DNA from: an uncultured Armatimonadota bacterium
Lineage (GTDB): Bacteria > Armatimonadota > Armatimonadia > Armatimonadales > Armatimonadaceae
Length of the DNA stretch: 64,000 nucleotides
Direction: 5' to 3'
Assembly (NCBI GenBank): GCA_903910385.1
Contig: CAIVZM010000022.1
Span: forward strand, 62,001 to 126,000
Each line of letters opens with the position of its first letter. Within the stretch, counting starts at the first letter, position 1. The notes beneath the pieces are model-generated. The model worked only from the letters and a program-made list of their open reading frames with translations. It was not told the origin of the DNA and searched no databases. Positions 1 to 64,000 of this stretch are shown here, piece by piece. Made by a program: the position numbers and the translations under genes.

Positions 1-1408
<1,408 letters not shown>

Positions 1409-1503
1409 TTATCATCACTCACGTCCGTCTAAGGCTTCCTGAATTATTTACCTGGCGAATCGCAGCGTTCTCATGACTGCGGTCTGTAATATTCAATCAC
1501 CTT

Positions 1504-1555
1504 AGTGTAATACTGTCAAGTGATTTAAGAGATTTCTTACGTAGTGTAATACACT
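1504..1555. promoter_or_regulatory. Palindromic operator candidates between dnaK and purU
   Basis: A perfect 6-1-6 palindrome AGTGTA-A-TACACT lies at 1543-1555, and a partial copy (AGTGTAATACT) at 1504-1514, 39 bp apart start to start. A TTGACA hexamer reading toward dnaK sits at 1519-1514 on the minus strand, next to the partial copy, with a poor -10 (TGAATA) 18 bp further on. A near-identical palindrome precedes the sigma-factor gene at 4954-4966. The repeats are directly visible. A role as repressor operator is inference. Confidence 0.45.
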
Positions 1556-1686
1556 CATATTCTATCGACGTTCCCGGTTTTAACCCTGCTGTCATATATT
1601 GGAGCTGAAAAGTGAAATTTTCATTCCCAGAATGAAAGTGTCGCTTTGATGGGTTTGCGCTTCCCCCGGCGAAAGGTTAAAGTGGG

Positions 1687-2574
1687 ATGATGCCTATTGA
1701 TAACTCCGCCGCTCGCGCCCGACGTGGTCGCTTGCTGGTTTCCTGTCCTGACCAACCGGGAATTGTCGCCGCCGTCTCACGCTTTCTATTCGAGCGAGGA
1801 GCCAATATAGTCCAGTCGCAACAACACACGACAGACCCGTCGGGTGGGCGTTTCTTCCTTCGGGTGGAGTTTGATCTGGAAGGACTGTCGGATAACATCG
1901 CGCCGCTGGGCTCCGAGTTTGTCCGGGAGGTCGCCGGGAGGTATGGAATCGTTTTCCGGTTCGCCTCTGCGGCGTATCGGCAACGTCTGGGCGTTTTCGT
2001 TTCGAAGGAAGACCATGCGCTACAGGAGCTTTTATGGCAACAACGTTCCGGCGATCTACCCGCCGATATCGCGATTGTCATCGGGAATCATCCGCAACTG
2101 GAAAACGTCGTCGCGCCATTTGGCATTCCCTTCCGCCATGTTCCTGTCGCCAAGGACGATAAGCCCGCGGCGGAGGCGACGCAATTGAAGCTGTTGCGTG
2201 ATGCACAGGTGGATACGGTGGTACTGGCGCGATATATGCAGATCGTCACATCCGAGTTCATCACGCCCTGGGCAAACCGACTGATCAATATTCACCACAG
2301 TTTCTTACCGGCATTCATCGGCGCGAACCCCTACGCGCAGGCGCATGAACGCGGCGTAAAACTGATTGGCGCAACCGCGCACTATGTCACCACCGAACTG
2401 GATGCTGGGCCGATTATCGAGCAGGATGTTCACCGGGTGGATCATCGTCACACGGTGGAAGAGATGCGGCGGATCGGTCGTCAGGTTGAGCGTGTTGTCC
2501 TTGCACGCGCCGTGTCGTGGCATGTCCAGGATCGCGTACTGGTGGATGGCAATAAGACCGTTGTATTTACCTGA
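1687..2574 (+). CDS. purU: Formyltetrahydrofolate deformylase
   Basis: The enzyme hydrolyses 10-formyltetrahydrofolate to tetrahydrofolate and formate in the cytoplasm, balancing the one-carbon pool and supplying formate for purine synthesis. Residues about 14-90 form an ACT domain (LLVSCPDQPGIVAAV). Residues about 125-290 form a GART-type formyltransferase fold with the expected catalytic Asn201, His203 (INIHHSFLPAF) and Asp239 (TTELDAGPIIEQ). Its length of 295 residues is normal. Two adjacent ATGs (1687 and 1690) follow a purine-rich AAGTGGG, so the exact start is open by one codon. It is divergent from dnaK and followed by about 260 bp without a gene. The ACT domain separates it from GART (PurN). 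Confidence 0.95.
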   Translation: MMPIDNSAARARRGRLLVSCPDQPGIVAAVSRFLFERGANIVQSQQHTTDPSGGRFFLRVEFDLEGLSDNIAPLGSEFVREVAGRYGIVFRFASAAYRQRLGVFVSKEDHALQELLWQQRSGDLPADIAIVIGNHPQLENVVAPFGIPFRHVPVAKDDKPAAEATQLKLLRDAQVDTVVLARYMQIVTSEFITPWANRLINIHHSFLPAFIGANPYAQAHERGVKLIGATAHYVTTELDAGPIIEQDVHRVDHRHTVEEMRRIGRQVERVVLARAVSWHVQDRVLVDGNKTVVFT

Positions 2575-2834
2575 ATTTTTACCCTTCCCCCTGGAGGAGA
2601 TTTTGCAGATGTGGGAGCGTCATGCGATAATGACCCAACGGAAACGGCATGCTGGCATGATATCTGCCGTTATACACAAATCACTATGAATAAAAGTGTC
2701 ACACAGAGATTCGCTTTGAAGAAATCCGCCTGCCCGACACCTCGTTGGCTGCTTTATGCAAAGAATCGTAACGGAAACAAAAATGAAGTCGTTTTTGCTG
2801 CCGGATCGTTCGACTTCAGATCGGTAGCGAATAT

Positions 2835-3989
2835 ATGAGACCTCTTTCCCAATCCGTAGCCGCCGTTCCCGCATCCGGCATCCGTCGCTTTTTCGATCTG
2901 GTCTCCGAGATGGAGGATGTAATCTCACTCGGTGTGGGCGAACCCGATTTTGTGACGCCCCTCTGTATCCGTGAAGCGGCGATCCATTCATTGGAGCAGG
3001 GCAGGACTTCCTACACCAGTAATTTTGGTCTTCTGGAACTGCGCGAAGAGATCGCCCAGATGTTGAAGAAGCGTGAAGGACTGGTATATGATCCCCGTCA
3101 CGAGATTCTGATAACGGTAGGAGTCTCGGAAGCATTGGATGTTGCGTTCCGTGCGATTCTGAATCCGGGCGACGAAGTCCTCATTCCCGAGCCTTGCTAT
3201 GTATCTTATATTCCGTGCGTCCGGTTTGCCGGCGGTTGCGAGGTGACAGTTCCGACCCGCGCCGAAGACAGTTTTCGGGTCAGCCGCGCTGCACTGGAAG
3301 CCCGAATCACCCCCCGCACCAAAGCGATTTTACTGGCGTACCCCACCAATCCTACGGGTGCGACGATGAGCCGTGACGAACTGCAGTCGATTGTCGATCT
3401 TGCGGTGGAGCATGACCTTTACCTGATCTCCGATGAGATTTATGACCGTCTGACCTATGATTCCGTGCATACGTGTGTCGCTTCATTGGAGGGAGCGCAA
3501 GAGCGAACGATTTTGCTGAACGGGTTTTCCAAGGCGTTCGCCATGACCGGATGGCGTATCGGTTACGCCTGCGCTCCCGCTCCCGTGCTGGAAATGATGA
3601 TGAAAATCCACCAGTACACCATGCTGTGCGCCTCGATTACCGCCCAGATCGGAGCGCTGACGGCGCTTCGGGAGGCGGAAGCCGAGGTGGATGACATGGT
3701 CGCAGACTATGATCGCCGCCGCCGTCTCTTTGTGGATGGTCTGAATCGTATCGGTCTTCCCTGCGCTCTTCCCGGCGGAGCCTTTTATGCGTTCCCCTCC
3801 GTCGGGCATACCGGTCTGACTTCGGAAGAATTCACCGAGCGTCTGCTGACAGAACAGCGTGTGTTGGTCGTACCGGGGGATGTCTTCGGCGCTTCCGGCG
3901 CCGGGCATGTTCGTTGTTGCTACGCGACAGCGACTCCTAAACTGGAAGAGGCGCTCGTTCGTATCGATACCTTCCTCCGCTCGTTATAA
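2835..3989 (+). CDS. PLP-dependent class I/II aminotransferase
   Basis: A 384-residue fold-type I aminotransferase of the aspartate/aromatic group. It shows the substrate-pocket segment LGVGEPDFVTP (33-43), NPTG (172-175), the PLP-ring aspartate in ISDEIYD (Asp200) and the Schiff-base lysine in GFSKAFAMTGWRIGY (Lys233). The family transfers amino groups between aspartate, aromatic or N-acetyl-diaminopimelate substrates and 2-oxoglutarate. The sequence resembles PatA-type enzymes, but substrate cannot be assigned from motifs. The start is the first ATG that keeps the conserved N-terminus. No clear ribosome-binding site precedes it. A second, more DapL-like aminotransferase lies at 56566-57768, so this copy is more likely for aspartate or aromatic amino acids. 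Confidence 0.9.
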   Translation: MRPLSQSVAAVPASGIRRFFDLVSEMEDVISLGVGEPDFVTPLCIREAAIHSLEQGRTSYTSNFGLLELREEIAQMLKKREGLVYDPRHEILITVGVSEALDVAFRAILNPGDEVLIPEPCYVSYIPCVRFAGGCEVTVPTRAEDSFRVSRAALEARITPRTKAILLAYPTNPTGATMSRDELQSIVDLAVEHDLYLISDEIYDRLTYDSVHTCVASLEGAQERTILLNGFSKAFAMTGWRIGYACAPAPVLEMMMKIHQYTMLCASITAQIGALTALREAEAEVDDMVADYDRRRRLFVDGLNRIGLPCALPGGAFYAFPSVGHTGLTSEEFTERLLTEQRVLVVPGDVFGASGAGHVRCCYATATPKLEEALVRIDTFLRSL

Positions 3990-4061
3990 TCTGGCTCGGA
4001 CGCTTCCGGCACTGCCTGACGATCACGATTCAGAACATCCTGTGGATTCTGGCGTTGGATA

Positions 4062-4652
4062 TCAGGAAAGTTGAACGGTGTTCCAGACGCTCTGGTCATG
4101 GAAGTCCAATCGTTCTGGCGTATGCTCCGAGGTGGAGGATAACACCGGGGCGCTGATATCCATGCCGATATCATAACGGCAGAATGAGAATCCCCATTCC
4201 GCACCAGAACGAACATCGGGATGGGGGATTCTGGCATGGACGCGCCACCCTTCGGGCGTTAATTCCGTCTCACTCTCGAACAGGTTCTCCGTGACAAAGT
4301 ACCGATCCAGAGAATCGGTATTGTCCCGCAATCCGCGAATTGTCTCAGCGGAGGGAAAGCGTAACTGCATTCGGTAGTTCCCCGGCGCAACATGGAGTTC
4401 TAAATAGCCATCGCTCCCGGGTGGTCGTAGGAACATCTCGAAAGTATCTCCCCGTTCCCAGAGTCGTTGATTGAATGCAGTGGCGCTGGTGTATACCACA
4501 TCGTCCTGAAGTTCTGCTGTGACATGCAAACTGCCGGTTTCCCACCAGATGTTAATGCTCGATGGACGAAATCCCGTTTCATTTTCATCGCGCCAGTGTT
4601 GACCCAGCGATAAAGTCAGGGACTCCGGATACGAGGCAAGTAGTAAAGCCAT
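4062..4652 (-). CDS. CBM9/DOMON-like beta-sandwich protein
   Basis: A 196-residue protein without a signal peptide or membrane segment. Its pattern (SINIWWETGSLHVTAELQ, then GDTFEMFLRPPGSDGYLELHVAP and WRVHARIP) matches the family 9 carbohydrate-binding-module / DOMON-like fold, usually described as sugar- or haem-binding. The ORF is open further upstream, but the ATG at 4652 is preceded by GGAG eight bases away, and the upstream residues look unlike protein of this fold, so this start is preferred. It runs convergent to the aminotransferase at 2835-3989, whose end is 72 bp away. Ligand and partner are unknown. The fold assignment is from pattern recognition only. Confidence 0.6.
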   Translation of the reverse strand: MALLLASYPESLTLSLGQHWRDENETGFRPSSINIWWETGSLHVTAELQDDVVYTSATAFNQRLWERGDTFEMFLRPPGSDGYLELHVAPGNYRMQLRFPSAETIRGLRDNTDSLDRYFVTENLFESETELTPEGWRVHARIPHPDVRSGAEWGFSFCRYDIGMDISAPVLSSTSEHTPERLDFHDQSVWNTVQLS

Positions 4653-4953
4653 AGAGCGTTTCTCCAGATAAGGTAGGGTGATCGATTTCCAAATCAGGAT
4701 AACAAAAAATCGGATGTGACACAAGAGGTGCGTTTTGACGGGATCACTGCATAAAATAATCCTTGGCAAGGAAGGAATTACTTTGCGAATGTCGAATATA
4801 CGACGAGGTTTTACGCAGACATTGCGTGGGATGCCGTTTTCAGGTGAACGCTTTCTATACGGGAAACGTCACGTGCAACCTCTGGCAACTTTCACAGCCT
4901 TCGGATCGTCTGAATAATTGAGGGAATCCTTCGGATGTCGTCTTCGTATTAAA

Positions 4954-4983
4954 AGTGTGATACACTGACGATTCGTTTAGAAT
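4954..4983 (+). promoter_or_regulatory. Operator-like palindrome and possible -10 of the sigma gene
   Basis: The palindrome AGTGTG-A-TACACT (4954-4966) matches the one upstream of dnaK at 12 of 13 positions. A TAGAAT hexamer at 4978-4983 could be the -10, with the palindrome covering the -35 position, a typical place for a repressor. Alternatively TG-A-TACACT itself is an extended -10. The leader to the sigma-factor ATG is then about 210-230 nt. No gene is supported between 4653 and 5201. Confidence 0.4.
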
Positions 4984-5201
4984 TCGGTTGATCTCAAACG
5001 ATAGGGAACCTGCGAGGCGGTTTAATCGTTAATGTAGGGCGTGTTCGCGGGATATCGATTCCTGCGGACATTTTTTACAGCTAAAATTCAGACGGGTTTC
5101 TTAAGGCTCGTGCATATAGTCAGGAGAGGACGGTTCGGGCCAGAGTAGTGATTTTAGCCTAGTGCATACGAAAAGAGTTTTAGGCCCGGAGCGGAATACC
5201 A

Positions 5202-6200
5202 ATGATACTCAATACGCAAAATCTTGATGAACTGGAGGTCGCTTCGCTCGCGGAATCGGGCGACGCGAACGCCGACATCGAACTGGACGCGATCGCAACG
5301 GCGCGTAACGTCCCGTTGGCGGGCGCGTTCGACGAGGACGAAGAGGAAGACAACGACCTTTCCGAGTTCGCCGCGTACCTCTCCGACAGGGGTGGCGGTA
5401 GCGGTTCGTTACCCCTCTTGACCCAGCAGGAAGAGCGAAAACTGGCGCGTCGCGTCGAGAAAAAAGATAAGCGCGCTCGGGAAATTCTGGTTAATGCGAA
5501 TCTACGTCTCGTTACAAGCATTGCCAAGAAGTACCAGAACCGTGGCATTGCGATGGAAGACCTGATTCAAGAAGGCACACTGGGTCTGATCCATGCGGTG
5601 GACAAGTATGATTATAAGAGGGGCTTCCGCTTCTCCACATACGCTACTCACTGGATTCGACAGGCTCTGGGACGTGCGGTCGAGAATCAAGGGCGAACTA
5701 TTCGTCTACCTTCCCATGCGATCGAATCGCTCGGGAAGATTAAGCGAACTCGTGAGATGCTGGCGACCCGACTAAATCGGACGCCGACGCCGAACGAAAT
5801 CGCTAAAGAAATCAATATGCCGATCGACAAGGTAGAAACCTTGCTGGAAGCGGAAACGCCGGAACCGATGAGCCTCGACGCTCCGGCGGGCGAGTCCACC
5901 ACGCGACTCGGCGATCTGCTTCCGGCGGAAGATACCACGACGCCATCGTCGCGCATCTACCGAAGCGTATTGCAGGAAGAGATCAAGCAGGCGCTTTCGC
6001 ACCTGACGCCGCGTGAGCGCGAAGTGTTGCAATTGCGCTATGGTCTGACCGAAAATCAGGAAGCTCCCATGACTCTGGAGCAGGTCGGAAAGGCGTTACA
6101 CCTTTCCCGCGAACGCGCCCGCCAGATCGAAGCGGGAGCGTTGCAAAAACTGCGGCGCGGCGAAATCGGCGGCAGATTACGCGAGACAGTGCTCGCTTAA
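5202..6200 (+). CDS. Primary-type (SigA/RpoD) RNA polymerase sigma-70 factor
   Basis: This 332-residue factor directs RNA polymerase core to promoters. Visible regions are: acidic N-terminal segment (about 20-52), region 1.2 (52-85), region 2 (96-160, with [19 protein letters not shown] and [13 protein letters not shown]), region 3 (162-245) and region 4 (255-320, with [16 protein letters not shown] and the helix-turn-helix [18 protein letters not shown]). Region 2.4 and 4.2 residues match housekeeping factors, and the -10/-35 elements in this window (TTGACA/TATAAT-like) fit that. It lacks the long region 1.1 and non-conserved insertion of proteobacterial RpoD, so it is either the short primary factor or a group 2 paralogue. 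GGAG precedes the ATG by about 12 bases. An intrinsic terminator follows at 6229. Confidence 0.93.
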
Positions 6201-6228
6201 GGCGACAGATAGAAGAGTGGAAATCGAT

Positions 6229-6260
6229 AAAGACCGGGGCGTTTCGCCCCGGTCTTTTTT
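6229..6260 (+). terminator. Intrinsic terminator of the sigma-factor gene
   Basis: The stem AAGACCGGGGCG / CGCCCCGGTCTT has a TTT loop and continues into a run of T. It begins 29 bp after the sigma-factor stop. Its A-rich 5' side lets it also work toward the convergent CAP-domain gene. Confidence 0.93.
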
Positions 6261-6276
6261 ATTGTCCCGTTTCCGG

Positions 6277-6783
6277 TTAACGCGGCTGGATAAAAATTTG
6301 TGTGAAGTAGACTTCGCCCCGGGCGTTTTTGGCAGCGCCGATTCCAGTCAGTCCCTTCGCGCCGTAGGCGCCCTGAATATTTTTGAGGTGTCCCGGGCTT
6401 TTGAGCCAACCGCTGACTGCGATAGAGGCTGGGTCTCGGTATCCCCGACTGTACGAGACGTTTTCCGCAGCGCTGGAATAGAGAATATCACGGGAAATCG
6501 CGTTGACTCGTGCGTCAAATCCATCATGGCTGAATCGCGCTTTTCCGTTTGCCATCGTCTGACTGTGCATTCGCGCCTGAGCGCTGATCCGAAAATCCAG
6601 CGTTAACGCCGTGAGTCCGCGACTGACACGATACTGATTGATCTGAGTGTGAACTGACCGTTCCATCGCCGCAAGTGACGACAAAGAGGCGTTCTGTTGC
6701 GCGTCAGAACCCCGATAGGAACCTTCCAGAACGAGGAGCGTTGCCAGAGCAAACGCCCGAACCAGAGCGGAAAAAGAAATCAT
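6277..6783 (-). CDS. Exported CAP/SCP-domain protein (YkwD-like)
   Basis: A 168-residue protein with an N-terminal hydrophobic signal (MISFSALVRAFALATLLVL) and one CAP domain: INQYRVSRGLTALTLDF, then ARMHSQTMANGKARFSHDGF, AENVSYSRG and SGWLKSPGHLKNI. The conserved His and Glu of the CAP cavity are present. Bacterial CAP proteins act outside the cytoplasm and their activity is mostly unknown. The ORF is open 21 codons further upstream, but the ATG at 6783 is preceded by a strong AAGGAGG and starts the signal peptide directly. It lies 63 bp after the oppF-like ATPase on the same strand and may be the last gene of that operon. Confidence 0.88.
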   Translation of the reverse strand: MISFSALVRAFALATLLVLEGSYRGSDAQQNASLSSLAAMERSVHTQINQYRVSRGLTALTLDFRISAQARMHSQTMANGKARFSHDGFDARVNAISRDILYSSAAENVSYSRGYRDPASIAVSGWLKSPGHLKNIQGAYGAKGLTGIGAAKNARGEVYFTQIFIQPR

Positions 6784-6846
6784 GATCCGGAACCTCCTTA
6801 GCCCTTCTCCGGGTATCCGCTGATTCGATACCTGTAGTCGGTGCAA

Positions 6847-7680
6847 TCAGACCGGGACTAAACGACGGGCGTCTGGGTCGAGAGAAGGAATCGAACCTAA
6901 AAGCTTACGCGTATATTCCTGCTGCGGCGTATCGAAAATCTGATCTACCGTTCCGCGTTCCACAATCTTGCCTTTTTCCATGACGCAGACCTCGTCGGCA
7001 AGATACTCGACGACGGCTAAGTTATGGGTAATGAAAAGGAAGGTCAAGCCATTCTCACGCTGAAGACGACGTAGCAGATTTAAGACCTGAGATTGAACGG
7101 AAACATCCAGAGCGGAAGTTGGTTCGTCCAGAACGATAAACTCCGGACCGACGGAAAGGGCGCGAGCGATTGCGATACGTTGACGTTGTCCGCCGCTGAA
7201 CTCATGCGGATATCGATCCAGCGCTGTCGGAGGCAGGCCGACCTGTCCCATCAGTTGCGTTGCGCGTTCCACTCGCTCCTGTTCATCCGCGCCAATTCGG
7301 TGGATCATCATCCCTTCGGTGATAATCTCGCGGACGGTCATACGGGCGTTCAGGCTGGCATACGGGTCTTGAAATACGACCTGCATCTGTCGCCGCAACT
7401 CCGGCGACCGATTTCCCGTCGTGACATCCTTCCCTTTGAAGTACGCCTGACCGCTGGTAATGGGCAACAGGCCCAACAACATCAGACCAACGGTGGATTT
7501 GCCGGAGCCAGATTCACCTACCAGCGCCAGCGTTTTCCCACGAGGGATATCGAAACTGACGCCTTCCACGACGGTCTTCGCGCCTGCCGAAACAAAGGGC
7601 AAAACGCCGCGTATCGGGTACTGTTTCACTAGGTTCTTCGCAGAAACCATGATGGTAGAATCATCCGTTTGTGTCCTCAT
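6847..7680 (-). CDS. Dipeptide/oligopeptide ABC transporter ATPase (OppF/DppF type)
   Basis: A 277-residue cytoplasmic ATPase that pairs with the OppD-type subunit to power peptide import. Walker A is GESGSGKS (55-62), the Q-loop is VVFQDPYASL (101-110), the ABC signature is FSGGQRQR (161-168), Walker B is FIVLDEPTSALD (181-192) and the switch histidine is in FITHNLAVVEYLAD. The ATG overlaps the stop of the preceding ATPase gene by 4 bp (7677-7680), so translation is coupled. It is last of the five transporter genes. The C-terminal oligopeptide-transport extension is short, as is usual for the F-type subunit. Confidence 0.93.
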   Translation of the reverse strand: MRTQTDDSTIMVSAKNLVKQYPIRGVLPFVSAGAKTVVEGVSFDIPRGKTLALVGESGSGKSTVGLMLLGLLPITSGQAYFKGKDVTTGNRSPELRRQMQVVFQDPYASLNARMTVREIITEGMMIHRIGADEQERVERATQLMGQVGLPPTALDRYPHEFSGGQRQRIAIARALSVGPEFIVLDEPTSALDVSVQSQVLNLLRRLQRENGLTFLFITHNLAVVEYLADEVCVMEKGKIVERGTVDQIFDTPQQEYTRKLLGSIPSLDPDARRLVPV

Positions 7681-8717
7681 AGTTTAGCGGCCTCCACCAG
7701 ATCGGCGGTTACAGGAAGTTCCGTCAGCCAGGGAAGGCGAGAGGGTCGTCCGGAAATATTGGGATCGTAGAGATGGCAACGGACGGGACGGTCGCTTCCG
7801 TTTGGGTGAAATGTGGGCGCGATAGTATGGCACGATTCCCAGGCATATTTGCAACGGTCAGCGAAACGACATCCTTTCGGCCAGGCGGCGGAATCTGGAA
7901 CGACGCCTTCCAGGGTCGCCAAGTCCTGTCCGCGACGGTTTCGGGCGGGTAGTGAAGCGAAAAGCCCACGCGTATACGGATGACGGGGGTTTTTGAATAG
8001 TTCACGGGTGGGCGCGTCTTCAACCACCTGCCCGGCATACATGACCGAAACCGTGTCCGCAACTTCTGCGACGATTCCCAGGTCATGGGTAATCAGCAGA
8101 ACCGCCATACCGGTCTCTTTTTGCAGTTCACGGATCAGAGCGAGGATTTGCGCTTGAACGGTGACATCAAGCGCAGTCGTCGGCTCATCGGCGACCAGCA
8201 ACTTGGGACGGTTGGCAAGCGCGATGGAGATCATGACGCGCTGGCGCATTCCGCCCGAAAGTTCATGGGGATACTGCCGTAAGGCGCCGGAAGGGTCTTT
8301 GATGCCAACACGGTCGAGCAGTTCCAACGCTCTCGCCCTCGCTGTCGCCGCATTTTTCCCGTGCGCTCGCATGGTCTCTTCGATTTGCCATCCGACGGTG
8401 TAGACTGGGTTCAGCGAGGTCATCGGTTCCTGAAAGATCATCGAGATATCGTCGCCGCGCACTTCGCGCATCTGTTCCCAGGTTCTGTCAAGAAGGTCTT
8501 TACCTTCGAACAGAATCCTCCCGCTCTCGATATAACCTGCGGGTTCGGGCACCAGTTGTAGCAATGATAACGCCGTGATACTTTTTCCGCATCCCGACTC
8601 GCCGACAATCGCTCGCGTCTCACCCTTTTCGACGCTGAACGAAACTCCATCCACCGCCTTAGCGATGCCACGCGGAGTATGAAAATACGTTTTTAAATTT
8701 TCGACTTGTAAAAGCAT
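7677..8717 (-). CDS. Dipeptide/oligopeptide ABC transporter ATPase (OppD/DppD type)
   Basis: A 346-residue ATPase with Walker A GESGCGKS (39-46), Q-loop MIFQEPMTSLNP, signature LSGGMRQRVMI and Walker B LLVADEPTTALD. The C-terminus carries the oligopeptide/dipeptide extension with a cysteine set (GCRFADRCKYAWESC, then VRCHLY), which in DppD-type subunits can hold an iron-sulfur cluster. It supplies energy for the permeases encoded just upstream. The start follows AAGGGC about 7 bases away. It is separated from the preceding permease gene by 124 bp that contain a hairpin (8802-8827), and overlaps the next ATPase gene by 4 bp. Confidence 0.94.
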   Translation of the reverse strand: MLLQVENLKTYFHTPRGIAKAVDGVSFSVEKGETRAIVGESGCGKSITALSLLQLVPEPAGYIESGRILFEGKDLLDRTWEQMREVRGDDISMIFQEPMTSLNPVYTVGWQIEETMRAHGKNAATARARALELLDRVGIKDPSGALRQYPHELSGGMRQRVMISIALANRPKLLVADEPTTALDVTVQAQILALIRELQKETGMAVLLITHDLGIVAEVADTVSVMYAGQVVEDAPTRELFKNPRHPYTRGLFASLPARNRRGQDLATLEGVVPDSAAWPKGCRFADRCKYAWESCHTIAPTFHPNGSDRPVRCHLYDPNISGRPSRLPWLTELPVTADLVEAAKL

Positions 8718-8801
8718 AAATTTGCCCTTCCCCGTTCGCTTTTACCGCGCCTTCCCGATGAGAGGAAAGAGAGGGAAGTATCAGGAACCATCTGCCCGCC
8801 T

Positions 8802-8827
8802 CCGCTCCTGAGAGTGATCAGGGGCGG
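8802..8827 (-). other. Intercistronic hairpin between the permease and ATPase genes
   Basis: CCGCTCCTGA and TCAGGGGCGG form a 10-bp stem with one G-U pair and a 6-nt loop. There is no T-run on either side, so it is more likely an mRNA-stabilising or processing hairpin than a full terminator. The 124-bp gap is the only sizeable one in the transporter operon. Confidence 0.5.
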
Positions 8828-8841
8828 TGACGGACAAAGAA

Positions 8842-9873
8842 TCAACTACGTAATCGTGGGTCAATGGCGTCGCGCAGGGCGTCGCCGAGTGTCTGGAACG
8901 CCAGAACGAGAACAAAAAGCGCGATGGAGGCGCTGGTCAGGTTCCACCAGATAACTGGTTCCCGCGCCAGTTCATCACGGGCGGAATCGATCATATTTCC
9001 CCAGCTGCCCATGGAAGCGTCCACTCCAATACCCAGATAGGAAAGAATCGCCTCGGAAAGCGCCAGCCCGGAAAAACCCAGAGTGACCGTGATAATAATC
9101 ACCGGGAGCAGGTTCGGGAGGATATGTCGTAACAAAATGCGAAGGTCGGAGACGCCCAACGCTTTTGCAGCGCGGACATATTCCCGGTCACGGTGCTTTA
9201 GCGTTTCGCCCCGGATCAATCGACACATCCCGACCCATCGCGCCGCTCCCAGCGCGATACAGATCTGCCAGATACCTTTGCCCAGAACCAGTACCAGTGC
9301 AATCTGCATCAGGATACCGGGAATGGACGAGATAACGGTATAGACATACTGAATGATGTCATCCCAGAACTTCCCGTAGTAACCCGCGATCAATCCCAGA
9401 ATCAAGCCGACCGGCGTAATAATCAGGGTTGTCAAGCCGGAAATGATGAAGGCGGTTCTCGCCCCTTTGAGCGTCCGGTAAAAGACATCAGCGCCGACGC
9501 CGTCTGTCCCCATGATATGCCTGCCCGGCGCTTTGAGCGCGGAGGGCTTCGGTTCGCCGGTGGTCATGGAAGCGAAGGGGGCGGAATAGGTCTTTTCCTT
9601 GGGCATCTCGAACAATCGGTCGATCACCGTCGTTCGATCCTGCGACACCTTGTCGGTGGTCCCGATACTGTCCAGAAATGCCACCAGACCATAAATCCCA
9701 ATGACGACAATCGCTGCTACGGCGACCGGATTTCGTCCCAGACGGCGGTACGCTTCCGCCCACAGCGGTTCACGACGGGCGCGAATCAATGCCCACGCCA
9801 GCAACGCGACGATCAGGCAAGGGATAGCGTTCTGGACGAAGTCCAGTGCGAAGAATTTTTCGAGAGATTCCAT
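8842..9873 (-). CDS. Dipeptide/oligopeptide ABC transporter permease (OppC/DppC type)
   Basis: A 343-residue inner-membrane permease. It has an early membrane segment (AIPCLIVALLAWALI), a second after RRLGRNPVAVAAIVVIGIYGLVAFL, an extracytoplasmic loop containing the family motif GRHIMGTDGVGADVFYR, then five further hydrophobic segments. The ATPase-docking EAA loop is RAAKALGVSDLRILLRHILPN. The extra hydrophobic N-terminal segment before the usual first OppC helix makes it longer than the usual roughly 300 residues. It lies 18 bp after the OppB-type gene and pairs with it to form the membrane channel. Confidence 0.92.
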   Translation of the reverse strand: MESLEKFFALDFVQNAIPCLIVALLAWALIRARREPLWAEAYRRLGRNPVAVAAIVVIGIYGLVAFLDSIGTTDKVSQDRTTVIDRLFEMPKEKTYSAPFASMTTGEPKPSALKAPGRHIMGTDGVGADVFYRTLKGARTAFIISGLTTLIITPVGLILGLIAGYYGKFWDDIIQYVYTVISSIPGILMQIALVLVLGKGIWQICIALGAARWVGMCRLIRGETLKHRDREYVRAAKALGVSDLRILLRHILPNLLPVIIITVTLGFSGLALSEAILSYLGIGVDASMGSWGNMIDSARDELAREPVIWWNLTSASIALFVLVLAFQTLGDALRDAIDPRLRS

Positions 9874-9891
9874 AATATTGCGTCGCCCCCT

Positions 9892-10833
9892 CTATTCCAG
9901 TCGAACGCGGGGGTCAACCAGCGCATAAGCGATATCGGTGAAAATCAATCCGACGATAGTCAACAACGTTCCCAGAAAGACCATTGCCCGGACGACGGAG
10001 AAGTCCTGCCCGTTGATGGCATCCACCAGATAGTTGCCTAATCCCGGAATGCCGAAGAAACTCTCCAGAACGAGACTGCCCAGAATCAGGGTCGGGATTG
10101 CCGCGACTGTGGAAGTGATGACCGGCATCAGAGCGTTCTTCAACACATGTCGAAACAAAATCCACTGCTCCGCCACGCCCTTTGCGCGCGCCGTGCGTAC
10201 ATAGTCCTGGTTGGTCTCATCCAGCAAGAAAGTCCGATACAACCGGATATCTGCGCCCAACCCTGAAATTACGCCGATGACTACCGGAAGCGCGAGGAAT
10301 TTGAGCATCCCCAACCCGGTATCCCATCCGCTGATCGGGCCGAGTCTCAACAGTTTTCCCAGTACGAACTGAAGGCCGATGACATAGACGATATAAACGA
10401 CGCTCATCAACACGACGCAGAAGAAGGTGATGAAAGCGTCTACGTATGTCCCCCTAAAATAGGCGGCGATGATTGCGGTTAACAGGGCAATTGCCAGACC
10501 GATGAGAAACACCAGCCCCCCGACGATCAACGAGGGTAAAGCTCCCTGCTTGATGCGGCTCCAGATGTCTTCTCCGGTGGTATCGCTCTTGCCAAAGTTG
10601 AAGGACATCATATCGATGGTGCTACGCTTCAACTGCTCGGAGGCGGGCTTGTCATAGCCGTGATCGGTGAGCCACTGCTTGATCTGCTCCGGCTTAGGGT
10701 TGCGCGTCGAAAGGTTACGTCGCGCAATGACCTCCGGCGAAGATATGCCGAAGAAGAGAAAGTGGGTGACGAAAAGAACGCCCAGCAGGATCGGAATCGC
10801 GTACAGAATGCGACGCAGGATATAGGATAGCAT
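9892..10833 (-). CDS. Dipeptide/oligopeptide ABC transporter permease (OppB/DppB type)
   Basis: A 313-residue permease starting MLSYILRRILYAIPILLGV, the typical OppB N-terminus. It has six membrane segments and the EAA loop RTARAKGVAEQWILFRHVLKN, and ends in LVDPRVRLE, also typical. The ORF is open further upstream, but the ATG at 10833 overlaps the stop of the solute-binding-protein gene by one base (TGATG) and is preceded by GGGAG, which indicates coupled translation. An unusually long periplasmic segment (about residues 29-90, including SSPEVIARRNLSTRNPKPEQ) fits dipeptide-type permeases, where a large first loop is common. Confidence 0.93.
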   Translation of the reverse strand: MLSYILRRILYAIPILLGVLFVTHFLFFGISSPEVIARRNLSTRNPKPEQIKQWLTDHGYDKPASEQLKRSTIDMMSFNFGKSDTTGEDIWSRIKQGALPSLIVGGLVFLIGLAIALLTAIIAAYFRGTYVDAFITFFCVVLMSVVYIVYVIGLQFVLGKLLRLGPISGWDTGLGMLKFLALPVVIGVISGLGADIRLYRTFLLDETNQDYVRTARAKGVAEQWILFRHVLKNALMPVITSTVAAIPTLILGSLVLESFFGIPGLGNYLVDAINGQDFSVVRAMVFLGTLLTIVGLIFTDIAYALVDPRVRLE

Positions 10834-12866
10834 CAGATTTCCGCTCCCGTATCCCGTCGTACCCTGCGGTTTACTCGATTTCGAACCACACCCACCGCCG
10901 GAATCGCGCCGAGAATGAACGCCACGATCAACGCCAGCAAAGGGAACACATTGGGTTGATTCCATTCGAACTGCTTTTGCGTTCGCTTCTCGAAATCGAC
11001 CGACCGATACTGGTTGTAGTCGTTCGCGATGGGATGCGCCTTAACATTTTTCATCCAGTCGTAGCCTACTGAGAGCGTCACTGGATTAAACACATAGATC
11101 GAAGGACAATCCTCGACGGAGATATCACGCATTTTTTTGATAATCGCCATCCGCTCCGGCCCATCGTCCATCGACTTCATCTGGTCGAAAAGCTGGTCAT
11201 ACTCTGGGTTCTTATAACTGGCGGAGTTCGGGCCAGGCTTCTTATTCGGGCCATACAGCAGAAAGACAAAGTTCTCGGGGTCGGGATAATCCGCGGACCA
11301 CCCGTAGAAGATCATCTGGTGCTGACCTTTCAGGAGCTTGTCCTGAAAGACGTTCGGAGGAGTTGAGCGTGACTCCACTTTGATTCCGATTCGTTCGATT
11401 TGCTTTTGGACAATACCGACCTGAATGCGTCCCGCCGCATTGATTGCAGTGTTATCGTAGTGCAGAACGAGTTTTTGGCCGGTTTTGGGATCAATGCCGT
11501 CCGGGTAACCCGCTTCCGCCAGAAGCTTTTTAGCCTTCTCAACATCGCCCGTCATATAAGGATTTTTGTAGTCCGGGTCGTTCCCATTCACTCCCGGCGG
11601 AATGATCCATTGCGAAGCGATCCCATTGCCCTGCGCCAGAAGTTCGATGTACTCCGTCTGATCGATTCCGAGTGAGACTGCCTGACGAAGCTTTCGATGC
11701 TTCTCATCGAGACCGCCGAACACCGGGTCTTCCATATTGAAGGCAAGGTAATACACCGCAACCTGAGCATCCTTACGCAGGGTAATTCCACGGGACGCCA
11801 TATCCGGCGAAATCAATCCGCTGGAGGCGACGACCTGCTGATAGTTCGCATTCCCGACGCCCGCCGCATCAAGATAGCCCTGCTGGAACAGGTTCCATGC
11901 TGTGACGCCTTCCTTGAGAATGCTGAATACAACCTTGTCATTGCGCGGTAATTCCTTACCGGCATCAGCCAGCAGATTGTATTTTTCATCTTCCGGCATT
12001 CCTTCGGTGGGGTAAAACGCCTTGTGCCGATTCGGGTTCTTCACGAGGACGATGCGCTGTTTCGGCTTGTACTCGCTCATGACATACGGGCCACAACCTA
12101 CAGGATGACGGGGGTATTCCTCTCCGTAATACTGGACCGCTTCACGCGCCTGCGGCCCGGTAAAGTGCATCGCCATCAGATATTTGAGTTGCGGATATGG
12201 TTGGGTGAGCGTAATGGTGAAGGTGTAGGGATCATGCGGATCAACCTGAACGCCCGCCATTTCGTTGTCGTAGTAAGGAATATCGTAGGATTTCGCCTTA
12301 TTGTCGGCGCGGTACTTGTCGAATCCTTTGCTGTACTCTTCCCAGCTTAAAACCTTATCGGCAAAGAAGGATGCAACGGGACACTGAATCTTGCTGTCCG
12401 TCATGCGCTTGAAAGAATACACAACATCCTGTGCCGTAATGGGACGACCTTTGCCGCCCGGAAAACAGGGGTCATCCTGAAACTTTAGGTCGTTGCGAAG
12501 GGTGAACGTATACCTTTCGCCAGTGACCATTTTCGTCGTGCCGTCGGGCTGCTTGATCAGCAGAGGAATCTTCTCACGGAACGGTTCCTTCGCACCCAGA
12601 TTCAACGTTATTTGAAAGGGACGCTTCAGATACTCATACTTATAGAACGACGGGTAGATCAGGTCTGCGATATACGCTTCATCGAGAGTGTAGGTAAATG
12701 TCGGGTCAAGAGACTTTGGGTCATCGGTGAGAGTCCGGTAGAGGACATTCCCGGCGGATTCTCCCAGAGGGTACGGATTGTTGTTACAACCGGTAAGAAG
12801 ACCCGCCGTTAACAGCAGTGCAACGAACGCTGTAATCGAATAACGCCAGCGGTATGTAAAAGACAT
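10833..12866 (-). CDS. Peptide ABC transporter solute-binding lipoprotein with C-terminal membrane helix
   Basis: A 677-residue family 5 extracytoplasmic binding protein that captures peptides for the downstream permeases. The N-terminus is a lipoprotein signal (ITAFVALLLTAGLLTGC, lipid-anchored Cys). Family signatures follow: TLTDDPKSLDPTFTYTLDEA, YTFTLRNDLKFQDD, VVYSFKRMTD and GIDQTEYIELL. It also has a hydrophobic helix near the C-terminus (VFPLLALIVAFILGAIPAVGV) followed by a basic tail, so it may be anchored at both ends. The ATG at 12866 is chosen over an upstream TTG because it starts the signal directly. It is the first gene of the operon, and an extended -10 promoter lies at 12938-12946. 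Confidence 0.93.
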   Translation of the reverse strand: MSFTYRWRYSITAFVALLLTAGLLTGCNNNPYPLGESAGNVLYRTLTDDPKSLDPTFTYTLDEAYIADLIYPSFYKYEYLKRPFQITLNLGAKEPFREKIPLLIKQPDGTTKMVTGERYTFTLRNDLKFQDDPCFPGGKGRPITAQDVVYSFKRMTDSKIQCPVASFFADKVLSWEEYSKGFDKYRADNKAKSYDIPYYDNEMAGVQVDPHDPYTFTITLTQPYPQLKYLMAMHFTGPQAREAVQYYGEEYPRHPVGCGPYVMSEYKPKQRIVLVKNPNRHKAFYPTEGMPEDEKYNLLADAGKELPRNDKVVFSILKEGVTAWNLFQQGYLDAAGVGNANYQQVVASSGLISPDMASRGITLRKDAQVAVYYLAFNMEDPVFGGLDEKHRKLRQAVSLGIDQTEYIELLAQGNGIASQWIIPPGVNGNDPDYKNPYMTGDVEKAKKLLAEAGYPDGIDPKTGQKLVLHYDNTAINAAGRIQVGIVQKQIERIGIKVESRSTPPNVFQDKLLKGQHQMIFYGWSADYPDPENFVFLLYGPNKKPGPNSASYKNPEYDQLFDQMKSMDDGPERMAIIKKMRDISVEDCPSIYVFNPVTLSVGYDWMKNVKAHPIANDYNQYRSVDFEKRTQKQFEWNQPNVFPLLALIVAFILGAIPAVGVVRNRVNRRVRRDTGAEI

Positions 12867-12937
12867 AAGCGTATACGCAAACCGGAGAAATGCTTCCTGA
12901 AAGCCAGCAGGCGACAATTCCTGTGGGAATAATCGAT

Positions 12938-12946
12938 ATTATACCA
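12938..12946 (-). promoter_or_regulatory. Extended -10 promoter of the peptide-transport operon
   Basis: The minus strand reads TGG-TATAAT, a perfect -10 hexamer with the TGn extension. No good -35 is present at 17-18 bp, which extended -10 promoters tolerate. Transcription would start near 12931, giving a leader of about 65 nt before the binding-protein ATG. Confidence 0.65.
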
Positions 12947-12977
12947 GTAACGACGTTTTCCGCCGCGTTGGTTCCCT

Positions 12978-13367
12978 CTATTCGCCGCGTTTCGTTCCGG
13001 CAAGGGCAAGTAACGACCAACCGAGAAGAAAACAGACACCGCCCAGAGGCGTTATCGCGCCGAGGATTTTGACACCGGACAGTGTGAGAGCGTACAGGCT
13101 TCCTGAGAAAATCAGGATTCCGACACTGAACAGTACGCCTGCGATTCGGAGATAACGATAACTCGCCGAGTCGCGTGTCGCTCGCTCCAGCAACATGGCT
13201 GTCAGGATCAAGGCGATGGCATGAGTCAGATGATATTCTGTGCCCGTCTTCCATATCACCAGGGCGTCCGCGCTCACGCGCTCTTTGAGGGTATGGGCGC
13301 CGAATGCGCCCAGAGCGACCGCCAGAAATCCATTGATCGCCCCGATTTGTAAGAAGGAAGTCTTCAT
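12978..13367 (-). CDS. DUF423 small membrane protein
   Basis: A 129-residue inner-membrane protein with four hydrophobic segments. The N-terminal pattern (IGAINGFLAVALGAFGAHTLKERVS, then WKTGTEYHLTHAIALI) is the DUF423 signature, including the conserved GAFGAH and the YH pair. The C-terminus has the matching FSGSLYALTL and ITPLGGVCFLLGW blocks. The family has no established biochemical role. It lies upstream of the peptide-transport operon on the same strand with 111 bp between, but that operon has its own promoter. The start at 13367 gives the normal N-terminus. Confidence 0.9.
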   Translation of the reverse strand: MKTSFLQIGAINGFLAVALGAFGAHTLKERVSADALVIWKTGTEYHLTHAIALILTAMLLERATRDSASYRYLRIAGVLFSVGILIFSGSLYALTLSGVKILGAITPLGGVCFLLGWSLLALAGTKRGE

Positions 13368-13570
13368 CGGTTTTACTATATCGTCTTGTCATCCGATATG
13401 GCTTGTGAATCGATATCGAATGACTATCGCTTTCGCCATCGCTCCTTCTCGCATCCCTGTTGCAGGCGTTACTATGGAATCACTGTACTTAAGGAATGAA
13501 GGTGATCTCTGGCATTTCTATCCGAATCCAACTTCCTCAATAGAGCGATAACCTGAAGGAGAAACTCTGA

Positions 13571-13735
13571 AGCTTGATCGGTTATCCCTATGTCGCCCTT
13601 CAGGGTGGCGTTACAGCGGAAGCTCTTCCGGTCGGCGTCCAGATCGTGGCTCGCCCTTGGCGCGAAGATGTCGCAGTGGCGATTACCCGGCATATGGAAA
13701 CGGATTCGAGAGGATGGCGACCGCATCAACTCTGA
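13571..13735 (+). pseudogene. C-terminal remnant of an amidase-signature enzyme
   Basis: A 54-codon open stretch with no start codon of its own and a stop just upstream (13568-13570). It encodes LIGYPYVALQGGV, then EALPVGVQIVARPWREDVAV, and ends SRGWRPHQL. This is the C-terminal block of amidase-signature proteins (LPVGVQIVARPWRED is highly characteristic). The catalytic Ser-Ser-Lys region is absent and I find no matching amidase segments in the preceding 200 bp. It therefore looks like the tail of a gene whose 5' part has been deleted. It lies in the gap between the DUF423 and DUF58 genes, which holds nothing else that I can support. Confidence 0.75.
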
Positions 13736-13809
13736 GTTTTTATCTGTGAGCGGGATGTGAGACTGCGCCCGGCGACATCAATGTAGGCTCGACGCTATCA
13801 TCGCGGCGA

Positions 13810-14712
13810 TTACCCTTTTAATAGACCGGATTCTCGGAGTGATTTCAAAAGGACGTCTTCCAACGGGGTATCCGTTGTCACACAGAGGTAATCCATGCCC
13901 TGTCGGGATGCAAGATCGGAAAGACCTGTGCAGAAGTGTCGCAAAGCGTCCTGATAGCTGGCAAGAACCGCCGGAGTGATACTGACCTCGCGGCTTTCGC
14001 CCGTCTCTGCATCGACCAGACGAATATCGCCCGATATTTCCGGCTTTATTTCTTCTGGAGCCAGAATCTGGATCAGGACGATCTGGTAACGTCGTGAAAG
14101 CAAAGCGCGAACGCCCTTTTCCCAGTTCGGGTCATAAAAGTCGGAGAGGATCACGCAAACGCCCGGCGATGTATGGCGCATCGCGTAATTTCGCAATGAT
14201 GTGACAAAATCCGTCCGTCCTCCCGCCTGGAGCGATTCCAGATAGGAGAACAACTGCGGCGCTGACGCTTTACCGCGCAGAGCGGGCGTCCGACCACCGA
14301 GCGCCTGTGAGAACGCAGCTACTCCCAAACGATCATAACGGGAGAGCGCGACATAGCCCAGCGCCGCCGCAATCTTCCGTGCGAAATCGAATTTGACGGT
14401 TCCGCTCGGATTCTCCGTAGGATACAGCATGCTCTGCGAGGCATCAATCAGGATATGAACGGCGAGGTCTTCTTCCTCAACAAACAGCTTGACGAAAAGC
14501 TTTTCCAGACGTGCATACGCTTTCCAATCCACATAGCGTAAATCATCCCCCGGCGCATACTCGCGGTAATCGGCGAATTCCAGCGAGGAACTCTGTCGTG
14601 GCGAACGTTTCTCGCCTTTCTGACGACCCGGGAAAACGCGTTTTGCGCCGATGGATAGTCGTTCCAGTTTCTGTATGAATTCTGCGTCTAACAGCTTACT
14701 TTCACCTGACAT
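13810..14712 (-). CDS. DUF58 domain protein
   Basis: A 300-residue protein with the DUF58 hallmark at residues about 40-70 (SSSLEFADYREYAPGDDLRYVDWKAYAR). It is followed by a von Willebrand A-like region with a MIDAS-type start (VHILIDASQSM) and later VCVILSDFYDPNWEKG. DUF58 proteins are regularly encoded with MoxR AAA ATPases and are thought to be their partners in assembling or activating other complexes. It is the last gene of a minus-strand set moxR, rhomboid, WYL, DUF58. The ATG at 14712 gives the usual short N-terminus. No membrane segments are present, unlike many DUF58 proteins. Confidence 0.9.
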   Translation of the reverse strand: MSGESKLLDAEFIQKLERLSIGAKRVFPGRQKGEKRSPRQSSSLEFADYREYAPGDDLRYVDWKAYARLEKLFVKLFVEEEDLAVHILIDASQSMLYPTENPSGTVKFDFARKIAAALGYVALSRYDRLGVAAFSQALGGRTPALRGKASAPQLFSYLESLQAGGRTDFVTSLRNYAMRHTSPGVCVILSDFYDPNWEKGVRALLSRRYQIVLIQILAPEEIKPEISGDIRLVDAETGESREVSITPAVLASYQDALRHFCTGLSDLASRQGMDYLCVTTDTPLEDVLLKSLRESGLLKG

Positions 14713-14741
14713 GGTCGCCTCTAATTTCTAATCAACGATTC

Positions 14742-15314
14742 TTACCCATCTTGAATTCGTATCCTCGCTATATTATCGACACGGAAAACGCGTTGACCGT
14801 GGCGTAAGCGACAAAAACCATCCAGATACCAGTTACCGTTATCCTCGTAAATACTCTCTATTTCTACGGTTCGTCGTGTCCATTCGTCACGGCTTGCGAC
14901 ATAGTAGTATATTTCAACTGAACTATTATTTTCGAGAGCGAGTTCCAGAGCAGTCACCTTATCCTGAATCGATAGAGGCTCTCTCGTATTAAAAATCGAA
15001 GTGTCTACAGTGAGATCGTCAGAAACGCCGAGAAAAGTTGACGAAAAGCGCTGAGACAGATCATTCGCCATTTTTCTTGCCCGGTCGGCGGTGAATTCTG
15101 GGACGATTTCCGCCAGACGATCGATAGCGCCGGGGAGAATCGCCGGGTCAATGTCCGATTGCGCCATTCTCGATAGCAGGGGATGGATCGCTTGAAGTAG
15201 GGCAAGAACGACGAGGGCTTCACCGGACGATAGGGACAGCCGATAATACTCGTCATGTGATTGCGGAAGAGGGGCAAGACTCACGTCATCTTCGTTGTGA
15301 GGGTTACTGGACAT
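14742..15314 (-). CDS. WYL-domain protein without DNA-binding domain
   Basis: A 190-residue protein. The C-terminal half is a WYL-type domain (VEIYYYVASRDEWTRRTVEI, then NGNWYLDGFCRLRHGQRVFRVDNIARI), a fold that senses ligands in many transcription regulators. The N-terminal half is helical with no recognisable helix-turn-helix. A longer reading frame upstream would overlap the rhomboid gene by 74 bp and encode basic low-complexity sequence, so the ATG at 15314 is preferred. The genes on both sides belong to the same operon. The absence of a DNA-binding domain suggests it senses something for the MoxR/DUF58 system rather than binding a promoter; this is inference. Confidence 0.75.
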   Translation of the reverse strand: MSSNPHNEDDVSLAPLPQSHDEYYRLSLSSGEALVVLALLQAIHPLLSRMAQSDIDPAILPGAIDRLAEIVPEFTADRARKMANDLSQRFSSTFLGVSDDLTVDTSIFNTREPLSIQDKVTALELALENNSSVEIYYYVASRDEWTRRTVEIESIYEDNGNWYLDGFCRLRHGQRVFRVDNIARIRIQDG

Positions 15315-15345
15315 GGGCGCTAAATCAAAAGGTGAAAGGCGATAA

Positions 15346-16650
15346 TTATTCCGTTTTGGAGGCGGGAGGCTTCGAGCGACCGCCCGACGGAACGGCGATA
15401 AGACCGCTTCCAGCGACACGCGCTTCCTGACGAAGCTTCTGCGCGTGCATTCGCCATTCGGATTCGGGATACAACCGGATAAATTCCGCGAAAATGCCCT
15501 CGGCGTTCTGTGGTTGTTTCATTTTGTTCAGTTGCAGTTTACCCAACCGCAACAGGCTCATTTCCGCTTCTTTCGCTCCCGGATGATCCCGACAGAGTTC
15601 CGCCAGAGCATGGACGGCAAGCGAGTATTGAAAGGATTCTTCACAAGCGGATGCAACTCGCTGTAAGAGAAATGCCGGTAGCGGAAAGGCTTCGAAACCG
15701 GCAATAGCGTCTTCATACACCCGCGCCGCCGCCAGAGAATGTCCGCCCTGCAAATGAAGCCTTAAAGCGTCCATAAAATGACGGTGTGCGGCTTCTCCCT
15801 GCCGAAGTTTAATATATACCTTCGCCAGGGCATAGTGGGTTTCTGGATCATTCGCATCGATGAGCAAGGCGTTCCGGTAGTAGACCGCCGCCGCATCGTT
15901 TTCACCCAGAGCTACCGATTTTGCGGCATCTTCTAAATCGTATTCACGACGACTCTGCTCACGCATCCGTAGTGGAACCGCCATAATAGCGCCAAAGAAA
16001 AAGCCGCCGATGTGGGCCCAGTTCGCCGAACTTTCTGTCAACCCCTGATCGGAAAACGACCAGAGCCCGGCGATAATCTGAAGTAGGACAAACACGCTGA
16101 CCGCCCAGACCGCCTGTACCTGAAATATCAGAAAGACGCGCACTTTTGCTCGCCAGAAACGGACGGCGAAAAGACCCAGAATTCCGAAAATTGCGCCAGA
16201 AGCTCCCACCATGGGGATGGTAACCGCATTCGTCAGGAAGAAATGCGTAATCAGCAAATGGGTAAGCGCTGCCGCAATGCCACAACCGAAATAGAATAAC
16301 CCGTACTCCCAGTGACCCACTGCTTCTTCTACATGCGGGCCGAAGAGCCATAGACCCAGCATATTTCCGCACACATGCAACAGGCTCCCGTGCAGAAACA
16401 TGTGCGTAATCAGCGTGTAAACGGCAGGACTGGAAGGAAGAAGGCCGTAAGTCGTTAGAATGTCCATCCTCGGTTCGCCGTCTCTGCCGGTTGTAGCGAA
16501 GAAAATGAGAAGGTTGGACGCCAGTAGCAGTAAAGTAATAAAGGGAAAAGCGGAAAGTCCGGTAGGGCGGCGACGCATGGGAATAAGCGGCGCTACCATC
16601 GCCGCTATCAATCCTACGATCAATACTAACGCCATTGGCGTTATCGCCAT
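15346..16650 (-). CDS. Rhomboid-family intramembrane serine protease with C-terminal TPR region
   Basis: A 434-residue membrane protein. Residues about 1-230 form a rhomboid core: the HMFLHGSLLHVCGNMLGLWLFG block with Asn95/96, the catalytic serine in GASGAIFG (Ser151) and the catalytic histidine in WAHIGGFFFG (His213). An extra N-terminal helix precedes the core. Residues about 240-420 are cytoplasmic and contain tetratricopeptide-like repeats (DAAAVYYRNALLIDANDPETHYALAKVYIKL split over several units). Rhomboids cleave membrane helices within the bilayer. The TPR part probably binds partners. It lies 31 bp before the WYL gene and 106 bp after moxR, on the same strand. Confidence 0.92.
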   Translation of the reverse strand: MAITPMALVLIVGLIAAMVAPLIPMRRRPTGLSAFPFITLLLLASNLLIFFATTGRDGEPRMDILTTYGLLPSSPAVYTLITHMFLHGSLLHVCGNMLGLWLFGPHVEEAVGHWEYGLFYFGCGIAAALTHLLITHFFLTNAVTIPMVGASGAIFGILGLFAVRFWRAKVRVFLIFQVQAVWAVSVFVLLQIIAGLWSFSDQGLTESSANWAHIGGFFFGAIMAVPLRMREQSRREYDLEDAAKSVALGENDAAAVYYRNALLIDANDPETHYALAKVYIKLRQGEAAHRHFMDALRLHLQGGHSLAAARVYEDAIAGFEAFPLPAFLLQRVASACEESFQYSLAVHALAELCRDHPGAKEAEMSLLRLGKLQLNKMKQPQNAEGIFAEFIRLYPESEWRMHAQKLRQEARVAGSGLIAVPSGGRSKPPASKTE

Positions 16651-16756
16651 GCCGGGTATGTCCCTCTTTACGCAGGTTTAAGGCGCTATATCCCTGCAAA
16701 ACTCTTTAATTGGTGCGCCTGAGCTATCGGATGCTTCAATGTGCGAAAGGGTTAGC

Positions 16757-17761
16757 TCAAACCTTCAGCGTGTTTTTGTCCCATGTGGACAGTGTCGTGA
16801 TGGCTTTATTTATTATATCAGCGGTGGTAACTCCGTCGTTTTCCGCTCCGAATTCCAGAATGATCCGGTGTCGGAGAGCGGGCAACGCCGTTTGATGGAT
16901 ATCGTCGTAGGAGACATTATAGCGCCCCGCCAGCAATGCCCGAATTTTCGCCCCCAGCGCCAGCGTTTGCGCTCCGCGAGGACTGGAACCGAAACGGACG
17001 AATTGCTTGACTTCCGCCGGCGCATTCGGACTATTAGGATGAGTCGCCAGCACGAGCGCCGCGATATATTCCCGTACATGGCTCGCCATGGGCACGGCTC
17101 GGGCAAGTTCGCGCATCGATAGTAAATCATCGCCACTGAGGACACTGGTCGCGGAATTGGTGTAGGTTCCGGTCGTACGATCCAGAATACTCATCAATTC
17201 GTGGAGCGTCGGCGAGGGGACGATCAGTTTAAAAAAGAAGCGGTCCAGTTGCGCTTCGGGAAGGGGATATGCGCCTTCCATGTCAATCGGGTTTTGCGTC
17301 GCCAGAACAAAAAATGGCGTCGGCAGGTTATGCGTCTCTCCGGCGACAGTGACACTGCGTTCCTGCATCGCTTCGAGCATGGCGCTCTGCGTTTTGGGCG
17401 TGGCGCGGTTGATTTCATCTGCAAGGACTATATGCGCGAAGATGGGGCCATGCTGGAACTGGAAAAACCGATTTCCCTTTTCCTCCGCCAGAATTTGCGT
17501 CCCGGTAATATCGGCGGGCATCAAATCTGGGGTGAACTGTATCCGCGAGAATGATAAGTCCAGTGTCTGGGCGAGGGTGCGCACGATGAGTGTCTTGCCT
17601 AATCCAGGAACCCCCTCGAGCAGGACATGACCTCCGGCGACCATGGCAATCAGGACATTTTCTATAATTTCTCCCTGCCCGACAATCACTTTTCCAATTT
17701 CGTTCAGCGCTTTTTGAAACGCCTCCCGGAATCTCTTCACATTTTCTTCTTCGGTTGCCAT
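16757..17761 (-). CDS. MoxR-family AAA ATPase
   Basis: A 334-residue cytoplasmic AAA+ ATPase with Walker A GVPGLGKT (50-57), Walker B VLADEINRA and sensor-1 FVLATQNPIDMEGAYPLPEAQLDRF, all typical of MoxR. MoxR proteins act as chaperone-like ATPases that insert metals or activate vWA/DUF58 partners, and such a partner is encoded three genes downstream. The 3' end is 106 bp from the rhomboid gene. The start at 17761 is preceded by a moderate AGCAGGG. It is the probable first gene of the four-gene operon. Confidence 0.94.
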   Translation of the reverse strand: MATEEENVKRFREAFQKALNEIGKVIVGQGEIIENVLIAMVAGGHVLLEGVPGLGKTLIVRTLAQTLDLSFSRIQFTPDLMPADITGTQILAEEKGNRFFQFQHGPIFAHIVLADEINRATPKTQSAMLEAMQERSVTVAGETHNLPTPFFVLATQNPIDMEGAYPLPEAQLDRFFFKLIVPSPTLHELMSILDRTTGTYTNSATSVLSGDDLLSMRELARAVPMASHVREYIAALVLATHPNSPNAPAEVKQFVRFGSSPRGAQTLALGAKIRALLAGRYNVSYDDIHQTALPALRHRIILEFGAENDGVTTADIINKAITTLSTWDKNTLKV

Positions 17762-17920
17762 TGAGTAAGCCCTGCTAATGAATGATACACGTTCTGCCGA
17801 CTCTCTGTGAATGAAGAGCGCCGAACCGGGACGCCGCTGACCGAAGCGTCGGCTACTACAGTATCATAACGATTCACATTAGAGATCATCGCGCATTCAG
17901 ATCATACTTTTCCCGGATGA

Positions 17921-17962
17921 TTCGAAATATAGAATTCGAAATATAGAATTCAAAATATAGAG
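17921..17962. repeat. Three tandem copies of a 14-bp AT-rich repeat
   Basis: TTCGAAATATAGAA occurs twice in perfect tandem (17921-17934, 17935-17948), and a third copy has two changes (17949-17962). The unit contains TTCGAA and GAATTC palindromes. It lies in the 396-bp gap upstream of moxR, about 160 bp from its start, and could be an operator array or simple slippage. Apart from this repeat and the following hairpin I see nothing in the gap. Confidence 0.9.
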
Positions 17963-17991
17963 ATGATAGCGGAATGGTTCATTCTTCGCCG

Positions 17992-18023
17992 TTGTCTGGA
18001 GGTTTCGTCAAACCTCCAGACAA
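17992..18023. other. Perfect 14-bp stem-loop, no T-run
   Basis: TTGTCTGGAGGTTT and its exact complement flank a CGTC loop. It lies 134 bp downstream of the PhyH gene that reads toward it. It lacks a T-run on either strand, so it may be a non-canonical terminator or a mobile palindromic repeat. Confidence 0.7.
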
Positions 18024-18157
18024 GGGCGGAATCCGATTTTCAGTAGACGCCATTGACTGGCTGATAAGGGAAAGTAGGCGAGTTTTCCAAAAATCACCGA
18101 GATAAATCGTTTTTCAGGCGTTTTCTGGTCAGGAAATATCTCAGACACCGAAGGTAT

Positions 18158-19057
18158 TTATATACCTGCGGCGGCAAGGCGGGCTTTTTCCTGTGCAATC
18201 ACTTCCTGCTGGCGGCGAACACGCTCTGGAATAATGCGCTCACGTGGGACGGTGGGAGCGAACGGGAAGCGGTCAACGCCGAGAGCGTTTAACACCGTTT
18301 TTTCTATCAGGGAATAATCGCCGTCAGCACGATCAAAGTTCATCGGTTCTTTGAGATGGATGGGTGGGTTGGTAATCAGGCGAGGAAGGCGTAGAGCGTT
18401 TTCGGACGACGCATGGAGAATATACGGATGCATCAGATATACATCCCCGGTTTTGCCGGTCGCTTCAACGAACTGATGACATTGTGCGATCAGGTCTTTG
18501 AATCCGAAACTGTTGGGCAATGTTCCTTCCGTCTTATCCGCCATAAAGCGAGCGACGACCGGAACGGAATCCGTCGCTACAAAGGTTGCCCCGCCACGAG
18601 GTAGAACATCTGACCAGAGAATGATGGTCAACAATCCCTGTTCAGGAGAATCCAGAAAGTGGCGGAAGAAGTCGCCATCTTTATGCCATCCGGGAGAGTT
18701 CGCAGTTGGCGGTTGCCATGTTTCTGCATGTTCAGGCGCTCCCAGATTGACGATAAAGCTATCACCCCATTGTGCTGGTTGCTGAATCCGGTCTTCGCCG
18801 CCGCAGAGTTCACAAATTGCGCCCCATGCGCGAGGCGAAAAATCCTTCACCGGGCGATGGTTAAGGGAAGGCATGTGGATGCGCGTTTGCGCCCATGTCT
18901 CCGGATCATGAGGATCATATCCCAGACGAACAAATGTATCCCGCGACCATTGTTCGCCCTGTTCGCTGGTGAAGGCGTTTCGGATACAGACCATTCCGGT
19001 AGTCAGGAACGATTCTACATCCTCGTCAGAAAGAAATTCGTATTTCTTTGCGGTCAT
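18158..19057 (-). CDS. Phytanoyl-CoA dioxygenase (PhyH) family protein
   Basis: A 299-residue protein of the non-haem Fe(II)/2-oxoglutarate-dependent oxygenase superfamily. The iron-binding HxD is in WHKDGDFF (His125, Asp127) and the distal histidine is in HPYILHAS (His215), followed by an arginine (LRLPRLITN) suited to bind 2-oxoglutarate. The family hydroxylates diverse small molecules, and bacterial members often act on secondary metabolites or carbohydrates; the substrate here is unknown. It is encoded alone, 131 bp downstream of the parvulin gene on the same strand. The start is the ATG at 19057. A second, shorter PhyH-like gene lies at 31292-32032. Confidence 0.85.
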   Translation of the reverse strand: MTAKKYEFLSDEDVESFLTTGMVCIRNAFTSEQGEQWSRDTFVRLGYDPHDPETWAQTRIHMPSLNHRPVKDFSPRAWGAICELCGGEDRIQQPAQWGDSFIVNLGAPEHAETWQPPTANSPGWHKDGDFFRHFLDSPEQGLLTIILWSDVLPRGGATFVATDSVPVVARFMADKTEGTLPNSFGFKDLIAQCHQFVEATGKTGDVYLMHPYILHASSENALRLPRLITNPPIHLKEPMNFDRADGDYSLIEKTVLNALGVDRFPFAPTVPRERIIPERVRRQQEVIAQEKARLAAAGI

Positions 19058-19188
19058 TGATTTACTTCTCTGTAATCCCGGCGGTCTCTGAGAAAGGACT
19101 TCAGAGACCGCCGACCTTGATTATCGCATTTATCGAAATAGACTTGACAGCGTCCTTACTCGGAAAGACTGCCATCACATCTGCTACA

Positions 19189-20295
19189 TCACTTCGTCTT
19201 GGATGCGGCTTTTGTCGGCGCTTTTGCAGGCGTTCCCGGTGGCAATTTGGCGGGAATCAGGGGTTTGGCATTAGGCACCAGAACGACCGCTCGATTGACC
19301 GTAATCGGACGCTTTGTTCGCAGATTTTCGATCAGGCGTTGTTGCGATTGCTGGTTGTTGATGATTTCGTTGATCATCCGTTGGGTATAGGCGGCTTTTT
19401 CGGCGGCGGGCGCATCTTTGCCTCGGGCGAGCAGTTTGATCAGATGGTAACCGAACTGACTCTTGACCGGGCCAACGATATCGCCGACGTTCTTGATACT
19501 GAATCCGGCTTGCTCAAACGCTGGGTCTAAGCGTCCGGGCGGAAGGAAACCGAGGTCGCCGCCTTTAGGGGCGTTCGATTTATCGTCGGAGTACTTGCCT
19601 GCGGCTTCCTCAAAAGAGATTTTGCCCGCTTTGATATCAGCGAGGACGCTTTCGATCTTCGCTTTGGCATCTTCATCCTTTTTCTTTAATTCTTCCGGCG
19701 TCAACGCTTTGGGTTGTTCGTCCACGGAGGTTGGCAATGCAATATTGGCAACGAGAATATGAGCGAGTCGCATCTGGTTGTCCATCGGCGGGATTTCTTT
19801 CGCCACCATTCGCGTCAGGACTTTGCGTCGCAACAAATCCATGTAGACGTTCCAGCGGATATATTCATCGGTAAAGCCTTCTTCCGCCGCGATTTCGTCG
19901 AAGGTGCGGGGCGTTCCGCCGCGCATCATGGCGGTCTGTACCACTCGATCACGGACTTTTTTGATTTCTTCCTGCAGTTCCGCTTCCGTGACGCTGACAT
20001 TTTGCGCCTTTGCTTCCTGTTGCAGCAGGTTTGCTAGCACCACCTGATCCGTCAGCCCCCGACCACGGGTCAGGTTGACATAAGCCAGAACATCGTCGCG
20101 TGTAATATCCTGCGTGCCGACACGGGCGGCGACATTCGCGGGAAGGATAATCTTGGGCGCAGGCTTTGGAGCAGCCGGCTTTGTAGGAGGGGGAACGGGC
20201 GGTGCTGCCTTTGGCGCAGTCTGGGCGAAAGCGGCTCCGGAAATGGAAAGCCCAAACGCCACAAGAGCGGCGCGGGATGACGGCGAAAATATCAT
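19189..20295 (-). CDS. Exported parvulin-type peptidyl-prolyl isomerase (SurA/PrsA-like)
   Basis: A 368-residue protein with a cleavable signal (ending near SGAAFAQ) and a Pro/Ala-rich linker. A SurA_N-like helical region follows (about 50-165, AARVGTQDITRDDVLAYVNL). A rotamase domain follows at about 175-295: MRLAHILVAN, FEEAAGKYSDDKSNAPKGGDLGF and VGPVKSQFGYHLIKL. A basic Ala/Lys/Pro tail ends the protein. Such proteins assist folding outside the cytoplasmic membrane. GAGGAT precedes the ATG by 9 bases. A TTGACG/TACCAT promoter lies at 20403-20432, so it is transcribed separately from the DUF177 gene upstream. Confidence 0.9.
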   Translation of the reverse strand: MIFSPSSRAALVAFGLSISGAAFAQTAPKAAPPVPPPTKPAAPKPAPKIILPANVAARVGTQDITRDDVLAYVNLTRGRGLTDQVVLANLLQQEAKAQNVSVTEAELQEEIKKVRDRVVQTAMMRGGTPRTFDEIAAEEGFTDEYIRWNVYMDLLRRKVLTRMVAKEIPPMDNQMRLAHILVANIALPTSVDEQPKALTPEELKKKDEDAKAKIESVLADIKAGKISFEEAAGKYSDDKSNAPKGGDLGFLPPGRLDPAFEQAGFSIKNVGDIVGPVKSQFGYHLIKLLARGKDAPAAEKAAYTQRMINEIINNQQSQQRLIENLRTKRPITVNRAVVLVPNAKPLIPAKLPPGTPAKAPTKAASKTK

Positions 20296-20402
20296 GTCGG
20301 GTAAATCCTCACTGTAAACGCCGCCGTGTCGCCGATAACTTAGAATTGGATTGGGCGAGCGGGGCGGAAAGAGGCGCGGTGAACGGGGCCTTTCCCGCGC
20401 CT

Positions 20403-20432
20403 ATGGTATCGTAGAGCGCTCTCTACCGTCAA
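20403..20432 (-). promoter_or_regulatory. Sigma-A-type promoter of the parvulin gene with palindromic spacer
   Basis: On the minus strand TTGACG (20432-20427) and TACCAT (20408-20403) are 18 bp apart. The spacer contains the perfect palindrome AGAGCGCTCT (20413-20422), a possible operator. The parvulin start is about 100 bp downstream. Confidence 0.55.
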
Positions 20433-20474
20433 GATGGGCATAGTTCAAGCCAGAAGGGACGTCCCAGATGTCTG

Positions 20475-21122
20475 CTATTCCCGTTCTCGCCAGAGGTCGC
20501 CCAGTCGGCGCAAAGGATTGTCTGCGGCTACTCTTGCCTCTTCCGCCGCCTGCGCTTCCGCCTCTTCGACGCTGATCACTCCGGCAACCTTGCACTCGGG
20601 TTCGCAACGTGGTTGTAGTGGCGCGGCAAGTAGTAGGTTCTGACGTAAAAGGTCACCAAAATCCATGATGTTACCGGTAATGACAGCGGCGGGAGCGTCC
20701 TCGTCCACTGCTTTGATTTCTTCCTGATTGTATGCGTTCCGCTCCGCAATCAGTGGGAATTCTTCCTGAATTTCCGCTTCAACCGTCATATCGACAGGTG
20801 AAAGGCAACGGGCGCATTCCAGGCGTAATGTCGCTGACGCTCGCCCTCGCACAATCAACGCCTCACCCGCATTGGTGATTTCCACCTCACCTACAGTTGG
20901 GGTTACCGCCGGATAGTCCGTCTCATCCCAGGGTGGAATCCGAAATTTATGATGGTAGTGCATCCCAATACGGCGATTGATTTCAGAGATATCCAGCAAC
21001 CGCTCTTCCGGACCGGGCTCTCCATTCTTCGAACGTGTAGACGCGACCCCGCCTTCCTCAGGCTCATCGCCATGATACGAAAAACGCGAGGTTGATTCTG
21101 TCGTCTGTTGTGACCTGTTCAT
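20475..21122 (-). CDS. DUF177 (YceD-like) protein
   Basis: A 215-residue cytoplasmic protein. Its core matches DUF177: GEVEITNAGEALIVRGRASATLRLECARCLSPVDMTVEAEIQEEF (read as consecutive pieces), then an acidic block and LRQNLLLAAPLQPRCEPEC. The four cysteines (CARC and CEPEC) could bind zinc. The family is linked to large-ribosomal-subunit biogenesis and is usually followed by rpmF (L32). Here rpmF does not follow; the next gene is the parvulin. A charged N-terminal extension of about 60 residues precedes the core. The start is the ATG at 21122. Confidence 0.85.
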   Translation of the reverse strand: MNRSQQTTESTSRFSYHGDEPEEGGVASTRSKNGEPGPEERLLDISEINRRIGMHYHHKFRIPPWDETDYPAVTPTVGEVEITNAGEALIVRGRASATLRLECARCLSPVDMTVEAEIQEEFPLIAERNAYNQEEIKAVDEDAPAAVITGNIMDFGDLLRQNLLLAAPLQPRCEPECKVAGVISVEEAEAQAAEEARVAADNPLRRLGDLWRERE

Positions 21123-21361
21123 GATGTTTCGTTATACCATAGCGGCCCCTGAAGTCTGAAGCGTCAGCACATGAAGACGGCTCATAAAAGATATTTCTGC
21201 CATCGAATACCCCGATTTTTCAGGCGGGCGCGGATGACCCAATGAATGCGTTCCTCGAAAGAAAAAAGTCCATCATCCCGCCTACATGACGTCAAGGGAT
21301 CGTATCCCTGGAAGAAATACAGTTTGAAATTCAAAACTGAGCAAAATCTACGCCTATTAAT

Positions 21362-21676
21362 GTGCAAATGAGGGTAATAAGATACGGCAGTGCGCTGATG
21401 GCGGAAGGAATTCTCTTTAGCGTTCTCTCAGCGGTTGTATCCGAACAGAAAGGGCTCCATCAATCGTTGAAAATTGGTAAAACGGACGCCGCATGGCTGT
21501 ATCATGTAGGAGTGAAATACGCTCGATTGGGAGAATGTCAGGAAAGGCGACGATTACTTTATCGCGCGATGAACCTGAATCCGCATTTGAGCCCCTTACA
21601 AACACCAGTTACCGCCGCAATGATGCCGGAATTGGGTGTGAAGCCTCTGACCCGACGGGCGCAGGTGTCTCCATGA
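21362..21676 (+). pseudogene. TPR-protein C-terminal fragment coupled to the HupE-like gene
   Basis: A 104-codon ORF whose middle and end (DAAWLYHVGVKYARLGECQE, then LLYRAMNLNPHLSPLQTP) look like the last tetratricopeptide repeat and tail of a larger TPR protein. The first 40 residues have no TPR character and the rest of such a protein is missing upstream, so it is probably a 5'-truncated gene. It could also be a short live ORF kept for coupling, because its stop overlaps the HupE-like ATG as ATGA (21673-21676). In many genomes a TPR protein precedes HupE/UreJ-like genes (family knowledge), which supports common ancestry of the pair. Confidence 0.55.
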
Positions 21677-22848
21677 GTGATTTCCTTCCACGAATGCGAC
21701 AAATCATGAGTGCGCTTTTCCTGATGATAGGGTGCGTTCTGACGGCGGTCGGAGCGAAAGCGCACACCGTGCCCGATAGTCATATTAATCTACACCTCGG
21801 TCCGAACGGCGCTCATGCGGAAATCACAGCGGCCTGGAGCGGCTTGACTCATGATATACCCGCTCTGGGCGGCATCGAAAACCCAGTCACTGCATCTTCT
21901 GCGACGGCTGAACAGAATCGGGAAGCAATATTTCGTCTGCTGAAAACGCAGTTCAATATCGAGATCAACGGGCAATATCTAACCGCGGAATCTGGAGCTT
22001 TCGATCTTTCCGAGGATAAGAAGAGCGTTCGGGCGGAACTGTTCTTCCCTTGGGCGGACGCCGCTGGTAAACTGATTCCACCGCCTGATTCCTGCCGGGT
22101 GCATGGCTTGCTGTTTCCAACGGCTCTGAGGCATCGAACCATCGTCAGTATCTATCGCGACGATAAACTGGTGCGGGAAGATATTCTGACGCCGGACGAT
22201 AGCGAGGTGGATTATAAAGTCGGCGCGACGCAAAATCGCTGGGATGTCGTGCGCCAGTTTGTCCGCGAGGGTATCCGTCATATCTTCATCGGGCCAGATC
22301 ATATATGTTTTATTGTTGGATTGTTACTGGCGGGTGGAGGCGTTTATCGTCTACTCAAAATCGTTACGGCATTTACCGTGGCGCACAGTATCACTCTGGC
22401 ATTGGCGGCTCTGGGCGTCTACAACCCGTCTCCATCGTTTGTTGAACCTGCTATCGCTTTTACTATTGTTGTTGTTGGGGTGTATAGCATTGGCGCTTTG
22501 CGTCAGGAATCGTCTGAAACAGCAGGGGAATCTCAAGCCGTTTCCTTTAAGCATGAGGCGCGTGATCTGCGCGTGTGGTTCGCCTTCTCCTTCGGGCTCA
22601 TCCACGGCTTTGGCTTCGCCGGAGCGCTGGCGGAACTCGAACTTCCGCGCTGGGCGTTGGGTTGGTCACTATTTTCTTTTAATGTCGGCGTAGAACTGGG
22701 GCAGGCGTGTATCGTGCTATTGATCGCGCCGGCGCTGTCGTCCATCGCACATTCCCGCCCGACTCTGGCGCGAAACATCGCATATGTGGGTTCTCTGGGC
22801 GTTGTCTTTGCAGGCGCGTACTGGTTTGTCGAACGGATATGGACATGA
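21673..22848 (+). CDS. HupE/UreJ-like multi-pass membrane protein
   Basis: A 391-residue protein with a signal-like N-terminus (MSALFLMIGCVLTAVGAKAH). An extracytoplasmic beta-rich region of about 190 residues follows, then six to seven membrane segments with the histidine motifs of HupE/UreJ_2: HIFIGPDHICFIVG, TVAHSITLALAALGVY and FGLIHGFGFAGALAE. HupE and UreJ proteins are linked to nickel transport for hydrogenase and urease, but this longer subfamily occurs without either enzyme and its substrate is unproven. A longer frame from 21493 would swallow the TPR fragment in another frame, so the ATG at 21673, preceded by AGGTG and overlapping a stop, is chosen. No urease or hydrogenase gene is in the window. 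Confidence 0.85.
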   Translation: MSDFLPRMRQIMSALFLMIGCVLTAVGAKAHTVPDSHINLHLGPNGAHAEITAAWSGLTHDIPALGGIENPVTASSATAEQNREAIFRLLKTQFNIEINGQYLTAESGAFDLSEDKKSVRAELFFPWADAAGKLIPPPDSCRVHGLLFPTALRHRTIVSIYRDDKLVREDILTPDDSEVDYKVGATQNRWDVVRQFVREGIRHIFIGPDHICFIVGLLLAGGGVYRLLKIVTAFTVAHSITLALAALGVYNPSPSFVEPAIAFTIVVVGVYSIGALRQESSETAGESQAVSFKHEARDLRVWFAFSFGLIHGFGFAGALAELELPRWALGWSLFSFNVGVELGQACIVLLIAPALSSIAHSRPTLARNIAYVGSLGVVFAGAYWFVERIWT

Positions 22849-22869
22849 CTCCAGAAAATAGTTACGCGC

Positions 22870-24231
22870 TCAACGCTTGGAAAGCATACGGGGAGGAGTC
22901 GCTAATGCGCCAGGTGAGGTTCCCCGAATCAAACGGGGAGTGATCCCTGTCCGATCCGTGTAACGCGTTGCCAGTTCGCGCACAATATCCGGTTCCGCTT
23001 CCGTTCGGCAAAGTACGCACACTGTGCCGCCACTTCCCCCCCCGGTAATTTTCGCGCCGGAAACACCGGGAAGTTCTGCAACAAGTTCCGTCAATAAATC
23101 TGTTTCGGGAGCGCCAAGCCCACAGGCGGAGTAGGATTTATGCGCTCCCGCCATGTGTATCCCGGCTTCCATAAACGCCGCATCGCTGGCTTGCCGTAAA
23201 TTTTCCACAAAACGGCGGACACGATGATTCTCAAAAATCGCGTGCTCAGCGGCGGCGCGAACGCTATATGTCTCACCCGGTTCGACGGCGGTAACGGAAT
23301 CATAAATGCCGCCGTGCATTGACAGGAAATCACTCCCAGCCATAGTCTCAGGAAGACCATTCGGGGAGATTTCCTGATAGACATTTGGGGTAATATTGCA
23401 CAGATGGCCACCGAAACCACTTCCCGCACTGTCCGCCAGAATCTTAAACCCCATAAACGCCGCGACTCTGGTATTGGTGTAAGCGACGCCGCCGACGCTA
23501 TGCTTGACGCCGGAATCGATGCCGAAGACCGACCATCCGTTCGGCAGTGTGACATTGCCCTGAATCTGATGTGGTTGGCAAAGCAATAACAATAACTTGC
23601 CGGATTCGCCAAAGGCGGATGTCACCTGATCCATAATGCCGCAGGGAGCGTCCATAACATCATTTTCGACCCTCTGGCAAAGACGCGCCAGGGAAAGGCC
23701 GTCCATCTCCACTCCGAAGGCGGCGCAAAGCGCCCGCATAGAAGCGACCTCTACCGCTGCAGATGAAGAAACGCCCGCTCCCAACGGCACGTTAGAATAT
23801 AGGAAGAAGCGACCGCCAGTACTGCGCGGGATCAATCCTTCCGCTCGGAGCAAAGCGAAACACCCTGCGATATAACCTGCCCAGCGCAGGGAAGGCGCGG
23901 ATTCGCGCAGGAATTTCAGCAACGACACCGGGTTGATAAACACTTCTGCAGGGAGTCGCACTTCTGAAGTCAGTCCTTCTGATTCCGCATTGCCGGAACG
24001 CACAATGACGGTATTGTCCTTGACTCCGCCTGCCTGAACCGCACAAAGCGCGGCCTGCTCAATGGGCATTTCCGCCACCAGAGAGCCGGAGTAGTCCGCA
24101 ATTCCACCCATGACATCCAACCTACCTGGCGCGCGCGCGACCCAAACGGGCGTTTCTGGAAGAAAAAAATCTCCAGCTTCACGTCGGCAAAGATTTTCAA
24201 ACGAATCGAAATCAGACTCAACAATAGACAT
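22870..24231 (-). CDS. L-arabinokinase-like GHMP kinase (galactokinase family)
   Basis: A 453-residue sugar kinase of the GHMP superfamily. The N-terminal galactokinase signature reads VARAPGRLDVMGGIADYSGS (32-50), the ATP loop is PLGAGVSSSAAVEVAS (149-164), the catalytic aspartate is in APCGIMDQVTSAFGE (Asp201) and the C-terminal motif is GAKITGGGSGGTVCVL. From memory, these blocks, together with FGIDSGVKHSVGG and SYSACGLG, match the kinase half of plant L-arabinokinase more closely than bacterial GalK, whose signature is GRVNLIGEHTDY. The likely reaction is L-arabinose (or a related sugar) to the 1-phosphate. Plant enzymes carry an extra N-terminal glycosyltransferase-like half that is absent here. 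It is convergent with the HupE-like gene, with a 21-bp gap. Confidence 0.8.
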   Translation of the reverse strand: MSIVESDFDSFENLCRREAGDFFLPETPVWVARAPGRLDVMGGIADYSGSLVAEMPIEQAALCAVQAGGVKDNTVIVRSGNAESEGLTSEVRLPAEVFINPVSLLKFLRESAPSLRWAGYIAGCFALLRAEGLIPRSTGGRFFLYSNVPLGAGVSSSAAVEVASMRALCAAFGVEMDGLSLARLCQRVENDVMDAPCGIMDQVTSAFGESGKLLLLLCQPHQIQGNVTLPNGWSVFGIDSGVKHSVGGVAYTNTRVAAFMGFKILADSAGSGFGGHLCNITPNVYQEISPNGLPETMAGSDFLSMHGGIYDSVTAVEPGETYSVRAAAEHAIFENHRVRRFVENLRQASDAAFMEAGIHMAGAHKSYSACGLGAPETDLLTELVAELPGVSGAKITGGGSGGTVCVLCRTEAEPDIVRELATRYTDRTGITPRLIRGTSPGALATPPRMLSKR

Positions 24232-24385
24232 AATTGGTTATTTTATCGGAAGGGAGATGGGGTTGAAATCGTTAGAATGAGTTTACGGCGGAAAACAAAG
24301 TGTCCGCCGGTAACGTTCACCCTGTCAAAAACAATTTCCTTTTGAATATGGTTCTGCATAATGCTTGCTTTTGCCGTAAAACGCC

Positions 24386-24415
24386 TTGACAAGACGGATG
24401 CTGGGCGGGTACACT
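24386..24415 (+). promoter_or_regulatory. Sigma-A-type promoter upstream of argC
   Basis: TTGACA (24386-24391) and TACACT (24410-24415) are 18 bp apart. Transcription would start near 24422 and run about 355 nt before argC. Since the upstream gene reads the other way, this is the probable promoter of the arginine operon. Confidence 0.75.
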
Positions 24416-24547
24416 CTCGAATACGCGAAAATGCAATTCAATACAGCGACAAACGCTCTGCGTCGCCGACTCCGTCGTCCACAGGACGCCTCGGACGCCG
24501 CCTCGCAGAAAATAACAGGAACGACGCGCTAAAATAGTGCAGTCGTA

Positions 24548-24775
24548 ATGCGCAGGACGGGGGCCGTGGCAATACGCCGTAAATGGGTCATGATGACTCA
24601 TGCGGCAAGCGGCCCGAAACCAGAATTGCGTAAAATCGCAAAAGAGTTTGAAAGAAGGGCCGCCGAAAGCGTTAAACGCTTTCTGCGGTCTTTTTGTTTG
24701 GTATTCACGGAAGCGATGGTTCGCGCCATTTCCGGAAATCCTGAATCCATGATTCTCAGCCGGGGGACTGAATAG
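24548..24775 (+). CDS. Arg-rich 75-codon leader ORF before argC
   Basis: The ORF starts MRRTGAVAIRRKW and ends three bases before the argC ATG. Twelve or so of its 75 codons are arginine, including pairs at codons 2-3 (CGC AGG), 10-11 (CGC CGT) and 36-37 (AGA AGG). AGA and AGG look rare in the neighbouring genes, which mostly use CGT and CGC. The AGA-AGG pair (24653-24658) sits exactly at the foot of the terminator hairpin. I do not recognise the protein and see no good ribosome-binding site. It could be a leader peptide for arginine attenuation, a small helical protein, or chance. Treat as a candidate. Confidence 0.4.
   Translation: MRRTGAVAIRRKWVMMTHAASGPKPELRKIAKEFERRAAESVKRFLRSFCLVFTEAMVRAISGNPESMILSRGTE
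24609..24699 (+). promoter_or_regulatory. Putative transcription attenuator of the arg operon
   Basis: An intrinsic terminator lies at 24658-24699. Its 5' arm is GGCCGCCGAAAGCG, its 3' arm CGCTTTCTGCGGTC, with a TTAAA loop, one mismatch and one G-U pair, followed by TTTTTGTTT. The segment GCGGCCC (24609-24615) is exactly complementary to GGGCCGC (24657-24663) at the base of that arm and could form a competing antiterminator. It lies between the only visible promoter and argC, so it can end transcription before the operon. The pairings are seen in the sequence; regulation by arginine is inferred. Confidence 0.6.
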
Positions 24776-24778
24776 CGA

Positions 24779-25858
24779 ATGATAAATGTAGCGATAATAG
24801 GCGTCAGCGGATATGCCGGAGGGGAGGCGGCACGGATTCTTTCACAACATCCTGAAGTGGAAGTGACTTTCGCTTCGTCCGAATCCAACGCCGGAAAACC
24901 GCTTTCGGCGGCGTATCCGGGTTTGACAGGGACGCGTGCAGGACGTCTTATCTGCCATGGCTCCGATATGGAAAAGGCGGCGGACACGGCGGAAGTGATT
25001 TTTCTGGCGCAGGAGAGCGGCGCCGCCATGAAAGCGGCGGAATCTCTGCTGGCAAAGGGAAAGAAAATCATCGACCTGTCCGCCGATTTCCGCTTGCGCG
25101 ATGCTTCGGTTTTTGAGACTTGGTACAAGATTCCGCACTCCGCGCCACATCTGCTCAATGGAAGCGGGGCTGCCACCGGTGCGGTCTACGGATTGCCGGA
25201 ATGGAATTTTGAGGCATTGGAGTCCGCGCAACTAGTCGCAAACCCCGGCTGTCATGTCACAGCGGCGTTGCTGGCGTTATTGCCGCTTCTGGATCAGTCT
25301 CTCATCGAGACTCGCGGAATTATCATCGACAGTAAGACGGGAGTCTCCGGCGCGGGTAGGACGAAAAGCGAACTGATCTATCGCTTCAGCGAGATGAACG
25401 AGAGCATGCTTCCGTACAATCTGGGCGGGACGCATCGGCATATTCCGGAGATCGAACAGAACCTTTCTGATGTTGCCGGAGAGTCTGTGGTCGTCACTTT
25501 CGCGCCCCATCTTGCGCCGATGACGCGAGGCATTCTTTCGACCTGTTATGCCCGGTTGAAGGAGGATGCAGTGACGGCGCAAACGATTACCGATGCGTTA
25601 CGTGATACCTACAGCGAGGAGGGCGCGCCCTTTGTGATCGTCCGTAATTCCGGTGACTGGCCCTCTACGAAGGATGTTTTCGGTTCGAACTTCTGTCATC
25701 TGTCTGCCACGGTAGATAGTAGGACTGGATCGGTCATTATCGTTTCCGCGATTGATAATCTTGTCAAAGGGGCGGCGGGACAGGCGGTGCAAAATATGAA
25801 TCTGATGTGCGGTCTGCCGGAAACGGCAGGCCTGGAAGGCGGCGGACAATGGCCGTAG
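24779..25858 (+). CDS. argC: N-acetyl-gamma-glutamyl-phosphate reductase
   Basis: The enzyme reduces N-acetylglutamyl 5-phosphate to the semialdehyde with NADPH, third step of arginine synthesis. The 359-residue protein starts with a Rossmann motif (VAIIGVSGYAGGEAARIL) and carries the catalytic cysteine in ANPGCHVTAALLALLPL (Cys158). Conserved blocks IDLSADFRLRD, GLPEWNF and SKTGVSGAGR are present, as are the late histidine motifs (GGTHRHIPEIEQ, FAPHLAPMTRGIL). It opens the argC-argJ-argB series; the argJ start overlaps its last 10 bp. The start follows a weak GGGGGAC. Confidence 0.97.
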   Translation: MINVAIIGVSGYAGGEAARILSQHPEVEVTFASSESNAGKPLSAAYPGLTGTRAGRLICHGSDMEKAADTAEVIFLAQESGAAMKAAESLLAKGKKIIDLSADFRLRDASVFETWYKIPHSAPHLLNGSGAATGAVYGLPEWNFEALESAQLVANPGCHVTAALLALLPLLDQSLIETRGIIIDSKTGVSGAGRTKSELIYRFSEMNESMLPYNLGGTHRHIPEIEQNLSDVAGESVVVTFAPHLAPMTRGILSTCYARLKEDAVTAQTITDALRDTYSEEGAPFVIVRNSGDWPSTKDVFGSNFCHLSATVDSRTGSVIIVSAIDNLVKGAAGQAVQNMNLMCGLPETAGLEGGGQWP

Positions 25859-27102
25859 AGAAGGAACCGCTGAGGCGGTCGCTCATTCCGGGCGGCGTCT
25901 GTGCGGCGAAGGGTTTTCGGGTTGCTGGAGTGCGATGCGGGATTAAGCGTAAGCGAAGGGATATTGCGCTTCTGGTATGTGACGCTCCCGATGGTAAGGA
26001 AGCGACGGCGGCGGCGACTTTCACTCAGAACCGATTGCGCGCCCCCTGTGCTGATCGAGGTGAAACGATTATCCGAAACGGCGACGGGGAAATTCGGGCG
26101 ATTGTCGTAAACGCGGGCAATGCGAACGCCGGAAATGGACCGCAAGGCGTTAAGGATAACGAGGCGATGGCTTTTCTCGCGGCCGCCGAGATCGGGAGCG
26201 AACCTTCGCGAGTTCTCACTGCGTCTACAGGCATTATCGGGAATCCGATGCCGATGGAACGGGTAGCTTCCGGTATCCGTGAAGCGGCGGCTGCCCTGAC
26301 GCACTCGGCGGAAGCAGCATCTGAGGCGGCGGAAGCCATCCTGACCACCGATACCTTCAGCAAGGAATACGCGATAGAAGTGGAAATCGACGGCTTTCCC
26401 GTTCGTATCGGCGGAATGGCGAAGGGCTCCGGGATGATCGCACCTAATATGGCGACCATGCTGGCATTCATCACGACAGATGCCGCCGTCGCTGCGCCTG
26501 TTTTACAATTGGCGCTGAAACGGGCTGTCGATATTTCCTTCAACCGTCTGACCGTGGACGGCGACACCTCAACTAATGATTCCTGTTTTCTTCTGGCTTC
26601 CGGCGCTTCTGGCGGGGCTGATATTCAGGATGATCAATCTCCAGCATTCGAGGATTTCCTTGAGGCGTTGACCGAAGTTTGCGTCCATCTTGCGAAGGAG
26701 ATCGCCCGGGATGGGGAAGGTGCGACCAAACTTGTCACTGTCACCGTCTTCGGCGCGGAGCAGGAGAAAGATGCGGACGCCATCGCCCGAACAATCGCAG
26801 AATCGCCGCTGGTCAAAACGGCTCTTTTCGGTAATGATCCGAACTGGGGGCGAATCCTCGCCGCATCGGGACGTGCCGGGGTTCCTTTCGATCCGCAGAA
26901 AGTGACAGCGACCCTTGCCGGGACGACCATTTTCAGTCAAGGCATTCCCACTGATTTCGACGCCGCCGCGCTTTCCAAAACGATGTCGGCGAAGGAAGTC
27001 ACGATTACTGTTGACTTATCCTCAGGTGACGCCACCGCGACCTTTTATACCTGCGATTTCAGTTACGACTATGTCCGCATCAATGCGGAATACCATACAT
27101 AG
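25849..27102 (+). CDS. argJ: Bifunctional ornithine acetyltransferase / N-acetylglutamate synthase
   Basis: A 417-residue enzyme that moves the acetyl group from N-acetylornithine to glutamate, recycling it in the arginine pathway. The precursor cleaves itself at the Ala-Thr bond in NMATMLAF (Ala202/Thr203); the new N-terminal threonine is the nucleophile. Other blocks are VVNAGNANAGNG, STGIIGNPMPME, MAKGSGMIAPN and NDPNWGRILAASGRAG. The ORF is open 14 codons further upstream, but the ATG at 25849 follows GGAAGGCGG and overlaps argC by 10 bp, which favours coupled translation. The acetyl-CoA-dependent activity cannot be read from the sequence. No separate argA is seen. Confidence 0.96.
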   Translation: MAVEKEPLRRSLIPGGVCAAKGFRVAGVRCGIKRKRRDIALLVCDAPDGKEATAAATFTQNRLRAPCADRGETIIRNGDGEIRAIVVNAGNANAGNGPQGVKDNEAMAFLAAAEIGSEPSRVLTASTGIIGNPMPMERVASGIREAAAALTHSAEAASEAAEAILTTDTFSKEYAIEVEIDGFPVRIGGMAKGSGMIAPNMATMLAFITTDAAVAAPVLQLALKRAVDISFNRLTVDGDTSTNDSCFLLASGASGGADIQDDQSPAFEDFLEALTEVCVHLAKEIARDGEGATKLVTVTVFGAEQEKDADAIARTIAESPLVKTALFGNDPNWGRILAASGRAGVPFDPQKVTATLAGTTIFSQGIPTDFDAAALSKTMSAKEVTITVDLSSGDATATFYTCDFSYDYVRINAEYHT

Positions 27103-27274
27103 GAGTTCGGAATGAGAAGTGAGAAATTAACCGTGATGCCGAAGGGGGGCGCCGCTTGTTGCGGTTGGCATCGTTAAGAGCGGATAGTGGTTTTGGTCGC
27201 CCTTGCAACGGCGTTTTATGTTGTCGGTGTGGTTGGCATTCGAGACGCAATGACGTCTTTATTTTGGAGAAGCG

Positions 27275-28168
27275 GTGACAAAATTGATGAATCCTGATTT
27301 GCAGGCGGAAATACTATCACAGGCGTTGCCGTATATTCGGCGGTTCGCCGGGGCGACGCTGGTCATTAAGTATGGCGGTGCGGCGATGCTGGACGACGAT
27401 CTCAAACGCGCCGTGATGCGCGACCTCGCTCTGATGCGTTTTGTCGGGATTAACCCGATTCTGGTGCATGGCGGCGGACCGGAAGTCTCCGAGGCGATGC
27501 GGAAGATGGGCAAGGAACCGGAATTCATCGGCGGCCTTCGTGTCACCGATGCGGAGACAATGGAAATCGTCGAGATGGTGCTCACCGGAAAGACAAACAA
27601 GGGCATTGTCTCCTTGCTCAATGGTGAAGGACTGAATGCTGTCGGTCTCTCGGGCAAGGATGCCAATCTACTGGTAGCAGTCAAGGAAACGGCGCGAGGG
27701 GATATCGGCTTTGTCGGACGTATCACTCAGGTGAATCCGGGGATTGTCCACACGCTGACGGCGGCGGGCTATGTCCCGGTGATTTCGTCGGTCGCTATCG
27801 GGCAGGACGGGGCTTCCTATAATGTGAATGCCGATACGGCGGCGGGCGAACTGGCGGTCGCTCTCGGTGCAAAAAAACTGATCCTGATGACCGATGTGGA
27901 AGGACTCTATCGTGACTTCAATGACAAGTCTTCCCTGATATCCGAACTGACCGCAGCGGAAGCGCGACGTATGGTCAATTCCGGCGCAATTGATGCGGGC
28001 ATGATCCCCAAACTGGAAGCCTGTGTGGACTCCGTTGAGGATGGAGTCGAACGCGCCCATATCATCGATGGTCGCCGTCCCCACTCACTCCTGATAGAAA
28101 TCTTCACGGATTCCGGGATCGGGACAATGATTCATGCCGCACAGGGCTATCGTCCCCGATTGGTGTGA
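27275..28168 (+). CDS. argB: Acetylglutamate kinase
   Basis: The kinase phosphorylates N-acetylglutamate, second step of arginine synthesis. The 297-residue protein has the amino-acid-kinase fold with LVIKYGGAAMLDD (about 29-41), ILVHGGGPEVSEAM, FIGGLRVTDAETMEIVEMV and GAKKLILMTDVEGLY. It keeps the N-terminal helix (AEILSQALPYIRRF) and the HSLLIEIFTDSGIGTMI tail that mark the arginine-inhibited type, so feedback inhibition is likely. The start is GTG at 27275, with GGAGA 7 bases upstream. The 172-bp gap from argJ contains a hairpin (GATGCC...GGCATC around an inner CCGC/GCGG stem). Confidence 0.96.
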   Translation: MTKLMNPDLQAEILSQALPYIRRFAGATLVIKYGGAAMLDDDLKRAVMRDLALMRFVGINPILVHGGGPEVSEAMRKMGKEPEFIGGLRVTDAETMEIVEMVLTGKTNKGIVSLLNGEGLNAVGLSGKDANLLVAVKETARGDIGFVGRITQVNPGIVHTLTAAGYVPVISSVAIGQDGASYNVNADTAAGELAVALGAKKLILMTDVEGLYRDFNDKSSLISELTAAEARRMVNSGAIDAGMIPKLEACVDSVEDGVERAHIIDGRRPHSLLIEIFTDSGIGTMIHAAQGYRPRLV

Positions 28169-28252
28169 TTTTCTCAAAGCGTCTCACCCGGAATGCCGGT
28201 AGATTTGAGGGATTACTGAGGTCAGGTCAAACCCTACCCACAGGAGCAAAAC

Positions 28253-29206
28253 ATGATGGCAAACGAAGCGACGGATAACGAAATAATTCTTGCGTCGGGC
28301 GATTTGCGCGTCCGGGTCTCACCGTTCGGGGCGTCCCTGCGCGGGATGTGGCGGGAGACGGCGAACGGGATTCAGGAAATAATCACCAGTTATAGCGGCG
28401 TGAAAAATAAGGTCGGCGGACAAGGCGATGTCCTGATTCCTTTTCCGGGTCGCGTCCGCGACGGCAAATACTCCTTCAACGGCGGATCCTACGAAATGAC
28501 GCGCAACGACAAAGATGGCCCTAATGCCATTCACGGTTTTGTGCGTTTGAAAACCTGGGTAACGTTTCTGAACAGCGGCGAATCAGCGACATTCACCACC
28601 AGCATTGCGTCGGAAGACGCTCCCGGTTATCCCTTTGCGCTCACTATCACGGTTTGTTATACGCTCCGTGACAGCGGGCTTCAGTGCGAGTTCACGGTGA
28701 AAAACGAAGGCGATCAACTGGCGCCGGTCGCCGCAGGGTTCCATCCCTATTTCACGGTCGGTTCGGATTTGATCGACTTGGACTTATTGACGCTTCCTTT
28801 TAACGCTTTTCTGGAATTCCAGAATTTGTTACCAACAGGAAACATCGTTCCTGTGGAGGGAACGCCCTTCGATTTCCGAACGCCGCAAATCATTGCTGGA
28901 ACAGTATTCAATACCTGCTTCGTTGCGCCGCTTCCGGACGACGATGGAAAGACCCGGATTCGTCTGTCTACGATGGATGGGAAACGCGCCGTTACTGTCT
29001 GGATGGATGCGTCCTTTGGCTATGTCGTCCTGTATTCCGGCGATCCGTTGCCGGAGACTCATCGGCGTCGTTCGCTTGCCATCGAACCGATGACCTGTGG
29101 AACAGATGCTTTCAATCACCCGGAATGGGGTCTTGTGACGCTCGCTCCCGGCGAGATGTTTAAGGGGGCGTGGGGCGTCACTCCGGAATTTGGAGACAGA
29201 ACGTGA
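28253..29206 (+). CDS. Aldose 1-epimerase (GalM) family protein
   Basis: A 317-residue cytoplasmic protein of the galactose-mutarotase fold, interconverting alpha and beta anomers of a sugar. Conserved residues are His94 (NAIHGFVR), catalytic His164 (AGFHPYF), the catalytic Glu in LAIEPMTCGTDAFNHPE, and the FPGRVRDGKYSF block. There is no signal peptide. AGGAG precedes the first ATG of an ATGATG pair. It begins the sugar-handling block inside the arginine region, 84 bp after argB. Its stop overlaps a 40-codon ORF (GTGA). The exact sugar is unknown. Confidence 0.9.
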   Translation: MMANEATDNEIILASGDLRVRVSPFGASLRGMWRETANGIQEIITSYSGVKNKVGGQGDVLIPFPGRVRDGKYSFNGGSYEMTRNDKDGPNAIHGFVRLKTWVTFLNSGESATFTTSIASEDAPGYPFALTITVCYTLRDSGLQCEFTVKNEGDQLAPVAAGFHPYFTVGSDLIDLDLLTLPFNAFLEFQNLLPTGNIVPVEGTPFDFRTPQIIAGTVFNTCFVAPLPDDDGKTRIRLSTMDGKRAVTVWMDASFGYVVLYSGDPLPETHRRRSLAIEPMTCGTDAFNHPEWGLVTLAPGEMFKGAWGVTPEFGDRT

Positions 29207-29325
29207 ATGCTGTAGAAGCAACGTTCGTGAAAGCCTTCATCACCCGTGACAGCCGGGAGAGATGGTCACAATTTCTGCCATCAGAGGAAAAAGGAATCAC
29301 GGAACCTGAAATGCCAACACAATGA
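29203..29325 (+). CDS. 40-codon ORF bridging the epimerase and acetyltransferase genes
   Basis: The ORF starts with GTG at 29203, overlapping the epimerase stop (GTGA), and ends with TGA at 29323-29325, overlapping the acetyltransferase start (ATGA). It would encode 40 residues containing ATFVKAFITRDSRERWSQFL. Exact four-base overlaps at both ends are what translation-coupled operon genes show. I do not recognise the product. The segment looks like the N-terminal part of a longer protein, so it may be a shortened gene. No independent ribosome-binding site is needed if coupled. Confidence 0.45.
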   Translation: MNAVEATFVKAFITRDSRERWSQFLPSEEKGITEPEMPTQ

Positions 29326-29918
29326 AAGACACGACAAACCAGCTTACCCTGCGCGTAGCGGATATTTCCGAAGCGGAAGCACTGATTGAATTGACGCACG
29401 CCGCATTTGCGGAGTACGAATTGACTTCCTATCCTTCGCGTGTGGCGGAGGAAACGGCGGAGACGATTCGCGGACAAATGGCGGCGGGAGATCGTGTTTT
29501 TGTGGTGGAACGCGGCGCGGATAAACTCGCCTGCGTGCGTTGTCGTGTCGATGGCGACGCCCTGTATTTCTACCGACTGGCGGTGCATCCGTCGGCGCGG
29601 CGGCAGGGAATCGCCCGAATGATACTCGCTTTTCTGGAGTGCGTCGCCCGGTCGGAAGGACGGCGGCGTCTGACCTGTTGCGTCCGGGAGCGGGAATCGG
29701 GAAATGTCGCTCTTTATAAGGGCGCGGGATTTCATGAGTTCGGCGAACCCAGTACCAAGATTCGGGGAGGCAATCCGGTGGTGAGTCTCAATATGGAGAA
29801 GGTATTAATGCCGTTTATGGCGAACGGACGCGCTAAGATGCCGATTTCTTCTTTCGGCTATCCCTTATCCCATCTATCGAAAGCGGGCTCAAGCCCGGAA
29901 CAGGGCGCCTCCCAATGA
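29322..29918 (+). CDS. GNAT-family N-acetyltransferase
   Basis: A 198-residue acetyl-CoA-dependent acetyltransferase. Motif A is LAVHPSARRQGIARMIL (acetyl-CoA pyrophosphate loop RQGIAR), preceded by the strand ALYFYR and followed by the motif B region NVALYKGAGFHEFGE. The fold ends near residue 160; the last 35 residues have no clear family match. The substrate may be an amino acid or amino sugar. Given the GH109-like gene overlapping its 3' end by 4 bp, an amino-sugar role is possible, but argA-like activity cannot be excluded because it lies in the arginine region. Confidence 0.88.
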   Translation: MKDTTNQLTLRVADISEAEALIELTHAAFAEYELTSYPSRVAEETAETIRGQMAAGDRVFVVERGADKLACVRCRVDGDALYFYRLAVHPSARRQGIARMILAFLECVARSEGRRRLTCCVRERESGNVALYKGAGFHEFGEPSTKIRGGNPVVSLNMEKVLMPFMANGRAKMPISSFGYPLSHLSKAGSSPEQGASQ

Positions 29919-31246
29919 GCGAACAACCTTTGACCCGACGTGAGCTGATCAGAAACGCCGTTGGCGTGAGTGCAGGTCTGACAGCGGTAGTGACGACAGA
30001 AACATCCGCCACGGCAAAACGCGCAGGAAACAAGACCATGCGCCGGGTTCCCTTTGAACGGCGCAATGTGGTGCGCGTCGGGTTCATCGGACTCGGCGGA
30101 CGAGGGAGCTATCTCTTTGGCGACCTGCTGACGCTCGAAAACGTTCAGGTGATAGCGGTCTGTGATCTGGTCGCCAGTCGGGCGGAAGACGCCGCAAAAC
30201 GCGCCGAGGCGGCGGGAAAGAAGCGACCAGAGACCTATAGCGGCTCGGAAACCAGCTACAAAAAACTCTGTGAACGGGACGATCTGGACATCATCTACAT
30301 CGCGACCCCTTGGAATTGGCATGTCCCCATGGCGCTGGAGGGGATGGAACACGGAAAGCATGTCGCTGTCGAAGTTCCCGCCGCAACGACCCTTGAAGAC
30401 TGCTGGAAATTGGTAGACACATCCGAACGAACCCGCCGACACTGCATGATGTTGGAGAACTGTTGCTATGGGCAAAGCGAAATGATGGTCTTGAACATGG
30501 TCAAAGCGGGCCTGTTCGGGGACATTACCCATGGCGAAGCCGCCTATATCCATAATCTGCGCGGTCTTCTTCTGGAAGACGCTGGAGAAGGTCTGTGGCG
30601 CCGTTTCCCACATATTCAGCGCAACGGTAACCTCTACCCAACCCACGGACTCGGTCCGGTGGCGAATTACATGGACATTCACCGGGGTGACCGCTTTGAA
30701 TTGATCGTCTCCATGGCAAGTAAAGAAGCGAGCCTGACCGCTTATCGTGACGCCCATACTGCGCCGGATAGCACGAAGCGCAAGGAGAAATATCGGTGCG
30801 GCGATATGAATGTCAGCATGATACGAACGGCGCTCGGAAGAACGATCATGCTCCAGCATGATGTGGTGACGCCGCGACCCTATGACCGGATCAACCTGAT
30901 CGCCGGGACGAAGGGAACCTTTCGGGACTATCCGGTACGCCTCTATCTGGACGGTCAGGTGGGTGGCGAAGAATGGACTAATCTGGATGCGCACCGAGAA
31001 AAGTACGAGCACACGCTCTGGAAAAGCATGGGAGATATCGCCCGCAAGCACGGCGGTCATGGCGGAATGGACTTCCTCATGAACTATCGCGTTATCCAGT
31101 GCATCCATGAAGGAACCGCGCCCGACTTGGATGTGTATGATGCCGCCGCGTTGAGCGCCTCTGGCCCTCTTTCCGAAATGTCGCTGGCGCGAAACTGCAG
31201 TTCCGTAAAATTCCCGGACTTCACGCGTGGAAACTGGGGAGCGTAA
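29915..31246 (+). CDS. Gfo/Idh/MocA oxidoreductase, GH109-like, with Tat signal
   Basis: A 443-residue exported NAD-dependent protein. The N-terminus has a twin-arginine-type signal (LTRRELIRNAVGVSAGLTAV). The Rossmann fold follows (VRVGFIGLGGRGSYLF, VIAVCDLVASRAEDA). The block IATPWNWHVPMALEGMEHGKHVAVEVPAA, then RRHCMMLENCCYG and LYPTHGLGPVANYM, matches GH109 alpha-N-acetylgalactosaminidases, which cleave glycosides by an NAD-dependent redox mechanism. The substrate is likely an N-acetylhexosaminide, by family. It is translation-coupled to the acetyltransferase (ATGA at 29915-29918). A simple dehydrogenase role is the alternative. Confidence 0.85.
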   Translation: MSEQPLTRRELIRNAVGVSAGLTAVVTTETSATAKRAGNKTMRRVPFERRNVVRVGFIGLGGRGSYLFGDLLTLENVQVIAVCDLVASRAEDAAKRAEAAGKKRPETYSGSETSYKKLCERDDLDIIYIATPWNWHVPMALEGMEHGKHVAVEVPAATTLEDCWKLVDTSERTRRHCMMLENCCYGQSEMMVLNMVKAGLFGDITHGEAAYIHNLRGLLLEDAGEGLWRRFPHIQRNGNLYPTHGLGPVANYMDIHRGDRFELIVSMASKEASLTAYRDAHTAPDSTKRKEKYRCGDMNVSMIRTALGRTIMLQHDVVTPRPYDRINLIAGTKGTFRDYPVRLYLDGQVGGEEWTNLDAHREKYEHTLWKSMGDIARKHGGHGGMDFLMNYRVIQCIHEGTAPDLDVYDAAALSASGPLSEMSLARNCSSVKFPDFTRGNWGA

Positions 31247-31291
31247 GAATCCGACTGGATCAATTGATCGGTCATAAAGAAGGGTAAGCGT

Positions 31292-32032
31292 ATGACGCCC
31301 GAAGAAAAATTTCTCGTCGATTTGCAGGGATATCTGGTCATCAAAAATGTTCTGACGTCGGATGAGGTCGCTGAACTGAATGCGATTGCAGAAGTCAAGT
31401 TCCCGCCGGTTCCGGGTCGTCCGGACAGGCGGCAGAACAATGTTTCGCAGTGGGGCGCACCGTACCAGAAGTTGATCGATCATCCGAAAATCGTCCCGTA
31501 TCTTGTGGAACTGATCGATTCTAAATTTCGCCTTGACCATGATTATTGCATCTTTATGGAACCGGGCGCCGAGGGAGGTTCGCTCCACGGCGGCGAGGGA
31601 CATGAAGGTGATCACTGGTACAAATACCGCGACGGTCAGATTCGAAACGGTTTATGTGTGATTACGTTCTTTCTCTCTGATGCCGAAGTCGGCGATGGTG
31701 GTTTCGCCTGTATTCCCGGTTCCCATAAAAGCAACTTTCTGGACGCCATTCCGCGCGATGTTCTCGAATGGAAAAAGGAAGCCCCCTATGTGGTGCAACC
31801 CGCAGTTGAAGCGGGGGACGCCCTGTTCTTCACGGAAGCGTTGATTCATGGAACTATGTCCTGGAGAGCGCAACATGAGAGAAGAGCGTTACTGTACAAA
31901 TACAGTCCCGGTCATTCCGCCTGGTCGCAGAAATACTATGATATGGAAGCGTATCCTGACCTGACCGACCAACAACGGCGAATTCTCGCTCCGCCTTCCG
32001 TCGGCAGTCGAACCAATGTGGTGCAACCCTGA
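31292..32032 (+). CDS. Phytanoyl-CoA dioxygenase-like protein
   Basis: A 246-residue protein with the PhyH layout: an N-terminal YLVIKNVLTSDEVAELNAI block, LCVITFFLSDAEVGDGGFACIPGSHKSNF in the core, and a distal histidine in TEALIHGTMSWR (His186) followed by RRALLYKYSPG. The first iron ligand is less standard: SLHGGEGHEGDHWYKY offers His99 but no plain HxD, so the metal site may differ. It sits between the GH109-like gene and a sugar-binding protein with short gaps (45 and 26 bp), probably one transcript, which points to oxidation of a sugar or glycoside. Confidence 0.82.
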   Translation: MTPEEKFLVDLQGYLVIKNVLTSDEVAELNAIAEVKFPPVPGRPDRRQNNVSQWGAPYQKLIDHPKIVPYLVELIDSKFRLDHDYCIFMEPGAEGGSLHGGEGHEGDHWYKYRDGQIRNGLCVITFFLSDAEVGDGGFACIPGSHKSNFLDAIPRDVLEWKKEAPYVVQPAVEAGDALFFTEALIHGTMSWRAQHERRALLYKYSPGHSAWSQKYYDMEAYPDLTDQQRRILAPPSVGSRTNVVQP

Positions 32033-32058
32033 GCGCAGGGAAGGATAGTCGTGCGCAA

Positions 32059-33396
32059 ATGCTAAAAAACCGCGCTATAAAAAGGGCTCTGTGTTTTCTT
32101 CCTGCTCTGTCGCTTCTTACCCAGACAGGATGTCATCTCGAATCGGAGGCAGACAGCAAAAAGACAACCATCGAGGTCGCTGTCTTCGAGGGTGGGTATG
32201 GTCTCGACTGGCATAAAAACGTCGCGCGACAATACGAGGCGATGCATCCTGAAATCAAGGTGAATCTCTGGGGTGATCCCCGTGTCGATGAGAAAATCAA
32301 GCCCCGTATCCTGCGCGGTGATCCGCCGGATCTTGCCAGTTGTAATGTCCCGGTCTGGAAATTGATCGTGAGCGGAAAACTTTACCCTCTCAACGAAGCG
32401 CTGGATTCCCCGGCGTATGGTCAGAAGATTACCTTCCGGGATTCTCTGGTGCATGGTGTCCTCAACGACACGATTTACAAAGGTAAGGCGTACGCCATGC
32501 CGACGAATCTGGGCTCCTGGGTCTGCTGGTACGACAAGAAGCAATTTCGGGAGCATGGATGGACGCCACCTAAAACGTGGGGCGAATTCATGACTCTCTG
32601 CGAAAAGATCAAGGCGTCAGGAATTGCGCCTCTGGCGTTTCAGGGTAAGTACCCGTACTACGCCTGGGCGGTGCTTCTGAGTGTCTACCAGAGATTGACG
32701 CCTTTCGAAAACTGGTACGCCATGCAGGATTTGAAGCCCGGGGCGTTCACCGACCCGGACTTCATCAAGGCGGCGCGGTTGATGCAGGACATGGCGGTGA
32801 AATACTACCAGCCTGGCGCAATGGCAATGACGCACACCGAGTCCCAACTGGAATGGGTCAATGGTCGTGCTGCAATGGTGTTCTGCGGTCTGTGGCTGAA
32901 GAACGAGATGAAGAAGGCGATTCCTCCCGGCTTCGAGATGGCGTGTTTCGCCGTCCCGCCCGTGGAGGGCGGAAAAGGCGATCCCGCCGCGATCTATGCG
33001 GGCGGTGGCGAGAACTTCTTCGTCTTTTCCGAAGCCAAACACCCGAAGGAAGCGTCCGACTTCCTCAAATACATGATGAGTATGGAACCTGCCCACGCCT
33101 ATATTCAGAAGCTGGACACCCTATCTCCGGTTAAGGACAGTGTCAAAGGGTTGAAGATATCACCGGAGTTGCAGAGCGCAGTCGATGTGATGGATGTAAG
33201 TACGCGCATCTATTCCGACCGACTGACTGGACTGTACCCGGAATTCGATAAAGGCCCCCTGCACGATGCCCTGGCGGACCTGCTTTCCGGGAAGTGTACG
33301 CCCGAAGAATTTGGGAAGCGGTTGGAAGCCGCGGCGGATACAATTCGAAAAGACCCGGAAATCTACAAACCGCCCGCGAACGGAGTCCCGAAATGA
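32059..33396 (+). CDS. Sugar ABC transporter solute-binding lipoprotein
   Basis: A 445-residue family 1 extracytoplasmic binding protein. The N-terminus is a lipoprotein signal (LCFLPALSLLTQTGC, lipidated Cys). The mature protein shows IEVAVFEGGYGLDWHKNVARQYE, then PKTWGEFMTLCEKIKASG and VNGRAAMVFCGLWLKNEM, typical of carbohydrate-binding proteins. It feeds the two permeases whose genes follow with 4-bp overlaps. No ATPase gene accompanies them, so a shared MsmX/UgpC-type ATPase elsewhere is likely. The start is the ATG at 32059; the nearest purine-rich site is rather far upstream. Confidence 0.92.
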   Translation: MLKNRAIKRALCFLPALSLLTQTGCHLESEADSKKTTIEVAVFEGGYGLDWHKNVARQYEAMHPEIKVNLWGDPRVDEKIKPRILRGDPPDLASCNVPVWKLIVSGKLYPLNEALDSPAYGQKITFRDSLVHGVLNDTIYKGKAYAMPTNLGSWVCWYDKKQFREHGWTPPKTWGEFMTLCEKIKASGIAPLAFQGKYPYYAWAVLLSVYQRLTPFENWYAMQDLKPGAFTDPDFIKAARLMQDMAVKYYQPGAMAMTHTESQLEWVNGRAAMVFCGLWLKNEMKKAIPPGFEMACFAVPPVEGGKGDPAAIYAGGGENFFVFSEAKHPKEASDFLKYMMSMEPAHAYIQKLDTLSPVKDSVKGLKISPELQSAVDVMDVSTRIYSDRLTGLYPEFDKGPLHDALADLLSGKCTPEEFGKRLEAAADTIRKDPEIYKPPANGVPK

Positions 33397-34277
33397 CGAA
33401 ACGGAATGAACGAAATCTCTTTCTGTGGATGTTTCTGGGGCCGTCCGTGGCGTTGTACTCACTATTTGTACTATTGCCGACTATCAACGCCTTCCGCTAC
33501 AGTCTGACGCGATGGGATGGTCTGAGTCCGGCGGTCTGGGTGGGCTTGCAGAACTTCGCCCGAATACTAGACCCGAAGTCGCTTTTTTATACCGCTTTGG
33601 GGCACAATATCTTCCTGACACTGGCTCCCGGCATCTTCATCCTTGGGATGGCGTTACTTTTCGCCTACCTGATTCATCAGCGCATCAAGGGCGCGCGTCT
33701 TTTCCGGATTACATTTTTCTTTCCGAATGTCATCAGTTCCGTCGCCATCGCCATTCTCTGGGTCTTGATTTACAGCACATCGGCGGCGGGTTTGATCAAC
33801 AATGTTCTGAAAAGCGTTTTCCATTTCAAGGATGCGGTGCCGTTTACCGAGAGCAGCCATCTGTTGTGGGCGTTAGTCCCGATGATTGTCTGGAGCGCCA
33901 CTGGATTTTATATGGTTCTGTTTCTGGCGGCGATGGAGAATATTCCAGATTCCTTTTATGAAGCGGCGCGTCTGGATGGCGCATCGAATGGGAAGATTTT
34001 CTGGAGCATTACGCTTCCCCTGATGTGGGACGTGCTGACAACGGGCATCGTGTTCTTGATCGTCGGTGGGCTCAAATTCTTTGACGCGATCTGGGTTATG
34101 GAAAATGGACGCCCTTCGACTTCGACCCACACGCTCTCAAGCCTGATGTACGCCAAAGTTTTTGAGGAATACAATATCGGGTTCGGGACTGCTATCGCTG
34201 TCCTGCTTTTCCTGCTGGTTCTGATTGTGACGCTGGTAAGCCGACGCCTGTTACAGCGAGAAAGGCTGGAATATTGA
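33393..34277 (+). CDS. Sugar ABC transporter permease (MalF/UgpA type)
   Basis: A 294-residue inner-membrane permease with six membrane segments and the EAA loop SFYEAARLDGASNGKIFWSITLP. It starts MTKRNERNLFLWMFLGPSVALYSLFVLLP, the usual first-helix pattern. The frame is open 33 codons further upstream, inside the binding-protein gene, but the ATG at 33393 overlaps that gene's stop as ATGA and gives the standard length. Its own 3' end overlaps the next permease gene by 4 bp. Confidence 0.93.
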   Translation: MTKRNERNLFLWMFLGPSVALYSLFVLLPTINAFRYSLTRWDGLSPAVWVGLQNFARILDPKSLFYTALGHNIFLTLAPGIFILGMALLFAYLIHQRIKGARLFRITFFFPNVISSVAIAILWVLIYSTSAAGLINNVLKSVFHFKDAVPFTESSHLLWALVPMIVWSATGFYMVLFLAAMENIPDSFYEAARLDGASNGKIFWSITLPLMWDVLTTGIVFLIVGGLKFFDAIWVMENGRPSTSTHTLSSLMYAKVFEEYNIGFGTAIAVLLFLLVLIVTLVSRRLLQRERLEY

Positions 34278-35197
34278 AATCCATCGGTTCCTTTCTGAAA
34301 TACGCTTTGCTCATCGTCTATCTGATAGCGGTCGTTGCGCCTATGGCATGGGTCTTTCTGACCAGCGCAAAGAGTACGCAGGAATTCTACAAGAATCCTA
34401 TCGGTCTCCCGACTCTGGTCACTGCGCCGGACACAGCGACCTTCAACGCCTTCGCGGAAAACTACGAAAAAGCCTGGGTAGGCAGTAACTTCAGCCGCTA
34501 TTTTGTCAATAGCGTTATTGTTGTTAGTATTAGTTTGATTTTGATACTGTTACTCGGTAGCATGACGGCGTACGCTCTGGCGCGTTTTGAGTTTCGGGGG
34601 AAAAACTTTCTCTATGCATTGTTTCTCGCCGGTCTGCTCATTCCGATGCAACTTATCCTGATCCCGTTGTTTTTCCAATTCTCGGACATGGGAGAGGCAA
34701 TGACGGAGTTCTTCGCTCCGCTTGCCAGAGCGCTGGGGTTGGGTAAACTGACGATTTCCTTGCACGATTCGCACTTCGGTCTGATTTTGATTTATGTTGC
34801 GGCAAGTTTGCCTTTTACAGTCTTTACCCTGACCGCCTTCTTCCGAACCTTACCGAATGAACTGCGTGAAGCGTCCCTGATGGATGGCGCGAGTGAGTAT
34901 CGCACCTTTTTTCAGGTAATGTTACCGGTTGGAAAAGCGGGTCTGGTGACAGTCGCCATCTTCAACTTCCTCGGTTTGTGGAATGAATACCTGTTCGGGC
35001 TTGTCTTTCTGAGTGATGACCGATTGAAGACATTGCCGCTGGGATTGGCGAGTATCAGTATGCAGGCGCAGTACAAGAGCGATTTCGGTCTGCTGTTTGC
35101 GGGTTTGGTGATCGCTATGTTGCCGACCTTGATCACATATATTTTCCTGCAAGAACAACTCACAAAGGGGATTACCGCAGGCGCAGTGAAAGGGTGA
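34274..35197 (+). CDS. Sugar ABC transporter permease (MalG/UgpE type)
   Basis: A 307-residue permease with six membrane segments and the EAA loop ELREASLMDGASEYRTFFQVMLP. The start is TTG at 34274, overlapping the stop of the preceding permease (TTGA), with AAGGCTGGA just upstream. The next in-frame ATG is far downstream and would remove the first helix. The conserved ending QEQLTKGITAGAVKG matches the family. It is last in the sugar-uptake set; argD follows after 321 bp. Confidence 0.93.
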   Translation: MKSIGSFLKYALLIVYLIAVVAPMAWVFLTSAKSTQEFYKNPIGLPTLVTAPDTATFNAFAENYEKAWVGSNFSRYFVNSVIVVSISLILILLLGSMTAYALARFEFRGKNFLYALFLAGLLIPMQLILIPLFFQFSDMGEAMTEFFAPLARALGLGKLTISLHDSHFGLILIYVAASLPFTVFTLTAFFRTLPNELREASLMDGASEYRTFFQVMLPVGKAGLVTVAIFNFLGLWNEYLFGLVFLSDDRLKTLPLGLASISMQAQYKSDFGLLFAGLVIAMLPTLITYIFLQEQLTKGITAGAVKG

Positions 35198-35518
35198 AAA
35201 TCCCTGAGAACGGCGATTCAGAAACCGAAAATGATGTCTCATACGCTCACGAGCAGGGGCTATGTGGTTGCAATGTGTCGTCATCGTACGTGCCGCTGGA
35301 AGGTCAGGCGGGATACGAAGAGAACATGCTGGCAATGAAGTCTCTTCAGCCGAACGTAAGAAAACGGGGAAGTATCCTTCTTCTATGAAACGGAAATGTA
35401 TCAGGGAAAGCTAACATCGTTACAAGCTTTTTCTGCGTGAATAGCGACTCTTAACGATAGGTACTTCAGTTAGATATTTCGGCAGGGGACACCTGTCGGG
35501 CATAGATGGGAAAAGTTC
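35198..35518 (+). other. Intergenic region between the sugar permease and argD
   Basis: These 321 bp contain no gene I can support. A 64-codon frame at its 5' end has no family resemblance. No clear terminator, promoter or riboswitch is visible. Confidence 0.5.
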
Positions 35519-36757
35519 ATGTTGGCGGAAGCGATAGCGGTAAATACGGACGCGCCGGTAAATAACTCTGAGGCGAAGATATGGGATAATGCCCATGTCA
35601 TGCGTACGTATGCACGGCAACCGGTGGAATTTGTACGTGGCGAGGGAGTGTACCTGTACGATGCCAGTGGAAAGCCATATCTGGATCTGCTTGCGGGTAT
35701 AGCGGTCTGTGCCGTCGGGCATTGTCATCCGTATCTGACCTGTGCGCTTCAGCAACAGTCGGCGACACTGTTGCATGTCTCCAATCTGTATTTGACTGAA
35801 CCGCAGGCGCGATTAGCGCGTCGTCTGGTGGAACTCTCGGACTTTGAACGTGCATTTTTCTGCAACTCCGGCGCAGAAGCGAACGAAGCCGCTATCAAGA
35901 TTGCGCGTAAATACGGACGGGGGATTCGGGAAAGTAAAACCAATATTGTCACTGCGCTAAAGTCCTTTCATGGGCGAACATTGGCAGCAATAACCGCCAC
36001 CGGGCAACCCAAATATAGTGAGAATTTTGCACCGCTGCCCGGAGGATTCCAGTATGTCCCCTTCAATGATGTGGAAGCTCTGAAAGCCGTCGTCAATGAA
36101 GATACCTGCGCCATTCTGCTGGAACCGATTCAGGGCGAAGGCGGCATACATCCCGCCAGCATGGAGTACCTGCGAACGGCGCGGGAACTAGCGGATCACC
36201 ATGGATCGTTGCTGATTTTCGATGAAGTGCAGACGGGCGTCGGACGTACGGGAAAGCTCTGGGCGTACCAGCAGTATGGCGTCATTCCCGATGTCATGAC
36301 ATTGGCTAAGGGGCTGGGTGGCGGCGTTCCCATCGGGGCGTGTCTGGCGCGGGGCGCGGCGGCGGAAACGTTCGTCCCTGGCGATCACGGTTCGACCTTC
36401 GCCGGAAATCCGCTGGCGACAACTGCAGCTCTCGCTGTTCTGGATATTCTGGCGGATGAAAATCTGACGGAAAACGCACGACGGGTCGGCGCTTACCTAA
36501 CCTCGCGTCTGGGCGAACTCCAGCAGAAATTTCCTGCGCTGATCGGGGGAGTGCGTGGCATGGGATTGATGCTAGGAGTCGAAGTCTTTCAGTCGGCGGC
36601 GCGAAAGATCGTCGCGGGGGCACTGGATAACGGACTGATTATCAACGCGACGGGCGATGACACCATTCGTCTGGTTCCGCCGCTTACTCTGGCGGAAGCG
36701 GATGTCGATCGGGCAATCGAACTTCTGGAAAAAACGCTCGCTTCCCTCAGGATGTAA
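35519..36757 (+). CDS. argD: Acetylornithine aminotransferase
   Basis: A 412-residue class III PLP aminotransferase that converts N-acetylglutamate semialdehyde to N-acetylornithine with glutamate. Motifs are AVGHCHPYLTCALQQQ, the FFCNSGAEANEAAIKIARKYGR block (113-134), SFHGRTLAAITATGQ, EPIQGEGGI, the PLP-binding LLIFDEVQTGVGRTGKLWAY (Asp235) and the Schiff-base lysine in TLAKGLGGGVPIGA (Lys264). STFAGNPLATTAAL completes the site. It may also serve in lysine synthesis in some bacteria, but a DapL-type enzyme is encoded at 56566. GGGAAAAG precedes the ATG by a short distance. Confidence 0.96.
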   Translation: MLAEAIAVNTDAPVNNSEAKIWDNAHVMRTYARQPVEFVRGEGVYLYDASGKPYLDLLAGIAVCAVGHCHPYLTCALQQQSATLLHVSNLYLTEPQARLARRLVELSDFERAFFCNSGAEANEAAIKIARKYGRGIRESKTNIVTALKSFHGRTLAAITATGQPKYSENFAPLPGGFQYVPFNDVEALKAVVNEDTCAILLEPIQGEGGIHPASMEYLRTARELADHHGSLLIFDEVQTGVGRTGKLWAYQQYGVIPDVMTLAKGLGGGVPIGACLARGAAAETFVPGDHGSTFAGNPLATTAALAVLDILADENLTENARRVGAYLTSRLGELQQKFPALIGGVRGMGLMLGVEVFQSAARKIVAGALDNGLIINATGDDTIRLVPPLTLAEADVDRAIELLEKTLASLRM

Positions 36758-36777
36758 AACGCGTTTCAGTCGTTAAC

Positions 36778-36814
36778 CAATGTATTCTTGGTACTCCGGA
36801 GAGTACATACATTG
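36778..36814. other. Hairpin after argD
   Basis: CAATGTAT pairs with ATACATTG, and inside it GTACTC pairs with GAGTAC around a CGGA loop; the left side has a 5-nt bulge. It lies 21 bp after the argD stop. No T-run follows, so it may be a weak terminator or a 3'-end stabiliser. The rest of the gap to 37176 is AT-rich and holds no gene. Confidence 0.55.
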
Positions 36815-37176
36815 AAGTTATCCGAAGGATAGAAGGCGAAAAAACAAAAAGCGACCGCATCGCCCGAGGGGATGCCATCGCGGATATAATCGTCTGCAAA
36901 TTCGATTACAGGTATATTATATCGCAAATTAGGCTTTGATCGCAAACAATATTGCGCAGTCATGATCTGACTTCGACCTGATTAGGATGAGGTGCGAGGT
37001 CGATTTTAATGGCTTGGGTATTCGATATTTGGGTTAGTCGGTTTCAATTGATACTGTAGCGTCTTGAAAATGTCTCGGATTCAGAATCTCCTGAGACTTG
37101 GCTTCGCTGATTGCTACCACCTCCTCATCAATACCGATTATAATAAGGGACGAACTCATCAGGAAAAGGCAAGGAT

Positions 37177-38610
37177 ATGGCGATTCAGTTTACTCGCAAC
37201 GGGCGAAAGGCGATGCTATGGGCGCAGGTGGAGGCAATGCGCCGGGGGGATCTGTATGTGGAACCAGAACATCTGTTGCTGGGGCTATTGCATGGCGAAG
37301 ATACCGGGGCGTTACGTCTGCTGGATAAAATGAATCTTGCAGGGTATCAGGTGCGCGATTGCGCACAGGCGACCCTGGGACCAGAAAGCGCCGGAACACG
37401 TGTGGAAACATCGCAACTCTCGCCCTCCGCCAAGAAAGCTGTAGAGCAAGCGCGACGAGAAACAGAAGCGACCGGAGATGACTATGTTGGGACAGAACAT
37501 CTGATGCTTGCGATCCTTCGCGGTATCAGCGATGGGATCGAACCGCGCCCTGGTCTCCGGGAGAAATTGAATGCGCTTGGGCTTGTCTACGAACGCGCCG
37601 CCATCGCCATACAGGGCGTGACTCCTGAATTGCCATCTCTTAGTGACGAACCATCTCCGGTGATGACTGCCGCTCCCGTGCTCCGCCCTCGCCCTAGTTT
37701 TCTTAAGGGACGTGATTTTTTATCTGTCAGTGACCTTGCCAACGATGAAATTCGTGCGCTTTTTGAATTGACCCGAGAGTTCAAAATGGGACGCACCCCG
37801 GACGCTGGTCGTGGAAAAACGCTCGCACTATTATTCGAAAAGCCTTCCCTGCGCACTCGTGTCACCATGACCGTCGCAATGAATCGACTGGGTGGTAACG
37901 TCGTTTATCTGGGGCCGGAAGAGGTGGGCATGGGTAAACGGGAAGCGGTCGCCGATATGGCGCGATGCCTTTCCCGATGGGTGGATGCAGTAGCGATTCG
38001 TACCTTCGCCGATTCCATTATCCGTGAGTTCGCGGATGCCTCTTCCGCACCGGTCATCAACTCTCTGACTGACCGCGAGCACCCCTGTCAGGCTCTCGCC
38101 GATTATTACACCATTCTGGAAAGCCGGTCCGAGACAGCGGGAATGAAACTCGTCTTCGTCGGCGATGGTAATAATGTCGCCCATTCGCTGATGTTACTGG
38201 CGCCCCGAATGGGGACGCATTTCACGCTGGCATGCCCGAAGGGGTACGAACCGGATCCAAATATTCTGTCTGAGGCGCGGGAGCTTGCTAAACTCTACGG
38301 GACGAATTTTGATATTTCTCATGATCCTCTGGTTGCCGCCGACGATGCGGATATCCTTTATACCGATACCTGGACATCCATGGGGCAGGAAGCCGAGGCC
38401 GCGAAACGTCGCGCCGATTTCGCGGGCTTTCAGGTCAACGACGAATTGTTGCGGGAAGCGAAAGAGGATGTGCTTGTATTGCACTGCCTGCCCGCCCATC
38501 GGGGAGAGGAAATTACCGATAGCGTCGCGGATAGTCCTTATTCCGGCATCTTTGATCAGGCGGAAAACCGTCTCCATATTCAGCAGGCGCTTCTGGCGGC
38601 GATTTTATAG
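37177..38610 (+). CDS. argF: Clp-N domain / ornithine carbamoyltransferase fusion
   Basis: A 477-residue fusion. Residues 1-145 contain two Clp-N repeats as in ClpA/ClpC: FTRNGRKAMLWAQVEA with EPEHLLLGLLHGE, and LSPSAKKAVEQARRETEA with GTEHLMLAILRG. A linker (146-178) leads to a full OTC: carbamoyl-phosphate loop FEKPSLRTR (220-228; canonical second residue Thr is Leu), HPCQALADY (302-310), ornithine loop DTWTSMGQE (397-405) and HCLPAHRGEEI (436-446). OTC joins carbamoyl phosphate and ornithine to give citrulline. AGGAAAAGGCAAGG precedes the ATG. No ribosome-binding site precedes the internal Met163, and there is no stop between the parts, so a single fused product is expected. Clp-N domains bind clients or adaptors, suggesting OTC is tethered or turnover-controlled (inference). 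Confidence 0.93.
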   Translation: MAIQFTRNGRKAMLWAQVEAMRRGDLYVEPEHLLLGLLHGEDTGALRLLDKMNLAGYQVRDCAQATLGPESAGTRVETSQLSPSAKKAVEQARRETEATGDDYVGTEHLMLAILRGISDGIEPRPGLREKLNALGLVYERAAIAIQGVTPELPSLSDEPSPVMTAAPVLRPRPSFLKGRDFLSVSDLANDEIRALFELTREFKMGRTPDAGRGKTLALLFEKPSLRTRVTMTVAMNRLGGNVVYLGPEEVGMGKREAVADMARCLSRWVDAVAIRTFADSIIREFADASSAPVINSLTDREHPCQALADYYTILESRSETAGMKLVFVGDGNNVAHSLMLLAPRMGTHFTLACPKGYEPDPNILSEARELAKLYGTNFDISHDPLVAADDADILYTDTWTSMGQEAEAAKRRADFAGFQVNDELLREAKEDVLVLHCLPAHRGEEITDSVADSPYSGIFDQAENRLHIQQALLAAIL

Positions 38611-38677
38611 CCTCAATGTGCGCGAACGTTCTTCAATTTGTCGGTCGCCGAACGCTGGCGCCAAATTTGGATCAGAA

Positions 38678-38697
38678 CCCCGACACCGACGTCGGGG
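38678..38697. other. GC-rich hairpin after the argF fusion
   Basis: CCCCGAC and GTCGGGG flank a 6-nt loop, 67 bp after the stop. No T-run follows. It may help end the transcript. The remaining part of the 336-bp gap to the tubulin-like gene shows no gene. Confidence 0.5.
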
Positions 38698-38946
38698 AAT
38701 AGCCCTTTCAGGGTGATTTCCGCCGTTTTCGGTCAGACGATGGCATATCGTTGTCCCTGTTGCCGTCACTTCTAACTTTCTTTGTGTGACATAACCCTCC
38801 GAGCGGGAATTAGCTTCGATAGAATCCGGTATTATTGAATTGTGTCCGATGTGGCGTAACCAAATCCTGGCCTGCCGCGTCAGAGATTTTATTGCAGGTC
38901 AATTTTCCGGGCGTTCGCGCCCCAAGCACAGGAAACTCATCGAACT

Positions 38947-41900
38947 ATGGCCGAAACTGGCAACGGAACTGCGCCGACTGTTACGACAAATGGGACGACC
39001 GCCCCGGCGACCAATGGCCCCGCTTCACCGTCCGCAGATGATTTGAAACTGCGCGGCGTTTCCCGCTCTTTGTTGATTGGAGTGGGAGGGACAGGGCATA
39101 AAATGATGCTGGATGTTCGACAACGCCTGCTACAGAAGTATGGCACGTTGGACAAACTGCCGATTGTCTCCTTTTTGCTCCTGGATACCGATCAGGCGAT
39201 TTTCGGAAAGAATCCAAACTACAGCGATGTCGCAAATCTGGATAACGCCGACAAGATTCACATGAGTGTCTACGGCGTCGAGAAACTGCGCCAGAATTTA
39301 CGCGAGTACTCCAATCTCCGTGACTGGTTAGACCCACGAACGCTTTCAGGAGACATTCATCAGGGAGCCGGCGCAGTACGCGCCCGGGGTCGTCTGGCGT
39401 TCTTCTGGAATTACGATACCATCGCCAAGCGATTGCAGGAAGAACTGGCGGAAATTACCAAGGACGCCAGCAAAGCGCAGGCGATCAAGAATGGGTTACA
39501 GGTCTCCGAGGGTATCACGGTCTATATCCTTGGCTCGCTGTTAGGAGGAACCGGTTCAGGCATCTTCCTCGACCTGACCTATGCGGTCAAAGAACTGTTC
39601 AAATCGCAGCGTATGCTGGATGTGGTCGGAATCTTTTCCATTCCACCCAATACACAGGCGGTCGCGGTCGATAACCGGCCGAACGCCTACGCTTCTCTTC
39701 TGGAACTCAACCATTATACGGATGTTTCCACCACCTTTACGGCGCAATACAACAAAGACCAACCCGGTATCGAAAATGCGGACCCGCCTTTCCGTTACAC
39801 GTATCTGGTGGATACATCTTCGCCTGCAGCCAATCTCGGAAGTATCGACCGACTGGTTGAGATGGTCGGAAACTCAGTGTTCCTTGACCTGACCTCCGAG
39901 TTTCAGCGTCAGAAGAAATCCAACCGGGACAACTTCGATCAGTTCCTGACAAACCCGGACGATCTCGGTTGCCCGCAGAATTACTTAAGTATGGGTCTTG
40001 CCGCGATCCATTTTCCCAAAGATAAGGTCATGCAGGCATGCTCGTCACGTCTGGCGCGACAAATACTGTCTCGCTGGACTGACCCACTTCAGAAGACGGC
40101 GAATGTCGGCGCATTCACCGAAGCGGAGATCAATCGACTCGGTCTCAACCCTGAGGAAATCAAGCGACAGGCAACGATTTCGTCGGCGGATTCGGGCGAA
40201 TTGCTCCGTGACCTCGCGATGACGTACTGGAATGGGGTCAATAAGCAATACGAGACTGCCTATCCCGGTCATAATCGCGTAGTCGAGTTTCTCAACGCCA
40301 AACAGGCGGATCATGCGACCCGGTTCGTCGATAATGACCCCAACCCGGATCTTTTGGGCAAGATGCGCCAGAATCTGGGCGAATACCAGTTCCAGATTCG
40401 GGAAAACCTTCGTGCTCTAATTCCGGCGAAGGAGCGAGCGTTGCGGTTGTTCATTGCGGAATGTGTGAATGAACCGAACCGTCGACACGGCATTGCACGC
40501 GCCTTTCTGGATCAGGCAAGCGAACGCTTCCGCGCCTATGCGGATGCATTGGGGAAAGAACGCGACGCCGCCAAGGAGACACTCGCGCCGCTTGCGGAAC
40601 AACGCGATAGCCAACTGGGTGATATCGCCCGGTATGCGGCCGACCCCATGTTATCGTTGATCCCTACTGCCAAAGGGAGGGAAATCAACGATAAAAAGGA
40701 TGCCTACCTGCGGTTCGCCCGCCAGTGGGACGCCGCCTTGTTGGACAGCCGGGCAAATGACGCCGCGATTTACTTTTACAACGCAATGCTGGGCGTCCTG
40801 GAATCTCTGAAAGAGGAAATGGATGCTTATATCGAGCGCATGAAATCGCTTGAAGCCTATTTCCGCAAGGAAGAGCAACTGGCGATCGAAAACCCGGTCG
40901 ATGTCAATGGTCTTGTTATCTTCGATCGTGGGAACCGGACGGAGAACGAGGATGGCTCGGCAACGTATGTAGGCGGAGATATCGATCAGCGGTACACCGC
41001 TTATGTCGGTAACGGAAACGATCCTGCTAACCCAGCGGTAGCCACTACAGCCGCCGATGCTCTCCGCGAGCTTGGTACGGAAAGCAACATCTATGGTCTC
41101 CGTGATCAGGACATGGCGAGGATTCGCACCGTTCTGATGAACCGCTCCCGCGCGATCTTCCGGGATGTCGAAAACGAATCCGTGCTGGACAAATTTTTCG
41201 AAAAGTTCGGGGTAGGGACGGACAGGGCGGTAGAAGAATTGCGCCGGGTCTTTGGATTATCGCAACCGTTCATTCATTTGCAGGAAAATGCGCCCAACTA
41301 CAAGCATCACCAGAATAAGGAGCAGACCATTGTCGGGACCATGTATGGCTCCGAGGGACGAACGGAATCACAACAGCGATTCCTCGCCATGCTCAAGGAC
41401 ACGGTGCAGGGAATTCGGGATGGGCAAATCACGAACTCCAATGAACCGCATCAGACCCTGTTTTTAAGAGAGCGGGCGGCATTCCCGTTGCGCCTTCTGG
41501 AAGGGATGGAATCCTATCGTTTCGCTTATGCGCAGGCGAAAGCGCAGGGAGCGTCGGTCAACCCGATCCATACCCGCCGTGACGTCACGGAATGGGTACG
41601 TATCGATCCGCCGTCGTATGAGACCCAGAAGGAAGCATGGGAAACGTTCTGCGTCGGTTGGGCATCCAGCGTCATTACCGAGGAACGGGACACGCGTTAC
41701 ACCGCGACGGGCGCGAAAGAGACTATCAAGTTTATCGCTGCGTATCGAGACCGTTTCGGGATGCCCAAGACCGATCCGCTGGGGACGTTCATCGCTATCA
41801 CCGGAGACATGGCGAAACTGATTCGCGAAGCTGAGACGGAATCAGAGCAATCGAATCGACCTCCAAAGGAAGCGCGAGAAATTATTCTGATCCTTTGCGA

Positions 41901-42300
41901 CAATCCGACATTGCGAGAGCAACTTCAGCAGGGCATTGAGGCGAAGTTACACGAACTGGGAATCGCCGGACTCGGGGACAAACTTGTCCTGCATGTCCAG
42001 TCTCAGGAGCGTATTCTACCGTCCATGATCTATCGTCCTTATCAGAAGGCGATCTCCGATTATCTGGAGCGTATCAACTATGCCGGTTTTGGTAATTCTC
42101 CAGCGTTGACGGTCGCTTCCCCCGCTCCAATCCCTGCACCCACCGTGACGCCCGCCTTACCAGCTCCTGTAACAAATGGGAATGGTAACGGTAAGTCGGT
42201 ACGTGAACGTCTGGCTGATTTGAAAGGGCTGTTGGAGGATGGTCTGATCGATCAGTCTGACTTCGACTCTCGAAAAGCTGCGATTCTTGCAGAGGTCTGA
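38947..42300 (+). CDS. Large tubulin-like GTPase with SHOCT-like tail
   Basis: A 1,117-residue cytoplasmic protein. Residues 1-35 are a Thr/Ala/Pro-rich linker. The N-terminal half has a tubulin-superfamily GTPase layout: SRSLLIGVGGTGHKMMLDVR (39-58) as the first nucleotide loop and YILGSLLGGTGSGIFLDLTY (193-212) holding the tubulin signature GGTGSG. This matches the bacterial tubulin-like families proposed to act in membrane remodelling. The long middle region is helical with charged coiled-coil-like stretches (about 520-660). After a Pro/Ala linker the last 33 residues (RERLADLKGLLEDGLIDQSD) resemble a SHOCT domain. It is transcribed alone, between argF and a prenyltransferase gene, and ended by a terminator. 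No vWA partner lies beside it. Function unproven. Confidence 0.85.
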   Translation: MAETGNGTAPTVTTNGTTAPATNGPASPSADDLKLRGVSRSLLIGVGGTGHKMMLDVRQRLLQKYGTLDKLPIVSFLLLDTDQAIFGKNPNYSDVANLDNADKIHMSVYGVEKLRQNLREYSNLRDWLDPRTLSGDIHQGAGAVRARGRLAFFWNYDTIAKRLQEELAEITKDASKAQAIKNGLQVSEGITVYILGSLLGGTGSGIFLDLTYAVKELFKSQRMLDVVGIFSIPPNTQAVAVDNRPNAYASLLELNHYTDVSTTFTAQYNKDQPGIENADPPFRYTYLVDTSSPAANLGSIDRLVEMVGNSVFLDLTSEFQRQKKSNRDNFDQFLTNPDDLGCPQNYLSMGLAAIHFPKDKVMQACSSRLARQILSRWTDPLQKTANVGAFTEAEINRLGLNPEEIKRQATISSADSGELLRDLAMTYWNGVNKQYETAYPGHNRVVEFLNAKQADHATRFVDNDPNPDLLGKMRQNLGEYQFQIRENLRALIPAKERALRLFIAECVNEPNRRHGIARAFLDQASERFRAYADALGKERDAAKETLAPLAEQRDSQLGDIARYAADPMLSLIPTAKGREINDKKDAYLRFARQWDAALLDSRANDAAIYFYNAMLGVLESLKEEMDAYIERMKSLEAYFRKEEQLAIENPVDVNGLVIFDRGNRTENEDGSATYVGGDIDQRYTAYVGNGNDPANPAVATTAADALRELGTESNIYGLRDQDMARIRTVLMNRSRAIFRDVENESVLDKFFEKFGVGTDRAVEELRRVFGLSQPFIHLQENAPNYKHHQNKEQTIVGTMYGSEGRTESQQRFLAMLKDTVQGIRDGQITNSNEPHQTLFLRERAAFPLRLLEGMESYRFAYAQAKAQGASVNPIHTRRDVTEWVRIDPPSYETQKEAWETFCVGWASSVITEERDTRYTATGAKETIKFIAAYRDRFGMPKTDPLGTFIAITGDMAKLIREAETESEQSNRPPKEAREIILILCDNPTLREQLQQGIEAKLHELGIAGLGDKLVLHVQSQERILPSMIYRPYQKAISDYLERINYAGFGNSPALTVASPAPIPAPTVTPALPAPVTNGNGNGKSVRERLADLKGLLEDGLIDQSDFDSRKAAILAEV

Positions 42301-42333
42301 GGCAATCGGGGTCGGGTCAAAACCGGAAGGTAG

Positions 42334-42361
42334 AGAGGCGGGCGTTTGCCCGCCTCTTTTT
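42334..42361 (+). terminator. Intrinsic terminator of the tubulin-like gene
   Basis: AGAGGCGGGC and GCCCGCCTCT flank a short GTTT loop and a TTTTT run follows. It starts 34 bp after the stop. Confidence 0.92.
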
Positions 42362-42488
42362 CGTATCTGTTTCGAGAAAGAGTATGAAACCATAGGGGCG
42401 TCCGCCGGGGAACCGGAAACAGTCTTCTCTGTCGATCTATACAGTATGTGAGCCTCAGGGCGTTTCCTTGAGCGGAGAACACGACAAA

Positions 42489-43424
42489 ATGGCTATATCC
42501 GAAGCGGTTCGAGAAACGGACGCCATCAATGGTGGCGCTCCGGTGGGAAGATGGGGCGTCTATTTTTCAGCAACCCGCGCCTATTCGTTTCCTGCCAGTG
42601 TGGCGTCTGTACTGCTGGGCGCCGCTCTTGCATATCGTGGGTATGGCGGGGAGGCGCGTTTCGATATCGTCATGCTGCTGCTGACCCTGGCAGGGGCGAT
42701 ACTGGCGCATGCGGCAGGGAATATCTTCAACGATTACTTTGATTACGTCAAAGGCATCGATACGAAGCCGGAGCACGGTTCCGGCGTCCTCCCCTCGGAG
42801 TTATTGACCGTCTCCGAAATGCGAAATTTTGGCACTGCCTGTCTTTGCGGCGCAGCGCTTTTTGGCGGAATCGCGCTTTTACGTGCGCCTTTCGCGCTGA
42901 ACGTCATCGTTCCTCTGGGTATACTCGGAGCGGCTTGCGCGATTTTCTATACGTCATTTCTGAAAAAGATCGCTCTGGGCGATGTGACCATCATGACGGC
43001 GTTTGGCATGGGGCTGACCCTCGGTTCCTATGGGGTGCAAACTTCTGTAACGAACGCGCCGCAGGTCGGACTGATCCTGTGGCTCGCTTTACCGGTAACG
43101 CTTCTGGTGGATGCGATCCTGCATGCGAATAACATCCGGGACGCCGCGAACGATACCGCGTTCGGCTATCGCACTGTCGCCTCCTTACTGGGGAACGAAT
43201 CGTCCCGAAATCTGCAACGAATCCTGATCTTTGGTCCGATTGCGCTGATCTCTCTTTTAGTATCCATGCGCTGGCTTCCGCTTTCGGCGCTTGCGGTTTT
43301 GCTCTCCGTGCCGTTGTTGATAAGAGCTTACAAAAGCGGTGATGTCCCCATGACGGCGCAGGCGCATCTCCTGTTCGGATTGTTGTACGCTCTTGGGGTA
43401 GCGGTGATGGCGCGTCCCATCTGA
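42489..43424 (+). CDS. UbiA-family prenyltransferase, MenA-like
   Basis: A 311-residue integral membrane enzyme with eight to nine hydrophobic segments. The first Asp-rich motif is NIFNDYFDYVKGID and the second is ANNIRDAANDTAFGYRTVA, together binding the prenyl diphosphate through Mg2+. The pattern and the GSGVLPSELLT segment fit 1,4-dihydroxy-2-naphthoate prenyltransferases (MenA) of menaquinone synthesis, though other UbiA branches cannot be excluded. The frame is open from a TTG at 42468, but the ATG at 42489 with GGAG 11 bases upstream is more likely. It is convergent with mutY, 13 bp apart, with no terminator between. Confidence 0.85.
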   Translation: MAISEAVRETDAINGGAPVGRWGVYFSATRAYSFPASVASVLLGAALAYRGYGGEARFDIVMLLLTLAGAILAHAAGNIFNDYFDYVKGIDTKPEHGSGVLPSELLTVSEMRNFGTACLCGAALFGGIALLRAPFALNVIVPLGILGAACAIFYTSFLKKIALGDVTIMTAFGMGLTLGSYGVQTSVTNAPQVGLILWLALPVTLLVDAILHANNIRDAANDTAFGYRTVASLLGNESSRNLQRILIFGPIALISLLVSMRWLPLSALAVLLSVPLLIRAYKSGDVPMTAQAHLLFGLLYALGVAVMARPI

Positions 43425-43437
43425 TTCCTCGTTTCGG

Positions 43438-44583
43438 TCACTCGAAAAGGCTTAGTTGCGTCCTTTCCTCCCGTAATTGCGCCATCAGTTTCGCCTGTGG
43501 GGACGAAAGAGGGTATTGATCCGTCTCCTCCGGCGATAACCAGGCGAATGCGTCGCTCTCCGTTGAGTTTTCTGATGTGGGGGGCGCGTCATCAACGGGA
43601 ATGCAGGAAAGGGCAAGAAGTGCGATTTTTCGCGTAGTCACTCCGTGACGGAGTTTAGCGACTGGCGTCTCTGACAAAATCCGTACCGATAATCCTGCTC
43701 GGTCTCTTGCGGCGCGTTCGGCTCCCTGCAAAGGAGTCTCATTATCGACTAGAGTGATACGAGGAAGTTCCCATAAGCCTCCCCACAACCCCCCTTCCGG
43801 GCGCCGTATGAATAGAATTCGACTATCGTCCGATAGGTGGGAAATAACTGCACAAACGTCGATCTGCTCGGTGAACGCCGCTTTAGGCGCGAACTGGGGC
43901 AACGATTCCGGATTTCCGGTAGCGTACGCCGCGCAGACAGACTGGATCGGGCAGGCTTCGCAACGTGGTTTTTTGATGCAAACCAGAGCGCCAAGTTCCA
44001 TCATCGCCTGATTGAAATCCGCTGCCTCGCCGCCCGGAATCAACTCCCCGGCAAGTTTCCATAGCTGCTGTTGAACATCCAGAGATTTGGGATCGCCGTA
44101 GATGCCGAAGATGCGGCACAGAACCCGGATCACGTTGGCGTCAACAAGGGGGACATTCTGATCATAGGCAATAGAACAGACGGCGCCTGCGGTATATTTT
44201 CCGATGCCGGGGAGGGCAAGGACATCCTCAAATCGCGTGGGAAAGACGCCTCCATGCCGGGAGACGATGACCTGCGCCGCCTTGTGCATATTGCGGGCGC
44301 GCGCATAGTAACCCAACCGTTGCCATTGTTTGAGGACATCTTCCAATGGGGCGTTCGCAAGATCGCTGATCGTGGGGAATCGTTCCAGCCACCGATTCCA
44401 GTAGGGGATCACGGTAGCGACCTGCGTCTGCTGTAGCATCATCTCGGAGACCCAGATGGCATAAGGGTCTCTTGTTTTGCGCCAGGGCAGGTCACGTTTG
44501 ACGCTACGGTACCAAACAAGAAGGCGCAGAGGGAATTCCTGGCGTCGAAGCGCGTCTGCGGATAAGGATTGGGCATCAGGCAT
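43438..44583 (-). CDS. mutY: Adenine DNA glycosylase MutY
   Basis: A 381-residue base-excision-repair enzyme that removes adenine opposite 8-oxoguanine. The HhH-GPD region runs from DLPWRKTRDPYAIWVSEMMLQQTQV (catalytic Glu47) through LPGIGKYTAGAVCSIAY to the catalytic Asp148 in VPLVDANVIRVL. The iron-sulfur loop reads C-IKKPR-C-EA-C-PIQSV-C (202-217), giving C-X5-C-X2-C-X5-C; the usual first spacing is X6, so one residue is missing there. A NUDIX-like C-terminal domain (about 238-370) follows, as in MutY rather than endonuclease III. The start is the ATG at 44583. Confidence 0.95.
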   Translation of the reverse strand: MPDAQSLSADALRRQEFPLRLLVWYRSVKRDLPWRKTRDPYAIWVSEMMLQQTQVATVIPYWNRWLERFPTISDLANAPLEDVLKQWQRLGYYARARNMHKAAQVIVSRHGGVFPTRFEDVLALPGIGKYTAGAVCSIAYDQNVPLVDANVIRVLCRIFGIYGDPKSLDVQQQLWKLAGELIPGGEAADFNQAMMELGALVCIKKPRCEACPIQSVCAAYATGNPESLPQFAPKAAFTEQIDVCAVISHLSDDSRILFIRRPEGGLWGGLWELPRITLVDNETPLQGAERAARDRAGLSVRILSETPVAKLRHGVTTRKIALLALSCIPVDDAPPTSENSTESDAFAWLSPEETDQYPLSSPQAKLMAQLREERTQLSLFE

Positions 44584-44634
44584 TTTATTCAGTATACTGA
44601 GATTGTTGTCGAGCGTTTGACAGGACAGCCTTTC

Positions 44635-44663
44635 TTGACAAAGTGCGGCAGGGACAATACACT
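44635..44663 (+). promoter_or_regulatory. Sigma-A-type promoter of the zinc-ribbon gene
   Basis: TTGACA (44635-44640) and TACACT (44658-44663) are exactly 17 bp apart. Transcription would start near 44670, giving a leader of about 26 nt to the ATG at 44696. The best-formed promoter in this part of the window. Confidence 0.82.
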
Positions 44664-44695
44664 CGGAATTACGGTAAACGAGGAAAGCGGGAGTT

Positions 44696-45238
44696 ATGTC
44701 ATATACAGAACTGGGGTATACTCCGGGATGGTGCGGTCAATGCGGACGCCGTCTGGGGCGAGATAATCGCTGTGGTAACTGCGATCCCTGGTGGACATCT
44801 CCTGTCTTTCAGTATACCGGCGGATTCGCGGTTCTGGCTGCGTTCGTCGTTCTGGGCATAAACGCTTTTTCGCATTCCTCGTCGCCTCTGCTAACCGATG
44901 GCGGTGGTAGCAATAGCGCGGCGCCTCAGTACCTGCCCTCCACTGCGCCGGCAACAAATACATATGGAAGCGCATATAATGGATCGGCATCGACTGGGAG
45001 CGGGGAACGTGCGTTTCTCCCAGTCGCCATGGTGTCCGCATCCGGCGGATCTGTACGCGGGACTTCTACGGTGAATCCGGACGAGGTCAAGTTCGCACAA
45101 CTGGTTGAGTTACGTCAAATGACGGCGTATGTGGATTCCGTCGTGAATGCCAGCCGGATTAGACGTTATGATAATGGAGACGCCAGCGGATTTGGCGCAC
45201 GACAAGCGGGGAATATGGTGGTGAGCGAGGTGCAGTGA
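44696..45238 (+). CDS. Membrane-anchored zinc-ribbon protein of unknown function
   Basis: A 180-residue protein. The N-terminus has two CxxC pairs (WCGQCGRRLGRDNRCGNCDPWW), a zinc-ribbon pattern. A single membrane helix (FAVLAAFVVLGINAF) follows, then a Ser/Thr/Gly-rich outer segment, and a helical C-terminal part (VKFAQLVELRQMTAYVDSVVNASRI). I do not recognise the family. It has its own strong promoter, and AGGAAAGCGGGAG lies just before the ATG. Its stop overlaps a 19-codon frame that in turn overlaps the start of the next gene, so the pair is probably co-translated. Confidence 0.7.
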   Translation: MSYTELGYTPGWCGQCGRRLGRDNRCGNCDPWWTSPVFQYTGGFAVLAAFVVLGINAFSHSSSPLLTDGGGSNSAAPQYLPSTAPATNTYGSAYNGSASTGSGERAFLPVAMVSASGGSVRGTSTVNPDEVKFAQLVELRQMTAYVDSVVNASRIRRYDNGDASGFGARQAGNMVVSEVQ

Positions 45239-45293
45239 TGCTTTCCCCAAGCCTTTTGGCGTCAGAGAGCGACCTCCGAGAGATATGCTACGG

Positions 45294-45602
45294 ATGAATG
45301 AAGACATGCCGTATTTTGGGAATGTACACGAACGGGAATCGGTGACCCCGTCCAGCGCCCTGTGCCTGAAAGTGCCGGGGACTGGTGGAGAAGAATTAGT
45401 GGTTCACCGGGAAGGCAGCGAAGATTTTGTCTTCCTGTTTGAAGCGCTTGATGATGCCTGTGATTATGCAGACGCCGCCGAAGAAGCGCTCGGTTTTCGT
45501 CCGGATATCAGCCGGGTCCGCTTGATGGATTTGCATTTTCGCACCGCCCGGTTCAAACCCGCCGACGATGAGCATATCGATATTCTGCTCAAAAAGCGAT
45601 AA
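45294..45602 (+). CDS. Small cytoplasmic protein of unknown function
   Basis: A 102-residue acidic protein (from MNEDMPYFGNV) with no membrane segment or recognised motif; the centre is FVFLFEALDDACDYADAAEEALGF. The frame is also open from an ATG at 45285. The one at 45294 overlaps the stop of a 19-codon frame (45238-45297) that begins on the stop of the zinc-ribbon gene, which makes coupling plausible. A bidirectional terminator follows immediately. It is probably co-transcribed with the zinc-ribbon gene. Confidence 0.65.
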   Translation: MNEDMPYFGNVHERESVTPSSALCLKVPGTGGEELVVHREGSEDFVFLFEALDDACDYADAAEEALGFRPDISRVRLMDLHFRTARFKPADDEHIDILLKKR

Positions 45603-45604
45603 AT

Positions 45605-45639
45605 AAAAAAAATCCCCGGTGGTTTCACCGGGGATTTTT
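45605..45639. terminator. Bidirectional intrinsic terminator
   Basis: AAATCCCCGGTG and CACCGGGGATTT flank a GTTT loop, with A-run and T-run on the two sides. It serves the small gene ending at 45602 and the convergent rplJ-rplL operon. Confidence 0.92.
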
Positions 45640-45708
45640 GTTTCCGTATTCTCGCGACATCGTGCGAGTTCATACAGGATACCGTTTGCGTAAAGAACGC
45701 AAAAGAGA

Positions 45709-46089
45709 CTACTTGATTTCGACTTCCGCGCCTTCGCCCTTGAGCTGAGCGGCGATCTTGTCGGCTTCGTCCTTGCTGACGCCTTCCTTGACAGCCTTGG
45801 GAGCGGAGTCAACCACTTCCTTGGCTTCTTTCAGACCCAGACCGGTGATTTCGCGAACGACCTTGATAACGTTGATCTTGGAAGCGCCCGGAGCCTTGAG
45901 GATAACATCAAAGGCAGTCTTTTCTTCTTCAACCGGAGCCGCAGGAGCGCCGCCCCCCGTAGGAGCCGCCGCAACCGGAACCGCCGCCGAGACGCCGAAC
46001 TCGTCCTGAAGCGCCTTAACCAGTTCGGACAGTTCGAGAACGGTCATGGACTTGACCGCGTTAATCAATTCTTCTTGCGTAAACGCCAT
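45709..46089 (-). CDS. rplL: 50S ribosomal protein L7/L12
   Basis: The 126-residue stalk protein that recruits translation factors to the ribosome. The N-terminal dimer domain ([26 protein letters not shown]), an Ala-rich hinge and the C-terminal domain ([39 protein letters not shown]) are all standard. It follows rplJ by 75 bp on the same strand, the normal order. The start is the ATG at 46089. Confidence 0.98.
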
Positions 46090-46164
46090 TTTTTTCTTTC
46101 CTGTGTGACTGCGCCGAATTTCTGGCGCATCACGATTTATTGAATTTGGATCAACCGCGAAGGG

Positions 46165-46704
46165 TTAACCGTTCTGAGCTTGCTTCTGATCGGCAACTGC
46201 CTGAAGCGTAAAGACGAAGTTGCTGATGATACCGTTGAGCGTCCCAACAAGACTGGTAATGGGAGAATTGAAAGCTCCCAGCATCATGGCAATGAGCGTA
46301 TCGCGCGGCGGAACCTTGGACAGAGCGTCCACGCCCTTCGCATCATAGAACCGACCATCGACAATCGCGCCCTTGATTTTCAGGGGTGTGTTGCGATTAG
46401 CGGCGATGTAATCGATAACCGCTTTCGATGATTCAATAGCATCTCTATTCGCGAAGGCGACCGCAGTCGGGCCGTTCAGGGAAGCATCGAATGCATCGTC
46501 GTGAGGAATAATTCCATCAGCGGCGCGGCGGAGTAGCGTGTTTTTCACGACTGCGAATGTCGTGTCGGAAGCGCGGAGTTTTTTCCGCAGATCAGAGACC
46601 TGCGAAACGGTGAGACCGCGATACTCGGTTAGAATAATGGCCTGTGATTCCTTGACCTGCGAGATCAAGTCCTCAACAATAGCCTCTTTTTGCGGCGTTG
46701 GCAT
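46165..46704 (-). CDS. rplJ: 50S ribosomal protein L10
   Basis: A 179-residue protein that anchors L7/L12 dimers to 23S rRNA. Typical blocks are KEAIVEDLISQVKESQAIILTEYRGLTVSQVSDLRKKLR, the FAVVKNTLLRRAA stretch and LNGPTAVAF, with the helical L12-binding tail. It is the first gene of a two-gene operon with its own promoter and an attenuator leader. The usual upstream rplK and rplA are not next to it here, since the divergent pdhA gene occupies that side. Confidence 0.98.
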   Translation of the reverse strand: MPTPQKEAIVEDLISQVKESQAIILTEYRGLTVSQVSDLRKKLRASDTTFAVVKNTLLRRAADGIIPHDDAFDASLNGPTAVAFANRDAIESSKAVIDYIAANRNTPLKIKGAIVDGRFYDAKGVDALSKVPPRDTLIAMMLGAFNSPITSLVGTLNGIISNFVFTLQAVADQKQAQNG

Positions 46705-46754
46705 AGTTTTCCTTCGGATGATCGCCCGACATACAAATTACTGCAGGCGTCAAA

Positions 46755-46958
46755 ATTAAAAAAGGCTCCCGTTTCGACGAGTCGAAACGGGAGCCTTTTC
46801 GCGCATTAGCGTGAGCCCTCCCTGGGGGGCGAACTGTAGCGCGACGATGGCATCCCTTTCTCCTCGGCGGGCGGCCTGCTTTCTCTGTGAGGAGAAAGGG
46901 CTCTTTAAGCGTCCACGACGCGCCTGCTGTCTTCGGCAAAAGGCGAAAAAGTTGTCCG
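46755..46958 (-). promoter_or_regulatory. L10 leader-like attenuator of rplJ-rplL
   Basis: The transcribed leader contains a perfect 12-bp stem (CCCTTTCTCCTC, 46854-46865, with its complement at 46889-46900). An intrinsic terminator follows at 46799-46755: stem GGCTCCCGTTTCGAC with its complement, then TTTTTTAATTTT toward rplJ. L10 is known to bind such leaders and shut down its own operon when in excess, so autoregulation is expected. The terminator ends about 50 nt before the rplJ ATG. Confidence 0.75.
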
Positions 46959-46964
46959 GCACAG

Positions 46965-46993
46965 ACTGTATCCTATATTCAACGCTTTGTCAA
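46965..46993 (-). promoter_or_regulatory. Sigma-A-type promoter of rplJ-rplL
   Basis: The minus strand has TTGACA (46993-46988) and TACAGT (46970-46965) with a 17-bp spacer. The start point would be near 46958, giving a leader of about 250 nt. Confidence 0.8.
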
Positions 46994-47151
46994 TAGGAAA
47001 ATGGAAAAGCCTGAGAAGTCGTAACAGACGCAATGAAGTTCCGCGCCCGGGCGACGGAGCCCCCTCCCTACGGGGGAGGGATGGCGACGGCAAATAGCGA
47101 GGTTGCAACTATTCTGACAACGGGGACTTTTCGGAATGCGCTTGGTTCGGG

Positions 47152-47157
47152 TATAAT
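47152..47157 (+). promoter_or_regulatory. -10 element upstream of pdhA
   Basis: A perfect TATAAT lies about 95 bp before the pdhA ATG. No good -35 hexamer is present at 17 bp (TTTCGG). Likely a promoter for the pdh genes, possibly needing an activator. Confidence 0.45.
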
Positions 47158-47250
47158 GGATCGGTTTCCCAAGAGGACAATCCCTTACCTTAAGAAAGCG
47201 ACGCCCCTTCCGTACCGGGAAGCGTGGGCGACGAAGGAATAATAGACGTT

Positions 47251-48321
47251 ATGGCACGAGCCGCGACCGCCGCCCCTCCTGCCTCCCACGCTACCGCCAA
47301 GAACGGTAGTGGCAAGGAGGCCGACCTCGACATTAAGAAACTGGACGCAAAAAAGTATCTGCGTTTCTATGAACAGATGGTGCATATCCGCGAGTTCGAG
47401 GAACTCTGTGACCATGCCTTCCGGCAGGGGACGCATGGCATAGGCGGTTATCTCCACCTCTATTCCGGCGAAGAAGCGATCGCTGTGGGTATCATCGGCG
47501 CGATGGATGTCGAAAATGGCGACGCTTTCATCGGACACTACCGCGACCATGCCTATGCGCTGGCGGCGGGTAGCGAACCCGGTGAGGTTATGGCGGAAAT
47601 TTGCGGAAAAGCCACCGGTTGCTCTAAAGGCAAGGGCGGTTCCATGCACATCTGCGACGCCAAACTCGGTTTCTACGGCGGTTATGGCATCGTCGGCGGA
47701 AATGTTCCGATTGCCCTCGGTCTTGCCTGGGCGATCAAGTACCGTGGCGAAAACCGCGTCTGCGCCTGTTTCTTCGGTGATGGCTCCATGAACCAGGGCG
47801 GATTCCACGAAACGCTCAATATGGCGCAGCTTTACAAGGTTCCCGCCCTGTTCGTGCTGGAAAACAATGGCTATGCCATGGGTACCAGCATCGAGCGTAG
47901 CCATGCGAACCCGAATCTGGCGTCCCGAGTTGAATCGTATGCCATGGAATACCATGTCATCAACGGTCAGAATATCTTTGAGGTTCATGAGCAAGTTGCG
48001 GCGATTGTCGAATCGATGCGAACGAATCCGCGACCTGTCTTTCTGGAAATGAAGACCTACCGATATCACGGTCATGGCGCGGCGGATACTCAGGTAACGC
48101 AGTCTACGTACCGTTCCCGTGAAGAGGTCGAAGACTGGAAGACCCACCGAGACCCTATTCGTCTGGCAGAACAGGCATTAATGGAAGCCGAAATTCTGAC
48201 CGAAGAGGAACGCGAACGTATTCACACGGAAGCGGTAGAAGCGGCGAAAGCGGCGCTGAAATTCTCCGATGATTCTCCGGACCCGTCTCCGGATGAGCTG
48301 TTGACGGATGTTTACGTCTGA
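47251..48321 (+). CDS. pdhA: Pyruvate dehydrogenase E1 component, alpha subunit
   Basis: A 356-residue subunit that decarboxylates pyruvate on thiamine diphosphate. The ThDP/Mg motif spans GDGSMNQGGFHETLNMA (176-192) to LENNGYAMGTS (203-213). The segments YLHLYSGEEAIAVG, GHYRDHAYALAAG and GKGGSMHICD are typical, and KTYRYHGHGAADTQ lies in the loop that E1-kinases target in eukaryotes. The frame is open nine codons earlier from a GTG; the ATG at 47251 is preferred although its GAAGGAA site is 13 bases away. pdhB and pdhC follow. Branched-chain 2-oxoacid specificity is less likely but possible. Confidence 0.93.
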   Translation: MARAATAAPPASHATAKNGSGKEADLDIKKLDAKKYLRFYEQMVHIREFEELCDHAFRQGTHGIGGYLHLYSGEEAIAVGIIGAMDVENGDAFIGHYRDHAYALAAGSEPGEVMAEICGKATGCSKGKGGSMHICDAKLGFYGGYGIVGGNVPIALGLAWAIKYRGENRVCACFFGDGSMNQGGFHETLNMAQLYKVPALFVLENNGYAMGTSIERSHANPNLASRVESYAMEYHVINGQNIFEVHEQVAAIVESMRTNPRPVFLEMKTYRYHGHGAADTQVTQSTYRSREEVEDWKTHRDPIRLAEQALMEAEILTEEERERIHTEAVEAAKAALKFSDDSPDPSPDELLTDVYV

Positions 48322-48502
48322 TTCGTGTCAAGAATCGGCGGAAAGCGTCCTGCTAACGCCGTCGCTGTAAGAACCGGCGACAGGATGCAACCGTTCTTTA
48401 CATTCGTGAGAATAACGTTGAGAAGCAAGACCGGGAAGTTGGCGTACCGGCTTCCCAAAAATGCGCTGAGACGCATTATAACCGACTGAAATAATCAATA
48501 AT

Positions 48503-49519
48503 ATGGCTAAACATAGATACGCAGATGCTCTTGCCCTTGCTTTAGGCGAGGAGATGGACAAGGATGACAGCGTTTTCATCATCGGAGAAGAAGTCGGGCA
48601 GTACCTTGGCACGCTTCAGGTGACCAAAGGATTCCTGGCGAAGTATGGGCCTAACCGGGTGGTGGACACGCCGATTTCCGAAGTGGGTATCATCGGTCTG
48701 GGAATCGGTTCGGCTATGGCGGGTCTTCGTCCTGTATGCGAGATGATGCGTCTGGACTTCTCGCTTCCCGCCTACGACCAGATCGTGCAACATGCCGCCA
48801 AAATTCGTTACATGTTCGGCGGACAGTTCAAAGTCCCGATGGTAATTCGCGGACCAAGCGGCGTGGGACGGCAGTTGTCCGCTCAGCACTCTCAGGCGCT
48901 GGAAGTGCTGTTCGCGCACATTCCCGGTCTGAAAGTCGTGGTTCCGGCAACTCCGGCGGATGCTTACGGTCTCACCAAGGCTGCTATCCGCGATGATAAC
49001 CCGGTCGTGATCATCGAAGCGTTACGGATGTACTTTGAAAAGCCGGAAGCGCTGGAAGCCATCCAACCGGGTCTGTCCGAAATTCCGGAGGGTGACGATT
49101 GGATCGCCAATATCGGTGAAGCTAAAGTTCTGCGCGAAGGCAAGGATGTCACCCTGATCGGTTACTCGACCATGACGATTTCCTGTCTCCGAGCCGCGAA
49201 TTTGCTGGCGCAAGAAGGAATTTCGGCGGAAGTGATCGACTTGCGCTCCCTGCTTCCGCTGGATATGGCGACTCCTCTGGCATCCATCAAGAAGACGCAT
49301 CGGGCGGTCGTGGTGCAGGAACAGTGGGGGATGTACGGTATTGCGGCGGAAATCTCCGCGCAAATCGCGGAAAGGGGCTTCTACGATCTGGACGCACCCG
49401 TTCAGCGAGTCACCGGCGCATTCGTCCCAATGCCTTATTCCAAGGCGCTGGAATCTCTTGCCTACCCGCATGAAGAAGATATCGTCGTCGCCGCGAAGCG
49501 TACGTTGGGAGGAAAGTAG
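48503..49519 (+). CDS. pdhB: Pyruvate dehydrogenase E1 component, beta subunit
   Basis: A 338-residue subunit that completes the E1 active site. It shows YADALALALGEEMDKDDSVFIIGEEVGQY, then FLAKYGPNRVVDTPISEVGIIGLGIGSAMAGLRPVCEMMRLDF and the QHSQALEVLFAHIPGLKVVVPATPADAYGL region. A C-terminal transketolase domain with SLLPLDMATPLASIKKTHRAVVVQE follows. It lies 181 bp after pdhA, a long gap for this operon, without a clear ribosome-binding site or terminator. Whether that gap is regulatory is open. Confidence 0.94.
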   Translation: MAKHRYADALALALGEEMDKDDSVFIIGEEVGQYLGTLQVTKGFLAKYGPNRVVDTPISEVGIIGLGIGSAMAGLRPVCEMMRLDFSLPAYDQIVQHAAKIRYMFGGQFKVPMVIRGPSGVGRQLSAQHSQALEVLFAHIPGLKVVVPATPADAYGLTKAAIRDDNPVVIIEALRMYFEKPEALEAIQPGLSEIPEGDDWIANIGEAKVLREGKDVTLIGYSTMTISCLRAANLLAQEGISAEVIDLRSLLPLDMATPLASIKKTHRAVVVQEQWGMYGIAAEISAQIAERGFYDLDAPVQRVTGAFVPMPYSKALESLAYPHEEDIVVAAKRTLGGK

Positions 49520-49614
49520 GAACGAGGACTGATCTGGAAAACGGGAATTCTGGCAAGGCTATCTCCGCCGATTTTCTCTGACTTTCCGATTCAATCGTTG
49601 AACCTCTAAAAATT

Positions 49615-51051
49615 ATGGCATCAGAAGTAATCATGCCCAAAATGGGCGATGCAATGGATTCGGGCGTAATCGTCCAGTGGCTCAAGAATGTCGGCGATAA
49701 AGTCGTCCCTGATGACGCTATCGCTGAAATCGAGACCGATAAATCCAATGTCGAAATCACGGCGGATTCCGCGGGCTTTATCCAACAGATAACCGGGAAG
49801 CCCGGAGAGACCATTCCGGTAGGTCAGGTGATTGCGATTATCGGTACGGTCGCTCCTACCGTCAATGGCGCTGGAACGGCTCCTGCGGCAGGTCTGTCGG
49901 GAACTTCGGGTAACGAAGAAAAAGATGTCCCGCTAAAATCGGCGACTATCGCTCCTGTCACTTCTCCCAGTCCCGCTTCTGCCAATGGCGTGAGCATTGC
50001 GTTGACGCCTGTCAAAGTGAAGCAGACGGGAGAGTTCAAGCCTTACAACTCCTACGTCGGCGCTCTTCCCAAAAATCTGGGAGGCTCCGCCTCTGTGATC
50101 GGCGAACCGATTGAAATCGAAACGGTACCGGGCGCAACGGAACCCGTGAAGGCGACCCCGGTAGCGCGCGCGATGGCGCAGGCGCACAATCTTGATTTGT
50201 CCAACCTGAAAGGGTCCGGGCCGGACGGCGCCGTTGGGAAGCGTGATGTGGAAGCCGCTCTGGCAGGAGGCGCGAACGGCATATCTGCACCGGTGACGGC
50301 GGCTCCATCCGCCGCTCCCGCCAAAGCCGCTCCTGCAGTCACCACGGTAACGGCGACTGAGGGGGACGATACTCAGGAATTCTCCGCTATGCGTCGTACG
50401 ATTGCAAAGCGTCTGACGGAAAGCAAGTCCACGATTCCGCACTTCTATGTCAATGCCGAAATCGACATGGAAGAATTGATCGCCCTGCGCGAACAGATTA
50501 ATGCCAGCGCTGGAGGGGATATTCCCAAAGTCAGCATTAACGACTGTTTGATCAAAGCGGTTGCGGCGGCGATTGCGGAAAATCCGCGCGTCAATGCTGC
50601 GTATGGCGACAACAAGCGGATTTTGCGTAAGGGAATCCATATCGGCTTTGGCGTCGCTCTGGACGATGGACTGATTGTCCCAGTTGTTCGCGAGGCGGAT
50701 AAGAAATCGCTTCGTACTGTCGCTCGTGAAACCAAGCCTCTGATCGATAAAGCGCGGACGGGGAAACTCGCTCCGGCGGATTACACGGGGGGGACGTTCA
50801 CCATTTCCAATCTGGGTGTACTGCCGGGTATCACGGAGTTTTCCGCCATCATCAATCCAGGTGAAGGTGCGATCCTTGCCGTCGCTTCGACTCTGGAAGT
50901 CCCGGCGGTAGTCGGTGGTCAGGTAGTTCCGCGAAAACGGATGAAGGTGACGCTTTCGGGCGACCACCGTGTCATGGACGGAGCGGACGGCGCGAAGTTC
51001 CTTGTCTCGCTGAAGCGTATCATCGAAAATCCAATGGAGATGCTCGTCTAA
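49615..51051 (+). CDS. pdhC: Dihydrolipoamide acetyltransferase E2 component
   Basis: A 478-residue E2. The lipoyl domain (1-76) has the modified lysine in EIETDKSNVEIT (Lys43). After a Pro/Ala-rich linker comes the peripheral-subunit-binding domain (about 155-190, TPVARAMAQAHNLDLSNLKGSG), a second linker, and the catalytic core (about 245-478) ending in the active-site DHRVMDGADGAKFL (His451, Asp455). It transfers the acetyl group to CoA. It has one lipoyl domain. No E3 (lipoamide dehydrogenase) gene follows, so that subunit must be encoded elsewhere. Confidence 0.95.
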   Translation: MASEVIMPKMGDAMDSGVIVQWLKNVGDKVVPDDAIAEIETDKSNVEITADSAGFIQQITGKPGETIPVGQVIAIIGTVAPTVNGAGTAPAAGLSGTSGNEEKDVPLKSATIAPVTSPSPASANGVSIALTPVKVKQTGEFKPYNSYVGALPKNLGGSASVIGEPIEIETVPGATEPVKATPVARAMAQAHNLDLSNLKGSGPDGAVGKRDVEAALAGGANGISAPVTAAPSAAPAKAAPAVTTVTATEGDDTQEFSAMRRTIAKRLTESKSTIPHFYVNAEIDMEELIALREQINASAGGDIPKVSINDCLIKAVAAAIAENPRVNAAYGDNKRILRKGIHIGFGVALDDGLIVPVVREADKKSLRTVARETKPLIDKARTGKLAPADYTGGTFTISNLGVLPGITEFSAIINPGEGAILAVASTLEVPAVVGGQVVPRKRMKVTLSGDHRVMDGADGAKFLVSLKRIIENPMEMLV

Positions 51052-51054
51052 CTT

Positions 51055-51456
51055 ATGCATTCCTCCCTGAAAAACGTCCCGGTCTTTGACGCCCCCGATT
51101 TTCGGGGGCGTACCGCAGACTGGAAGAAAATCGTGGACACCGCATCCACAGGGCAAAAGCGAACGGTGATTGAGTGGGGCGTCGCCAAAGGGCCGCTCTG
51201 TCTGGCATATCCGGCATCGCGCCGTGACCTTGCGATCCAAATTGTGGGAAGTCGGACGCTTACCGGCAGTGATGAACGTTGGGCGGATTATCTCGAGTTC
51301 GAGTACGTGCCTCAAGTGGTCGCCGCCTTGACCGCCGACAATTTGAATCCACAGGTGATCTGCATCGATCAACGTCCGATACAGATTATGCGCGAACGCC
51401 GTCGTGAACTGGAGAGTTTTGCCCATTCCCGTGCTGGCGATGCCAATCATCACTGA
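51055..51456 (+). CDS. Small protein of unknown function downstream of pdhC
   Basis: A 133-residue soluble protein starting three bases after the pdhC stop, hence almost surely co-translated with it. Recognisable only as alpha/beta: VIEWGVAKGPLCLAYPASRRDLAIQIV, then DYLEFEYVPQVVAALTADNLNPQVICIDQRPIQIM. No signal peptide, membrane helix, or known motif is seen. Position suggests a role with pyruvate dehydrogenase, but this is inference. Confidence 0.7.
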   Translation: MHSSLKNVPVFDAPDFRGRTADWKKIVDTASTGQKRTVIEWGVAKGPLCLAYPASRRDLAIQIVGSRTLTGSDERWADYLEFEYVPQVVAALTADNLNPQVICIDQRPIQIMRERRRELESFAHSRAGDANHH

Positions 51457-51471
51457 GGAACTACAGATTTT

Positions 51472-51511
51472 AAGACTTGATGTCAGAATGAGATTTCTAA
51501 CATCAAGTCTT
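51472..51511. repeat. Long inverted repeat after the pdh operon
   Basis: AAGACTTGATGT and its exact complement ACATCAAGTCTT are separated by 16 nt, inside which AGAA/TTCT can extend the stem after a mismatch. No T-run follows. It lies 15 bp after the stop of the gene at 51055-51456 and may stabilise or end the transcript. Confidence 0.7.
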
Positions 51512-51632
51512 GAATCATGAGTCCGGTCAACTGTAGACGACAGAGTCGTTTGCCAGATTCCGGATCGGAAAATCCAAGGGTTGCGAACGACCCATACAAG
51601 GTCGGCGCTAATAAACCCCAGTAAGGACAATA

Positions 51633-53528
51633 ATGACGAGGATTGCACGCGCCTTCGGCGCGTTTTTTTGTTTCACCGTCTGGGTTTTCGTCAGCGGAAT
51701 TTGCACTGGCTCCGTCCGGGCGCAAAGCTCTCCCTATGATTTACGCGCCAACTATGATAAGGCGGAGTATCAGGTTACGATGAGGGACAGTGTGAAACTG
51801 TTCGTTTCCGTTTATTCCCCCAAAGATAAATCGAAGAAATATCCGATACTCTTGCAGAGAACGCCCTATTCCGTCGGGCCGTATGGTTCGGACGCTTACC
51901 GTTCGGTGCGGGGATCTACCGAACAATTCGCCCGTGATGGCTATATCCTCGCCTTCGAGGACGTTCGCGGGCAAAATAAGTCGGAGGGAAAGTGGTCGGA
52001 GATACGGCCGCACAACCCCAAAAAAGCAGGCCCGGCGGATATTGACGAATCCACCGACACCTATGACACCGTCGATTGGCTGGTAAAAAATATTGCCAAC
52101 AACAATGGGCGTGTCGGCATGATCGGTATTTCTTATCCAGGATTTTATGTCTCGTCCGGCATTGTCGATACGCATCCCGCTATAAAGGCGGCCTCGCCAC
52201 AGGCTCCGGTTTCAGACTGGTTCCATGGCGACGATGACCACCATAACGGCGCTCTGTGGTTACCTCACTCGTTCCTCTTTTATTCCGGATTTGGAAGACC
52301 GGGGAAACCGCCGCTCAACTTCGGAACGAACGATGGCTATCAGTTCTTTCTGGATATGGGCTCGATCTCCAACGCCGACGCCCAGTGGCTCAAAGGCGAT
52401 GTGGAATGGTGGACGGACATGCTGAAGCACCCCAACTTCGATGACTTCTGGAAAGACCGCACGATCCTTTACCACTTGAAGAACATCAAGGCGGCTACCA
52501 TGACGGTAGGTGGATGGTTCGATGCTGAAGACCTGTACGGAGCCCTGGCGACATACCGCAATATCGAAACGAAGAATCCGCGTATTCCCCGCAATATGAT
52601 CGTGATGGGTCCGTGGTCACATGGTCAATGGTCGAACGGACCCGGTGATCGTCTCGGCGATGGTCGCTTCGGCGCCGCGACCGGAGAGTTTTATCGAAAG
52701 AACATCGAGCTGCCTTTCTTCAATTACTACCTGAAGGACAGTGGGACGATAGATCTGCCGGAAGCGTACGTTTTTGAGACGGGCTCTAACAAATGGCGAC
52801 AGTTCGCCGCCTGGCCGCCGAAAGAAGCCAAGGAACGCCGGCTTTACCTGTTGCCCGGCGGAAAAATCGGTTTCGACGCGCCCGGAAACGGCGCCGGTGC
52901 AGAGTTTACGGAATATGTCAGTGATCCGGCAAAGCCTGTCGCTTCGACAGCTCTAGCGAGGAAACAACTGGGTATGCCCCGTGACTATATGGCGGAGGAT
53001 CAGCGCTTTTCCGCCAGCGATCCGAGCGTTATTACCTTCGTTTCTGAGCCGCTCAGGGAAGACTTTACCATTGCCGGACCGATATCCTCTGCACTGTACG
53101 CTTCCACCTCTGGCACAGACAGCGATTTTATTGTCAAATTGATCGATGTCTATCCGGATGATACGCCCAACGCTCTGGATGACCGGGATACGTTCAAACG
53201 AGGCGGTATGCAATTTATGGTTCGTGGCGAGCCGATGCCGGCGCGATTCCGAAAGTCCTTTGAAAAGCCTGTGGCGATGACACCGAACAAACCGGAAAAG
53301 ATCGAATTTGTGATGCCGGACGCTTTGCATACCTTCGGCAAGGGGCATCGCATCATGGTGCATATCCAGTCGTCCTGGTTCCCGATGGTCGCTCGCAATC
53401 CGCAGACCTTCGTTCCTAATACGACTTTCGCCACACCTGATCAATTCGTCAAAGCGACAGAGCGGATTTACCACACCCCGAAAATGCCGTCGTCCATCAA
53501 AGTTGGAGAGATAAAGCCAGCGAACTGA
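51633..53528 (+). CDS. Secreted CocE/NonD-family serine hydrolase
   Basis: A 631-residue exported alpha/beta hydrolase with a signal peptide (FGAFFCFTVWVFVSGICTGSVRA, cleavage near residue 30). The catalytic serine is in RVGMIGISYPGFY (Ser167), the aspartate probably in GGWFDAEDLYG and the histidine in GPWSHGQWS. A C-terminal jelly-roll domain (about 400-620) completes the X-Pro dipeptidyl-peptidase / cocaine-esterase layout. Members are esterases, amino-acid-ester hydrolases or glutaryl-7-ACA acylases; the natural substrate is unknown. AAGGAC lies 6 bases before the ATG. Codons 5-12 overlap a terminator-like hairpin. A terminator follows the gene. Confidence 0.9.
   Translation: MTRIARAFGAFFCFTVWVFVSGICTGSVRAQSSPYDLRANYDKAEYQVTMRDSVKLFVSVYSPKDKSKKYPILLQRTPYSVGPYGSDAYRSVRGSTEQFARDGYILAFEDVRGQNKSEGKWSEIRPHNPKKAGPADIDESTDTYDTVDWLVKNIANNNGRVGMIGISYPGFYVSSGIVDTHPAIKAASPQAPVSDWFHGDDDHHNGALWLPHSFLFYSGFGRPGKPPLNFGTNDGYQFFLDMGSISNADAQWLKGDVEWWTDMLKHPNFDDFWKDRTILYHLKNIKAATMTVGGWFDAEDLYGALATYRNIETKNPRIPRNMIVMGPWSHGQWSNGPGDRLGDGRFGAATGEFYRKNIELPFFNYYLKDSGTIDLPEAYVFETGSNKWRQFAAWPPKEAKERRLYLLPGGKIGFDAPGNGAGAEFTEYVSDPAKPVASTALARKQLGMPRDYMAEDQRFSASDPSVITFVSEPLREDFTIAGPISSALYASTSGTDSDFIVKLIDVYPDDTPNALDDRDTFKRGGMQFMVRGEPMPARFRKSFEKPVAMTPNKPEKIEFVMPDALHTFGKGHRIMVHIQSSWFPMVARNPQTFVPNTTFATPDQFVKATERIYHTPKMPSSIKVGEIKPAN
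51647..51669 (+). terminator. Terminator-like hairpin inside the hydrolase signal-peptide codons
   Basis: ACGCGCC-TTC-GGCGCGT followed by TTTTTT begins 14 bp after the hydrolase ATG. It has the full form of an intrinsic terminator and could end read-through from the pdh operon or attenuate the hydrolase mRNA. Confidence 0.65.
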
Positions 53529-53568
53529 ACCAATCTTTCCGAGTATAAGTTTAACGAACTGAAAATGC

Positions 53569-53607
53569 AAAAACTCCCCGCAGGACAAAGTCCTGCGGGG
53601 AGTTTTT
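53569..53607. terminator. Bidirectional terminator between the hydrolase and rpsR
   Basis: AAAAACTCCCCGCAGGAC and its complement form an 18-bp stem with an AAA loop, giving T-runs on both strands. It serves the hydrolase gene and the convergent rpsF-ssb-rpsR operon. Confidence 0.94.
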
Positions 53608-53614
53608 AGGCTTT

Positions 53615-53875
53615 TTAGTTCCCCGGTTCCGCCACAAAGGGCAGGAGGGCGATTTCACGGGCTCGTTTGATCGCCTGCGCCAGCGAGCGCTGGTAGCGGG
53701 CATTCGTGCCGGTGGTGCGCCGCGGAAGAATCTTTCCACGTTCGCTCACAAAGCGGCGAAGTAATGTGACATTCTTATAGTCAATGAAGTCGATTTTCTG
53801 CACGGTGAAGAAGCAGACTTTACGTTTCGGCTTGCGCCGAGGCTTCATCGGTCGATTCGGTGCGTTATTTCTCAC
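53615..53875 (-). CDS. rpsR: 30S ribosomal protein S18
   Basis: An 86-residue small-subunit protein that binds next to S6. Typical segments are [25 protein letters not shown] and [26 protein letters not shown]. Basic N-terminal residues ([14 protein letters not shown]) precede the core. It is the last gene of rpsF-ssb-rpsR, 41 bp after ssb, followed directly by a terminator. Confidence 0.98.
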
Positions 53876-53916
53876 AGTATTTTCATCCTAAAGCAGCGAA
53901 AGCGCATCCTGTCGTT

Positions 53917-54486
53917 TTATTCGGCGAAAGGATCACTTAGATCGCTGTCATCGTAGTCGTTGGCGGGAGCGGCGTTCCGGGCGGGTTGTCGCGCCGGAGC
54001 GGCCTGTTGCCGTGACGGAGTCTGTTGTTGTGCGGCGGGCCGTTGATACGCCTGTTGTGCTGGAGCCTGTTGCGCTGGAGCTTGTTGAGCGTATCCGCCT
54101 CCGCCGGAGTTACCGGCTGCCTCGCCACCTTCGTATCCACCTTCGCCATCTGAACGTCTTTCAAGAATCTTGAACGTATCCGCAATGATGTCGAACGCTT
54201 TGCGGTTTTGTCCATTTTGATCCACATAGGATCGAATCTGCGCTCTACCTTCTACCAGGACAAGCTTACCCTTGGTAAGGTAATTGGCGGCGGTTTCTGC
54301 AAGAGTGCGCCAGCAGGTCACATCGAAGAAGTCAGTCTCCTTCTGTGCGCCTTGCTGACGGGCTTCCGCAGACTGCGGGCGACCGACCGCCAGGCCAAAC
54401 GACGTAACAGGAACCCCTGACGGCGTGTATTTGGCTTCCGGATCACGGGTCAGGCGTCCAACGAGGATAATCTTGTTATAATCCAT
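53917..54486 (-). CDS. ssb: Single-stranded DNA-binding protein
   Basis: A 189-residue protein with an OB fold (1-110: YNKIILVGRLTRDPEAKYTPSGVPVTSFGLAVGR, then TDFFDVTCWRTLAETAANYLTKGKLVLVEGRAQ). A Gly/Gln/Pro/Ala-rich tail follows (about 120-178). The acidic tip reads DYDDSDLSDPFAE. In most bacteria the tip ends exactly in Pro-Phe, which docks partner proteins; here two residues (Ala-Glu) follow. It sits between rpsF and rpsR in the classical order. It protects single-stranded DNA in replication and repair. Confidence 0.96.
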   Translation of the reverse strand: MDYNKIILVGRLTRDPEAKYTPSGVPVTSFGLAVGRPQSAEARQQGAQKETDFFDVTCWRTLAETAANYLTKGKLVLVEGRAQIRSYVDQNGQNRKAFDIIADTFKILERRSDGEGGYEGGEAAGNSGGGGYAQQAPAQQAPAQQAYQRPAAQQQTPSRQQAAPARQPARNAAPANDYDDSDLSDPFAE

Positions 54487-54603
54487 AGTCTATTTCTCCC
54501 TGATAAAATGTTACCCCGTCGGCGGCGTTTCCGCGTAGAAAAAGCGGAGGATAAACGTTGAGGCGGGCGACGAAAATGGCGCGAGGCGCTCATTTTGCGG
54601 ACG

Positions 54604-55128
54604 TTACTCTTCGGTTGCCGCCGGTTCGCTTTCCTGTTCCGAGGCAGCGATTTCTTCCGGGGTATCGGTAGCTTCGGACGGCGTTGCGGAAAGGTCAGTG
54701 ACATTAGCAGTGTCCGCAATCGGCGCCGCTTCGGCACGTGCGGCCTCCGCTTCGGCATTTGCTGCGGCTCGTGCGGCGAATTCGCGATCCCGACGCTCTT
54801 GTTCAGCGGCGCGGGTCTGTCCGGGCGTTGCATCCGCCTTCTTGTCCTGTTTTACCACCAGGTAGCGGAGAACATCATCGCTGATTCGGAAAATACGATC
54901 CAGTTCATCTCTGGCGGGAGGTTCCGAGGTGAAGTTCATCACATAGTAAACGCCTTCGCGCTTACCTTTGATTTCGTAAGCGAGGCGACGGGGGTCCCAG
55001 CGGTCGACATCGGTCACATTACCGCCATGACCGGCGACAACGCCCCGGTATTTCTCCAGAACGCCGCTGTAAAACTCGTCGGACTGTCCGGTCTCGACGA
55101 CAAAGACGGCCTCATAGGCTGTCATCAT
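54604..55128 (-). CDS. rpsF: 30S ribosomal protein S6 with long Ala/Glu tail
   Basis: A 174-residue protein. The first 95 residues are S6 (YEAVFVVETGQSDEFYSGVL, then WDPRRLAYEIKGKREGVYYVMNFTSEPP and LDRIFRISDDVLRYLVVKQDK). The last 75 or so are an Ala/Glu-rich low-complexity extension, longer than usual although S6 tails vary. It is first in rpsF-ssb-rpsR. Two adjacent Met codons open the frame. An extended -10 promoter lies about 110 bp upstream. Confidence 0.96.
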   Translation of the reverse strand: MMTAYEAVFVVETGQSDEFYSGVLEKYRGVVAGHGGNVTDVDRWDPRRLAYEIKGKREGVYYVMNFTSEPPARDELDRIFRISDDVLRYLVVKQDKKADATPGQTRAAEQERRDREFAARAAANAEAEAARAEAAPIADTANVTDLSATPSEATDTPEEIAASEQESEPAATEE

Positions 55129-55238
55129 TATTCAACTATCCTTTCCCTATGGTCTATCGTCCGCTCGATGGGAAGCGAGCGGCAGGGTCGGAGGGGGAGA
55201 TCACAAAACCCTTGATTTCACCCCTAAAACTCCTTGGC

Positions 55239-55268
55239 ATCATACCATTACGGAAAGCTTGCCGCCAA
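55239..55268 (-). promoter_or_regulatory. Promoter of rpsF-ssb-rpsR
   Basis: The minus strand has TGG-TATGAT (extended -10, 55247-55239) and TTGGCG at 55268-55263 as a partial -35, 18 bp apart. The rpsF start lies about 110 bp downstream. Confidence 0.5.
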
Positions 55269-55313
55269 AATATTTCCACAGGTTGACAGCCGATGCATTC
55301 GAGGGAGCGTTCG

Positions 55314-56225
55314 TTATCGTGTAATCGCCTTTTCCGGAGCGGGCTCCAACGCCATCTTCCCGTCCGCATCGACACGCCAGACATTCTGACTCTTTTGATC
55401 CTTGACGCGTGAACCGGGCGGTAATACGATCTGAAAATCACGATCCGGCAGAGGCTTGTCTGAAAGGCTCTTGAGGACGAAATGCGCCGAGCCCAGAAGC
55501 ATCTCCTGTGAGGACTCCTTATAGGAAGCCACATCACTGATTTCGGGAAGGGAAATATCGCCAGTCGTTCGCAATCCCTTGCATGAGAAGACATTACGAA
55601 ACTTCGTCTTGCCGTAGGCGCTTTTTTCCTCAGATGCGACGATCCGCCGAGGCTCTTTCTGGGTCAGTCGAAACATCCCATTGTAGACGACAGCGATATC
55701 AGTTCCGAAATCTGCGGTGTAGACATCTATCGCGCCATAGTCTGTGGATTGTTCCACGCTAACAGGCTTGACTCGCGAAGTTTTGATAAGATCGGCGAAT
55801 GGAACTCCGCCAAACTCCAGCATGGGACGTAATGGGTTTGTCATAGACTCATAGCGCGTTTGCATGACGACATTACGCGGCGTCGTGGGGTTCGGATACG
55901 TCCCTTCGACAAAGACCTGGTTCTTTCCATCGAAAATAAACGTTCTGGTCGCCCCTTGGGGGTCTGATCGACTTTCGAGACGCTGAACTGTCCGGACTCC
56001 ATCGCTGGAGATTGTCAGGGTATAATGTCGCTCCTGTATCTCCGGCGAGCCTCCCACTATACGCACCCGGTCAGTCTGGTCATAAACAGCGGTAAATGTT
56101 ATTGGAAACGGTGATTTCTCTCCCGGTAGCGTCTGCGGGGGTGCCTCCCGGCAACCCTGAAGACAGAAAACGAGGATCAATGGAATACATCGTCGCGCTG
56201 TCGCTAAACCAGAAAAAGATTTCAC
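55314..56225 (-). CDS. Lipoprotein of unknown function
   Basis: A 303-residue predicted lipoprotein: the signal IPLILVFCLQGC ends in a lipobox cysteine followed by REAPP. The mature part is beta-rich (FTAVYDQTDRVRIVGGSPEIQERHYTLTISSDGVRTVQRLES), loosely like LolA/LolB-type or outer-membrane-sensor folds, but I cannot assign it to a family. It lies upstream of rpsF on the same strand with 185 bp between. The divergent neighbour is the dapL-like gene. The start is the first Met of the signal. Confidence 0.7.
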   Translation of the reverse strand: MKSFSGLATARRCIPLILVFCLQGCREAPPQTLPGEKSPFPITFTAVYDQTDRVRIVGGSPEIQERHYTLTISSDGVRTVQRLESRSDPQGATRTFIFDGKNQVFVEGTYPNPTTPRNVVMQTRYESMTNPLRPMLEFGGVPFADLIKTSRVKPVSVEQSTDYGAIDVYTADFGTDIAVVYNGMFRLTQKEPRRIVASEEKSAYGKTKFRNVFSCKGLRTTGDISLPEISDVASYKESSQEMLLGSAHFVLKSLSDKPLPDRDFQIVLPPGSRVKDQKSQNVWRVDADGKMALEPAPEKAITR

Positions 56226-56341
56226 TCAGTGAGCATATCGCCAATTCACGTTATTGCCTCGTCGACGAAGCCTACTGCGGTGTTATCGAAGGAGGGGACA
56301 GGAACGGATTCGACAATATGCGAAAAACTTGATACCATTCT

Positions 56342-56366
56342 ATGGGCGTCTTCATAAGACGCCCAT
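56342..56366 (+). other. Perfect 11-bp hairpin upstream of the dapL-like gene
   Basis: ATGGGCGTCTT and AAGACGCCCAT enclose a CAT loop, followed on the plus strand by TGTCGTATTTTG. It lies in the 340-bp gap between divergent genes, so it may be a leader element or the end of an unseen short transcript. No gene is supported in this gap. Confidence 0.5.
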
Positions 56367-56565
56367 TGTCGTATTTTGACGTGTGTCACGCGACGTCGGT
56401 AACGACGTTCGGAAAGGTCAGAGGAAAAATGAAATCCCATACCATCCTCTCGCCGGGTCAAACGATCCGGCAGTACACCGGCGACGAATCTCAATCTATC
56501 AATCACGCGCCCGCTCCTGAAACTGACAGGGGCGAAATTGGCGCGACGGAGGCTCTGTAACACCC

Positions 56566-57768
56566 ATGTCCCTGCCAGCCACGCTGAATGTCCCCCGCGC
56601 AAAGCGGCTTGACCTTATTCCCCCCTATCTGTTCGGTGAAATCGCCCGCCAGAAGAAGCAGGCGCTCGCTGAAGGACGCGATTTGATCGACCTTGGTATC
56701 GGCGATCCCGATCAACCAACCCCGCCAGAAATCATCGACGCTCTCTATGAGGCTGCCAAAGACCCGGAGACGCACCGCTACGATGAGTCCAATGCGGGAG
56801 ACCCGATCTTTCTGGATGCTGCCGCTAAATGGTTCGAGGGCAGATTCGGCGTCAAACTGGACCCGAACAGCGAGTTGCTTCTTTTGATCGGTTCCAAGGA
56901 AGGGCTTGCCCACCTTTGCTGGGCTTATGTGGATGCAGGTGATTATACGCTGGTGCAGGATCCTTCCTACACTGTCCCGAAAGTCAACACGCTGATGGCA
57001 GGTGGAATCCCGCATCTGATGCCCCTCACCGCTGCTAATAACTGGCTCCCCGTTTTAAGCGACATTCCGACCGAAGTGGCGAAAGCGGCGAAGATCATGT
57101 TCCTGAACTACCCGCATAACCCGACGGGCGCGACCGCGACCAGCGCCTTTTTCGCGGAGGCGGTCGAGTTTGCCAAGAACTATGACATTCTCATCTGTCA
57201 GGATTGCGCCTATAGCGAAGTGAACTATGATGACTACCGCGCTCCCTCGATCCTGCAGACGCCTGGTGCAATAGATATCGCCATCGAAACGCATTCGCTT
57301 TCCAAAACGCTCAATATGACCGGATGGCGCGTGGGCTTCGCCGCTGGAAATCCGGATGCGATCGCCACGTTGAACAAACTCAAATCGAACATCGACAGCA
57401 AGCAGTTCGCCGCGATTGACCGCGCCGCCGCGTGGGCGTTGCTGAATGTCAATAACGATCATACGCTCGAGTTGTATCAACGGCGTCGTGACATTCTGGT
57501 GGATGGCTTGAACTCGCTCGGATGGAAGCTGGAAAAGCCGAAGGCGGCGTTCTATATCTGGGCTCCGGTACCTCCGGGCTATACATCGATGTCCTTCGTT
57601 TCTGACTTGCTCTCGAAGGCGGGCGTCCTTGCCATTCCTGGCGTTGGTTACGGCGAAAACGGTGAGGGATATGTCCGAATGTCCCTGACACTGAGCGGCG
57701 ACAAAAACGGCGAGCGCATCGCGGAAGCGGTTGAGCGCATTCGCCAGAACCTGACAATCAACTGGTAA
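56566..57768 (+). CDS. LL-diaminopimelate aminotransferase-like enzyme
   Basis: A 400-residue PLP aminotransferase. It shows LPPYLF-type entry (DLIPPYLFGEIARQKKQ), IDLGIGDPDQPTPPEIIDAL, NYPHNPTGATA, CQDCAYSEVNYD and the Schiff-base lysine in ETHSLSKTLNMTGWRVGFAAGN. This pattern fits DapL-type enzymes that make LL-diaminopimelate directly from tetrahydrodipicolinate, a lysine and peptidoglycan route found in several non-proteobacterial phyla. A DapC or other aminotransferase role remains possible. It stands alone. The start ATG follows a Gly/Ala-coding region without a strong ribosome-binding site. Confidence 0.85.
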   Translation: MSLPATLNVPRAKRLDLIPPYLFGEIARQKKQALAEGRDLIDLGIGDPDQPTPPEIIDALYEAAKDPETHRYDESNAGDPIFLDAAAKWFEGRFGVKLDPNSELLLLIGSKEGLAHLCWAYVDAGDYTLVQDPSYTVPKVNTLMAGGIPHLMPLTAANNWLPVLSDIPTEVAKAAKIMFLNYPHNPTGATATSAFFAEAVEFAKNYDILICQDCAYSEVNYDDYRAPSILQTPGAIDIAIETHSLSKTLNMTGWRVGFAAGNPDAIATLNKLKSNIDSKQFAAIDRAAAWALLNVNNDHTLELYQRRRDILVDGLNSLGWKLEKPKAAFYIWAPVPPGYTSMSFVSDLLSKAGVLAIPGVGYGENGEGYVRMSLTLSGDKNGERIAEAVERIRQNLTINW

Positions 57769-57834
57769 CATTTACCGCCAGTTAAGGTTGAATCGGTATT
57801 CAATACATTCAATAGACCTCTTGCATAAGTCCGC

Positions 57835-57874
57835 ATCTTGCCCCCTCATGCGCAAGCGCATGAGGGGGCAAGAT
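57835..57874. repeat. Perfect 18-bp palindromic stem-loop
   Basis: ATCTTGCCCCCTCATGCG and its exact complement enclose a CAAG loop. It lies 67 bp after the dapL-like stop. It has no T-run and is very stable, the longest perfect stem in the window. It may be a repeat element or a processing signal. Confidence 0.85.
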
Positions 57875-57916
57875 ACACGGTTTGCAAAATGACTGAAGAA
57901 ATTGGTCTAACAGAGG

Positions 57917-57954
57917 AGGGGGTAACCGTAAGAACGTGGATTACCCCCTTTTGT
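57917..57954 (+). terminator. Probable terminator after the dapL-like gene
   Basis: AGGGGGTAA and TTACCCCCT flank a 15-nt loop, followed by TTTTG. It faces the plus strand. Confidence 0.6.
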
Positions 57955-58029
57955 TCCGCTCCGCTTATCGCGAATCCGATATTTTCGGAGTCAAAGGGGA
58001 GACTTCAGGAAATGATCTATTGGTATCCA

Positions 58030-58482
58030 CTAACGGACGATGAGAACGGAACAGTGGGCAAGATGCGCTACTCGCTCGGAGACGGAACCGAGGAAAAACG
58101 CCTTCATGCCACTCAGTCCACGACTGCCGACGACCAGTAGATCGCAACCCTCTTCTTCAGCGACTCGCGCTATAGTTTCTGCGGCGTGACCTGTCTCCGT
58201 TCGGAAAACATAGGATACGGGACGGTCGCCGACTACCAGCTTTACACTGGATTTAACGCGGCTCTGTGCGGTCTTTTCCCATTCATCCATCAGGTTGGGA
58301 TCGATATACTCAATGCCACCCCCCAGACTCCCTCCGCCCATCATCGGCGCCATCATCGGCATCTCGTAGACATAAAGAATCACCAGATGGGAACGGTACT
58401 TATCGGCGATTTTCACCGCCGTGTGTACCGCATTAAACGCGCCTTCGGAACCATCCGTAGCAACCAGAAGTTTTTGAAACAT
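58030..58482 (-). CDS. Universal stress protein (UspA family), ATP-binding type
   Basis: A 150-residue single-domain Usp. The N-terminal strand KLLVATDGSEGAFNAVHTAVKIA and the C-terminal ATP motif VVGSRGLSGMKAFFLGSVSERVAHLAHCSVLIVR (G-2x-G-9x-G-S type) are complete, so nucleotide binding is expected. A Met/Gly-rich insert (MPMMAPMMGGGSLGGG) lies in the middle. It is divergent from the histidine-kinase gene, with 175 bp between, and a second Usp follows that kinase's operon. Confidence 0.92.
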   Translation of the reverse strand: MFQKLLVATDGSEGAFNAVHTAVKIADKYRSHLVILYVYEMPMMAPMMGGGSLGGGIEYIDPNLMDEWEKTAQSRVKSSVKLVVGDRPVSYVFRTETGHAAETIARVAEEEGCDLLVVGSRGLSGMKAFFLGSVSERVAHLAHCSVLIVR

Positions 58483-58621
58483 GGGTTTTTCCTTTCAGAA
58501 CCGGCATCATTAAGAAAACTATAGCGCGTCACACAACGGGAATCGTCCTCGTTTCAGGGGATTATGATAGTGAAACGGTACGAAAAATCCTATCTGGCGA
58601 AGGTATATTGCTCTCAAAGCC

Positions 58622-58650
58622 TTGACATTTCGCAGTGAGAACGGCACACT
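58622..58650 (+). promoter_or_regulatory. Promoter of the histidine kinase gene
   Basis: TTGACA (58622-58627) and CACACT (58645-58650) are 17 bp apart. The kinase ATG is at 58658, about where transcription should begin, so the mRNA would be leaderless or nearly so. Confidence 0.6.
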
Positions 58651-58657
58651 GAACCAT

Positions 58658-59938
58658 ATGGACGGAGCGTATCGCAAAGAGGGGATTCCTGATGTAGCGT
58701 CGATCTGGCGTCATCGGGCGGAAGCGGCGGAGCAGGCATTAGAAGCCCTGAAAGTCAGCGCCACCTGGCGTACGCTTGCGCTGGAAACAGCGAACCGGGT
58801 CGCTCTGGATATTCTGGCGCAACGTACCGGCGTTGAGGCGTTGCGCCATATCGCTCATGCGGCAAAGACCCTGGCGTGCGCTCGTTATGCCGCCCTCGGC
58901 GTCGCCCGTCTGGACGGGAAGGGATTGGTTAACTTTGTCACAGTAGGCTTGACGCCTGAGGAGGAGGCAGCCATTGGTTCTCGTCCTCAGGGAATCGGCA
59001 TCCTCGGGCTACTATTGCGCCAGACCGAACCGTTACGTATCGATTCCTTGAGCGCTTTACCGGCTTCTATAGGGTTCCCCCCCAATCATCCGCCCATGAA
59101 GACTTTTCTGGGAGTTCCTCTGCGGCGTGGAGATACCGTGGTAGGTAGCCTGTATCTGACGGAAAAAGAGGGAGGTGGATCGTTTACCGAGGAGGATGAG
59201 ACCGCTGTTCAGACTCTCGGCGCTCATGCTGCGGTTGCGATCCACCATTTGCACCTCATAGAGCGTCAGCAACGGCTGGTCAGTGGTCTGATCGCCGCTC
59301 AGGAAGAGGAGCGTCGCGCTGTCGCTTATGATTTGCATGATGGTCTGACTCAGTACGTGATGGCGGCGCAAGCCCATCTGGAATCGTTTCGTCGGGCGCA
59401 GGAAGCGGGTAAGACTGACAAGGCGTCTAAAGAAATGAGGCAGGGACTGACCTATCTCAAGGATGCAGTGGTTGAGTCTCGGCGTCTGGTCAACGGGCTC
59501 AGAACTCTCGCCCTCGATGATTTGGGTCTGGCGGGAGCATTGGAACTCCTGTTGCAGGAAGAAAAGCTGCGAGCGGGATGGCAGGATGCGACTTTCCTGC
59601 ACAATATCGCCGGACGTCGTTTTGACAAGACGCAAGAAACCGCCATCTACCGTGTCGCGCAGGAAGCGATGACAAACGCTCGAAAGCACGCAGAGGCGCA
59701 ACGTATTCGCGTGTCACTGATCTTTCAAACAGACAGGTTGACGCTCGAAGTTGAGGATGACGGCAAGGGATTTAATCCTGATGAACTGGAGAACCGGCAC
59801 GATCACGTCGGTCTTCAGAGCATGGCGGAACGTGTGCGATTGATGGATGGCGTTTCTCAACTCAACAGCGCACTCGGTCATGGAACGCGACTTCAAGCCA
59901 TATTCCCGATTTCCATCGCAGTCGATAAGGAACTATGA
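58658..59938 (+). CDS. GAF-domain sensor histidine kinase (NarL/DesK-type)
   Basis: A 426-residue cytoplasmic kinase. A short helical start leads to a GAF domain (about 50-200, ALRHIAHAAKTLACARYAALGVARLDG to FLGVPLRRGDTVVGSLYLTE). A HisKA_3 dimerisation helix follows, with the phospho-acceptor His in RRAVAYDLHDGLTQYVMAAQAH (about residue 230). The HATPase_c domain (VAQEAMTNARKHAEAQRIRVSL, EVEDDGKGFNPDELE, HVGLQSMAERVRLMDG) ends the protein. There are no membrane helices, so the signal is internal. The upstream TTG at 58622 is the -35 hexamer, so the ATG at 58658 is used. It overlaps its regulator gene by 4 bp. Confidence 0.93.
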   Translation: MDGAYRKEGIPDVASIWRHRAEAAEQALEALKVSATWRTLALETANRVALDILAQRTGVEALRHIAHAAKTLACARYAALGVARLDGKGLVNFVTVGLTPEEEAAIGSRPQGIGILGLLLRQTEPLRIDSLSALPASIGFPPNHPPMKTFLGVPLRRGDTVVGSLYLTEKEGGGSFTEEDETAVQTLGAHAAVAIHHLHLIERQQRLVSGLIAAQEEERRAVAYDLHDGLTQYVMAAQAHLESFRRAQEAGKTDKASKEMRQGLTYLKDAVVESRRLVNGLRTLALDDLGLAGALELLLQEEKLRAGWQDATFLHNIAGRRFDKTQETAIYRVAQEAMTNARKHAEAQRIRVSLIFQTDRLTLEVEDDGKGFNPDELENRHDHVGLQSMAERVRLMDGVSQLNSALGHGTRLQAIFPISIAVDKEL

Positions 59939-60612
59939 ACGAAAGAAGTACACTGTCTGACAATTCAGGAATGGTGACCGTCATTCTCGCCGATGACCAT
60001 GCGATCTGGCGGGGAGGCGTCCGAAGCATGCTCGATGAGACAGAGTTTGAGATAGTGGCCGAAGCCTCCTCGGGACATGAGGCTGTGGAAATCGTGCGTC
60101 AACTTTCCCCGCAAATCGCCCTGCTCGATATCCGCATGGCGGAGGGGGACGGTTTGGAAGCGTTGCAGGTAATCAAACGGGAGCGCCCTCTCACCTCTGT
60201 CATTATGCTGACTACTTACGATAATCCGACCTACATGGCGCGCGCCGTCGCTGGCGGGGCGGCAGGCTATATACTGAAAGGAGTTGATCGGGACGAACTC
60301 GTTTCGGCGTTGCGGCGGGTCGCTCAGGGCGAATTATTGTTATCCTCGGAAGATTTGAAGCGTTCGTTGCGTGGAATCACACCGGATGCGCCCGGTGTCT
60401 CGGACCTGATTGAACCCCTCACCGATCGAGAAATCGAAGTTTTGCGCCTCCTCTCCACGGGACTGAATAATCGCGGTATCGCCTCCCTGCTTTTTGTGGC
60501 GGAAAGCACGATCAAGACCCATGTCGAGCATATTATCGGCAAGTTGGGAGTCTCGGATCGTGTGCAGGCGGCAGTCTGGGCGGCGCGACAGGGTCTTCTC
60601 CCACCTGCCTGA
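59935..60612 (+). CDS. NarL/FixJ-family response regulator
   Basis: A 225-residue regulator: receiver domain (about 13-130, phospho-acceptor Asp65 in IALLDIRMAEGDGLEAL, acidic pair ADDH, LKGV Lys) and C-terminal LuxR-type helix-turn-helix (about 158-220, LTDREIEVLRLLSTGLNNRGIASLLFVAESTIKTHVEHIIGKLGV). Its ATG overlaps the kinase stop (ATGA), so the two form one two-component system. The targets are unknown; flanking Usp genes are natural candidates. Confidence 0.95.
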   Translation: MNERSTLSDNSGMVTVILADDHAIWRGGVRSMLDETEFEIVAEASSGHEAVEIVRQLSPQIALLDIRMAEGDGLEALQVIKRERPLTSVIMLTTYDNPTYMARAVAGGAAGYILKGVDRDELVSALRRVAQGELLLSSEDLKRSLRGITPDAPGVSDLIEPLTDREIEVLRLLSTGLNNRGIASLLFVAESTIKTHVEHIIGKLGVSDRVQAAVWAARQGLLPPA

Positions 60613-60713
60613 CGACGCTTGCTTAATCCGTCGATTAGGGGATTTAATCTTAACCAAACCGCATTATACTTTCCCTGATGATAAGCCAGAACTATTGCGG
60701 AGGGGTTGCGGTG

Positions 60714-60998
60714 ATGAGCGTAATGCAGAACGGGCGAATAATTGGCTGCGATGGGCAGGATTGCGCTCGATGCGCTCAACTCCCGGTTGCATTGAGTGGA
60801 TTCAGTTCTTCACTGTCGGAAGCCGAATCACCTGATGGTTGGTTGTTCGCTACGCTGTCGAATCAGAGTTTTCACTTCTGCCCGAATTGCATCCCCCGTT
60901 ATCTTCAGGATCGCTGGCAACATTCACGCGCGCCTTTGCCCGCAGAGGATTCACGAGATGGCTCCTTCGGAAATGGTCATCGTTCTTCGCGCATTTGA
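60714..60998 (+). CDS. Small Cys-rich, probably zinc-binding protein
   Basis: A 94-residue protein with CDGQDCARC near residues 12-20 and CPNC near 56-59 (FHFCPNCIPRY), likely a zinc-binding set. The tail is Ser/Arg-rich and low in structure. GGAGGGG lies 8 bases before the ATG at 60714, stronger than anything before the earlier in-frame ATG at 60678. A TATACT at 60665-60670 could be its -10. It lies between the response regulator and a Usp gene (18 bp gap), so it probably belongs to the same stress module. Function unknown. Confidence 0.6.
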   Translation: MSVMQNGRIIGCDGQDCARCAQLPVALSGFSSSLSEAESPDGWLFATLSNQSFHFCPNCIPRYLQDRWQHSRAPLPAEDSRDGSFGNGHRSSRI

Positions 60999-61016
60999 AT
61001 ATCGAAAGGATTTATT

Positions 61017-61445
61017 ATGTACCGCCACATTCTCGCACCCATTGACTGCTCCGAAGACGCCCGCCGCCTGGTTCCCGATCTTGCCCGTTACATCTCCCGG
61101 ATGCCTTCCTGCCAGATGACACTGGTGGCGACCGTAACGCCTTCGCCGATACCTCAAATCAACCATGTTCGACAGTTACATGCCCGCGAAACGCTACACG
61201 CTATGCATAAACTGTTCCTGAATTTCGGAGTGTATGCCTTCTGCCGTGTCGCCGAAGGCGATGATACTGTCACTGCAACGCTGGAAACGGCGCACGATGA
61301 AGAAGAACTCTTCGACCTAATCGTTCTGGGCTCCTATCAAACACGAACCGAAGCGGATGATTTTCCCTGTGAAGGCAGTTTCGCTGATAAAATATGTCGT
61401 AAATCGCATCTGCCCGTCTATATCCTGCCCGCCTTCAGGCCCTGA
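61017..61445 (+). CDS. Universal stress protein-like, without the ATP motif
   Basis: A 142-residue Usp-fold protein: HILAPIDCSEDARRLVPDLARYI at the start and LFDLIVLGSYQTRTEADDFPCEGSFADKICRKSHLPVYIL at the end. The usual G-2x-G-9x-G-S nucleotide motif is lost (GSYQTRTEADDF), so it probably does not bind ATP, unlike the Usp at 58030-58482. AAAGGAT lies 7 bases before the ATG. It follows the Cys-rich gene by 18 bp. Confidence 0.85.
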   Translation: MYRHILAPIDCSEDARRLVPDLARYISRMPSCQMTLVATVTPSPIPQINHVRQLHARETLHAMHKLFLNFGVYAFCRVAEGDDTVTATLETAHDEEELFDLIVLGSYQTRTEADDFPCEGSFADKICRKSHLPVYILPAFRP

Positions 61446-61448
61446 ATT

Positions 61449-61480
61449 TTGTCAGTAGAAAAGGGTTCGCTCTGTATAAT
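61449..61480 (+). promoter_or_regulatory. Promoter upstream of the TPR-protein leader
   Basis: A perfect TATAAT (61475-61480) lies inside the inverted repeat TTCGCTC...GAGCGAA (61466-61472 and 61483-61489), a possible operator. The best -35 (TTGTCA, 61449-61454) has a 20-bp spacer, longer than ideal. Confidence 0.5.
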
Positions 61481-61486
61481 GGGAGC

Positions 61487-61751
61487 GAATGCGTAACAAA
61501 GGATCAGGAAAATCAACCTCTCGTCTCAATGAAGGATGATGCAGGATCAATCCCGTGCAACTTTCGGGAAGTTGCCAGAAGGAACGCCGACTCGATTCCA
61601 CTTCGATTGCGTTCTTACTATCTCTGCCGACAAAGTATCTGAGATAGCATGTCGGGGTTGGGAAGGAAGAATAGCGGAGATATCGAACCCGTTAATTGCA
61701 TAGTCTCAGGCGCGGCGGTACACTCATCGTCGGAGTAACCGACTGTTTAAG
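61487..61751 (+). ncRNA. Structured leader RNA candidate
   Basis: The 265-nt gene-free leader before the TPR gene can fold three consecutive helices. They are GCAACTT/AAGTTGC (61557-61563 with 61569-61575), AGGAACGC/GCGTTCTT (61580-61587 with 61609-61616) and CCGACA/TGTCGG (61627-61632 with 61650-61655, with an inner TATC/GATA). In addition CTATCTC (61618-61624) can pair with GAGATAG (61641-61647), which excludes the third helix, so two folds compete. CCCG (61552-61555) matches the first loop (CGGG). It fits no riboswitch class I know. Treat as a candidate. Confidence 0.4.
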
Positions 61752-64000
61752 ATGCATCGATTCCCCGTTTTTACGGCTCTCGCGCCTCATCGTTTTTTCT
61801 GCCTTTGTGTATTAGTGTCGCTTTTGCCGGTTGGAACGATGGGGCAAACACGAACTCCTTCAGGCGTTTCACCGACGTCCCCTGTAACCACACAGACTCC
61901 TCCGACGCCTCCTCCTGGTCTGGCGGAGTTCAATCGGGCGTTATCGGCGACAAAGGCGGGAAAATATGCTGAGGCGGAGACGCTCTACCGTCAACTGCTC
62001 AAGAAATACCCTGAAGCCTCTTCGGCATGGGCGAATCTGGCATTGCTCCAGGGACGGCGTGGGGCTTTCGCGGATGCTGCTATCAGTATGGGCAAGGCGG
62101 CGGACAGTTCCCCGAATACAGCGGCGTTCCGTGCGCAACAATCCTCCTTCCTGTTACGTGCAGGCAACCAGAAAGAAGCGGAACGCGCCGCACGTAAAAC
62201 GCTCAGCCTGCCCGGTGAGTCCCGGAATGTGATCGCTTTGTCCAACTTGGGCGATATTCTCTTCCAGCAGAAGCGCTATGCGGAAGCAACGCCCGTTCTT
62301 CGAACCCTCGCTTCCGTCGAAGGTAAAGCGATCACAGACCGAACGGAAATCAGTCTGATTCTGTCGTTGGGTTCCTCTGGTCAACTAACGGAAGCGTTAA
62401 CCCTGGCGCGAAAGCGTTCGCAACGCTTGCCCCGAGACGCCAATTCCCAACTTTTGCAGGGGGATATGGCGCGGCTGTCCGGACGCATCGATGAAGCGAA
62501 AGCCGCCTATCAGAGAGCGAGTCTCCTCGACCCAAAGAATGCCAATGCGAAAGCTGCGCTGGCGTTCCTCGCCGCGCAACAGGGAGACCGGACACAAACC
62601 ATCGCTCTGGTACAGCAAAATTTGCAGAAATCGCCGGATGACCCCCGACTGCATTTTCAACTGGGATATCTGTATTATTCCGACGAACGACTCAAAGACG
62701 ACGAACGATATTCGAAAGCGTATGGAGAATTCTTTCAGGCGGCGACAATCGATCCAAAGAATCCCCTATACGTCACTTATTCCGGAATCGCGCTCATGAT
62801 GGGCAAACCGGATGAGGAGCGATGGAGACAGGCGAAAACCCTCCTTGAAGGTGCATTGGGACTGAATCCGAACTATTCGCTGGCGCGTATGGGACTGGCG
62901 AACATGGCAGAACAGACCGGGAAATTCGCCGAGGCGCAGACCCAGTACAATGCGATCCTGGCGTATGCTCCGAAGGATGCCGCCGCCCGGCGCGGGCTCG
63001 CAGGAACCTATTACGCCACCGGAAAAAGGGAGGACGCCTATCGGGAAATGGAGATGCTGGCGAAGCAAGACCCGAACGATGTTACCTATCTTTCCGAATT
63101 AGCCTCCTGGCAGGTCGCCGACGCTACGTTAGCAGCGAAGAAGGGTAATGTTGCGGAGGCTCAGGCGCGAACGGAAGAAGCGCATAAAACCTATGACCGG
63201 ATTTTGCAACGAAAGCCGGACATGGTCGGGGCGTTGCTGGCGCAGGGCAGGCTTTATGAAAACGGCAACCAGATGGAGTCCGCGCAAAAGAAATATACCC
63301 AAGTTCTGGAACGGAATCCCAAAAACGCCGACGCTACCCTGTTGTTAGGGCAAATTCTGGAAAACGAGAAAAAACCCGAAGAAGCGATCAGCATTTACCG
63401 GAAATTGCTGGATGCGGATGCCACGAAAAATTCGGTACGCTGGCAACTTGCCCTCGCACTACGGAATGTGAACCGTTACGATGAGGCTATCGCGGAAATG
63501 CAAGCCATTGCCACCACTCAGTCTGATCCGAACCGGGAGATGTATCTTCTGGGTGCTCCTCGTCTGATGATGGAGCGAAACCTGTATTCCGAAGCGGTAG
63601 CGGAATTGACGCGATTACGGCGAGAATATCCCGATGTAAAAGAAATTTCCTACGCACTCGCCGAAGCGCAGGAGAAATACGGGCAGATGGAAGCGGCGGA
63701 AAAGACGCTTCAGGACATCGTTGTTCAGTCTGCAAAGACCACGGTGGAAAGCGGTCAGGCGACGAACGGTAATAGCGGCAAGTCAGGTGTCGATGTACGA
63801 CCATTGACCGCAAAAGCCGAATTTTATGAACGTATCGGAAAGAGTGACGACGCGGCCCGTGCTTATGAGGACACTCTGCGCCTCGATCCGACCAGTAAGC
63901 TGGCGCTTCTGGGGTTGAGTCGTGTGCGAGAAAAGCAGGGGAAGCCGGATGCCGCCACTACCTTTGTAGAAAATCTGACGCTGGAAGACCCGAAGAAACC
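61752..64000 (+). CDS. Exported tetratricopeptide-repeat protein, 3' end outside window
   Basis: At least 749 codons. A signal-like N-terminus (FFCLCVLVSLLPVGTMGQT) is followed by a Thr/Pro-rich linker (TPSGVSPTSPVTTQTPPTP) and then TPR units to the window edge, e.g. AEFNRALSATKAGKYAEAET, SAWANLALLQGRRGAFADAA, VIALSNLGDILFQQKRYAEAT and AVAELTRLRREYP. TPR arrays are protein-protein scaffolds, and exported ones occur in outer-membrane assembly and export systems. The ATG at 61752 has no clear ribosome-binding site, but the frame is continuous and the signal starts nearby. The rest of the protein and its partners lie outside. Confidence 0.9.
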   Translation, partial: MHRFPVFTALAPHRFFCLCVLVSLLPVGTMGQTRTPSGVSPTSPVTTQTPPTPPPGLAEFNRALSATKAGKYAEAETLYRQLLKKYPEASSAWANLALLQGRRGAFADAAISMGKAADSSPNTAAFRAQQSSFLLRAGNQKEAERAARKTLSLPGESRNVIALSNLGDILFQQKRYAEATPVLRTLASVEGKAITDRTEISLILSLGSSGQLTEALTLARKRSQRLPRDANSQLLQGDMARLSGRIDEAKAAYQRASLLDPKNANAKAALAFLAAQQGDRTQTIALVQQNLQKSPDDPRLHFQLGYLYYSDERLKDDERYSKAYGEFFQAATIDPKNPLYVTYSGIALMMGKPDEERWRQAKTLLEGALGLNPNYSLARMGLANMAEQTGKFAEAQTQYNAILAYAPKDAAARRGLAGTYYATGKREDAYREMEMLAKQDPNDVTYLSELASWQVADATLAAKKGNVAEAQARTEEAHKTYDRILQRKPDMVGALLAQGRLYENGNQMESAQKKYTQVLERNPKNADATLLLGQILENEKKPEEAISIYRKLLDADATKNSVRWQLALALRNVNRYDEAIAEMQAIATTQSDPNREMYLLGAPRLMMERNLYSEAVAELTRLRREYPDVKEISYALAEAQEKYGQMEAAEKTLQDIVVQSAKTTVESGQATNGNSGKSGVDVRPLTAKAEFYERIGKSDDAARAYEDTLRLDPTSKLALLGLSRVREKQGKPDAATTFVENLTLEDPKK

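Follow-up and report, generated by a model that had tools for sequence, protein, structure and literature searches.

Why should an enzyme of arginine synthesis carry, in the same polypeptide, the N-terminal domain of an unfoldase? The question is raised by an argF gene located in a window of 64,000 nucleotides from an uncultured Armatimonadota bacterium, in which the coding sequence of an ornithine carbamoyltransferase (OTC) is preceded by that of a double Clp_N module. The first-pass annotation of this DNA knew of no described example and, indeed, no published description of a Clp_N-OTC fusion was found in the openly licensed literature.

The gene and its product

The open reading frame is real: it runs through 477 codons in a single frame from an ATG start, without stop or frameshift (Table 1), and the in-frame union of a double Clp_N with an intact OTC, as originally annotated, is confirmed by the occurrence of the same architecture in 37 genomes, which belong to 12 families of one phylum (Armatimonadota). 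This conservation rules out an assembly or frameshift artefact. Nor is the fusion a product of chance, since relatives present the same architecture end to end, four of them at 63-68% identity and those of other families at 41-48%. Met163 was also considered as the true start and is an unlikely one, given that inspection of the sequence revealed no Shine-Dalgarno in front of it and that, in close pairs of relatives, purifying selection acts on the upstream Clp_N part.

Table 1. Coordinates, within the window, of the fusion gene, its parts and the arginine synthesis genes
Feature	Position	Strand	Remarks and basis
Clp_N-OTC fusion gene (argF)	37177..38610	+	477 aa; sole OTC found in genome
Shine-Dalgarno-like AGGAAAAGG	37161..37169	+	5' of fusion-gene ATG; from sequence
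Clp_N repeat 1	37177..37386	+	residues ~1-70; Pfam Clp_N and ClpC N-domain alignment
Clp_N repeat 2	37402..37614	+	residues ~76-146; ClpC N-domain alignment and AlphaFold2 model
Linker	37615..37701	+	residues 147-175; predicted disordered, weakly conserved; pLDDT and dN/dS
OTC carbamoyl-phosphate binding domain	37711..38121	+	Pfam OTCace_N; S-L-R-T-R 37846-37860, HPCQ 38080
OTC ornithine-binding domain	38140..38601	+	Pfam OTCace; DxxxSMG near 38365-38385, HCLP 38482
argD, acetylornithine transaminase	35519..36757	+	directly upstream of fusion; Pfam and NCBIfam
argC, N-acetyl-gamma-glutamyl-phosphate reductase	24779..25858	+	TIGR01850 above cut-off
argJ, bifunctional ornithine acetyltransferase / N-acetylglutamate synthase	25807..27102	+	TIGR00120 and PRK05388 above cut-off
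argB, acetylglutamate kinase	27275..28168	+	TIGR00761 above cut-off

The description of residues 1-145 as two Clp-N repeats holds. In a profile search, Pfam Clp_N matches the first repeat at residues 16-55 (E 4e-14; 52.8 bits, the gathering score of PF02861 being 20.7) and the second repeat gives no Pfam match of its own, while in alignment residues 4-124 cover both repeats of the Bacillus subtilis ClpC N-domain (E 2e-13). AlphaFold2 places eight helices, in two sets of four, in residues 7-145; this part of the model is of low confidence because just one related sequence was usable, pLDDT falls below 50 in residues 130-164, and the OTC part is reliable from about residue 176.

The enzyme is equally complete. 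Pfam OTCace_N (residues 179-315, E 1e-42) and OTCace (322-475, E 3e-59) are both matched, the NCBIfam models TIGR00658 and PRK00779 both exceed their cut-offs (362.9 bits against 280.85 for the former, the OTC equivalog model), and all the active-site loops that had been read from the sequence are present: SLRTR at 224, HPCQ at 302, SMG at 401 with D397, and HCLP at 436. Residues 176-477 match the ArgF OTC of Pyrococcus furiosus (1a1s) end to end at 49% identity, the TM-score of the modelled OTC part against solved OTCs is 0.93, and the best 50 Foldseek matches are carbamoyltransferases only. The leucine in the S-T-R-T loop, singled out at first as a change, is there as stated (S-L-R-T-R, residues 224-228) but is not special: the loop is ordinary, and SLRTR or SLRTK occurs in 106 of the phylum's 111 OTCs. 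Outside the phylum, 32 of 80 OTCs have SLRTR, these 80 having been gathered with two search patterns of which one favours that loop. By its domain content, moreover, the fusion protein is not an unfoldase, for Pfam finds no AAA domain anywhere in its 477 residues and thus none of the AAA+ ring that marks ClpC, ClpA and ClpB.

Compared with ArgF, then, the protein has 175 additional N-terminal residues, including the double Clp_N, and it shares with ArgF the usual arg neighbours, argD and others (Table 1); of the 37 fusion loci, 25 have argD upstream. The fusion gene is the cell's OTC gene, since an OTCace_N family search of the source genome found, besides it, just one transcarbamylase gene, that of aspartate carbamoyltransferase. 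The gene just downstream of the fusion (38947-42300) encodes a tubulin-like protein (Tubulin_2, PF13809) of 1117 aa with a SHOCT domain at its C-terminus.

Distribution and history of the fused module

The 111 OTC loci of the phylum, which are top matches and not a random sample of it, comprise 37 Clp_N-OTC fusions, 3 loci with a separate Clp_N, 10 ArgD-OTC fusions, 56 plain OTCs and 5 that are cut by a contig end or unclear. As the 56 plain OTCs show, OTC as such can do without the module. Outside the phylum, a fused Clp_N was found in none of the 80 named OTC loci among the matches listed, and no fused OTC appeared among the matches listed at E <=1e-100 either in Chloroflexota (85 genomes, of 301 searched) or in Bacillota, the phylum of Paenibacillus (55 genomes, of 199). 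Within Armatimonadota, three loci of family f3 have a separate gene for Clp_N immediately upstream of argF; in both f3 and f7 such genes lie between argD and argF, and in four f7 fusion genomes one of them is found upstream in addition to the fusion. Four to six Clp_N repeats are present at L019, L054 and L072. The notion that Clp_N is normally confined to ClpA/ClpC cannot be maintained in view of these separate genes and of the mycobacterial ClpC2 (PMC10030653).

Several other arrangements deserve mention. At L029 (991-2904), L018 (784-2886) and L049 (1109-3325), a separate Clp_N gene and the next OTC or Clp_N-OTC gene are in frame with a single stop between them, which would correspond either to tight coupling or to ongoing fusion and fission. 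In one genome (G016, L017/L036) the Clp_N of the fusion is split over two frames, by a frameshift or a sequencing error, its sister genome G013 having it intact. Two loci of the same order, L014 and L060 (genomes G017 and G014), are odd three-part fusions in which a stretch like the start of T2SSE, the type II/IV secretion ATPase family, stands between Clp_N and OTC (E 2e-13 and 9e-5, respectively). Furthermore, argD and argF are themselves fused in one frame (704-866 aa) at L043 and L114, in genus g5 of the source family, as well as at L096-L101, L108 and L109 in family f14, that of Fimbriimonas; placing these ArgD-ArgF fusions on the OTC tree takes two separate changes, and both enzymes belong to one pathway. 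They resemble the Clp_N fusion in that the OTC is joined at its N-terminus to the product of an adjacent arg gene, and differ from it in that the partner is acetylornithine transaminase and no Clp_N is involved.

When loci are labelled by fusion on the OTC tree, the best tree has 14 changes of label, and counting well-supported branches alone still leaves at least 8, a pattern compatible with one old fusion followed by many losses or with several gains. In three close species pairs, dN/dS is 0.06, 0.06 and 0.02 for Clp_N and 0.06, 0.05 and 0.04 for OTC; the linker (0.06-0.24) exceeds the domains in most close pairs, and in a more distant pair (L008/L009) the OTC evolves more slowly than Clp_N. 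On these ratios, the Clp_N part is kept by purifying selection in the close pairs.

Although the Clp_N tree has little resolution, it groups the fused domain of G017 beside that genome's own ClpC. The two genes share 93% DNA identity over 439 bases from the ATG (L014:2922-3360 and L127:218-656), in a mosaic of near-identity in which almost all differences up to codon 132 are synonymous and the synonymous ones are clustered in tracts (P about 0.001), as expected from gene conversion or from a recent recopying of clpC. ClpC's N-domain has therefore been accepted at the fusion position. Moreover, the fused Clp_N of L072 is ~81% identical in DNA to its own clpC, and the separate Clp_N gene of L044 is ~81% identical to the clpC of relatives. 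In at least one lineage, comparison of the genes shows that the fused domain and the N-domain of ClpC can stand in for each other.

Pocket residues and partner genes

The N-domain of ClpC has two phosphoarginine pockets, in which E32 and E106 are crucial and one of which includes T7, and it is held to the rings and M-domains by R9, K85 and R122, R9 and R122 contacting the M-domains (PMC12583610). Free phosphoarginine activates ClpC and arginine does not (PMC12583610); the N-domain of Mycobacterium smegmatis ClpC1 binds phosphoarginine with a Kd of 1.4 uM (PMC9604228). In alignment, T6, E31, S82 and E107 of the fusion protein correspond to T7, E32, T81 and E106 of ClpC, so that the double Clp_N and the pocket T/S and E residues are common to it and to the N-domains of B. 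subtilis ClpC and M. tuberculosis ClpC1; the AAA+ rings and the M-domain are missing from it, and the contact positions R9 and R122 are changed to N8 and E129. The same holds across the phylum: T/S or E at T7, E32, T81 and E106 is kept in 35, 33, 33 and 33 of 35 fused domains (the OTC-proximal ones); a basic residue at R9 and at R122, by contrast, is found in 21/35 and 17/35 of them, and in 23/24 for each position among the ClpB/ClpC proteins of the phylum (Fisher P 0.002 and 0.0001, in tests that ignore relatedness). As for R122, its mutation had little effect in Staphylococcus aureus ClpC (PMC12583610). The pocket glutamates may be partly structural, because they are also kept in the ClpB-like protein of the source genome.

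Regarding possible partners, the source genome (G000) encodes ClpC/ClpB-type proteins and an McsB-like kinase, a 425-aa ORF with a PF00217 match of 150 bits, whose closest NCBIfam model, protein arginine kinase, scores 236 bits, below its cut-off of 385. Across the phylum, McsB-like kinases (PF00217) are encoded by 169 of 291 genomes, absences being less certain than presences because PF00217 also missed control genomes, B. subtilis included. They are present in 31/37 fusion genomes and in 25/56 plain-OTC genomes (simple Fisher P 0.0002), a correlation that loses its significance with independent pairs on the tree. No McsB match was obtained in family f3, yet it has separate Clp_N genes beside argF, and no PF00217 match in another phylum group, of 43 genomes, into which L154 and L205 fall although they are labelled Armatimonadota. 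A link to MecA-like adaptors, for which the first-pass annotation proposed a test, finds no support, MecA having been found in 0/61 relatives, the B. subtilis and Lactococcus lactis controls being positive. ClpS, for its part, is patchy and does not track the fusion; it is missing from the scanned fusion genomes of f5, f18 and G023, and was thus discarded as a common ligand.

Possible roles of the fused module

Taken together, the comparisons lead us to propose tentatively, as a reading with a fair though less than even chance of being right, that argF captured a ClpC-type double Clp_N and kept it, on a flexible linker of the anabolic OTC, as a module for reading a ligand or partner. The fused domain would bind the same class of ligand as the ClpC N-domain, most likely phosphoarginine, either free or on proteins marked by McsB, given the absence of MecA and the failure of ClpS to follow the fusion. 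Binding might then modulate the enzyme's activity, or bring the OTC trimer to McsB/ClpC or to proteins tagged with phosphoarginine, and arginine synthesis would be coupled to the arginine-phosphate quality-control pathway. The bolder version, in which phosphoarginine would act through the captured domain as an allosteric effector of OTC and arginine-phosphate quality control would directly set the rate of arginine synthesis, seems to us distinctly unlikely.

It had been suggested at the outset that the OTC is delivered to or held by a Clp machine, or else that the repeats were recruited as a regulatory cap. The recruitment of a regulatory or docking module remains the best reading; the status of client does not follow, since the fused Clp_N resembles the receptor part of ClpC with both pockets kept, so that the OTC should bind ClpC's ligands without thereby becoming its client. 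A proteolytic control, in which Clp_N docks the OTC at ClpC, McsA/McsB or a chaperone, and the enzyme is marked, degraded or protected according to stress or arginine status, can nevertheless be considered: in ClpC, Clp_N is the binding site of adaptors and of the McsA/McsB complex (PMC12583610), ClpC's own N-domain can naturally replace the fused one, and ClpC/ClpB-type proteins and an McsB-like kinase are encoded in the genome. We regard it as unlikely, for MecA is missing, Clp_N in ClpC is the receiving end and not a degradation tag, and the residues that attach the domain to the ClpC M-domain drift. Just as unlikely, in our opinion, is a ligand-free cap, in which the all-helical Clp_N would aid the folding, solubility or assembly of OTC; the long flexible linker, the tolerance of extra repeats and the many capless OTCs of the phylum would fit it, but neither the selective retention of the pocket residues nor that of separate Clp_N genes adjoining argF would be expected.

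Less probable explanations dispense with any such role or assign the pockets to other ligands. A Clp_N gene standing between argD and argF, as it does in f3 and f7, could have been fused through the loss of a stop as a harmless, near-neutral accident of gene order, and the repeated changes of the fusion label would agree with this; it is improbable when the domain stays intact across 12 families and its dN/dS in close pairs (0.02-0.06) reveals a constraint as strong as that on OTC. That the pockets are a direct feedback sensor of free arginine is also quite improbable, in spite of the arginine-synthesis genes that surround the fusion and of the arginine derivative bound by the ClpC pocket, since unphosphorylated arginine at 1 mM did not activate ClpC (PMC12583610). 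ClpC2, which has Clp_N but lacks the unfoldase part, protects against cyclomarin A and is able to bind both cyclomarin and its own promoter; it is thus likewise a Clp_N module outside an unfoldase, although, unlike the present one, not fused to a metabolic enzyme (PMC10030653). A similar role as a decoy or sink, for compounds directed against the N-domain of ClpC, would, however, give no reason for the tie to OTC or to arg genes, and we consider it very improbable here.

A regulatory domain on a transcarbamylase chain would have a parallel in the proteins of PRK13376 and NF009916, which we take to be fusions of the catalytic and regulatory subunits of aspartate carbamoyltransferase with a PyrI-type regulatory domain; in that case it is the aspartate enzyme, and Clp_N is absent. 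A cultured organism may be available for the study of the OTC fusion, as G014, which has a divergent form of it, is probably Capsulimonas corticalis.

Returning to the proposed reading module, the substrate-receptor domain of a protease complex has become joined, repeatedly or durably, to one biosynthetic enzyme, where selection keeps it and where, in one genome, it has apparently even been recopied from clpC. This suggests that the ClpC N-domain can work as a portable reader of signals outside AAA+ machines, and suggests as well a link between arginine synthesis and protein-quality control. If the ligand is phosphoarginine, a metabolic enzyme would be controlled by protein arginine phosphorylation.
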